From assembly GCA_026393855.1 (NCBI GenBank), contig JAPKZJ010000089.1, forward strand, positions 1-33,148: a DNA stretch of 33,148 bases, in the 5' to 3' direction. A program made the translations under genes and the position numbers. Positions 1-33,148 of the stretch are shown here, one piece after another. How positions within the stretch are numbered: the first letter of the stretch is position 1; the number at the start of each line of letters is the position of its first letter. Origin of the DNA: Candidatus Aminicenantes bacterium (GTDB lineage: Bacteria > Acidobacteriota > Aminicenantia > Aminicenantales > UBA4085). Below the pieces are notes generated by a model. That model was not told the origin of the DNA and did not search any database. It was given only the letters and a program-made list of their open reading frames with translations.

Positions 1-2288
1 GGGGCGTCGCGCTTGCTGCGCAGGATGGCCCAGACCATGATGGCCGCCAGAACGACCACGACGGCGCCCAGGCCCCAGCTCATCTTGCCGTACTTGACGA
101 TGACGGGGGCCGCGATCAGGCTGACCATATTGACGACTTTGATCATCGGGTTGAGGGCCGGGCCGGCGGTGTCCTTGAGCGGATCGCCCACTGTGTCGCC
201 GACGACCGAGGCCTTGTGGGCCTCGCAGCCCTTGCCGGTGTTGGCTTCCAAGTCGCGGGGCTGATCCTCGACCGATTTCTTGGCGTTATCCCAGGCCCCG
301 CCGGCGTTGGACATGAACACGGCCAGCAGCTGGCCGCTCAAGATGATCCCGGCCAGGAAGCCGCCCAGGGCCTCGACACCCAGACTCAGGCCGACCGCGA
401 GAGGCATCAGGACGCAGATGATGGCCAGCGGGATGAGCTCCTTCTGGGCGGCCGTGGTGGAGATACCGACGACACGCGCGTAGTCGGGCTTGACCTTGCC
501 TTCCATCAGACCGGGGATGCGGAACTGGCGTCGGACCTCCTCGACGATCAGCCCGGCCGCCCTGGTGACGGCCTTGATCGAGAGCGAGGAAAACAGCCAG
601 GGCAGCGCCCCGCCGAGCAGCAGCCCGACGAAGACGCTGGTCTCGGAGACCCGAATCGAGGTCAGCTTGGGCAAGCCCAGCCGGACTTGGACGATGCCGA
701 CGTCGGTGATGAACGAGGCGAATAGCGAAACCGCGGCGATGACGGCCGAGGCGATGGCCACCCCCTTGGTGATGGCCTTGGTCGTGTTGCCGACGGCGTC
801 CAGGTCGGCCATGATCTGGCGGGCCTTCCGCGTCTCCTCGTCGTCCATGTCGTGCCAGGCCATCTCGCCAATGCCGTTGGCATTGTCCGAGATCGGCCCG
901 TACGAGTCCATGGCCACGTTGTTGCCGGTGTGGCTGAGCATGCCGATGCCGATCATGGCCACGGCGTACAGGACATAAAGCGGATTGCCGTAGCCGCCGT
1001 ACAGGAGCATGGCCCCGATGAAGCTGAGGACGATAACGAATAGGGCCCAAACGGTGGATTCCATGCCCACCGCCAAGCCGGATAGGATGGTCGTGGCCGA
1101 GCCGGTCTTGGTCGCCTTGACGATGTCCCTGACCGGCTTCTTCTTGGTCGAGGTGAAGTAGGAGGTCAGCGGGTTGAAGGCCACGGCCAGCCCGACGCCG
1201 ATCGTCGTCAGCATGGCCATCTTCCAGTCCTTGGCGTAGAGGACGGCCACGACGAAGGCCCAGGCGATGGTGTTGACGCTGGACACTTCGTATGACCGGA
1301 ACATGGATTCCTCGGCGTCGTGGGACCGCAGGAACTTGACCGGGAACTTCTCCCAGATGGGGACGGTGAAGGTGCCCAGGATCGAGCTGATGACGCCGAT
1401 GGCCCGGATGATCAGGGGATAAACGATCCACTTCAGGCTGTGGGTGGGGTCGATGGCCATCAGGGCCAACCCCAGGATCAGCCCGGAGACGATCGTCACC
1501 TCGTAGCTCTCGAAGATGTCGGCGGCCATGCCGGCGCAGTCGCCGACATTGTCGCCGACCTGGTCGGCGATGACCGCGGCGTTGCGCGGGTCGTCCTCGG
1601 GGATGCCCTTCTCGACCTTGCCGACGAGGTCGGCCCCGACGTCGGCGGCCTTGGTGTAGATGCCGCCGCCGACCCGCATGAACAGGGCCAGCAGGGTGCC
1701 GCCGAACCCGAACCCGAGCAGGGCGTCGGGGGCGGCCTTGCCGAAGACGATGAAGATCATGGTGCCGCCGAACAGGCCCAGGCCGTCGGTCAGCATGCCC
1801 GTGACGGTCCCGGAGTAGTAGGCGATGGTCAGGGCTTCGTTGAAGCTCCGGCGGGCCGCCGAGGCCGCCCGGACGTTGGCCTGAATGGCCATCCGCATGC
1901 CGAGCTGGCCGACGATGAGCGAGAAGAGCGCCCCCAGGATAAAGGCAATGGAACGGCCGACGGCGATGATGAGCAGGGTGTTGCGGGGGAACTCCTCGAG
2001 TGCCTCCCGGCTGGGCGGGACGATGTAGACGCTTAAAAAGAGGAGGACGGTGAGGAAGGCGATGGACGGCAGGATGGTCTTGAGCTGACGGCCGAGGTAG
2101 CTTTCGGCTCCCTCGCTGATGGCCAGCCAGATCTCCTGCATCTTGGCGCTGCCCTTGTCCTTCTTCATGACTTTGCCGCGCAGCATCCAGGCGTAAAACA
2201 GGCTGATGAAGGCGACCAGGACGACGCTGAGGATGGCGACTTGTTCGAAGCTGTTGAGCCCGTGGCGGGCCAAGCCGAGCAGGTTCAT
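1..2288 (-). CDS. hppA: K+-independent H+-translocating membrane pyrophosphatase (3' end cut by window)
   Basis: Integral membrane pump that couples hydrolysis of cytosolic pyrophosphate to proton export. About 762 codons lie in the window; the frame is open to base 1 and already past the last membrane segment, so only a few residues should be missing. Diagnostic motifs are visible: the pyrophosphate site DNVGDCAGMAAD (around 1525-1560), then DSYGPISDNANGIGEM, and near the C-terminus AGGAWDNAKK and EAHKASVVGDTVGDP. The potassium-determining segment reads GNTTKAITKG. Lys here (instead of Ala) with the following Thr is the known signature of K+-independent, proton-pumping enzymes, so I infer H+ rather than Na+ transport. 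ATG at 2286-2288 has GGGAGG four bases upstream. It is transcribed divergently from the ribokinase gene. Confidence 0.96.
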   Translation of the reverse strand, partial: MNLLGLARHGLNSFEQVAILSVVLVAFISLFYAWMLRGKVMKKDKGSAKMQEIWLAISEGAESYLGRQLKTILPSIAFLTVLLFLSVYIVPPSREALEEFPRNTLLIIAVGRSIAFILGALFSLIVGQLGMRMAIQANVRAASAARRSFNEALTIAYYSGTVTGMLTDGLGLFGGTMIFIVFGKAAPDALLGFGFGGTLLALFMRVGGGIYTKAADVGADLVGKVEKGIPEDDPRNAAVIADQVGDNVGDCAGMAADIFESYEVTIVSGLILGLALMAIDPTHSLKWIVYPLIIRAIGVISSILGTFTVPIWEKFPVKFLRSHDAEESMFRSYEVSSVNTIAWAFVVAVLYAKDWKMAMLTTIGVGLAVAFNPLTSYFTSTKKKPVRDIVKATKTGSATTILSGLAVGMESTVWALFVIVLSFIGAMLLYGGYGNPLYVLYAVAMIGIGMLSHTGNNVAMDSYGPISDNANGIGEMAWHDMDDEETRKARQIMADLDAVGNTTKAITKGVAIASAVIAAVSLFASFITDVGIVQVRLGLPKLTSIRVSETSVFVGLLLGGALPWLFSSLSIKAVTRAAGLIVEEVRRQFRIPGLMEGKVKPDYARVVGISTTAAQKELIPLAIICVLMPLAVGLSLGVEALGGFLAGIILSGQLLAVFMSNAGGAWDNAKKSVEDQPRDLEANTGKGCEAHKASVVGDTVGDPLKDTAGPALNPMIKVVNMVSLIAAPVIVKYGKMSWGLGAVVVVLAAIMVWAILRSKRDA

Positions 2289-2328
2289 GCGACCTCCCAA
2301 GGCGGATGACGGTAGTTAAAAGGAGCCT

Positions 2329-2356
2329 ATTTTATCGATGCGCCGCCAAAAGTCAA
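2329..2356 (-). promoter_or_regulatory. Sigma-70-like promoter of hppA
   Basis: On the minus strand TTGACT (2351-2356) and TAAAAT (2329-2334) are separated by 16 bp, about 40 bp upstream of the hppA ATG. Both hexamers match the consensus at five of six positions. No operator-like palindrome is seen in the short leader. Confidence 0.7.
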
Positions 2357-2427
2357 TCGGGCCGGCCCGGCGCCTGAGCTCGGTGCCGGACCCCATCCCG
2401 TTGATTAGACAATGGATTCCCTTTGCC

Positions 2428-2456
2428 TTGACAGCGTTCCGGCGGCGTCCTATAGT
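2428..2456 (+). promoter_or_regulatory. Consensus sigma-70 promoter of ribokinase operon
   Basis: TTGACA (2428-2433), 17-bp spacer, TATAGT (2451-2456). Transcription would start near 2463, leaving a leader of only about 14 bases before the ATG at 2477. That leader carries GGAGAA as ribosome site. This is among the best promoter matches in the window. Confidence 0.8.
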
Positions 2457-2476
2457 GGCCGCGGAGAAACGATCCG

Positions 2477-3400
2477 ATGAAGCCGAAGCTCGTCGTCGTC
2501 GGCAGCTCGAACACCGACATGATCATCCGGCTGGACTGCCTCCCCCGACCGGGCGAGACCGTAATGGGCGGCGAGTTTGCCATGGCTGCCGGAGGCAAGG
2601 GGGCCAACCAGGCCGTCGGGGCCGCTCGGGCCGGCGGCGACGTCACCTTGGTCGCCCGCGTCGGCCGGGACGTTTTCGCCGAGCGGGCCGTAGCGGGCTG
2701 GGCGGCCGATCGGATCCGGGCTCAATTCGTGGCCCGCGACCCGATCCGGCCTTCCGGGACCGCGCTGATCTTCGTCGCGGCCGACGGTGAGAACAGCATT
2801 GCCGTCGCCTCGGGCGCCAATGCGGCGCTGTCCCCGGCAGACGTGCGGAAGGCTGGGCCGGCAATTGCGGCGGCGCGGGCCGTCCTTCTGTCGCTTGAAA
2901 TCCCCCTCAATACCGTCCTGGCCGCGGCCGCACTGGCCGCCAAGCGGGGAGTCCCCGTCATCCTCAATCCGGCGCCGGCCCGGCCTTTGCCAGGGGCGCT
3001 GTTGCGAATGGTTTCGGTTCTGACCCCCAACGAGACCGAGGCGGAACTGCTGACGGGGATTCCGATCGACGGAGACGCCGCGGCCGGCCGGGCGGCCGAT
3101 CGTCTGCTCCGCCGCGGCGTCCGCCGTGCCGTCGTCATCACCCTAGGGAAAAGGGGCGCCTTCGTCGCCGGCCCCGGGTTGCGGCGCCGGATCGCGGGCT
3201 TCCGCGTCCGGGCCGTCGATACTACCGCCGCCGGCGATATCTTCAACGGCGCCCTGGCCGTGGCCTTGGCCGAGGGCTGGGATCTCGAGGCCGCGGTCCG
3301 TTTTGCCAACGCGGCCGCTGCGCTCTCCGTGACCCGGCCCGGCGCCCAGCCCTCGGCCCCCCGCCGTGACGAGATTAAAAAACTGTTGGCGGGACGCTGA
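2477..3400 (+). CDS. rbsK: Ribokinase (PfkB family)
   Basis: Cytosolic sugar kinase predicted to phosphorylate D-ribose to ribose 5-phosphate with ATP. The 307-residue protein starts with GSSNTDMIIRLDCLPRPGET. It has the first PfkB signature GGKGANQAV (about residues 39-47) and the second signature DTTAAGDIFNGAL, with catalytic Asp254. The AAGD variant in place of GAGD is typical of ribokinases, which favours this call over fructokinase or adenosine kinase. Length is usual for the family. No ribose transporter or RbsD lies nearby, so the sugar may come from nucleoside breakdown. The next gene starts four bases downstream, so the two should be co-transcribed from the promoter at 2428-2456. Confidence 0.9.
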   Translation: MKPKLVVVGSSNTDMIIRLDCLPRPGETVMGGEFAMAAGGKGANQAVGAARAGGDVTLVARVGRDVFAERAVAGWAADRIRAQFVARDPIRPSGTALIFVAADGENSIAVASGANAALSPADVRKAGPAIAAARAVLLSLEIPLNTVLAAAALAAKRGVPVILNPAPARPLPGALLRMVSVLTPNETEAELLTGIPIDGDAAAGRAADRLLRRGVRRAVVITLGKRGAFVAGPGLRRRIAGFRVRAVDTTAAGDIFNGALAVALAEGWDLEAAVRFANAAAALSVTRPGAQPSAPRRDEIKKLLAGR

Positions 3401-3403
3401 CGG

Positions 3404-4207
3404 ATGGATCAAAACGAGAGGTCATCGCGAGTGCGCGGCGACGCTTCGTCGTCCTCGTCGCGACAAGCGCAAGCCAGTCGCCGCGAGGGCAACCTCTCAA
3501 ATTTCTTAACCCCCCGCGTTCTGGCCCTCCTGGTCTCCGGCCTGCTTGTGGCGATCGTCCTGGCTTTTATCTTTGCCCGCCAGGATTTGGCCCTCTCGTC
3601 CGCCGCCCAGGCTTTGCCCAATTCACATGCCGATTTCTCGTTCTGGTGGCTGGTCAATTATTACGGCGAGGTCCCGACCTGGACGATCGTGATCATGGCC
3701 GCCCTGACTTACCTGGCGTCCTTCGTTTCCGGTCGCCTGGAGAAGACCCTGGCCAGGTACCGTCCCCATCTGGCTTTCCTCCTTCTGACGGCCGCCCTGG
3801 CCCCGGGGCTTCTGGACCAGGGGCTGAAGGCCATTATCCGCCGGCCCCGGCCTGGCGACGGCCTTGGGTTTCTGCCGCTGTTTAAAATCGGACCGGCGGC
3901 CCACGACAACGGCTTTCCCAGCGGGCATACCGCGGCCGCCTTCGTTCTGTTGGCCATGGCCTTTCTTGTCCCGCGGACCAAACCTGTGCTCCGGGCCGTC
4001 GTGGGGGCCGGATTTTTCATTTGGGGCGCGGCGGTCGGCCTGGCCCGCGTCGTCTACGGCGTCCACTACCCGAGCGATGTCCTGTTCGGCGCGCTTCTGA
4101 CGCTGACCGTGGAGATCGTCCTGTGGGGTGCGGTCTTCCGGCGCCGGATCGCGGCGGCGGATTCGCCCGGCGCCGGGGGGAGCGACGGCCTGGTCCACGC
4201 TCAGTAG
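3404..4207 (+). CDS. PAP2-superfamily membrane phosphatase
   Basis: Membrane phosphatase of the phosphatidic acid phosphatase type 2 superfamily; likely substrates are lipid phosphates or undecaprenyl pyrophosphate. The 267-residue protein has a Ser/Arg-rich cytosolic N-terminus of about 35 residues, then roughly six hydrophobic segments. All three catalytic motifs are present: K142-x6-R149-P150, PSGH at 172-175 (His175), and R215-x5-H221-x3-D225. The Ser usually preceding that Arg is Ala here. The gene follows ribokinase by three bases and has no clear Shine-Dalgarno sequence, so translational coupling is likely. The pairing with a ribokinase is unusual and does not identify the substrate. 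Confidence 0.88.
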   Translation: MDQNERSSRVRGDASSSSSRQAQASRREGNLSNFLTPRVLALLVSGLLVAIVLAFIFARQDLALSSAAQALPNSHADFSFWWLVNYYGEVPTWTIVIMAALTYLASFVSGRLEKTLARYRPHLAFLLLTAALAPGLLDQGLKAIIRRPRPGDGLGFLPLFKIGPAAHDNGFPSGHTAAAFVLLAMAFLVPRTKPVLRAVVGAGFFIWGAAVGLARVVYGVHYPSDVLFGALLTLTVEIVLWGAVFRRRIAAADSPGAGGSDGLVHAQ

Positions 4208-4259
4208 GTCGATTTCGTTCCGAACCTCCGGCTCGGGCCCCCGAAAACCGCGCCCGGAT

Positions 4260-4288
4260 TTGACTTAAAAGCCCCGTTTCGATAAACT
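4260..4288 (+). promoter_or_regulatory. Sigma-70-like promoter of glutamate dehydrogenase
   Basis: TTGACT (4260-4265), 17-bp spacer, TAAACT (4283-4288). The predicted leader is about 90 bases. It contains two small inverted repeats (CCGA...TCGG near 4317-4331, and GATGA-aa-TCATC at 4341-4352) before the Shine-Dalgarno. I see no known riboswitch. Confidence 0.6.
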
Positions 4289-4383
4289 ACTTATTTCCCC
4301 GGACCGGAAAATCGCCTGCCGAAGGACTCTCGGCCCGGAGGATGAAATCATCTTAAATAATAGAATCTCTCAGGAGGAGATGT

Positions 4384-5670
4384 ATGGACAAAAAGCCGTT
4401 CAACGCCTTCGAGATGGCGCAGCAGCAGTTCGACTCCGTGGCCGAAAAGCTGGGCCTGGACCAGGCCACCCGGGACTTGCTCCGGCGGCCCATCCGCGAG
4501 TACCACTTCCTCGTCCCCGTCCGCATGGACGATGGCAGCTACAAGGTCTTCCAAGGCTTCCGCTGCCAGCATAGCGACGCCCGCGGCCCCTGCAAGGGCG
4601 GCATCCGCTTCCACCCCCACGAAACGATCGACACCGTCCGGGCCCTGGCCATGTGGATGACCTGGAAGACGGCCGTGGTCGACATCCCGCTCGGCGGCGG
4701 CAAGGGCGGCGTCATCTGCGACCCGCACAACCTCAGCGACCGGGAGCAGGAGCTCATCTGCCGCGGCTGGATCCGCCAGGTGGCCATGAACGTCGGTCAT
4801 GAGCAGGACGTCCCCGCGCCCGACGTCATGACCCACGGCCAGCACATGCTCTGGATGCTGGACGAGTTCGAGAAGATCCGCGGCGCCAAGTTCCCCGGCT
4901 TCATCACCGGCAAGCCGGTGGGCATGGGCGGCTCGCTCGGCCGGACCGAGGCCACCGGGTACGGCGTCATGTACACCGTCCGCGAGGCTATGAAGGAGCT
5001 GGGGATCGACATCAAGAAGTCGGTCGGCGCCTTCCAGGGCTTCGGCAACGTCTCCCAATATGCCGTCAAGCTGTTCCGGGAATACGGCGGCAAGGCCGTC
5101 TGCGTCTCCTGCTGGGACCAGACCGACCAGGCCTCCTACACGATCAAGCGCGAAAGCGGCATCGATCCCGACGAGCTGATGGCCATCACCGACAAATTCG
5201 GGGCGATCGACAAGGCCAAGGCCCGCAAGGCCGGCTACGAGATCCTGGCCGGCGACGCCTGGATCGAGCAGGAGGCCGACCTCCTGGTGCCCGCGGCTCT
5301 GGAGAACCAGATCACCGGCTCCAACGTCGGCAAGATCCACAAGCGCGTCCGCTTGATCGCCGAGGGCGCCAACGGCCCGACGACCCCCGAGGCCGACGCC
5401 GAGATCCAGAAGCGCGGCATTTTCATGATCCCCGACTTCCTGTGCAATGCGGGCGGCGTCACCTGCAGCTACTTCGAGCAGGTCCAGAACAACATGAACT
5501 ATTACTGGACCCGGGAAGAAGTTTTGACCCGCCTGGACGAAAAGATGACGGCCGGCTTCAAGGCCGTCTCCGACCTGGCCCGCAAGAAGGGCGTCTACAT
5601 GCGCGAAGCGGCCTACATGATCGCCGTCCAGCGCGTCGCCCAGGCCTGCCACCTGCGCGGCTGGGTCTGA
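4384..5670 (+). CDS. gdhA: Glutamate dehydrogenase, small hexameric type
   Basis: Catalyses reversible conversion of glutamate to 2-oxoglutarate and ammonia with NAD(P). The 428-residue length fits the hexameric class. The active-site lysines have the spacing of the Clostridium symbiosum enzyme: K71 (PCKGGIRFHP), K95 (MTWKTAV) and K107 (GGGKGG), with catalytic Asp147 in PAPDVMTHG. The Rossmann domain carries GFGNVSQYA around residue 220; the last Gly of the usual GFGNVG is Ser. Cofactor choice cannot be read safely. A full AGGAGG (4372-4377) lies six bases before the ATG. The gene is monocistronic, with its own promoter and a strong terminator. In an amino-acid fermenter it would act catabolically and supply NADH. 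Confidence 0.95.
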   Translation: MDKKPFNAFEMAQQQFDSVAEKLGLDQATRDLLRRPIREYHFLVPVRMDDGSYKVFQGFRCQHSDARGPCKGGIRFHPHETIDTVRALAMWMTWKTAVVDIPLGGGKGGVICDPHNLSDREQELICRGWIRQVAMNVGHEQDVPAPDVMTHGQHMLWMLDEFEKIRGAKFPGFITGKPVGMGGSLGRTEATGYGVMYTVREAMKELGIDIKKSVGAFQGFGNVSQYAVKLFREYGGKAVCVSCWDQTDQASYTIKRESGIDPDELMAITDKFGAIDKAKARKAGYEILAGDAWIEQEADLLVPAALENQITGSNVGKIHKRVRLIAEGANGPTTPEADAEIQKRGIFMIPDFLCNAGGVTCSYFEQVQNNMNYYWTREEVLTRLDEKMTAGFKAVSDLARKKGVYMREAAYMIAVQRVAQACHLRGWV

Positions 5671-5697
5671 TCCCGGCTCGGCCCGCGCCGCTTTTCC

Positions 5698-5743
5698 CCG
5701 GCCTGTCCACTCCTGCTTCCGCAGGGGTGGGCAGGCCGGTTTT
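5698..5743 (+). terminator. Strong intrinsic terminator after gdhA
   Basis: A 19-bp stem (5698-5716 with 5721-5739), perfect apart from two G-T wobbles, closed by a TTCC loop and followed by TTTTCTCTT. It lies 28 bases after the gdhA stop and ends before the next gene's Shine-Dalgarno. Confidence 0.9.
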
Positions 5744-5798
5744 CTCTTCCTCCCGCCCGCCCCTCATGATAGGATACCTGCATCCAACGGAGGCGGGC

Positions 5799-8576
5799 AT
5801 GGGCACAAGCAATTCGGCGGCCGGACTCCCCGGAGGGCCGCTGCGCGAGCGGGTCAAGGAGCTGGAGTGCCTCCAGCGGATTGTGGCCATCCTCGAGACG
5901 CCCGGCTTGTCTTCCGAGAAGATCCTGCAGGGAGTGGTGAACACCATCCCCATGGGTTGGCAGTACGCCGACCTGTGCCGGGCCCGGATCAAGTACCATA
6001 AGGCCGTCTTCCACACCCCCGGCTTCGAGGAGACCCGCTGGACCCTGCGCGTCCCGTTGAAAACTCACGGCGCGCCGTCCGGCTGGGTCGAAGTCTGCTA
6101 CAGCGACAATCTCCCGATCAGCCGCGAGGATCCCTTCCTGTTGGAGGAGAAGAAGCTCATCGAGCTCATCGGAAACCGATTGGGCCGCCAGTTCGAAGAA
6201 TGGGAAGGGACTCTTCCGATCGACGGGACCTGTGTGCTCGTCGATCCGGCCGCCCGGCGCAAGCCCGACTGGCAGGTCATCCTGGACCTCATCCGAGAGA
6301 CGGACCCGATGCTCTACCGGCGCGTCCTGCGGCGGCTGATGAACCACCTCCACTGGCAGGGTGTCCCGGGCGTCCAGGGTCTGCTCTACCACCTGACGCC
6401 CGATGCCTATGCCCGGGCCGAGGACGAGGGGGAGGACAATCAGCCCCACCCCAAGCAGAATGTCGAGCGTCTGGACAAGGTCTTCGAGGAGGCTCTCTGG
6501 ATCGCCTCGCTGGCCTTGCCCGATGCCGAGCTGGCCGGGCTGATCAAGCAGTGGATGCGCCAGGACAAGCTGGGCTTCTTCATGGTCGCCACCGAAAAGC
6601 GGGAGATCTCGCTGGTCGAGATCAAGGAGATCGTCAACCGCTTCTGCCGTTCGACCCGGGAGGCCGAGCAGGCCCTGTCCGCGGCCGACGATCTGCAGGC
6701 CCGGATCGCGCTGGTCCGGCGGTTTCTCAGCGAGCGCCTGCAGTTCATCCGGATCGCCCGCGAGCACCTCTCGGTCCACGACTTCGGCCGCCTCCTGCCG
6801 CGGGTCTTCGGCCCCAGCCAGGGCACCGGCAAGCTGGGCGGCAAGTCCGCCGGCATGGTTCTGGCCGAGCACATCCTGCGGACCAAGGTCCGGACCGATC
6901 CGGCCATCGGCGAGTTCAAGACCCCCGAATCCTGGTTCGTCGCCTCGGACGGGCTGATGGACTTCATCCACTACAACTTCCTGGAGGACTTCCAGAGCTT
7001 CAAGTTCCAGCCGATCGAGGAGATCCGCCACAACTTCCCCTACCTCGAGCAGGTCTGCAAGCAGTCCTTCTTCTCGCCCGAGATGCACTCCCAGCTCAAG
7101 CTCATCCTGGAGGACGCCGGGGAGATGCCGCTCATCGTCCGCTCTTCGAGCCTCCTCGAGGACAGCCGGGGATCGGCTTTCTCGGGCAAATATCGCAGCC
7201 TCTTCCTGGCCAACACCGGCACCAAGGAAGAGCGCCTAGCCGCCCTGATCGACGCCGTGGCCGAGGTCTATGCCTCGATCTTCAACCCCGATGCCATCCA
7301 GTACCGGTCCGAGCGCGGCCTGCTCGACTATTACGAAGAGATGGGCGTCCTTATCCAGCGGGTCGTCGGGACCCGGGTGGGGAAGTATTTCTTCCCGGCC
7401 TTTGCCGGGGTCGCCTTCAACAACAACGAATTCCGCTGGTCGCCCCGCATCCGCCGCGAGGACGGCGTCCTGCGCCTGGTGACGGGCCTGGGGACCCGGG
7501 CCGTCGACCGGGTGGGCAACGATTATCCCGTGCTCATCAGCCCCGGCCAGCCCGGGCTCAAGGTCAACCAGACGCCGGAACAGATCGTCCACTATTCCCA
7601 ACGCTCCATCGACGTCATCAACCTGGAGACGCGCCGCTTCGAGACCCACCCCATCGAGGCCCTCGTTCGCGAAGTCGGGACGGACTACCCGCTCTGGGAC
7701 CGCATCCTCTCGGTCTGGGACGGCAACGTCGTCCGCCGCGCCAACAAGGCCCTGGACGAGCCCGGCGGGAACGAGGCCGTCGTCACCTTCGCTGGCCTGT
7801 TCGAGGCGACGCCCTTCCTCAAACAGATGCGCGAGATCATGCGGGCCCTGCGCGAAACCTTCGGGATGCCCATGGACATCGAGTTTGCCCACGACGGCAA
7901 AGACCTCTACATTCTGCAATGCCGGCCGCAAAGCCGGCTGGACGAGGAAGAGCCGGTGGCCATCCCGGCCTGGGTGCCGGAGAAGAAGAAGCTCTTCTCC
8001 GCCGCCAAGTACGTGACCAATGCCCATGTCCACGGCATCCGGACGGTCGTCTATGTCGACCCCGAGCAGTATGGCCAGATCACCTCGCTGGCCGATATGG
8101 TGGCCGTCGGGGACGCCGTGTCCCGGCTCAACTCGCTCCTCCCGCGCCGGTCGTTCATCCTGATGGGGCCGGGCCGCTGGGGGAGCCGGGGCGACATCAA
8201 GCTGGGCGTCAAGGTGACCTATTCGGACATCAATAATTCTGCCATGCTGATCGAGATCGCCCGCAAAATCGGCAACTACGTCCCGGACCTGTCCTTCGGG
8301 ACCCATTTCTTCCAGGATCTGGTCGAAGCCCGCATCCGCTACCTGGCCCTTTACCCGGACGATGAGGGGGCGGTCTTTGCCCAGGACTTCTTCCGCGCCT
8401 CGCCCAACGCTCTGGCCGATCTTCTGCCCGAGTACGAGTATCTCTCGCCGGTGCTGCGGGTGATCGACGTCCCCGCCGTGGCCGAAGGCCAGGAGATCCG
8501 GGTCGTGATGGATGGGGAGCGCGATATGGCCCTGGGCTTCCTATGCGACCCGACCTCGGGCCAATGCCGGCCGTGA
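5799..8576 (+). CDS. GAF-like sensor fused to PEP synthase/PPDK N-terminal (ATP-grasp) domain
   Basis: A 925-residue cytosolic protein of uncertain reaction. Residues about 14-135 resemble the GAF-like input domain found in some histidine kinases (RVKELECLQRIV ... GWVEVCYSDNLP ... EEKKLIELIGNRLGRQFE). A central alpha-helical region follows. From about residue 344 comes a PEP synthase/pyruvate phosphate dikinase nucleotide-binding domain: GKLGGKSAGM, then IVRSSSLLEDSRGSAFSGKY near 446-466, ending with DIEFAHDGKDLYILQCRPQ near 692-707. The last 215 residues (including MGPGRWGSRGDIKLGV and SFGTHFFQDLVEA) are conserved in relatives as I recall them. They show no TSCH-type swivelling-His motif and no PEP-binding barrel, so a complete PEP synthase cycle looks impossible. 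I chose ATG 5799 because CGGAGG lies five bases upstream; ATG 5766 in the same frame has no ribosome site. Confidence 0.85.
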   Translation: MGTSNSAAGLPGGPLRERVKELECLQRIVAILETPGLSSEKILQGVVNTIPMGWQYADLCRARIKYHKAVFHTPGFEETRWTLRVPLKTHGAPSGWVEVCYSDNLPISREDPFLLEEKKLIELIGNRLGRQFEEWEGTLPIDGTCVLVDPAARRKPDWQVILDLIRETDPMLYRRVLRRLMNHLHWQGVPGVQGLLYHLTPDAYARAEDEGEDNQPHPKQNVERLDKVFEEALWIASLALPDAELAGLIKQWMRQDKLGFFMVATEKREISLVEIKEIVNRFCRSTREAEQALSAADDLQARIALVRRFLSERLQFIRIAREHLSVHDFGRLLPRVFGPSQGTGKLGGKSAGMVLAEHILRTKVRTDPAIGEFKTPESWFVASDGLMDFIHYNFLEDFQSFKFQPIEEIRHNFPYLEQVCKQSFFSPEMHSQLKLILEDAGEMPLIVRSSSLLEDSRGSAFSGKYRSLFLANTGTKEERLAALIDAVAEVYASIFNPDAIQYRSERGLLDYYEEMGVLIQRVVGTRVGKYFFPAFAGVAFNNNEFRWSPRIRREDGVLRLVTGLGTRAVDRVGNDYPVLISPGQPGLKVNQTPEQIVHYSQRSIDVINLETRRFETHPIEALVREVGTDYPLWDRILSVWDGNVVRRANKALDEPGGNEAVVTFAGLFEATPFLKQMREIMRALRETFGMPMDIEFAHDGKDLYILQCRPQSRLDEEEPVAIPAWVPEKKKLFSAAKYVTNAHVHGIRTVVYVDPEQYGQITSLADMVAVGDAVSRLNSLLPRRSFILMGPGRWGSRGDIKLGVKVTYSDINNSAMLIEIARKIGNYVPDLSFGTHFFQDLVEARIRYLALYPDDEGAVFAQDFFRASPNALADLLPEYEYLSPVLRVIDVPAVAEGQEIRVVMDGERDMALGFLCDPTSGQCRP

Positions 8577-8630
8577 CGCCGCCTTGAGCGCCGGCGCCTC
8601 GCCGTATTCCCGTGAAGGAGCCGATTGGCC

Positions 8631-11096
8631 ATGAAAATGCGCCCGCCCGCGATCATCTTCGCTCTCCTGACGATCCGGCTCCTCGCTCCCGCCGGTCCGG
8701 CGGCGGCGGCCCAGGACGCCGCTCGCGGCTTGGTCCTGTGGTACTCCCATCCGGCCGAAAAGTGGGAAAACGCGCTTCCGGTCGGCAACGGCCGGCTGGG
8801 GGCCATGGTCTTCGGCCGGACCGAGGAAGAGCGCATCACGCTCAATGAAGACACCCTCTGGTCGGGCGGCCCTTATTCCACGGTCGTCAAGGGAGCGGCG
8901 GAAGCCCTGCCCGAAATCCAACGCCTGATTTTCGCCGGGGAATACCGGAAGGCCCACACTCTGTTCGGGCGCCGCTTGATGGGCTACCCCGTCGAGCAGA
9001 TGAAATATCAACCCCTGGCCGACTTGATCCTGACGCTTCCGGCCGACGTCCCGGCCGCGAACTATCGGCATCAGCTCGACCTGGACGAGGCCATTGCCGC
9101 GACGAGCTTCACCAAGGGCGGCGTCCGCTACGTCCGGGAAGTCTTCGCCAGCCCGGTCGACCAGGTCGTCGTCGTCCGTCTGACCGCCGATCGGCCCGGC
9201 CGGATTTCGTTCAGAGCGCAGCTCCGGGGCTTTCGCAACGCCGCCCATTCCAACTACGCCACGGATTACTTCCGGATGGACGGCTTGGGGCCCGACGGCC
9301 TCGTTCTGAACGGGAAATCCGCCGCTTATATGGGGGTCGAGGGCCGGCTCCGTTACCAGGCCCGGCTTAAGGCCGTCGCCGAGGGCGGATCGGTGCGTGT
9401 CGTCGGGGACGAGCTGTTTGTCGACGACGCCGACGCCGCAACCCTGCTCATTGCCGCGGCGACAAGCTTTGTGAGCTACAAGGATGTTGGCGGCGATCCG
9501 GCCGCCCGAGTCGCGGCCGTCCTGCGGGCCGCGGCGGGCAAGCCCTTCGCCGCTCTCCGCGAAGATCATCTGCGGGAGCACCGCCGGCTGTTCCGGCGCG
9601 TCCGTTGGAGCCTGCCTGTCTCCGCCGAATCCGAGCTTCCCACCGACCAGCGGCTCAAGGCCTTCGACGGGAGGAACGACCCCGCCTTGGCCGCCCTCGT
9701 CTTTCAGTTCGGGCGCTATCTGCTGATTTCCTCCTCCCGTCCGGGGGACGAGCCGGCCAACCTACAGGGGATCTGGAACAAGGATTCCAACCCGATGTGG
9801 GACTCGAAGTACACGACCAACATCAACACCGAGATGAACTACTGGCCGGCCGAAGTCGGGAACTTGGGCGAGTGCGCCGAGCCGCTCTTCCGGATGATCC
9901 GGGAACTGACGGACCAAGGCGCCCAGGTGGCCCGCGAGCACTACGGCGCCAAGGGCTGGGTCCACCATCAGAATACGGACTTGTGGCGGGTGGCCGCTCC
10001 CATGGACGGCCCGAGCTGGGGCGCCTTCACGACCGGCGGGGCCTGGCTCTGCACCCATCTTTGGGAGCACTATCTTTACACCGGGGACGAGGCCTTCCTG
10101 AAGGAATTTTATCCCGTCCTGCGGGGCGCCGCGGAGTTCTTCCTCGATTTTCTCGTCCCGCATCCCCGTTTGGGTTGGCTGGTGACGAATCCGTCGACCT
10201 CGCCCGAGAACTTTCCGGCCGGGCCGGCGGCGGTGAAGTTTTTCGACGAGATCACCGGCTTCATGACCGGGACCTCGATCGCGGCCGGGTCGGCGATCGA
10301 TATGCAGATCGTCGGCGAGCTGTTCGCCGAGGCCGCCCGGGCCTCCGAGATCCTGGGCCTCGATCCGGACTTCCGGCGGAAGGTCCTCGCCGCCAAAGCC
10401 CGCCTGGCCCCGCCGCAAATCGGGCGCAACGGCAACCTCCAGGAATGGCTCGAGGATTGGGACGAGACCGAGAAGAGCCATCGCCACATTTCTGGGCTCT
10501 GGGGACTGTTCCCCGGCAAGGAGATTTCGGCACACCGGACGCCGGCCTTGGCCAAAGGGGCGGAAGTCGTCCTGGAGCAGAGGGGCCTACCGGGCAACGG
10601 TTGGTCCTCGGCCTGGAAGGCGGCCTGCTGGGCCCGGCTGGGAAACGCTGCGAAAGCCATGGACAACTTCGCCTATGCCGCGCGGAAATATACGACCGAC
10701 AGCCTGTTTTCAATCTGTTCGGGAGCGATGCAGGTGGACGGCGCCTTCGGCTTCGCTGCGGCGCTGGCCGAGCTGATCCTGCAGTCGCACGAAGGCGAGA
10801 TCTCACTTCTGCCCGCCCTGCCCGCGGCCTGGACCGAGGGCGAGGCGGCCGGGCTTCTGGCTCGCGGCGGCTTCGAGGTCGGACTTCGTTGGCAGGGGGG
10901 CCGTTTGGCGGAAGCCTCGATCCTGTCCAAGCTCGGCCGGGTCTGCCGGGTCCGGACGCAAAGTCCGGCCGCGGCGACCGAAGCCGGGAACGCCGTCCGC
11001 GCGGCCCACCCGGAGCTCGGAGTCATCGAGTTTCCGAGCGAACCCGGGAAGACCTATGTCGTGAAATTGACAGACCAAGGAGTCCAACGGCCATGA
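8631..11096 (+). CDS. Exported GH95 alpha-L-fucosidase
   Basis: Glycoside hydrolase family 95 enzyme, expected to remove alpha-1,2-linked L-fucose (or L-galactose) by inversion outside the cytoplasm. The 821-residue protein has a signal peptide (about residues 1-27, likely cut after AAAA before QD). The N-terminal domain motif is ENALPVGNGRLGAMVFG, followed by the (alpha/alpha)6 barrel. Catalytic positions match in order those of the bifidobacterial enzyme AfcA: N397 and N399 in NINTEMNYWPAE, E526 in TSPENF, and D703 in MQVDGAFG. AAGGAG lies ten bases before ATG 8631; an in-frame TTG at 8625 is less likely. The stop overlaps the next start (ATGA), so the enzyme is made together with a dipeptidyl peptidase. 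This suggests joint attack on fucosylated glycoproteins. Confidence 0.92.
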   Translation: MKMRPPAIIFALLTIRLLAPAGPAAAAQDAARGLVLWYSHPAEKWENALPVGNGRLGAMVFGRTEEERITLNEDTLWSGGPYSTVVKGAAEALPEIQRLIFAGEYRKAHTLFGRRLMGYPVEQMKYQPLADLILTLPADVPAANYRHQLDLDEAIAATSFTKGGVRYVREVFASPVDQVVVVRLTADRPGRISFRAQLRGFRNAAHSNYATDYFRMDGLGPDGLVLNGKSAAYMGVEGRLRYQARLKAVAEGGSVRVVGDELFVDDADAATLLIAAATSFVSYKDVGGDPAARVAAVLRAAAGKPFAALREDHLREHRRLFRRVRWSLPVSAESELPTDQRLKAFDGRNDPALAALVFQFGRYLLISSSRPGDEPANLQGIWNKDSNPMWDSKYTTNINTEMNYWPAEVGNLGECAEPLFRMIRELTDQGAQVAREHYGAKGWVHHQNTDLWRVAAPMDGPSWGAFTTGGAWLCTHLWEHYLYTGDEAFLKEFYPVLRGAAEFFLDFLVPHPRLGWLVTNPSTSPENFPAGPAAVKFFDEITGFMTGTSIAAGSAIDMQIVGELFAEAARASEILGLDPDFRRKVLAAKARLAPPQIGRNGNLQEWLEDWDETEKSHRHISGLWGLFPGKEISAHRTPALAKGAEVVLEQRGLPGNGWSSAWKAACWARLGNAAKAMDNFAYAARKYTTDSLFSICSGAMQVDGAFGFAAALAELILQSHEGEISLLPALPAAWTEGEAAGLLARGGFEVGLRWQGGRLAEASILSKLGRVCRVRTQSPAAATEAGNAVRAAHPELGVIEFPSEPGKTYVVKLTDQGVQRP

Positions 11097-13363
11097 AAAC
11101 GCGCGCCCCTCGAATCGTTCTCGCTGTCCTGGCGATCGGGGCCTTTCTCTCCATCGGGATGATGTCCCAGGAGAAAGCCGCCGACGCTTCGCTATTGACT
11201 CTCGATCGCATTTTTGCCTCCCGCGACTTCGCGGCCGAGCGGTTCGGCCCGGCCCGCTGGATGAGGGACGGCGAGACGTACACGACGTTGGAGCCGAGTC
11301 CCGATCTTAAAGGCGGACGCGACCTGGTTCTGTATCGCGCCGTGTCCGGCCTCAAGTCCGTGCTTGTCCCGGCGGTGAAGCTCGTGCCGACCGGGGCCTC
11401 CGACCCCATCGCCATCGAGAGCTACGAATGGTCGCCCGACGGCAAGGTCCTGATCCTCTTCACCAATTCCAAGCGCGTCTGGCGGCAGAATACGCGCGGT
11501 GATTTCTGGACCTACGAGATGAGCACGGGCCGGCTCCGCCGGCTGGGCCGGGAATTTGAGCCGTCGAGCCTGATGTTCGCCAAGCTCTCGCCCGACGGGC
11601 GGAACGCCGCCTATGTCGTCAGGAACGACATCTATATCGAGGACCTGGCTTCCGGGACGGTCAATCGGCTGACCTTCGACGGGAACGACGAGATCATCAA
11701 CGGCACTTCGGACTGGGTCTACGAGGAGGAGTTCAGCCTGCGGGATGGGTTCCGCTGGAGCCCCGACAGCGCGCTCATCGCCTTCTGGCGGTTCGACACG
11801 CGGGGCGTTCCGGTCTTCACCATGATCGACAACACCAGCGCCCTCTATCCCCGGACGATCAGCTTCAAGTATCCCAAGGCCGGGCAGAGGAATTCCGCCG
11901 TCCGGATCGGTGTCGTGCCGGTCTCGGGCGGGTATCCCGTCTGGATGAAGGCGCCGGGCGATCCCCGCGACACGTACATTCCCCGCATGGACTGGGCTGG
12001 TAATTCCCGCGAAGTCGTCTTTCAGCACCTCAACCGGCTTCAGAACACCAACACCGTGCTGATCGCCGACTCCGCCACCGGCGCGGCAAGGACCGTCTTC
12101 GTCGACAAAGACGAGGCCTGGGTCGAGACCATGGACGATTTCGTCTGGTTGGGCGGCGGCAAATCATTATTCTGGCTGAGCGAGCGGGACGGGTGGCGCC
12201 ATGCCTATGCGATCTCCCGCGACGGGAAGGACGTCCGCCTTCTGACGCCCGGCGAGTACGACGTGGTCGGCGTCGATGCCGTCGACGACGCGGGCGGCCG
12301 GCTCTACGTCACGGCTTCGCCCGAGGACGCGACCAAGCGGTTTCTCTACCGGGTCCGGATGGACGGCGAGGGCAAGCCCGAGCGGATCGGCCCGCCGGTC
12401 GCGCGCGGCGTCCATCGGTTCGACATCTCGCCTTCGGGGAAATGGGCCTTCCACAGCTATTCGCTCCTCGATGCGCCGCCCGTGACCGAGCTGGTCGGCC
12501 TGCCCAAAGGGGAGACGGTTCGGCCTCTGGCGCCCAACACGGCGCTCGCGGCTAAAGTCGAGGCGCTTAAACGGAGGCGGGCCGAATACCTGAAGCTCGA
12601 CATCGGCGGCGGCGTCCAGGTGGATGCCTGGCGTATTCTTCCGCCCGATTTCGACCCGGCCAAGAAATATCCCCTTTTCATCTATGTGTATGGCGAGCCG
12701 GCCGGCCAGACCGTGCAAGACAATTGGGGCGGGAGCGGCTACCTGTGGCATCTGATGTTGGCCCAGCAGGGCTATGTCGTGGCCAGCTTCGACAACCACG
12801 GCACGCCGGCTCCGCGCGGCCGCGCCTGGCGCAAGAGCATCTACCGCCAGATCGGCATCCTGGCCTCGGCCGATCAGGCCGCGGCGGCCCGGGCCGCCAT
12901 CGCGGCCTGGCCGTTCATCGACCCGGATCGGGTCGGGATCTGGGGCTGGAGCGGCGGCGGGTCCATGACCCTCAACGCGCTCTTCCGCTACCCCGACCTT
13001 TACAAGACGGGCGTCTCGGTGGCGTCGGTTCCCGACCAGCGCTTCTACGACTCGATCTACCAGGAGCGCTACATGGGCCTGCCCAAGGACAATCCCGACG
13101 GCTTCCGGGACGGCTCGCCGATCACCTTCGCCAAAGAGCTCCGGGGGAATCTCCTTATCGTCCACGGCACGGGGGACGACAACGTCCACTATCAGGGTTT
13201 CGAGACGCTGGTCAACGAGCTGGTGGCAAACAACCGTCCATTCCAAATGCTGTCCTATCCCAACCGGACCCACGGCATCTCGGAGGGGCGGGGGACGACC
13301 CTCCATCTCTACACGGCCATGACTGCGTTTCTCAAAGAAAAGCTCCCGCCCGGGCCGAAATAG
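11093..13363 (+). CDS. Exported dipeptidyl peptidase IV (family S9B)
   Basis: Serine peptidase that removes X-Pro or X-Ala dipeptides from peptide N-termini. The 756-residue protein has an N-terminal signal sequence (about residues 1-25). A beta-propeller domain carries the substrate-anchoring glutamates in DWVYEEEF (E211-E213). The C-terminal alpha/beta hydrolase domain has Ser620 in GWSGGG, Asp695 in HGTGDDNVH and His727 in PNRTHG. The usual GWSYGG has Gly instead of Tyr. The start ATG overlaps the GH95 stop by four bases, with AAGGAG ten bases upstream, so the two are translationally coupled. An open frame continues far upstream inside the GH95 gene, but it is only a high-G+C shadow. Confidence 0.93.
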   Translation: MKTRAPRIVLAVLAIGAFLSIGMMSQEKAADASLLTLDRIFASRDFAAERFGPARWMRDGETYTTLEPSPDLKGGRDLVLYRAVSGLKSVLVPAVKLVPTGASDPIAIESYEWSPDGKVLILFTNSKRVWRQNTRGDFWTYEMSTGRLRRLGREFEPSSLMFAKLSPDGRNAAYVVRNDIYIEDLASGTVNRLTFDGNDEIINGTSDWVYEEEFSLRDGFRWSPDSALIAFWRFDTRGVPVFTMIDNTSALYPRTISFKYPKAGQRNSAVRIGVVPVSGGYPVWMKAPGDPRDTYIPRMDWAGNSREVVFQHLNRLQNTNTVLIADSATGAARTVFVDKDEAWVETMDDFVWLGGGKSLFWLSERDGWRHAYAISRDGKDVRLLTPGEYDVVGVDAVDDAGGRLYVTASPEDATKRFLYRVRMDGEGKPERIGPPVARGVHRFDISPSGKWAFHSYSLLDAPPVTELVGLPKGETVRPLAPNTALAAKVEALKRRRAEYLKLDIGGGVQVDAWRILPPDFDPAKKYPLFIYVYGEPAGQTVQDNWGGSGYLWHLMLAQQGYVVASFDNHGTPAPRGRAWRKSIYRQIGILASADQAAAARAAIAAWPFIDPDRVGIWGWSGGGSMTLNALFRYPDLYKTGVSVASVPDQRFYDSIYQERYMGLPKDNPDGFRDGSPITFAKELRGNLLIVHGTGDDNVHYQGFETLVNELVANNRPFQMLSYPNRTHGISEGRGTTLHLYTAMTAFLKEKLPPGPK

Positions 13364-13375
13364 CCGCCGCGTGCC

Positions 13376-13404
13376 TTGACTTCGCGGGTAGCCGATCATA
13401 TATT
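13376..13404 (+). promoter_or_regulatory. Sigma-70-like promoter of PfkB kinase gene
   Basis: TTGACT (13376-13381), 17-bp spacer, TATATT (13399-13404), placed in the 65-base gap after the DPP IV stop. The leader would be about 18 bases, with AAGGG ahead of ATG 13429. The kinase is therefore probably not part of the fucosidase-peptidase operon. Confidence 0.72.
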
Positions 13405-13428
13405 CCGTTCCGCCCAAGGGCGGACTCC

Positions 13429-14685
13429 ATGACGCGACGATCGGCGAAAGCAAATCCGGACGGAATCAAGCGCCCGTCAATTGCCGCGCGGGGCCGAATT
13501 GTCGTGGCCGGGCACATTTGCCTGGATATCATCCCGGAATTTTTGGCGGAAGCTCATTTGAACTCTTCTGCCGGTCCGATCTTCAAGCCTGGGGGACTCG
13601 TCAGGGTCGGCCCGGCGCTCCATGCCACCGGCGGTGTGGTCTCCAATACGGGGCTGGCTCTGCACCGGCTGGGCTTCGAGCCGCGCCTCGTCGGCCGCGT
13701 CGGCGACGACTGGATCGGGCGGGAAATCTTGGCCATCCTGCGCTCCCACGGCGCCCGGTTCGTCGCCGGCATGCGAATCGTCAGCGGGGATCAGTCCTCC
13801 TACACGATCGTTCTCAGCCCGCCCGGCGTCGACCGGATCTTCCTCCATTGTCCCGGTGCCAACGACGCGTTTTCGGCCGCGGACGTCGATCCCGCCCGTC
13901 TGGGCGCGGCCCGCTTGTTCCACTTCGGATATCCGCCCGTCATGCGACGGATGTATGGCGACGCCGGACGGGAATTGGCCCTGCTTTTCCGCCGCGTCAA
14001 GCGCCGGGGACTGGTCACGTCCCTGGACATGGCCGGCATCGACGCTTCGTCCGAGGCGGGCCGTGTGGACTGGGACGCTCTGCTACGCAATGTTTTGCCC
14101 TTCGTGGATTTATTCCTGCCCAGTATCGACGAGATGGTCCAGATGCTGGCGCCGGAGCTTGTCGGGAAACCAGGTGATCAGCCCGACCGGGACGATCCAT
14201 CGGGCATCGTGGACGGCCCGCTTTTGCGTGCCCTGGCCGATCGGCTGCTCGGCTATGGCGCGGCGGTCGTGGGTCTCAAGCTGGGGACGCGGGGATTTTA
14301 TCTGCGGACGACGGCGGACCGAGCCCGATTGGCCGGGACGGCCCGGGCCCTCCCGCTCCGTCCGGAAGTCTGGCTGGATCGGGAACTGTTGGTTCCCAGC
14401 TTCCGTGTTCGCGTCGCCGGCACGACCGGGGCCGGCGATTGCGCCATCGCCGGCTTCCTGGCCGCCGTTATGCGCGGGCTCGGCCCCGAGGACGCCCTGC
14501 GAAGCGCCGCGGGCGCCGGAGCCTGTTGCGTCGAGAAAGCCGATGCCGTGAGCGGCGTCCCTTCCTGGTCCGCTCTGTGGAAACGCCTGAACGCCGGCTG
14601 GTCTCGGTATCCGATCGATCTGCCGCTTCCCGGCTGGCGCTGGGATAATGACTTGCGCCTTTGGCGCGGTCCCGGAGAAAGATGA
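13429..14685 (+). CDS. PfkB-family carbohydrate kinase
   Basis: Cytosolic ATP-dependent kinase of the ribokinase/PfkB family; substrate unknown. The 418 residues exceed the usual 300-330. Extra length comes from a basic N-terminal tail of about 20 residues, an insert around 250-265 (GKPGDQPDRDDPSG), another around 295-315, and a C-terminal extension rich in Trp and Arg. The N-terminal strand is RGRIVVAGHICLDIIPEF. The glycine segment is VGPALHATGGVVSNTGLALHRLG with GRVGDDWIG after it. The second PfkB signature is AGTTGAGDCAIAGFLAAV, with catalytic Asp337. VSNTGLAL differs from the ribokinase GGKGANQAV, so this is another sugar-kinase branch. It has its own promoter. Confidence 0.85.
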   Translation: MTRRSAKANPDGIKRPSIAARGRIVVAGHICLDIIPEFLAEAHLNSSAGPIFKPGGLVRVGPALHATGGVVSNTGLALHRLGFEPRLVGRVGDDWIGREILAILRSHGARFVAGMRIVSGDQSSYTIVLSPPGVDRIFLHCPGANDAFSAADVDPARLGAARLFHFGYPPVMRRMYGDAGRELALLFRRVKRRGLVTSLDMAGIDASSEAGRVDWDALLRNVLPFVDLFLPSIDEMVQMLAPELVGKPGDQPDRDDPSGIVDGPLLRALADRLLGYGAAVVGLKLGTRGFYLRTTADRARLAGTARALPLRPEVWLDRELLVPSFRVRVAGTTGAGDCAIAGFLAAVMRGLGPEDALRSAAGAGACCVEKADAVSGVPSWSALWKRLNAGWSRYPIDLPLPGWRWDNDLRLWRGPGER

Positions 14686-14720
14686 ATAAAATCTATCCTC
14701 TCCCTTTTTCCACACCTCTC

Positions 14721-14800
14721 CGAGGGAAGCCAACCCTCGCGGGGACGATCGAAACGACGTCCCTACGAGGACTGCGAAGCCCTGCGGCCGCCGGAGGGCT
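14721..14800. other. Three consecutive small hairpins in the 295-base gap before the ACT gene
   Basis: The gap 14686-14980 holds CGAGGG/CCCTCG (14721-14739), GGGACG/CGTCCC (14742-14763) and AGCCCT/AGGGCT enclosing CGG/CCG (14778-14800). None is followed by a proper T-run. I could not match the gap to a known riboswitch and see no convincing promoter or small gene in it. The hairpins may be transcript-end structures of the kinase gene or part of the ACT-gene leader. Confidence 0.35.
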
Positions 14801-14980
14801 GTTTGAGCTTGGAAGGAATAATTGAATAAGAGAAAGAGTGGGGAGTCATACAAGTCAGGATAGGTTAGCGCGCGAGTTCCGAAGGCGCCGAGGAGAGAAG
14901 TGGGAAAAGGCGTTAAAAGCCCGAAGCCGCCGGGCCGAACACTGGGCTACCAATCCCGGAGATGGGAGAAGGACTGAAAA

Positions 14981-15373
14981 ATGAACCTCGATCTCGTACT
15001 ACTGTCCGGCGCCTATGCCGTAAGCCGGTTGAAGCCGGGATCTCCCGCGCCGGCATGGGCCGGAGCCGGTGATTTCGTCTCGATCACCCTGACACCCTCG
15101 GAAACATCCGTCGTCTGCCTCGAGGATCGGGTCCCCAAGGATGTTCCGAGCGAGAAAGGCTTCCGAGCGTTGAAAGTCCAAGGCCCGCTTGAATTTTCCC
15201 TGGTCGGAGTCTTGGAATCGATGATCGGCCCATTAGCCGAGGAGAGAATCAGCGTCTTGGCCATGTCCACCTTCGACACCGATTACCTGCTGGTCAGGGA
15301 AGATGCCCTGGCGCGGGCGGTTGAAATTTTCATTCGCAACGGGCACAACATCATCCTGCCCGAAGACAAGTAG
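14981..15373 (+). CDS. ACT-domain protein
   Basis: Small cytosolic protein (130 residues) of the family with two ACT folds resembling the regulatory domain of aspartate kinase. Recognisable are the N-terminal strand LVLLSGAYAVSRL, the segment TPSETSVVCLEDRVP, then FSLVGVLESMIGPLAEERISVLAMSTFDTDYLLV, which is the second ACT unit. Members of this family bind small ligands, probably amino acids, but the ligand is unknown. GAAGGA (14968-14973) lies seven bases before the ATG. It stands alone between the PfkB kinase and a convergent gene, and nothing nearby names its partner. Confidence 0.82.
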   Translation: MNLDLVLLSGAYAVSRLKPGSPAPAWAGAGDFVSITLTPSETSVVCLEDRVPKDVPSEKGFRALKVQGPLEFSLVGVLESMIGPLAEERISVLAMSTFDTDYLLVREDALARAVEIFIRNGHNIILPEDK

Positions 15374-15410
15374 CTTCCGATTCCGGTGGCCGGGCGGAAC
15401 CGGCCCCCGC

Positions 15411-15827
15411 CTATTCCGAGTAGGGGATCGAGAACTTGGCCCGGATAAGCGGGAAAATGCGATGGTCCTTCCCCGACTCGAAGGTGAGGATAAGGGTGTT
15501 GTTGCCCGTGTCCCGGGCCATCTTGAGGGTTGGCTTGCCTGAAACGGCTTCGGTGTTGCTGTAGGCCCATTCCTCGCCCTTGATGACATCGAGGACGTCG
15601 CCTTTCTTGAACAACTTGAGATACAGGTCTTCCGAGTCGGCGGCCTTGAGAAATTCCAGATCGAACGTGCCGCTTTCCACGATGACGTCCTTGATCTTCA
15701 GGTTCATCGGGATTTTGATGCCCCGGAACCGATAGATAGAATCCATCTTCGGCACCTCGAGATCCGCGAAGGCCGAGGCGGCGGCGAGGACCAGGACTAG
15801 AGATGCGCAGACTCTTTTCAATCTCAT
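15411..15827 (-). CDS. Small exported protein of unknown function
   Basis: A 138-residue protein with a clear signal peptide (MRLKRVCASLVLVLAAASAFA, cut before DLEVP). The mature part is mixed and probably beta-rich, ending IRAKFSIPYSE. I do not recognise a family. It could be periplasmic or surface-exposed; no lipobox Cys is at the cleavage site. ATG 15825-15827 was chosen because a purine-rich GGGAGGG lies eight bases upstream; the frame is open further upstream but without a ribosome site. It is monocistronic, has its own promoter, and converges on the ACT gene with 37 bases between the two stops. Confidence 0.75.
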   Translation of the reverse strand: MRLKRVCASLVLVLAAASAFADLEVPKMDSIYRFRGIKIPMNLKIKDVIVESGTFDLEFLKAADSEDLYLKLFKKGDVLDVIKGEEWAYSNTEAVSGKPTLKMARDTGNNTLILTFESGKDHRIFPLIRAKFSIPYSE

Positions 15828-15870
15828 GACTCTCTCCCTCCCAAAACTTCCGATGACGAACCTGAACGGA

Positions 15871-15899
15871 ATAGTATTCCTGAGGAGAGCATTTGACAA
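15871..15899 (-). promoter_or_regulatory. Sigma-70-like promoter of small exported protein
   Basis: On the minus strand TTGTCA (15894-15899), 17-bp spacer, TACTAT (15871-15876). The leader before the ATG at 15827 is about 35 bases. Confidence 0.6.
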
Positions 15900-15956
15900 G
15901 CCCCAGCCGATGACCCGACGGGGAAGGGGGCGGCGGGCCGAGCGAAAGGGAGATGA

Positions 15957-16009
15957 GGGGACGGGAGCTTCAGCCCCCGTCCCCGGGAAATCGAATGCTG
16001 ATCCCGGGG
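15957..16009 (-). terminator. Possible hairpin end of the redox operon
   Basis: Two G+C-rich inverted repeats follow the last gene of the minus-strand operon: CCCCGGGA/TCCCGGGG (15981-15988 with 16002-16009), two bases past the stop, and GGGGACGGG/CCCGTCCCC (15957-15965 with 15976-15984). They overlap at 15981-15984 and so exclude one another. No T-run follows, so they may mark an RNA 3' end or a Rho-dependent stop instead of an intrinsic terminator. Confidence 0.4.
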
Positions 16010-16011
16010 CC

Positions 16012-17589
16012 TCAGCCCTTGAGGATCTTGTCCACCTCGGCCTTGTCGGCGTCCATGATGTAGGGGATGCCGCTGATGGCCGCGGCGTCCTTGGTCAGGG
16101 AAGCGATGTCGTCCCGGGTGATGTAGGATAGCCCGAACTTGCGGTTCCCCGCCATAAACTGGCGCACGCCCTGGCTCAGCCGCTTGAAGTAGCTGTAAAC
16201 GCCCAGGGCGCCGGGGGGCAGCTCGGCGAACTTCTTGCCGAAGCGGCGTTTGAGCTCGGGCGCGGTGACGAAGATCTCCTCGATCGTGCTGCCGAACCGC
16301 TCGACGTAGACCGGGATCTGGCCCTCGGTGACGCGCTTGCCGATCGTCTTGCCGACCATAGCCGCGGCCAAGGGGCTTCTGGCCATGCCGACGGCCTTGA
16401 CGTAGGGCGCACCCAAGGCCAGGGCTTTGAAGATCTGGTCCTCGAAAGTAATGCCGCCGGCGTAGACCAAGTCGGGCACGTACTCGCCCTTCTTGGCCAG
16501 CTGGTGGGCGAAATTATAGGTCAGGCTCCAGATCTCGACACAGGGGATGCCCCACTCGTTCATCATCCGCCAGGGGCTCATGCCCGTCCCGCCGCCGGCC
16601 CCGTCCACGGTCAGCATGTCCAGCTTGGCCTTGGAGGCGTACTTGACGGCCCGGGCCAGATCGGCCGGCCGGTAGGCGCCGGTCTTGAGGAAGACCCGCT
16701 TGGCCCCGGCCTTGCGCAGCTCCTCGACCCGCTTCATGAACGACTCCTCCTCGACCATGCCCATCCGGGAGTGGCGCTCGAATTCCCTGAAGCTGCCCTT
16801 CTCGAAGGCGGCGATGATGTTGGGGTCCTCGGGATCGGGCAGAACGATGTAGCCGCGGCGCTTCAGCTCCTGGGCCTTCTTGAGGCTCTTGATCTTGACC
16901 TCGCCCCCGATGTCCTTGGCTCCCTGACCCCACTTGAGCTCGACCGTCTCCACCCCCAGCTTGTCGATGGCGTATTCCTGTACGCCCAGCCGGCCGTCTT
17001 CGACGTTGGCCTGGACGACGACGTCGCCATAGCCGTCCGACCAGTTCTGGAAGCTCTTGACCCGCATCTCCATATCGGGCGAACGCAGGACGCGGCCGTT
17101 CTTGATCTCGGACTCCTCGTCCATGGCGCAGACGTTTTCGCCCACGGTCAGGATGCAGCCGCTGATGGCCGTGCCGATGGCCAGGCCCTCCCAGTTGTTC
17201 TTGGCCACGTTGGTCGAGCCCATGCCGGGGACGACGAACGGGAGCTTCAGCTTGATGTCCTTGTTGCGGCCGATGGTCGTCTCGGTGGTGACCTTCTCGA
17301 AGGTCGCCTTGTCCGAGTCGGCCTCGCAGCCGTAGGCCCCGGCCGCGGTGCCCATGACCGAGAAATGGGACAGATCATAGGGATAGTCCTTCTCCGCCCC
17401 GGCGGTGATGATGCCGAAGGGCTGGGGATACAGGACCTCGGCGCCGCGATAGGCGGACTTGCCGATTTCGCACATGCCGATGCAGCCGTCCACGCACGTG
17501 ACGCACATGCCGCTGATGGCGCTGATCGAGCCTTCGGTTCGATTTTTGGTCAGCGTCGCCGCGCTTCGATTGAGTTTCGTATAAGACAT
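16012..17589 (-). CDS. Glutamate-synthase-type FMN protein with N-terminal Cys motif
   Basis: A 525-residue protein related to the FMN-binding synthase domain of glutamate synthase (GltB central domain). Recognisable are the barrel segments VELKWGQGAKDIGGEVKI (equivalent to the KPGEGG region), DGAGGGTGMSPWRMMNEWGIP (equivalent to DGAEGGTGAAP) and YAGGITFEDQIFKALALGA. There is no amidotransferase domain, no GltD partner and no GXGXG-repeat domain, so glutamate synthesis from glutamine is not supported. The N-terminus has four cysteines spaced CX2CX3CX3C (C29, C32, C36, C40), probably an Fe-S site. It is the last gene of the NuoEF-like operon, 25 bases after the previous stop, and may be that complex's catalytic subunit. 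ATG 17589 has AAGGAGG eight bases upstream; ATG 17595 would be only two bases from it. Confidence 0.85.
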   Translation of the reverse strand: MSYTKLNRSAATLTKNRTEGSISAISGMCVTCVDGCIGMCEIGKSAYRGAEVLYPQPFGIITAGAEKDYPYDLSHFSVMGTAAGAYGCEADSDKATFEKVTTETTIGRNKDIKLKLPFVVPGMGSTNVAKNNWEGLAIGTAISGCILTVGENVCAMDEESEIKNGRVLRSPDMEMRVKSFQNWSDGYGDVVVQANVEDGRLGVQEYAIDKLGVETVELKWGQGAKDIGGEVKIKSLKKAQELKRRGYIVLPDPEDPNIIAAFEKGSFREFERHSRMGMVEEESFMKRVEELRKAGAKRVFLKTGAYRPADLARAVKYASKAKLDMLTVDGAGGGTGMSPWRMMNEWGIPCVEIWSLTYNFAHQLAKKGEYVPDLVYAGGITFEDQIFKALALGAPYVKAVGMARSPLAAAMVGKTIGKRVTEGQIPVYVERFGSTIEEIFVTAPELKRRFGKKFAELPPGALGVYSYFKRLSQGVRQFMAGNRKFGLSYITRDDIASLTKDAAAISGIPYIMDADKAEVDKILKG

Positions 17590-17614
17590 GCTCATTACCT
17601 CCTTGGTGACGATG

Positions 17615-18298
17615 TTAGCTTTTCTTTTCCGTGACGCAGGTGCCGCAGCGGCCCGCATCATACATCCAGCAAGTCAGCTCGCCGTAGGTCTCGAGGCAGG
17701 TCGGCTCGACTTGCAGGCAGGCGTTGCAGATGTCCGAATCGGCGTTGGGGCCGCCGCAGCGGGCCGCGCAGCCCGGGCAGACGTACATGCAGGCGCCGCA
17801 CAGCCGGCACTCCTCGGACCGGATGTCGAAAGGTGTGGAAATTTTCCGCTTGTAGCCGCGGTTCTGGAACCCGATGGCCCGGGCGTTCATCTGCTGGTCG
17901 CACATCCGGATGCACAGCCCGCAGTAGACGCACTCCTCGTTGCGGGGCGGGAAGCGCTGCTGGGTGACCCCGAACTTGGAGGCCAGGTCTTGCATCTCCT
18001 TGGACATGGGCGCGGTGGACAGCATCAGCTCGATCATCATCCGCCGGGCGGCGATGACCCGCTTGGTGTCGGTCCGGACGATAAGGCCTTCCTCGACCGG
18101 GTAAGTGCAGGCCGAGACCAGCTTGGCCCGCGGGCCCTCCCCGATCTCGACGACGCAGAGGCGGCAGCCGCCCCAGGGCGTCAAGCCTTCCATGTAACAG
18201 AGGGTAGGGATCTCCAGCCCGAAAAACTTAGCCGTGTCCAGGAGGGTCCAGCCCTTCTCGGCCTGGACCGGCAATCCGTTGAGAATGATGGTGATCAT
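17615..18298 (-). CDS. Short NuoG/HoxU-like iron-sulfur subunit
   Basis: A 227-residue electron-transfer subunit. The N-terminal [2Fe-2S] ferredoxin domain has C34, C45, C48 and C64. Two [4Fe-4S] motifs follow: CVYCGLCIRMC (123-133) and CRLCGACMYVC (164-174). The His/Cys cluster that normally sits between them in NuoG and HydA (LSNHP-x-C-x-x-C...) is replaced by LSTAPMSKEMQDLASKFG, so that cluster is absent. The C-terminus adds eight more cysteines (177-221), enough for one or two further clusters or a zinc site. No H-cluster or molybdopterin domain is present. Its ATG overlaps the NuoF-like stop by four bases (ATGA), implying fixed stoichiometry. Confidence 0.85.
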   Translation of the reverse strand: MITIILNGLPVQAEKGWTLLDTAKFFGLEIPTLCYMEGLTPWGGCRLCVVEIGEGPRAKLVSACTYPVEEGLIVRTDTKRVIAARRMMIELMLSTAPMSKEMQDLASKFGVTQQRFPPRNEECVYCGLCIRMCDQQMNARAIGFQNRGYKRKISTPFDIRSEECRLCGACMYVCPGCAARCGGPNADSDICNACLQVEPTCLETYGELTCWMYDAGRCGTCVTEKKS

Positions 18299-20196
18299 CG
18301 GCCTCCCTCCAGGATGACGATGGCTTCGTCGCGCTGGGTTTCCACGGCCTCGAACCGGCAGGCCTCGTAGCAGGCGCCGCACTTGATGCACTTCTCCTGA
18401 TCGATGAGGTGGACCTCGCGTAGGCTGCCATGGATGCAGTCGTTGGGGCAGGCCCGCTTGCAGGACAGGCAGCCGGTGCACTTATCGGGCAGGACGGTGA
18501 ACCGGATGAGCGATTTGCAGACTCCGGCCGGACAGCGCTTCTCCTTGATGTGGGCCTCGAATTCCCGCTTGAAGTAGCGCAGGGTGGACAAGATCGGATT
18601 GGCCGCCGTCTGCCCCAAGTTGCACATCGAGGCGTCCTTGACGGCCACCGCCAGCTCCTCGAGGAGCTCGATGTCGCCGATCTTGCCGTGGCCCTCCGTG
18701 ATCCGGGTCACGATCTCGTACATCCGCTGGGTGCCCTCCCGGCAGGAGACGCACTTGCCGCACGACTCGTCGCGCAGGAAGTTCAGGAAATACTTGGCGA
18801 TGTCGACCATGCAGGTCTTGTCGTCCATGACGATCATGCCGCCCGAGCCCATGATGGCCGAGGCGGCAGTCAGGCTTTCGTAGTCGATCGGCAGGTCGAG
18901 CTTGGAGGTGGGCAGGCAGCCGCCGGAGGGGCCGCCCGTCTGGACGGCCTTGAACTTGCGGCCGCCGGGGATGCCGCCGCCGATGTCGAAGATGATCTCC
19001 CGCAGGGTCGTGCCCATCGGCACCTCGACCAGCCCGGTGTTGTTGATCTTCCCGACCAGCGAGAAGATCTTGGTGCCCTTGCTTTTTTCGGTGCCGACCT
19101 TGGCGTACCAGGCGCCGCCCTTGCCCAGGATGAGCGGGACGTTGCCCCAGGTTTCGACGTTGTTGATGACCGTGGGCTTGCCGTTGAGGCCCTTCTCGGC
19201 CGGGAACGGCGGCCGCTGCCGCGGTTCGCCGACCAGCCCTTCGATCGAGCCGATAAGGGCGGTTTCCTCGCCGCAGACGAAGGCTCCGGCGCCCTTGACG
19301 ATCCGGATGTCGAACGAGAACCCAGTGCCCAGGATGTCGGATCCCAGCAGGCCCCGCTTGCGCAGCTCTTCGACGGCCAAGGTGACGTGCTTGACGGCCA
19401 GGGGGTACTCGTCGCGGACGAAGATGATGCCCTCGGTGGCGCCGATGGCGAAGCCGCCGATCAGCATGCCCTCGAGAACCCGGTGGGGGTTGCCTTCGAG
19501 CAGGCTGCGGTCCATATAGGCCCCGGGATCGCCCTCGTCGGCGTTGCAGATGATGTATTTGGGGGAGCCTTTCTGGCCCCGGGCCATGTCCCATTTGACT
19601 CCGGTCGGGAAGCCGGCCCCGCCGCGGCCGCGCAGGCCGGCCGCCTTGACCTCGGCGATGACGGCTTCCGGCGTCATCTTGGCCAGGACCTTGGCCAGGG
19701 CGCCGTAGCCCCCGACGGCCAGGTAATCGTCGATCTGGGTCGGGTCGATCAGGGCGTTGTCGCCCAGGACGATCCGCCGTTGCTTTTTATAGAAGGGGAT
19801 GGCCTTCTCCCGGGGGGCCGTTTTGCCGGTCACCGGGTCCTTGTACAGCAGGGCCTTGATCGTCTTGCTCTTCTTGATCGTCTCCAGGACGATGGCGTCG
19901 GCGTTCTTGGGGTCGACCTTTTGGTAGAACAGGTCATGCGGGTGGACGAGAATGTTGGGCTCGGCCTCGCAGAACCCGTGGCAGCCGGTGACCCGGATCT
20001 TGACCTTCTTGTCGAGCTTGGCCTTCTTCAAGGCCCCTTGCAAAGCCTCGACGACCTTGAGCGCGCCGCGGGCCCGGCCGCAGGTGCCCGCCGAGACCGT
20101 GAGCACCGGCTTCTTGTCGGACTGGCGGAGCTTTCTCTGGACCTCGATGGCCTGTTCCAGGGCTTTGACGGTTTTGAGTTTGACGGGTGTTTTCAT
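18295..20196 (-). CDS. nuoF: NuoF/HydB-like NADH-binding flavoprotein subunit
   Basis: Soluble NAD(H)-oxidising subunit of 633 residues. The N-terminal thioredoxin-like [2Fe-2S] domain shows AGTCGRARGA and TGCHGFCEAEP. The NuoF core contains GLRGRGGAGFPTGVKW (FMN), CNADEGDPGAYMDRSLLEG, GAGAFVCGEETALI and GPSGGCLP. The [4Fe-4S] site is ESCGKCVSCREGT plus the later SMCNLGQTA. Two extra ferredoxin clusters lie at the C-terminus (CTGCLSCKRACP and CIKCGACYEAC). This architecture is that of HydB in bifurcating hydrogenases and HndC, not of respiratory NuoF, which lacks both end domains. ATG 20196 starts the conserved-looking protein. A GTG at 20208 overlapping the NuoE-like stop (GTGA) is an alternative adding four residues; neither has a strong ribosome site. 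Confidence 0.93.
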   Translation of the reverse strand: MKTPVKLKTVKALEQAIEVQRKLRQSDKKPVLTVSAGTCGRARGALKVVEALQGALKKAKLDKKVKIRVTGCHGFCEAEPNILVHPHDLFYQKVDPKNADAIVLETIKKSKTIKALLYKDPVTGKTAPREKAIPFYKKQRRIVLGDNALIDPTQIDDYLAVGGYGALAKVLAKMTPEAVIAEVKAAGLRGRGGAGFPTGVKWDMARGQKGSPKYIICNADEGDPGAYMDRSLLEGNPHRVLEGMLIGGFAIGATEGIIFVRDEYPLAVKHVTLAVEELRKRGLLGSDILGTGFSFDIRIVKGAGAFVCGEETALIGSIEGLVGEPRQRPPFPAEKGLNGKPTVINNVETWGNVPLILGKGGAWYAKVGTEKSKGTKIFSLVGKINNTGLVEVPMGTTLREIIFDIGGGIPGGRKFKAVQTGGPSGGCLPTSKLDLPIDYESLTAASAIMGSGGMIVMDDKTCMVDIAKYFLNFLRDESCGKCVSCREGTQRMYEIVTRITEGHGKIGDIELLEELAVAVKDASMCNLGQTAANPILSTLRYFKREFEAHIKEKRCPAGVCKSLIRFTVLPDKCTGCLSCKRACPNDCIHGSLREVHLIDQEKCIKCGACYEACRFEAVETQRDEAIVILEGGR

Positions 20197-20204
20197 GCGG
20201 CGTC

Positions 20205-20669
20205 TCACTTGTTAAGGTACTGCTTGATGATGGCCTCGACTTTGCGGATCGAGGTCTGGGCGTGATAGTCGCCGTCGACGACCACGACCGGCCCGATGGC
20301 GCAGCAGCCGAGGCAGGCCACGGTTTCAAGCGTGAATTTGCTGTCCTCGGTCGTGTCGCCCGAGGCGATGCCGAGGCGGCGCTCGAACTCCTCCAGGATC
20401 TTCGGCCCGCCCCGGACGTGGCAGGCCGTGCCTAGGCATACCGTCACGACATGGCGTCCGCGCGGCTTCAAGCTGAAAGCCCGATAAAAAGTCGCTACGC
20501 CGATGACGTCGATGAGCGGTACGCCGACGGAGCGGGACACCTGCTGCAGGGCTTCCCGCGGCAGGTAGTTGTACTCCGCCTGGATGTCCTGGAGGATCGC
20601 GATGAGGGCCTTTTTCTCGTTTTTGTGCTTCCGGATAAAGGCGTTCACGCGGTCAGTTTGGACATCCAC
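20205..20669 (-). CDS. nuoE: NuoE/HydC-like [2Fe-2S] subunit
   Basis: A 154-residue thioredoxin-fold subunit that carries electrons next to the NuoF-type flavoprotein. The helical N-terminal half contains ALIAILQDIQAEYNYLP and is followed by the four cluster ligands in VCLGTACHVRGG and ACLGCCAIGP. It is the first gene of the operon. The start is GTG 20667-20669, because CCTCCTT on the plus strand (20679-20685) is a full AAGGAGG nine bases upstream and the protein begins at the family's usual place. The nearby ATG (20664-20666) is out of frame and stops after six codons. A purine/pyrimidine-skewed leader of about 150 bases precedes it. Confidence 0.92.
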   Translation of the reverse strand: MDVQTDRVNAFIRKHKNEKKALIAILQDIQAEYNYLPREALQQVSRSVGVPLIDVIGVATFYRAFSLKPRGRHVVTVCLGTACHVRGGPKILEEFERRLGIASGDTTEDSKFTLETVACLGCCAIGPVVVVDGDYHAQTSIRKVEAIIKQYLNK

Positions 20670-20832
20670 GTGCTGATACCTCCTTCTAAGGAATGGGATT
20701 GGGAAGACGGAGTTGGGGAACGGACAGGAACGCCGAACGGAGCAGAGGGGAGGAGGGGGGAAAGGGGAGAGGCGAGGGCCCGAAAGGAAAGATGGGATAA
20801 CTCCTTGCCGGAACCTGTATAAATGCGAACAA

Positions 20833-20861
20833 GAAATATCATAGCGAAAATGGCTTGTCAA
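20833..20861 (-). promoter_or_regulatory. Probable promoter of the NuoEF-like operon
   Basis: On the minus strand TTGACA (20856-20861), 17-bp spacer, TATTTC (20833-20838) with an upstream TGA that could act as an extended -10. A second candidate lies slightly upstream: TTGTCG (20895-20900), 17 bp, TATTTT (20872-20877), whose -35 falls inside the palindrome of the divergent repressor gene. The leader to the GTG start is 160-200 bases. Confidence 0.5.
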
Positions 20862-20886
20862 GGGGATAATCAAAATATTTTCACGC

Positions 20887-20915
20887 TTGAAAAACGACAA
20901 ATGTCGTTTTATAAT
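20887..20915 (+). promoter_or_regulatory. Near-consensus promoter of the BlaI-type repressor gene
   Basis: TTGAAA (20887-20892), exactly 17 bp, then a perfect TATAAT (20910-20915). This lies in an A+T-rich island between the divergent redox operon and the repressor gene. The spacer is almost filled by the palindrome described separately, so a bound repressor would block RNA polymerase directly. Confidence 0.85.
20891..20910. promoter_or_regulatory. Palindromic operator, BlaI/MecI/CopY type
   Basis: Perfect inverted repeat with 9-bp arms, AAAACGACA and TGTCGTTTT, separated by AA. Its core ACAnnTGT is the conserved heart of known BlaI/MecI/CopY operators (TACAnnTGTA). The first gene downstream encodes a BlaI-family repressor, so autoregulation is the natural reading. 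It also overlaps a possible minus-strand -35. Confidence 0.75.
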
Positions 20916-20954
20916 CGATAATATGAAACTGAGAAAAATGGCCGGGAGGCGGTC

Positions 20955-21344
20955 GTGAGGCACCATATGCTGTCCGGGGAGAGCCTGGACGTGATGCGCG
21001 AAATCTGGGAGCGGGGCGGCGCCACGGTCAATGAGGTCTGGGCGGGGCTCAATGCCCGGCGCCGGAAAAGGGTCCGCCGGACGACCGTCCAGGTTCAGAT
21101 GCGGCGCCTGGAGGAATACGGCTGGCTGGGCCGCCGCAAATCCGGCCGGGCCTTCGTTTATGCCCCGCAATGGGGCAAGGACGAGACGGCCGTCGACCTG
21201 ATTCGGTCACTGTGCCGGAGCCTTTACGGCGGCTCCCTGGCCGGGCTTTTAGCCGCGCTGCTTCAGACTTGGGACTTGTCCGCGGCCGAGCGGCGGCGCG
21301 TCCGGGCTCTGCTGCGCCGAACGGCAAAGCGCACATGGCCTTAA
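20955..21344 (+). CDS. BlaI/MecI/CopY-family transcriptional repressor, stand-alone
   Basis: A 129-residue winged-helix repressor. Family features visible: LSGESLDVMREIWERGGATV, then RRTTVQVQMRRLEEYGWLGRRKSGRAFVYAP (recognition helix and wing), and the C-terminal dimerisation helix SLYGGSLAGLLAALLQ. Length is normal. No BlaR1/MecR1 sensor protease is encoded beside it, and there is no CopY-type CxC metal motif, so the inducing signal is unknown. The start is GTG 20955, with GGGAGG five bases upstream; ATG 20967 is 17 bases away from it. It is divergent to the NuoEF-like operon and has an operator in its own promoter. I infer self-repression and perhaps control of the redox operon. Confidence 0.85.
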   Translation: MRHHMLSGESLDVMREIWERGGATVNEVWAGLNARRRKRVRRTTVQVQMRRLEEYGWLGRRKSGRAFVYAPQWGKDETAVDLIRSLCRSLYGGSLAGLLAALLQTWDLSAAERRRVRALLRRTAKRTWP

Positions 21345-21492
21345 AATCGGAACGCGCCTTGCCGTCCTAAACGGCTCATCAGGCGAAGCCGACAGAGCTA
21401 ATTAGGGCGGTAAGGCGGGGAGCGGCCCCCGCGGAAGCGGAAGAGTAGCGGCCCCGCATTCTCGCCCTGCGATCAAATCGGTAAAAAATAAC

Positions 21493-21521
21493 TTGACATC
21501 CTATACTGTGCGTCGTATACT
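21493..21521 (+). promoter_or_regulatory. Consensus sigma-70 promoter of the padR operon
   Basis: TTGACA (21493-21498), 17-bp spacer, TATACT (21516-21521). Located 36 bases upstream of the PadR ATG. It overlaps the repeat array described at 21502-21538. Confidence 0.8.
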
Positions 21522-21538
21522 GTGTATCACAATGTATA
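21502..21538. promoter_or_regulatory. Candidate PadR operator: repeated TATACTGTG plus inverted GTATA
   Basis: TATACTGTG occurs twice, at 21502-21510 and 21516-21524, a 14-bp period. The second copy is the -10 box itself. An inverted partner GTATA follows at 21534-21538, so TATAC...GTATA forms a dyad. PadR proteins often bind dyads over their own promoter, so this is a likely autoregulatory site. Confidence 0.55.
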
Positions 21539-21556
21539 AATATCGAGGGGCCCAAT

Positions 21557-21904
21557 ATGACGAATGACTTCTTCGAGAACCTCCGGTTGGAACTCCGCCG
21601 GGGCTGCGTGCCCCTGGCCGTGCTGGCCGCGCTGCGAGACGAACGCTACGGCTACACTCTTCGTAAATCATTGACCGAGAAGGGGATGGTGGTGGACGAG
21701 GGCACGCTCTACCCGCTGCTGCGGCGCCTGGAATCCCAAGGCTTGCTGACCAGCGAATGGCGCGAGGAAGAGAAGCGCGCCCGCCGCTTCTATCGCCTGT
21801 CCTGCGAAGGCCGGCGGGTCTTGAACCTTTTAACGGCCGAATGGGAAGGCATGACGGCTTCCCTAGCCGGAATCCTCAAGGAGATGAACGATGGATCTCA
21901 TTGA
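21557..21904 (+). CDS. PadR-family transcriptional regulator
   Basis: A 115-residue winged-helix repressor of the short PadR subfamily. Key segments are LRRGCVPLAVLAALRDERYGYTLRKSL (helix-turn-helix), VDEGTLYPLLRRLESQGLLTSEW (recognition helix and wing start) and RRFYRLSCEGRRVLNLLTAEW (wing and dimer helix). GAGGGG (21544-21549) precedes the ATG. The following membrane-protein gene begins inside its last codons (14-base overlap, AAGGAG 21878-21883). This is the usual arrangement of a PadR with a HAAS-domain membrane partner. Confidence 0.92.
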   Translation: MTNDFFENLRLELRRGCVPLAVLAALRDERYGYTLRKSLTEKGMVVDEGTLYPLLRRLESQGLLTSEWREEEKRARRFYRLSCEGRRVLNLLTAEWEGMTASLAGILKEMNDGSH

Positions 21905-22916
21905 ACGCTATCTCAACGCCGTCGGCTTCTGGCTGCCCAAGAATCAGAAAAAGGACATCCTCTCCGAGCTGTCCGAGGACATCCGTTCCCAAGTCGAGGA
22001 GCGCGAGACGGAGCTTGGCCGGGCCCTGGCCGAGGAGGACCTTTCCACCCTGCTCAAGCAGCGGGGGAGTCCCTTCACTGTCGCCGGGCGCTTCCTGCCC
22101 CAGCGTCATCTAATCGGACCGCAGCTCTATCCCATCTACGAATTCGTCCTCAAGCTGGCCGGCGGGATCTACCTCGTCCCTTGGTTTCTGATCTGGGCCG
22201 GCCTGATGATCTTTGTCCCTTCCTATCGATCCGCCCATTCCGGTTCGGCTATATTCCAAGCCCTGGGTTCCCTCTGGACGACGGCCTGGACTCTGTTGGC
22301 CATGATCACCCTCGGATTCGGGATCGGCGAACGGGTTCAACGGAAATCCACGGCCCGCGGGGATTGGAATCCCCGCCGACTCCCGGCCGTCCGCAACACC
22401 CTTAAGGTTCCCCGGACCTCTTCCCTGGCCGAAATCGTCATCAACCCGTTCGTTCTGATCTGGTGGCTGGGAGGGTTCAGCCTCACGGCCGTCTTGTCCC
22501 GCGACGGCGTCCCCGCCTTTCTTAAGCCATCCCCGCTGTGGCTTGATTTCCGAACCCGGTATTTCATCCCCATCGCCGTCTTCATCGTCGTCGTCACGGT
22601 CCTGGCCTTGGTCAACCTGATCCGGCCCAATCTCACTCCTTTTCGCGTCGGCGTGACGGCGGTGATCGACGCTTCGGTGCCGGTCATGATCTTTCAGGCC
22701 CTCGGCGTCCATTCTGCGGAGATTCGCACCGCTTGGGATGCCATGACCGGGGGGGCCGCGGGACCGGACAAGATGGCGGCGATCCGGGATTGGAGCATCG
22801 CCGTGACGCTGGGGATCATCGGGCTGGCCTGCCTGTTCTCGTGCTTCCGGGGCATCCTTCGGATTAGAAAATGGAATGAGATTCAAGCCCGGATTGAGGC
22901 GGCGACGAAGGCCTAG
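21891..22916 (+). CDS. HAAS/DUF1700-like membrane protein, partner of PadR
   Basis: A 341-residue inner-membrane protein. Residues about 1-75 form an alpha-helical cytosolic domain of the HAAS/DUF1700 type (MDLIERYLNAVGFWLPKNQKKDILSELSEDI, then LLKQRGSPFTVAGRFLP). About five or six membrane segments follow, near residues 90-115, 128-150, 185-205, 225-245, 255-275 and 305-325. Such proteins commonly follow padR genes and are thought to link membrane state to the regulator; the signal is unknown. Start ATG 21891 has AAGGAG seven bases upstream within padR. Confidence 0.8.
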   Translation: MDLIERYLNAVGFWLPKNQKKDILSELSEDIRSQVEERETELGRALAEEDLSTLLKQRGSPFTVAGRFLPQRHLIGPQLYPIYEFVLKLAGGIYLVPWFLIWAGLMIFVPSYRSAHSGSAIFQALGSLWTTAWTLLAMITLGFGIGERVQRKSTARGDWNPRRLPAVRNTLKVPRTSSLAEIVINPFVLIWWLGGFSLTAVLSRDGVPAFLKPSPLWLDFRTRYFIPIAVFIVVVTVLALVNLIRPNLTPFRVGVTAVIDASVPVMIFQALGVHSAEIRTAWDAMTGGAAGPDKMAAIRDWSIAVTLGIIGLACLFSCFRGILRIRKWNEIQARIEAATKA

Positions 22917-23068
22917 CTCGTCCGGGTTGGCCTTTTGGGCCATCGAGAAGTGATGAACCCTTCTATACGGCTTGAACGCCACGAAGGGAAGATTTTTCGC
23001 TCCCGATCGTCATAATAATGTGTACAATTTTGCCTTGCCGGCGCGTTAATCCATATGGAGGTTCCCCG

Positions 23069-23866
23069 ATGATGAAAATGAGCTCGAGAAAATGGGCTTT
23101 CGGCCTTTTATTCGTCGTCATTTCCCTGGCCGCCGCGGCCCAGGACGGCCCCGTCAAAAGCACCTGGATGGCCCCGCCCCCGACCGTCGACGGGGCTCCC
23201 GCCGACTGGATCAACCCGGTCTTCGTCGACGTCGAGGGCGGAGACATCGGCTATGCTTTCGCCAACGACGCCAAGAACCTTTACGTCCTCCTGATGATCC
23301 GAAATCCAGCGGCCAAATCGACAATCGATTCGACCGGCGTGACCCTCTATTTTAACGCGGCCAAAAAGAAGAAGGACTACGGAATTCTGTTTCACAAAGT
23401 CATGATCAAGGCCGACGAATATATCGCCCGGTTGGAAAAACAGGGGCCGGTCTCCGAGGATACCAAGAAGCAGATTCGGTCCAAGCCCAGCTACTATCTC
23501 TATGCCCATGAAGTCCTGGGGGCCAAGCCGGAGGGCGTCGCCGCGCCCGAGGCGCCCGTCCAGATTCCCGTCTACAAGTTCGGACCCCAAGGCCAGATGT
23601 TGGTTTACGAGTTTCTGATTCCCTTGGAGCGTCCGGCTTCAACCCAGGCGGGTGTGGCGTCGGCTCCGGGCAAGACCGTCCTCGTCGGCCTCGAGTATGG
23701 CGGCATGACCGACGAGATAAGGCGCCAGAATGCGCGGACCCAGGCCCAGGGGTCGGGTATCGCGGGCGACAACGGCACCAAGATCATCGGCACAACCGGC
23801 ACCAGGGTCAATGCCAAGAAATACTCGTTCTGGTCGGAAGTCCAGCTGGCGCCCGAAAAGCAGTAA
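23069..23866 (+). CDS. Exported CBM9/DOMON-like domain protein
   Basis: A 265-residue exported protein. The signal peptide is about 23 residues (to SLAAAAQDG). The mature part opens with the sequence pattern of the family-9 carbohydrate-binding-like fold: TVDGAPADWINPVFVDV, then YAFANDAKNLYVLLMIRNP and GVTLYFN. Such domains occur in surface and periplasmic proteins and in cytochrome-associated DOMON proteins. No catalytic motif or heme ligand pattern is evident, so a sugar- or ligand-binding role is only inferred. GGAGG (23057-23061) lies seven bases before ATG 23069. It is monocistronic and ends at a clear terminator. The 152-base gap upstream has no promoter I can defend. Confidence 0.75.
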   Translation: MMKMSSRKWAFGLLFVVISLAAAAQDGPVKSTWMAPPPTVDGAPADWINPVFVDVEGGDIGYAFANDAKNLYVLLMIRNPAAKSTIDSTGVTLYFNAAKKKKDYGILFHKVMIKADEYIARLEKQGPVSEDTKKQIRSKPSYYLYAHEVLGAKPEGVAAPEAPVQIPVYKFGPQGQMLVYEFLIPLERPASTQAGVASAPGKTVLVGLEYGGMTDEIRRQNARTQAQGSGIAGDNGTKIIGTTGTRVNAKKYSFWSEVQLAPEKQ

Positions 23867-23914
23867 TCGCGGTCTTGGCCCCGAACCGAAACCTGGGCGG
23901 ATAGCGATTCCGGG

Positions 23915-23944
23915 GGCTTGCCCGAAAGGGTAAGCCACTTTTTT
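23915..23944 (+). terminator. Intrinsic terminator after the CBM9-like gene
   Basis: A 9-bp stem GGCTTGCCC/GGGTAAGCC (one G-T wobble) closed by a stable GAAA tetraloop, followed by AC and six T. It lies 48 bases after the stop codon. Confidence 0.88.
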
Positions 23945-24330
23945 GTAATAAATCACTAACTTTTTCTCCTTGATCGGACGGCCTCCCCGGGTCTTTTGCA
24001 AGGATCAAACGGTTTCTCAAAGGCGTCCGGATACGTCATATGGCGACAGAAGTCGGGAAATAAGGGGAATAATCGGGCATGTCAGGGGAAAGTCTTGATT
24101 TGTATTGCATTTAAGTTAGATTGAAGTTGCATCGAGTTGAGTACGGGGGCTGGACGAACCAAACGGGAGGGGGATCTCCAGCCGACCGGGTTGGGACGGA
24201 ATTTGAAAGCCGACCTGTCGCTGTGCCGTCCCAGCTCGGGCTTATACGCCCTGAAGCCGAGCGGTCATTAGGGGATGTTGACAACCGCAAGGCGGTGAAT
24301 AAAATGAAAGAATCATTTGAAGGGATAGCT
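23945..24330 (+). other. Long intergenic region upstream of the HTH-TPR regulator
   Basis: A non-coding stretch between the terminator and the regulator gene. It contains one promoter candidate (24095-24122) and an inferred leader of about 200 bases. The codons in front of 24331 are open in the regulator's frame, but the translated part before 24304 has no resemblance to the family and no ribosome site. No tRNA, small gene or known riboswitch was recognised. Confidence 0.5.
24095..24122 (+). promoter_or_regulatory. Possible promoter of the HTH-TPR regulator
   Basis: TTGATT (24095-24100), 16-bp spacer, TAGATT (24117-24122), in an A+T-rich patch. Match quality is moderate. Confidence 0.45.
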
Positions 24331-26130
24331 ATGTCGGATGATCAGATTCTCCGTTCCTGGAAAGAGATCGCCGATTATCTCGGCTGCGACGTTAAAACGT
24401 GCGCCCGCTGGGAAGCCGAATGCGGGCTGCCGATCCGGCGTTTCGATCCGGCTTCGAAACGGTCTCGCGTTTTCGCGAATGTCGCCGAGCTGGAGGCCTG
24501 GCTGGCCAACCGGCGGGCTCCGAAGCCCGAGGCGGCCGGCCCCGCGCCTCGCCGTGGCGGCCGGACGGCCGTCATCGCCGCCGCACTGGTCCTGGGCTTG
24601 CCTCTGGCCTGGTTCGGATTGAAGCCGGTCCTTTTCCCCGCGGCGGACATCCCGGTCATCGGCGTCTTCCCGATCGCCTCCGCCGATGCATCCCCGGCGG
24701 AGGCCTACAAAGCCAAAGAAATCCACAACCAAATCCTCAGCCAGCTCGCTTTCGGTGGTCGGGCCAGAGTGATTTCCATGCCCGAACCTGCGGCGCGCAC
24801 CGAGGCGGCGATGGCCGCCGTCCGTATCGCCGGGCTGCCGGAGCCCGATTATTTGCTCCAGGCCGGTTTCCGGCCGGACGATGCGCTTTCGACTCTCAGC
24901 ATCAGCCTTCGCGATGCCAAAACCGGTCTGACCCTCTGGGACCATGTCTATGAAAAAGCCGTCGCCAATCTCACTTATTGCCTGAAGGACCTCTGCGATC
25001 AAGTTCGGGCGCGGATCGATTTCCCGCGCCGGGCAGCCGCCGGCCCGAGTCCGGGGGGCTCTCCCTCTGACCCCTCGAGCCTCCCCGGAGACCCGTCGGG
25101 CCTCGGGGTCATCGATAACGGAGCCACCGATCCATGGTCCTTGTGTGTCGAAGCCTCTCGTTTTGCCGACATGGGGGAAGCTGCGGCCAATGATGTCGCC
25201 ATGGACCTGTTTCGCAAGGCCCGTGAGGCCGATCCCGGCTTCGCCCACGCCTATATCGGCCTGGCCCGGTGCTACGCCAACTTCGTGAACTATCAGGGCC
25301 GCAAGGAGATCACCTGGCTGGACAAGTCCGAGGAGCTGCTGGCCAAGGCCCAAGCGCTCGAGCCGGACCTGCCGGAGTATTTCATCGCGCGGATCAGAAA
25401 CCTGCTGATGAGGGAATTCCTTCTGGACGGCGACACCAGCCGGGAGTATTTCCGCCTGGCCGGCCAGGCTTTGGCCCGCTATCCTTATGACCCGAGGCTG
25501 AGCGGGGTCATCGGTTATTGCTATATCAAGCGCTTCGATCGCGCCGGCAAGTCGGCCGACTTGGACGAGGCCGTGCGTTTGCTGCGGATCGCCTACAACG
25601 CCGAACGAACGGCGATCATCAACGCGGCTCTCGCCGAGCTGCTGATGCTGAAGCGGGAGTTTGGCCCGGCCTTGAGCATCTGCGCCGAGGTGGAGCAGGA
25701 GCACCCCTTGCCGATCATCGCCTATCGGCGGGGGGAGATCCTCTACTACCAGGGCGATCTGGCCGGCAGCTTGGCCGCCTTCCGCTCCTGCACGACTCCC
25801 GTCGATCTTCGGATCGGGGCGCTTTACTACGAGGGCATGATCGCCGCCCGCCGCGGCGATCGGAGCCGGGCCTTGGCCATCCTGAACGAGATCGAGCTGC
25901 TTTCCCCCCGCAAGGCCGCCCTCTCCCTCGATCATCTCCGGGAAGCTTCGATCTACGCCGGCCTGGGCCTGAACGACCGGGCCGATGCCCTGTTGAGGGA
26001 AGGCCTGGCCAAGCTGAACAACGCCGGCACTTACTTCGCGCGCAGCTATCTCGAGATCGACCCCAATTTCAACGATATGCGCCGGAGCCTGGCCCTTCCC
26101 CGGCCCGGAGTCCGGGCCCAGCCACGTTGA
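24331..26130 (+). CDS. Membrane-anchored HTH regulator with TPR sensor domain
   Basis: A 599-residue one-component signalling protein. The cytosolic N-terminus is a MerR/excisionase-like helix-turn-helix (ILRSWKEIADYLGCDVKTCARWEAECGLPIRR, about residues 6-37). A proline-rich linker and one membrane segment follow (about 79-98, AVIAAALVLGLPLAWFG). Next comes a periplasmic TolB-like alpha/beta region (about 105-225), a Pro/Gly/Ser low-complexity linker (about 232-255), and TPR-like helical repeats to the end. This layout is common in Acidobacteriota-type genomes. Its target genes are unknown; the small exported protein just downstream is a candidate. ATG 24331 has AAGGGA five bases upstream and gives the usual family N-terminus; ATG 24304, with AAGGCGGTG before it, is an alternative. 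Confidence 0.8.
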   Translation: MSDDQILRSWKEIADYLGCDVKTCARWEAECGLPIRRFDPASKRSRVFANVAELEAWLANRRAPKPEAAGPAPRRGGRTAVIAAALVLGLPLAWFGLKPVLFPAADIPVIGVFPIASADASPAEAYKAKEIHNQILSQLAFGGRARVISMPEPAARTEAAMAAVRIAGLPEPDYLLQAGFRPDDALSTLSISLRDAKTGLTLWDHVYEKAVANLTYCLKDLCDQVRARIDFPRRAAAGPSPGGSPSDPSSLPGDPSGLGVIDNGATDPWSLCVEASRFADMGEAAANDVAMDLFRKAREADPGFAHAYIGLARCYANFVNYQGRKEITWLDKSEELLAKAQALEPDLPEYFIARIRNLLMREFLLDGDTSREYFRLAGQALARYPYDPRLSGVIGYCYIKRFDRAGKSADLDEAVRLLRIAYNAERTAIINAALAELLMLKREFGPALSICAEVEQEHPLPIIAYRRGEILYYQGDLAGSLAAFRSCTTPVDLRIGALYYEGMIAARRGDRSRALAILNEIELLSPRKAALSLDHLREASIYAGLGLNDRADALLREGLAKLNNAGTYFARSYLEIDPNFNDMRRSLALPRPGVRAQPR

Positions 26131-26234
26131 CGCAAGCCCCCGCTTCGGTTCCGCTCCGCTGGCCGCCGCGGATAGGTTCCCGGCCGTGAAACGATTCTAA
26201 CCGAGCCGACGTTGAACGGAATAGGGAGGAACCA

Positions 26235-26543
26235 ATGAACTACAAGTCCATCTTGGGCTCGATCGTCCTACTCTCTGCATTCCTGGTGGCCGGGCCCGGC
26301 GCGGGCGTCGGCCAGGACCGGTCTCTCAGCCTCGAAGATCTCCAGAAAAAAGTTGTCGCCTTGGAAGAAAGAGTCGCCGGGCTCGAGGAAAAGCTGCAAA
26401 AGCTCGCGGTTTCAATTCCGCAGACATTTCCAAACCTGAAAACCTTGCCCGAGGGTTGGTCTCGTTTCGAATTCAACGGGCAGCCGTTTTACGTCATTCC
26501 TTTGAACGAGAAGAAATCGAACCCGCCCGCAATCCTCCGCTGA
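26235..26543 (+). CDS. Small exported coiled-coil protein
   Basis: A 102-residue protein of unknown function. It has a signal sequence (about residues 1-27, cut near GVGQ-DRS). A heptad-patterned coiled coil follows (LEDLQKKVVALEERVAGLEEKLQKLAV, about 33-59), then a short C-terminal part (GWSRFEFNGQPFYVIPL) of mixed hydrophobic and aromatic residues. No lipobox is visible. GGGAGG lies five bases before the ATG. It follows the HTH-TPR gene by 104 bases without a terminator and may be co-transcribed with it. It probably oligomerises in the periplasm. Confidence 0.7.
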   Translation: MNYKSILGSIVLLSAFLVAGPGAGVGQDRSLSLEDLQKKVVALEERVAGLEEKLQKLAVSIPQTFPNLKTLPEGWSRFEFNGQPFYVIPLNEKKSNPPAILR

Positions 26544-26631
26544 ATTCGGAGATCACCGCCTGATCGGGCGCCGCGCCGCGTCTGGAATTCCGGCCTGAAA
26601 TGGAATAGATTGATACGTTCGCGGCACCTAA

Positions 26632-26708
26632 CCCCGATTTTCAAATCGGGGATATAAGCGCCGCTCAGTATGAACCCTACAAATACCCCTGGCTTTAGCC
26701 CGGGGTAT
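26632..26708. repeat. Two REP-like hairpins
   Basis: First: CCCCGATTT-TC-AAATCGGGG (26632-26651), perfect 9-bp arms. Second: ATACCCCTGGCT-TT-AGCCCGGGGTAT (26683-26708), 12-bp arms with one mismatch. The second is flanked by AACCC (26673-26677) and GGGTT (26714-26718), which could form an outer stem. Neither has a T-run, so an intrinsic terminator is unlikely. Short intergenic GGGG/CCCC-footed hairpins of this form are typical of REP-type elements, but I see no second copy in the window. Confidence 0.5.
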
Positions 26709-26756
26709 CAAACGGGTTTATCGGGCCCGGGCTCCGGGCGGAAAGGAGAGCGGCTC

Positions 26757-28049
26757 ATGCGTCAACATCTGATCTCGAGAGCGACATCCGTCGCGCTTTT
26801 CGCGATTGCATTCTCCCTGGCCGCGGCCAGCCTTCCGGCGGGCCAGCTTCCGACGGCCAAGCCGTCCGAGGTCGGGATGTCGGCCGAGCGCCTGCAGCGC
26901 CTGAGCCGCGTCCTGCAGGACTATGTCGACAAGGGCAAGCTGGCCGGCTTGGTCGTCCTGGCCGCGCGGGACGGCAAAATCGCCTATCATCAAGCCTTCG
27001 GCAAGCTCGATCCGGTCAAGGGCACGCCGATGCCGCTCGACGCGATCTTCCGGATCGCCTCCCAGACCAAGGCGATCACCTCCACCGCGGTCATGATCCT
27101 ACAGGAGGAGGGCAAGCTCCTGATCGACGATCCGATCTCCAAGTACATCCCCGAGTTCGCCGATTCGCGGGTCGCGGTCCAGGCTCCCGGCAAGGATGCC
27201 AAGGGCTATACGACCGTCCCGCTGAAGCGCCCGATCACCATCCGCGACCTCCTGACCCATACGGCCGGGATCTCTTATGGCACCGGACCCGCCAAGGACG
27301 CTTGGGCCGCGGCGGGCATCACCGGCTGGTTCCTGGCCGACAAAAACGTCCCCGTGGGCGATGTCATCAAGAAGCTGGCCGGCCTGCCGTTGGACGCTCA
27401 GCCCGGCGAGCAGTTTCTCTATGGATACAACACCGACATCCTGGGCTATCTGGTCGAAGTCGCGTCGGGGATGAGCCTGGCCGATTTCGTGGCCCAAAGG
27501 ATCGCCGGCCCGCTGGGCATGTCCGACACCCATTTCTTCCTGCCCGAATCAAAGCTGGGCCGCTTCACTCCGGTTTATGGCGCCGACGACAAGGGCGGGA
27601 TCAAGCTGGTGGAGGACCCGAAGGACAGCTTCTATGTCAAAGGACCCCGGATGTGCTACGCCGGCGGCGCCGGGCTGCTGGCCACGGCCGAGGACTACGC
27701 CCGCTTCCTGCTGATGCTTCAGAACGGGGGCGAGCTCCAGGGCGTCAGGATTCTAAGCCCCAAGACCGTCGAGCTGATGACGGTCGATCACGTCGGCAAT
27801 CTCTATGGCCCCCAGGGGTTCGGTCTGGGCTTCTGGGTCACCGACCGCCTCGGCCGGAACGGCCAGCCGGGGACGGTCGGGTCCTTCGGCTGGGGCGGGG
27901 CCTACCACACGACTTATTGGGTCGACCCGGTCGAGAAGCTCGTCTGCGTCCTGATGACCCAGCTCTTGCCGGCCGGCAATTCCGACCTGCACGCCAAATT
28001 CCGAGCCATGATCTACCAGGCCATCACGGAGTCGTACGAGAAGCGATAA
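26757..28049 (+). CDS. Exported serine hydrolase, class C beta-lactamase/esterase family
   Basis: A 430-residue exported enzyme of the beta-lactamase/penicillin-binding-protein fold, likely an esterase or D-amino peptidase and not a resistance enzyme. The signal peptide is about 28 residues. The catalytic SxxK motif is S102-Q-T-K105 in FRIASQTKAIT. The second motif is YGYNTDILG (Tyr222), a form seen in family VIII esterases. The third motif region is SFGWGGAYHTTYWVDP, in the place of KTG/HxG. LLTHTAGISYG is also typical. AAGGAG lies eight bases before ATG 26757; an upstream in-frame ATG at 26670 falls among hairpins and lacks a ribosome site. It converges tail-to-tail with the metalloprotease gene, with only seven bases between stops. 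Confidence 0.9.
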   Translation: MRQHLISRATSVALFAIAFSLAAASLPAGQLPTAKPSEVGMSAERLQRLSRVLQDYVDKGKLAGLVVLAARDGKIAYHQAFGKLDPVKGTPMPLDAIFRIASQTKAITSTAVMILQEEGKLLIDDPISKYIPEFADSRVAVQAPGKDAKGYTTVPLKRPITIRDLLTHTAGISYGTGPAKDAWAAAGITGWFLADKNVPVGDVIKKLAGLPLDAQPGEQFLYGYNTDILGYLVEVASGMSLADFVAQRIAGPLGMSDTHFFLPESKLGRFTPVYGADDKGGIKLVEDPKDSFYVKGPRMCYAGGAGLLATAEDYARFLLMLQNGGELQGVRILSPKTVELMTVDHVGNLYGPQGFGLGFWVTDRLGRNGQPGTVGSFGWGGAYHTTYWVDPVEKLVCVLMTQLLPAGNSDLHAKFRAMIYQAITESYEKR

Positions 28050-28056
28050 ACGCGCT

Positions 28057-29622
28057 TTATTTCCTCGGCCCGATCGGGGGCAGGTTCGTGCGGCCGGCCG
28101 GGCCGACCGTCGTCCCGAAGCGCTCAAAAAGCGCCGCCGTATCCTCGCCGACCGTCTCGCTGACGGTTCGGATATATTCATCCATGGTCAGCAGGCGCTT
28201 GGGATCGTTGAACGTCTTGTGGATGTGGGACAGCCATTTCGGATACCAATCAGCTCCGTAACGGGCGTCCAGGATCGACCAAATCACCCAGGCTTTGTCC
28301 CAGGCCAGGCGGACCTTGTCCGGGGGCAGATTTGCCAGATCGAGGCTTAAAGTCGGATCCTGACCGGCCAGGGCCTTGGAGAAATAGGGCCATCGTTCGC
28401 CGAATCCCATTTCCTTGATGGTCTTGCGCTGGAACCAGCCGGCGTGGGCTTCGCTCCACCAATCCGGGAGCCGGCAGCCCGGCGTCCCGTCGACCGCCTC
28501 GGGCCCGTTCATCGTGTGGGCCAGCTCGTGGGCCAGGATGCTCAGGATGCTCTCGGGCTTGACCGAGATCGTCCCGGCCATCTTGGGAGTGACCGCGTTC
28601 TCGGCCCAGCCTCCGCCCTCGCCTGCTGCCAGGTTGATGTAGTATGCCCCTCCGGGATTGGGCGGCGTCGGCAGCATTTTCTGGAGAATGGCCATGACTT
28701 CGGTGAACCGCGTCCGGGCCAGATCCAGGATCGAAGGCAGCTGGTTGTCGCTGTAGAGAACACGGACGCCGCCGATCTCGATCTCGTTGTCCGGGTAGAA
28801 CGCGCCGCCCAGGCCTTCGGGCTCCCACGGCAGGCGACGGCCGTCCGCTTTTTTCCGCGACCCGCCCGAGGCCTTGAGGACGGCCCAGTCGAGGAGCGCG
28901 CCATTGACGCGCTCGCCCTTCTCGGCCTTGACCCGCAGCAGCCTGGGGTCGGCGAGGAGGATGATCGTTCCGCGGCCGAGACTCCGCCAGGCCAAGGCGC
29001 CGTGCCGATCATCGATGCCGGCAGCGACCGTCCAGCCCGGCCCCAGTTCCGCCTGCTTGAGGGAGCGGGGGAATTCCGCGGCGGCCAGGCCGGGAACTTT
29101 TTCCTTACTCCGCAGGACTGCGTCCGCCGGCGCGGCGCCGATCGCGGCGCCCAGCTCGCGCAGGATGTCCGCCGCCGGGGCATCCGGCGTCGAGACGTCG
29201 AAAACCGCCCCGCCGCCGGCTTCGATGAAAGCCTTCATAACGGCGCGCTCCGCCGGGAGATAAGGCTGGAAGGCGCCGTGCTGATAGGTGAAGAGGACGT
29301 CGTAAGCGGGAGCGGGCATCGTCGTGAACGGGCGTTCGATCCCCCAGGCATGGTCGGCTTGGACCCGAACGCGCATGGGGGAGCCGGGGGTGAGGGCCCG
29401 ATCGAGCGAGGCTTGGCTGCCCGTGACCCGGAAGCCCGTCTCCCGCAGTGCCTCTTGAACCTGCCAATGATGAAAGAAAGAGAATTGGTGGCTGGAGTCG
29501 AGCAGGACGTTGACGCCAAGATCCTTGACGCCGGTCTTGAGCGGCTGGGGCTCGACGGGGGAGGCGGTCTGCGGCGCGGCTGCGATACAGAGGGCGAGGG
29601 CGAATGCGGCGGGTGCGATCAT
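28057..29622 (-). CDS. Exported zinc metalloprotease-like protein (HExxH...E)
   Basis: A 521-residue exported protein with a short signal peptide (MIAPAAFALALCIAAAPQTA). Residues about 30-240 form an alpha/beta domain resembling a class-I glutamine amidotransferase/ThuA-like or IFT52-like fold (NVLLDSSHQFSFFHHW, AFIEAGGGAVFDVS). The C-terminal half has the zinc site H365-E-L-A-H369, with Glu391 in WWSEAHAGW as third ligand, a gluzincin arrangement (HExxH-21-E). I cannot name a peptidase family. The ATG at 29622 has no strong Shine-Dalgarno, but it is the only start giving a signal peptide. The frame stays open far upstream as an antisense shadow. Confidence 0.78.
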   Translation of the reverse strand: MIAPAAFALALCIAAAPQTASPVEPQPLKTGVKDLGVNVLLDSSHQFSFFHHWQVQEALRETGFRVTGSQASLDRALTPGSPMRVRVQADHAWGIERPFTTMPAPAYDVLFTYQHGAFQPYLPAERAVMKAFIEAGGGAVFDVSTPDAPAADILRELGAAIGAAPADAVLRSKEKVPGLAAAEFPRSLKQAELGPGWTVAAGIDDRHGALAWRSLGRGTIILLADPRLLRVKAEKGERVNGALLDWAVLKASGGSRKKADGRRLPWEPEGLGGAFYPDNEIEIGGVRVLYSDNQLPSILDLARTRFTEVMAILQKMLPTPPNPGGAYYINLAAGEGGGWAENAVTPKMAGTISVKPESILSILAHELAHTMNGPEAVDGTPGCRLPDWWSEAHAGWFQRKTIKEMGFGERWPYFSKALAGQDPTLSLDLANLPPDKVRLAWDKAWVIWSILDARYGADWYPKWLSHIHKTFNDPKRLLTMDEYIRTVSETVGEDTAALFERFGTTVGPAGRTNLPPIGPRK

Positions 29623-29689
29623 GGCGCTATTCTGGCCCAGGCCACGGGCTGAAGGCAAGTCATCAGGTCTTTCGCCAAATCCCGGTGAG

Positions 29690-29764
29690 GGCGGTGCAGG
29701 GTATCGGCCCGGCGGCTTCGGCCTCTTCTCGCAATTTCGCCGTTGGCCGATACCCTGAACCGCC
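29690..29764. repeat. Long inverted repeat with 20-bp arms
   Basis: Arms 29690-29709 and 29745-29764 match at 19 of 20 positions (GGCGGTnCAGGGTATCGGCC and its complement). The 35-base centre adds an inner CGGCG/CGCCG stem (29710-29714 with 29738-29742). The whole could fold into a 25-bp hairpin. It lies between two minus-strand genes (NRAMP and metalloprotease), without a T-run on either strand. It may be a mobile-element remnant, a MITE-like element or a transcript-end structure. Confidence 0.7.
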
Positions 29765-29798
29765 TGATCTTCCCGGAGTTTGGAGAAAGACAAGTTTT

Positions 29799-31049
29799 CT
29801 AAATAATCTGCAGGGCGGCGAGAAGAAGAAGGATATTCAGGAGGACCACCAGCCCGCCCACGACGAGCAGAGAGACCAGGTTGGACCGGGTGTTGGCGAA
29901 GCGGCCCATGACCTTGCGGGAGGAGGTCAGGGCGATCAGGCTGAAGATCGTAACCGGGAGCTGGATGCTCAGAAGCATCTGCGAGGCGATGAGCCCACGG
30001 AACGTGTCGCGCAGAACGAAAGCGACAGCCAGGGCGCCGAGGATGGCGACGGCGGCCCCGGCCCGCGAGCGGTTCTGTTTCATGTCGTAGGGCTGGCCGC
30101 CGAGCCCGGCCGTGATCGTGGCCCCGGTCATGCCGGCCGTCACCGCGGCCGAGAGCCCGGCCGCGAGCAGAGCCACGGCGAAGACAATCCCGGCCGCCCG
30201 CCCCAGGATGGGCTTCAGTAGCGCCTCGGCCTGAGCCAGGTCGCCGACCGGAATCCGATCGGCGAAGAAGACGGCGGCGGCGACGATGATCATGGCGCTG
30301 TTGATCAGCCAGCCGGCGACCATCGAGGTCAGGGTGTCGAACATCTCGAACTTGAGCTGATGGCGGATGGTCTTCTCGTCGGCCAGGTCCCAGCGCCGGC
30401 TTTGGATGATCTCGGAGTGGAGGAAGATGTTGTGGGGCATGACCACCGCCCCCAGGACGCTCATCAGCAGGGGCATGGACCCGGCGGGGATGGCGGGCGT
30501 CACCCAGCCGGAGGCGACGCTTCCCCAAGGCACCCGGACGAGAGTCAGCTCGTAGAGAAAGGCCAGCCCGATAAGCGAGACGAGCCCGATCAGCCAGCGC
30601 TCGAGGTAGCGGTAGGAGTTCGTCTCCAGCATAACCAGGACGAAGACGGCGGCCAGGGCGGCCCCGATCTTGACCGGGATATGAAAAAGCATGGCCAGGG
30701 CGATGCCGGCGCCGAGGATCTCGGCCAGGGCGGTGGAGACGACGGCGATCATGGCCGAGCCCAGGACCAGTCGTCCCGCCGTCCGGGGAAAGTGGCATGT
30801 CACCGCCTCGGCCAGGCAGAGGCCGGAGGCGATTCCGAGATGGGCCGCGTTGTGCTGGAGCAGGACGAGAAAGATCGTGGACAGGGTCACGATCCAGAGA
30901 ATGGCGTAGCCGTAGGAGGCTCCGGCCGCAATGTTGGAGGCCCAGTTACCCGGGTCGATGAAGCCGACCGTGACCAGGAGGCCCGGCCCGATATACTTGA
31001 GAATTTCGCGAGCCGGCCAGCGGAGGCGGGGCCGCTTAATCGTCATCAT
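29799..31049 (-). CDS. mntH: NRAMP-family divalent metal transporter
   Basis: A 416-residue inner-membrane symporter, expected to import Mn2+ or Fe2+ with protons. The metal-binding motifs of helix 1 and helix 6 are present: D32-P-G-N35 in GFIDPGNWASNI and M204-P-H-N207 in GAVVMPHNIFLHSEI, where Met is the selectivity residue for transition metals. About 11 membrane segments are apparent. The gene overlaps the upstream phosphoesterase by 14 bases. Two adjacent ATGs (31049 and 31046) sit directly after GGGGAGG, unusually close, so re-initiation by ribosomes finishing the upstream gene is likely. No MntR box or riboswitch lies within the visible sequence. Confidence 0.93.
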   Translation of the reverse strand: MMTIKRPRLRWPAREILKYIGPGLLVTVGFIDPGNWASNIAAGASYGYAILWIVTLSTIFLVLLQHNAAHLGIASGLCLAEAVTCHFPRTAGRLVLGSAMIAVVSTALAEILGAGIALAMLFHIPVKIGAALAAVFVLVMLETNSYRYLERWLIGLVSLIGLAFLYELTLVRVPWGSVASGWVTPAIPAGSMPLLMSVLGAVVMPHNIFLHSEIIQSRRWDLADEKTIRHQLKFEMFDTLTSMVAGWLINSAMIIVAAAVFFADRIPVGDLAQAEALLKPILGRAAGIVFAVALLAAGLSAAVTAGMTGATITAGLGGQPYDMKQNRSRAGAAVAILGALAVAFVLRDTFRGLIASQMLLSIQLPVTIFSLIALTSSRKVMGRFANTRSNLVSLLVVGGLVVLLNILLLLAALQII

Positions 31050-33148
31050 CCTCCCCTGCGGGGCGCGGGCGCACCGCCCAGGCCGGGTAGGGTGCGGCGC
31101 TTCCTTTGACCGAATGCCAGAGGATTCGGTTGAGCGTATCCTCGGGACAGGCGTCGACCTGCCGGAAGTTCAGCTGCGACGATAGGACGGCCTGGCGGCG
31201 CAGAAGCTTGTCCTTGACCTGGGGCGGCGCGGGATTCATCTCGTCCAGCCGGACCTTGGCCGGCACGGCCGCGAAGGGCCGGAAGTCCGGCTGGTCCGTG
31301 AAGCAGTCGGCCATCGGCACGGCGGCCGCGTCGAACTGGTTCATAGGCGGAAGGCCCAGGATCTGTTCGATCGTCCGAATCAGGCTGACCGTGTTGTAGA
31401 AGGTCGAAACGACTGCGCCCCGCTTGGCGTAGGGGCTGACGACATAAGCCGTCGTCCGGTATCCGCTGACATGATCCCAACCGTCCTGGGGGTCGTCCTC
31501 GATGCCGAAAACGACCGTGTCCTTCCAGAACCGGCTCTTGGCGATCCCCTCGACGATGCGGCCGAAGGCCAGATCGTTGTCGGCGGCGCAGGCCGTCGGG
31601 ATGGGCGATCCTTCGCTGGTGCCGCTGGTGTGGTCGTCGGGCAGGCAGATGATGATGAGCTGGGGCATTTCGCCCTTCTTCTCGAACTCCGCCAGCTCCT
31701 GCAGGAAGTAGCGGGCCCGGAACTGGTCCGGGACGTTCATGTTCCATCCGATCGTCTGGAGGGCCAGATACGGCCGCAGGGATTCGATCGCCGGCTCGCT
31801 CTCGTAGATGATCTCGCCCGTGGGGGCGTTGTATTCGCGCCAGTTGGCGGCCCAGTCGGGCTCGCCCTTGCGCTGCGGGTCCGCCCAGCGGACTTTGGGC
31901 ATGGCGAACTCGCCGTAGTCGCGCAGGGTCTTGCCGTGCTTGACGGCGTTATCCCAAAGGAAGCCGGTCGGGGCATAGGCCAGGGCGTCGGCCTCGTCCT
32001 CGCCCATGCCGTCCGGATAGCTGCGCGGCCAGCCGGAGAAGGAGCGTTCCATGTAGTCGGTGCTGAAGGCGGACATGGACCATTGATGGCCGTCGGCGCT
32101 TAAAATGCCGTTGCAGTAGGTGTTGTCCAGGAGGACGAACTCCGTGGCCATCTTGTGCTGGTTGGGAGTGATCCGTTCCCCGAAGATGGTCAGGGCGGGA
32201 TCGCCGTTGCCGGACGGGATATCGCCCAAAACCTGGTCATAGGCCCGATTCTCTTTGACCACGTAGACCACGTGCTTGAAGACGCTCGGCTCGCCGATCC
32301 GCTCCGGGACCGGGCGGGCCGCTTGGCCGGGCCGCGGCGGCAGGAGGGCGTCGGCGATCCGATCGCGGTGAAAGTTGGTCCAGGCCGTCCGGGTCATCGC
32401 GGGCAGGTCCGCCGCTTGGGGCAAGGGCATACGGGAGAGCGAGCCCCGGTACTGGTGCGAGTTGAAGCCCGGCGCGTTAGTCCGCTTGTCGATGCCTGTC
32501 GCCTCGGGCAGAACCTTGATGTTGGCGACCCAGAGAGCGTCGCGGCGGCCGTCGACAAGCAGGGCGCCGGGCCACCAGCCGACGGGAATGAGGCCCAGGA
32601 AAGCGGAGGCTTTTTTCTTGGGGTCAAACCGGATGACGGCCACGGCGTTTTGAGTGCCGTTGGCGACGAAGAGCGTCTTCCCCTTGAGGTCGAAAGCCAG
32701 GGCGTTGGGCGAGGCCCCGAAGAGGTCGGCCGGGCTGGGCTTGGCCGAGATCGTTTCGACGACCTCATCTGTCCGTGCATCGATGACGCTGAGATTGTCG
32801 CTGGCCGCGTTGGCGCAGACGACGAACCGTTTGTCGGGCGAAACGGCCAGCGCCGAGCTGTGGAGATGGACCAGGATTTCCTTGATGACCCGGCCCGAGG
32901 CCAGGTCGACGACGCTGACCGAACCCTCATTGGCGATGAAGGTGATGGGGTCGACCTTGACGATCATCCCGCGGCCGGCCGGCCCGGTCGGGTCGCCGGG
33001 CTTGGGTCGGCGCCCGCCCCAGTTGCTGACATAGGCCTTGCCGCGGACGAGGACGACGTCGAATGGAGCGATGCCGACATCGAACAGACGGAGCAGGCGC
33101 CCGTCGGCCGCGTCGAATTCGCCCAGCCTATTGGAGAGGTTGAGGGCG
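31036..33148 (-). CDS. YncE-like beta-propeller fused to phosphoesterase (5' end cut by window)
   Basis: Partial protein, about 703 residues visible, open to the right window edge, so the true start lies outside. The N-terminal part is a YVTN/YncE-type propeller (VSVVDLASGRVIKEILV, LSVIDARTDEVVETIS, KTLFVANGTQNAVAVI). The C-terminal part is a phosphoesterase of the alkaline-phosphatase/phospholipase C superfamily: HVVYVVKENRAYDQVLGD, DNTYCNGILSADGHQWS, CLPDDHTSG and GIEDDPQDGWDHVSGYR, which provide the metal ligands. Such proteins are normally exported. The tail ends GEDDDD. The stop lies 14 bases inside the NRAMP gene, tying production of a metal-dependent enzyme to a metal importer. An internal ATG at 32967 should not be taken as the start, because propeller repeats continue upstream. 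Confidence 0.9.
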   Translation of the reverse strand, partial: ALNLSNRLGEFDAADGRLLRLFDVGIAPFDVVLVRGKAYVSNWGGRRPKPGDPTGPAGRGMIVKVDPITFIANEGSVSVVDLASGRVIKEILVHLHSSALAVSPDKRFVVCANAASDNLSVIDARTDEVVETISAKPSPADLFGASPNALAFDLKGKTLFVANGTQNAVAVIRFDPKKKASAFLGLIPVGWWPGALLVDGRRDALWVANIKVLPEATGIDKRTNAPGFNSHQYRGSLSRMPLPQAADLPAMTRTAWTNFHRDRIADALLPPRPGQAARPVPERIGEPSVFKHVVYVVKENRAYDQVLGDIPSGNGDPALTIFGERITPNQHKMATEFVLLDNTYCNGILSADGHQWSMSAFSTDYMERSFSGWPRSYPDGMGEDEADALAYAPTGFLWDNAVKHGKTLRDYGEFAMPKVRWADPQRKGEPDWAANWREYNAPTGEIIYESEPAIESLRPYLALQTIGWNMNVPDQFRARYFLQELAEFEKKGEMPQLIIICLPDDHTSGTSEGSPIPTACAADNDLAFGRIVEGIAKSRFWKDTVVFGIEDDPQDGWDHVSGYRTTAYVVSPYAKRGAVVSTFYNTVSLIRTIEQILGLPPMNQFDAAAVPMADCFTDQPDFRPFAAVPAKVRLDEMNPAPPQVKDKLLRRQAVLSSQLNFRQVDACPEDTLNRILWHSVKGSAAPYPAWAVRPRPAGEDDDD

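Follow-up and report, generated by a model that had tools for sequence, protein, structure and literature searches.

The usual account of BlaI-family repressors invokes a partner protease or, for CopY, the binding of a metal. The window analyzed here, a 33,148-nucleotide contig of a Candidatus Aminicenantes bacterium taken at its full length, encodes a repressor of this family with no linked protease and no CopY signature, raising the question of what this protein controls and how it might be released from DNA. An earlier note on this DNA had described a near-perfect TTGAAA-17-TATAAT promoter enclosing a palindrome with the ACAnnTGT core of BlaI-type operators and followed by a BlaI-family gene, with no sensor protease nearby and no CopY signature; each of these observations was upheld, and the note was also correct that the inducing signal is not given by the classical BlaR1 or CopY signatures. 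The features on the blaI side of the locus are as follows.

20887..20892, plus strand: blaI -35, TTGAAA (consensus scan; identical in genome G002)
20891..20910, no strand: operator palindrome AAAACGACA-AA-TGTCGTTTT (three orphan loci agree in 17 of 20 columns; core in eight partnered promoters)
20910..20915, plus strand: blaI -10, TATAAT (17 bp from the -35; identical in G002)
20944..20949, plus strand: Shine-Dalgarno-like GGGAGG ahead of the blaI GTG start (direct reading)
20955..21344, plus strand: orphan BlaI-family repressor, 129 amino acids, GTG start (PF03965, 3.4e-21; model matches MecI/BlaI structures)

The repressor and the palindrome in its promoter

The product of 20955-21344 scored 76.2 bits against Penicillinase_R (PF03965; cut-off 22.6), placing it in the BlaI family. 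Scores against the named BlaI/MecI NCBIfam models (37.4, 29.1, and 20.5 bits) were below their cut-offs of 180, 250, and 250, respectively. Identity as a CopY was rejected, as the protein has a single Cys and no CxC motif and reached 44.8 bits against a cut-off of 121.95 for TIGR02698 (CopY_TcrY). When an AlphaFold2 model of the repressor (mean pLDDT 80.2, pTM 0.65) was searched with Foldseek, the 12 best matches were all MecI/BlaI chains, DNA complexes included (E 2e-8 to 2e-6), with 1okr, 1xsd, 2d45, and 2g9w among the matches. The predicted fold is that of a winged helix with dimerization helices, in a model that is a monomer only and whose C-terminal part, from approximately residue 81, is of low confidence (block pLDDT 54-70). 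In a HMMER alignment, A101-L102 of the window protein lies opposite N101-F102 of Staphylococcus aureus BlaI (1sd4), the bond reported as the BlaR1 cleavage point (PMC9834060); the Asn-Phe scissile bond is thus absent from the window repressor.

The blaI promoter, TTGAAA-17-TATAAT at 20887-20915, matches the consensus at 11 of 12 positions. The palindrome at 20891-20910 is a perfect 9-2-9 repeat with an ACAnnTGT core, extended in the window to GACAnnTGTC, unlike the cop box TACAxxTGTA, and shares 2 bases with the end of the -35 and 1 base with the start of the -10. Taken without its context, such a palindrome is unexceptional in 33 kb: when the window was dinucleotide-shuffled 300 times, 91 of the shuffles contained a 9-2-9 palindrome of some sequence, and the window itself contains two further perfect examples, at 22357 and 26632. 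A palindrome with 9-bp arms and a gap of 0 to 6 arose in 18 of 5,000 shuffles of the local 155 bp, and the operator 20-mer at up to 3 mismatches was not matched in 100 shuffles. As palindromes are common in the window shuffles, the reality of the operator rests on comparison across genomes.

An 11-codon frame (20923-20957) precedes the repressor gene, with its ATG at 20923, approximately at the expected blaI transcript start, and a TGA overlapping the blaI GTG. G002 has a comparable frame, also of 11 codons and overlapping the blaI start in the same way, whereas G010 has none; translational coupling and coincidence are both possible explanations.

Orphan and protease-partnered homologues

When 94 genomes of the order were searched at E <= 1e-12, 12 blaI loci were identified in 11 of them; a more distant match in G037 (C95, 28% identity, E 7.5e-11) lay outside the comparison. 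Within the family, 3 of 12 genomes carried blaI and nine had no match at this threshold. These three loci, in the window genome (G000), G002 (77% identity), and G010 (56%), are the orphans, each with a single operator copy and with blaI divergent from nuoE. The orphan genomes are three only, two of them of one genus, with estimated completeness of 95.3, 95, and 89%. In a phylum-wide sample of 396 genomes (E <= 1e-20), matches were confined to the window genome, G002, and the partnered genome G025, with G010 possibly outside the sample.

The remaining nine homologues share 36 to 41% identity with the window repressor, and all nine adjoin an HExxH gene scoring above the Pfam Peptidase_M56 cut-off. 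TonB_C domains are present in seven of these M56 partners and ankyrin repeats in one, while one has neither above cut-off; no transpeptidase domain was listed in the nine at E <= 0.01, the G067 protein ending at a contig end. All eight partnered loci with readable upstream DNA have the operator core inside a TTGACA-17-TATA(T/C)T promoter and a second copy downstream of the first, at +25 bp in seven and +22 bp in one; the ninth, G059, has N in place of upstream sequence and is outside the operator counts. The spacer copy in G025 is imperfect (GACAATAGTC).

Across the three orphan loci, 17 of 20 operator columns are invariant; the corresponding figure is 111 of 285 when the intergenic stretch is taken as a whole and 9 of 39 in the blaI leader. 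The core recurs at the partnered promoters. By this conservation across related loci, 20891-20910 is confirmed as a real predicted operator. The promoter of the G010 orphan is degraded, reading either as TTGAAA-18-TACTAT with the core shifted or as a poor -35 at 17 bp. The recognition segment is near-identical in orphans and partnered homologues (TVQVQM or close), while the first scissile-equivalent position holds Cys in all nine partnered close homologues and Ala, Ala, and Leu in the orphans. The orphans form one group with support of 99/100, in a midpoint-rooted tree with a long outgroup row.

On the window contig, a six-frame search of the genome returned no match to M56. The search for a distant BlaR1-like gene, which the earlier note had proposed, turned up a single above-cut-off M56 protein genome-wide, on contig C71 and adjoining its own BlaI; a weaker M56-like match on C23 was below cut-off. 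The C71 BlaI is 25% identical to the window BlaI, and its promoter, TTGACA-17-TATATT, surrounds a different palindrome, AACTAA-AAGA-TTAGTT. It has Phe at the scissile-equivalent position, so Cys at this position is not general for BlaI-M56 pairs. Compared with the M56 proteins that adjoin the close homologues, the C71 protease shows 21 to 31% identity over 61 to 228 residues. As an unlinked BlaR1-like gene is present beside its own BlaI, action in trans has to be weighed. In G002, one BlaI match likewise adjoins an M56 match. An M56 protein on the 5.8-kb contig G010:C37 (L106 3642-5777) is without TonB_C domains, runs into the contig end, and shares 24 to 28% identity with the M56 proteins paired with the close homologues; no BlaI match was found on this contig, and a paired repressor may lie beyond its end.

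An operator that fills the promoter spacer is the normal layout in this lineage, as all eight readable partnered homologues and the C71 pair show it. Of the earlier note's interpretation, the BlaI-type operator, the repressor, and the missing linked protease thus stood, and the emphasis on spacer filling did not. What is unusual, in one clade, is the lack of an adjoining protease and of a second operator copy, an orphan state that is itself mildly unusual; the absences of protease, second operator, and Cys go together in this clade.

Predicted targets and the divergent nuoE run

Using the 16-mer operator core as a query, one exact match and none at 1 mismatch was found in the window genome, so that the genome-wide search suggested by the earlier note left only the site before blaI. 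At 0 to 1 mismatch, the window genome, G002, and G010 have one site each, always before blaI, and exact 14-mer matches were found in six of the eight genomes with partnered homologues, all at blaI promoters. With up to 3 mismatches, 41 matches were obtained in the window genome versus 48 for the reversed control, and with up to 2 mismatches, 30 were obtained in the 12 family genomes versus 27, making weak matches indistinguishable from background. A wider regulon was rejected on these scans. The three orphan genomes contain no other close site, which leaves blaI itself as the predicted target; the divergent nuoE operon is perhaps also a target. Near-palindromes at 1 to 2 mismatches occur in the blaI-less genomes G001 (a one-mismatch site), G005, and G009, those of the latter two lying at G005:C42:7883, G005:C248:17936, and G009:C48:25049; no BlaI match was found in the 6 kb fetched around each of these three.

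Downstream, the gene after blaI encodes a PadR regulator (21493-21904) with its own promoter-like site 149 bp past blaI, a strong TTGACA-17-TATACT. The product of 21891-22916 has a weak HAAS match, below cut-off. These PadR and HAAS-like genes separate blaI from the next gene, and both are absent at the matching place in G002. The downstream gene at 23048-23866 was rejected as an operon partner, as it has homologues in 10 of 12 family genomes (E <= 1e-15) versus 3 of 12 for blaI; G010, though carrying blaI, has no match to it, and the downstream neighbor of the G010 blaI is convergent. A PF00144 beta-lactamase-fold serine hydrolase (26670-28049) lies 5.3 kb downstream of blaI, and one is also downstream of blaI in G002; it was rejected as a bla-like target, as there is no second operator match in the window. 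No copper gene was found among the eight neighboring proteins scanned.

On the other side of the intergenic region lies the divergent run.

20856..20861, minus strand: nuoE -35, TTGACA (invariant in the three orphan loci; TTGACA also in 8/8 blaI-less loci)
20833..20838, minus strand: proposed nuoE -10, TATTTC, with TGA before it (17 bp from the -35; weak match, inferred from position)
20205..20669, minus strand: NuoE/HoxE-like thioredoxin [2Fe-2S] protein, at the head of the run (PF01257, 1.3e-50)
18295..20196, minus strand: NuoF-like FMN/NADH-binding protein with ferredoxin domains (PF01512, PF10589)
17615..18298, minus strand: NuoG N-terminal-like/HoxU-like Fe-S protein (PF13510; all NCBIfam matches below cut-off)
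16012..17661, minus strand: glutamate-synthase-like protein, last gene of the run examined (PF01645, 4.9e-19)

The run at 16012-20669 looks like an NADH-linked electron-transfer complex; its glutamate-synthase-like protein had no NCBIfam match at E <= 0.001. The two -35 elements are separated by 25 bp, and the distance from operator to nuoE -35 is 29, 29, and 31 bp in the three orphan loci. The proposed nuoE -10 was not listed by the consensus scan. Relatives of nuoE were identified in all 12 family genomes. In the eight blaI-less loci examined, TTGACA is present 195 to 256 bp before nuoE and the GACAnnTGTC operator is absent; nuoE can therefore do without it. G003, whose sole nuoE match is 48% identical, was outside both this comparison and a NuoE+NuoF tree. 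In that tree of 11 rows, several of which cover NuoF in part, the blaI-bearing loci group together (94/97) across two genera, a grouping that fits a segment either inherited jointly or acquired by transfer. Among the orphans, dN/dS was 0.26 to 0.41 for blaI and 0.11 to 0.30 for nuoE (simple Nei-Gojobori script), which suggests that blaI is constrained, less so than nuoE. The nuoE leader (approximately 20670-20826, minus strand; L046-L051) contains an early GGAGT-containing motif common to several family genomes; its alignment (11 rows) has a mean identity of 40%, and no Rfam family reached the gathering score in the window, leader included.

Probable autoregulation, its alternatives, and known systems

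The locus is likely to encode an autoregulated BlaI-family repressor from a lineage that lost its linked protease and the downstream operator copy. A BlaI dimer on 20891-20910, between the -35 and -10, would block RNA polymerase at its own promoter and so keep the repressor level low; judged by the position of the operator, autorepression of blaI is probable. The ancestor would have been a BlaI-M56 protease operon carrying this operator core in duplicate, and the window clade would since have shed both the protease gene and the downstream copy, this being the simplest direction in a tree that is not securely rooted. As the clade has no linked protease, release is probably independent of one; it could be brought about by a small ligand, by dilution, or by general proteolysis, or it may never take place. 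A local effect on the nuoE electron-transfer operon is plausible, as its promoter is the nearest other one.

That the inverted repeat arose by chance, as the frequency of 9-2-9 palindromes among window shuffles might suggest, is extremely improbable, given that three orphan loci conserve it and that eight partnered loci carry its core at the matching point of the promoter. It is also very unlikely that the C71 BlaR1-like protease senses a signal and inactivates the window BlaI in trans. The genome does hold this one above-cut-off M56 protein beside its own BlaI, G002 has its BlaI match adjoining M56, and G010 has the M56 protein of its 5.8-kb contig; however, the C71 BlaI is a distant relative with a different promoter palindrome, the C71 protease has low identity to the proteases that accompany the close homologues, and the scissile-aligned residue of the window protein is unlike that of the partnered close homologues. 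Sequence comparison gives no support for the C71 protease acting in trans.

Two further alternatives concern what the repressor would be for. It is possible, if rather improbable, that it is a dedicated local regulator of the nuoE-nuoF-nuoG/glutamate-synthase-like operon, the shared operator tuning both promoters in response to a cytoplasmic redox- or nitrogen-linked metabolite. The retention of blaI beside nuoE in all three orphan genomes, which span two genera, despite a variable flank on the other side, the grouping of blaI-bearing loci in the NuoE+NuoF tree despite the two genera, the near-constant spacing of operator and nuoE -35, and a report that Mycobacterium tuberculosis BlaI regulates the energy gene atpH (PMC8265638) all favor this. 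However, the operator and nuoE core promoter do not overlap, nuoE is present in every family genome while blaI is in 3 of 12 and the eight blaI-less loci have no operator, the linkage is explicable by vertical inheritance or co-transfer, and the tree has its partial NuoF rows and no G003. A decaying remnant, in which the orphan represses itself alone with no physiological target left, is unlikely: the single predicted site, the lack of a blaI match (E <= 1e-12) in nine of 12 family genomes, the lack of a clear operon gene (the G010 neighbor is convergent, and the next gene in the window has its own promoter-like site), and the weaker constraint on blaI than on nuoE would fit it, but the frame is intact in three species, dN/dS is below 0.5, and recognition helix and operator have been retained together.

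Returning to the autoregulated repressor, a bolder version is doubtful, namely, that it is a proteolysis-free, ligand-responsive stand-alone BlaI, shared with the divergent NADH/Fe-S/glutamate-synthase-like operon and rewired within one family. If true, a BlaI would control redox metabolism instead of antibiotic or copper resistance. Ligand-driven release by a peptidoglycan dipeptide is reported for Bacillus licheniformis BlaI (PMC3305447), and this precedent makes a ligand testable for the window repressor. The orphan clade offers a natural experiment on BlaI release without proteolysis, with repressor and operator constrained and the protease, operator copy, and Cys missing. In practice the benefit is modest, amounting to an annotation and a few suggested experiments.

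Among the papers searched, none names both Aminicenantes and BlaI. CopY is, like the window protein, a BlaI-like winged helix without a protease; it is described as metal-driven, with CxC motifs and a cop box, TACAxxTGTA, that shares ACAxxTGT with the window operator (PMC5772342). With BlaI and MecI of Staphylococcus and Bacillus, the window repressor shares Penicillinase_R, the predicted fold, a palindromic operator in its own promoter region, and a divergent gene arrangement. It differs from the bla and mec divergons in having no linked BlaR1/MecR1, a GACAnnTGTC core, Ala-Leu in place of the scissile Asn-Phe, and a beta-lactamase-fold gene with no such operator. BlaI_0696 and BlaI_1845 of Clostridium thermocellum are reported to have small autoregulated regulons, as predicted for the window repressor, but their operons include BlaR1 genes and their operators are paired, a pairing called a strict requirement, whereas the window has a single site (PMC8457756). 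M. tuberculosis BlaI (Rv1846c) is of the same family and its structure, 2g9w, matches the predicted fold; several targets are named for it (blaC, atpH, and sigC; PMC8265638) versus the one predicted site in the window. The BlaI-M56 operons of the same order (e.g., G047 and G060) have an adjoining M56 gene, a second operator copy (8/8 readable), and a scissile-position Cys (9/9), all of which the window is without, but have in common with it a near-identical recognition segment, the operator core, and its position in the promoter.
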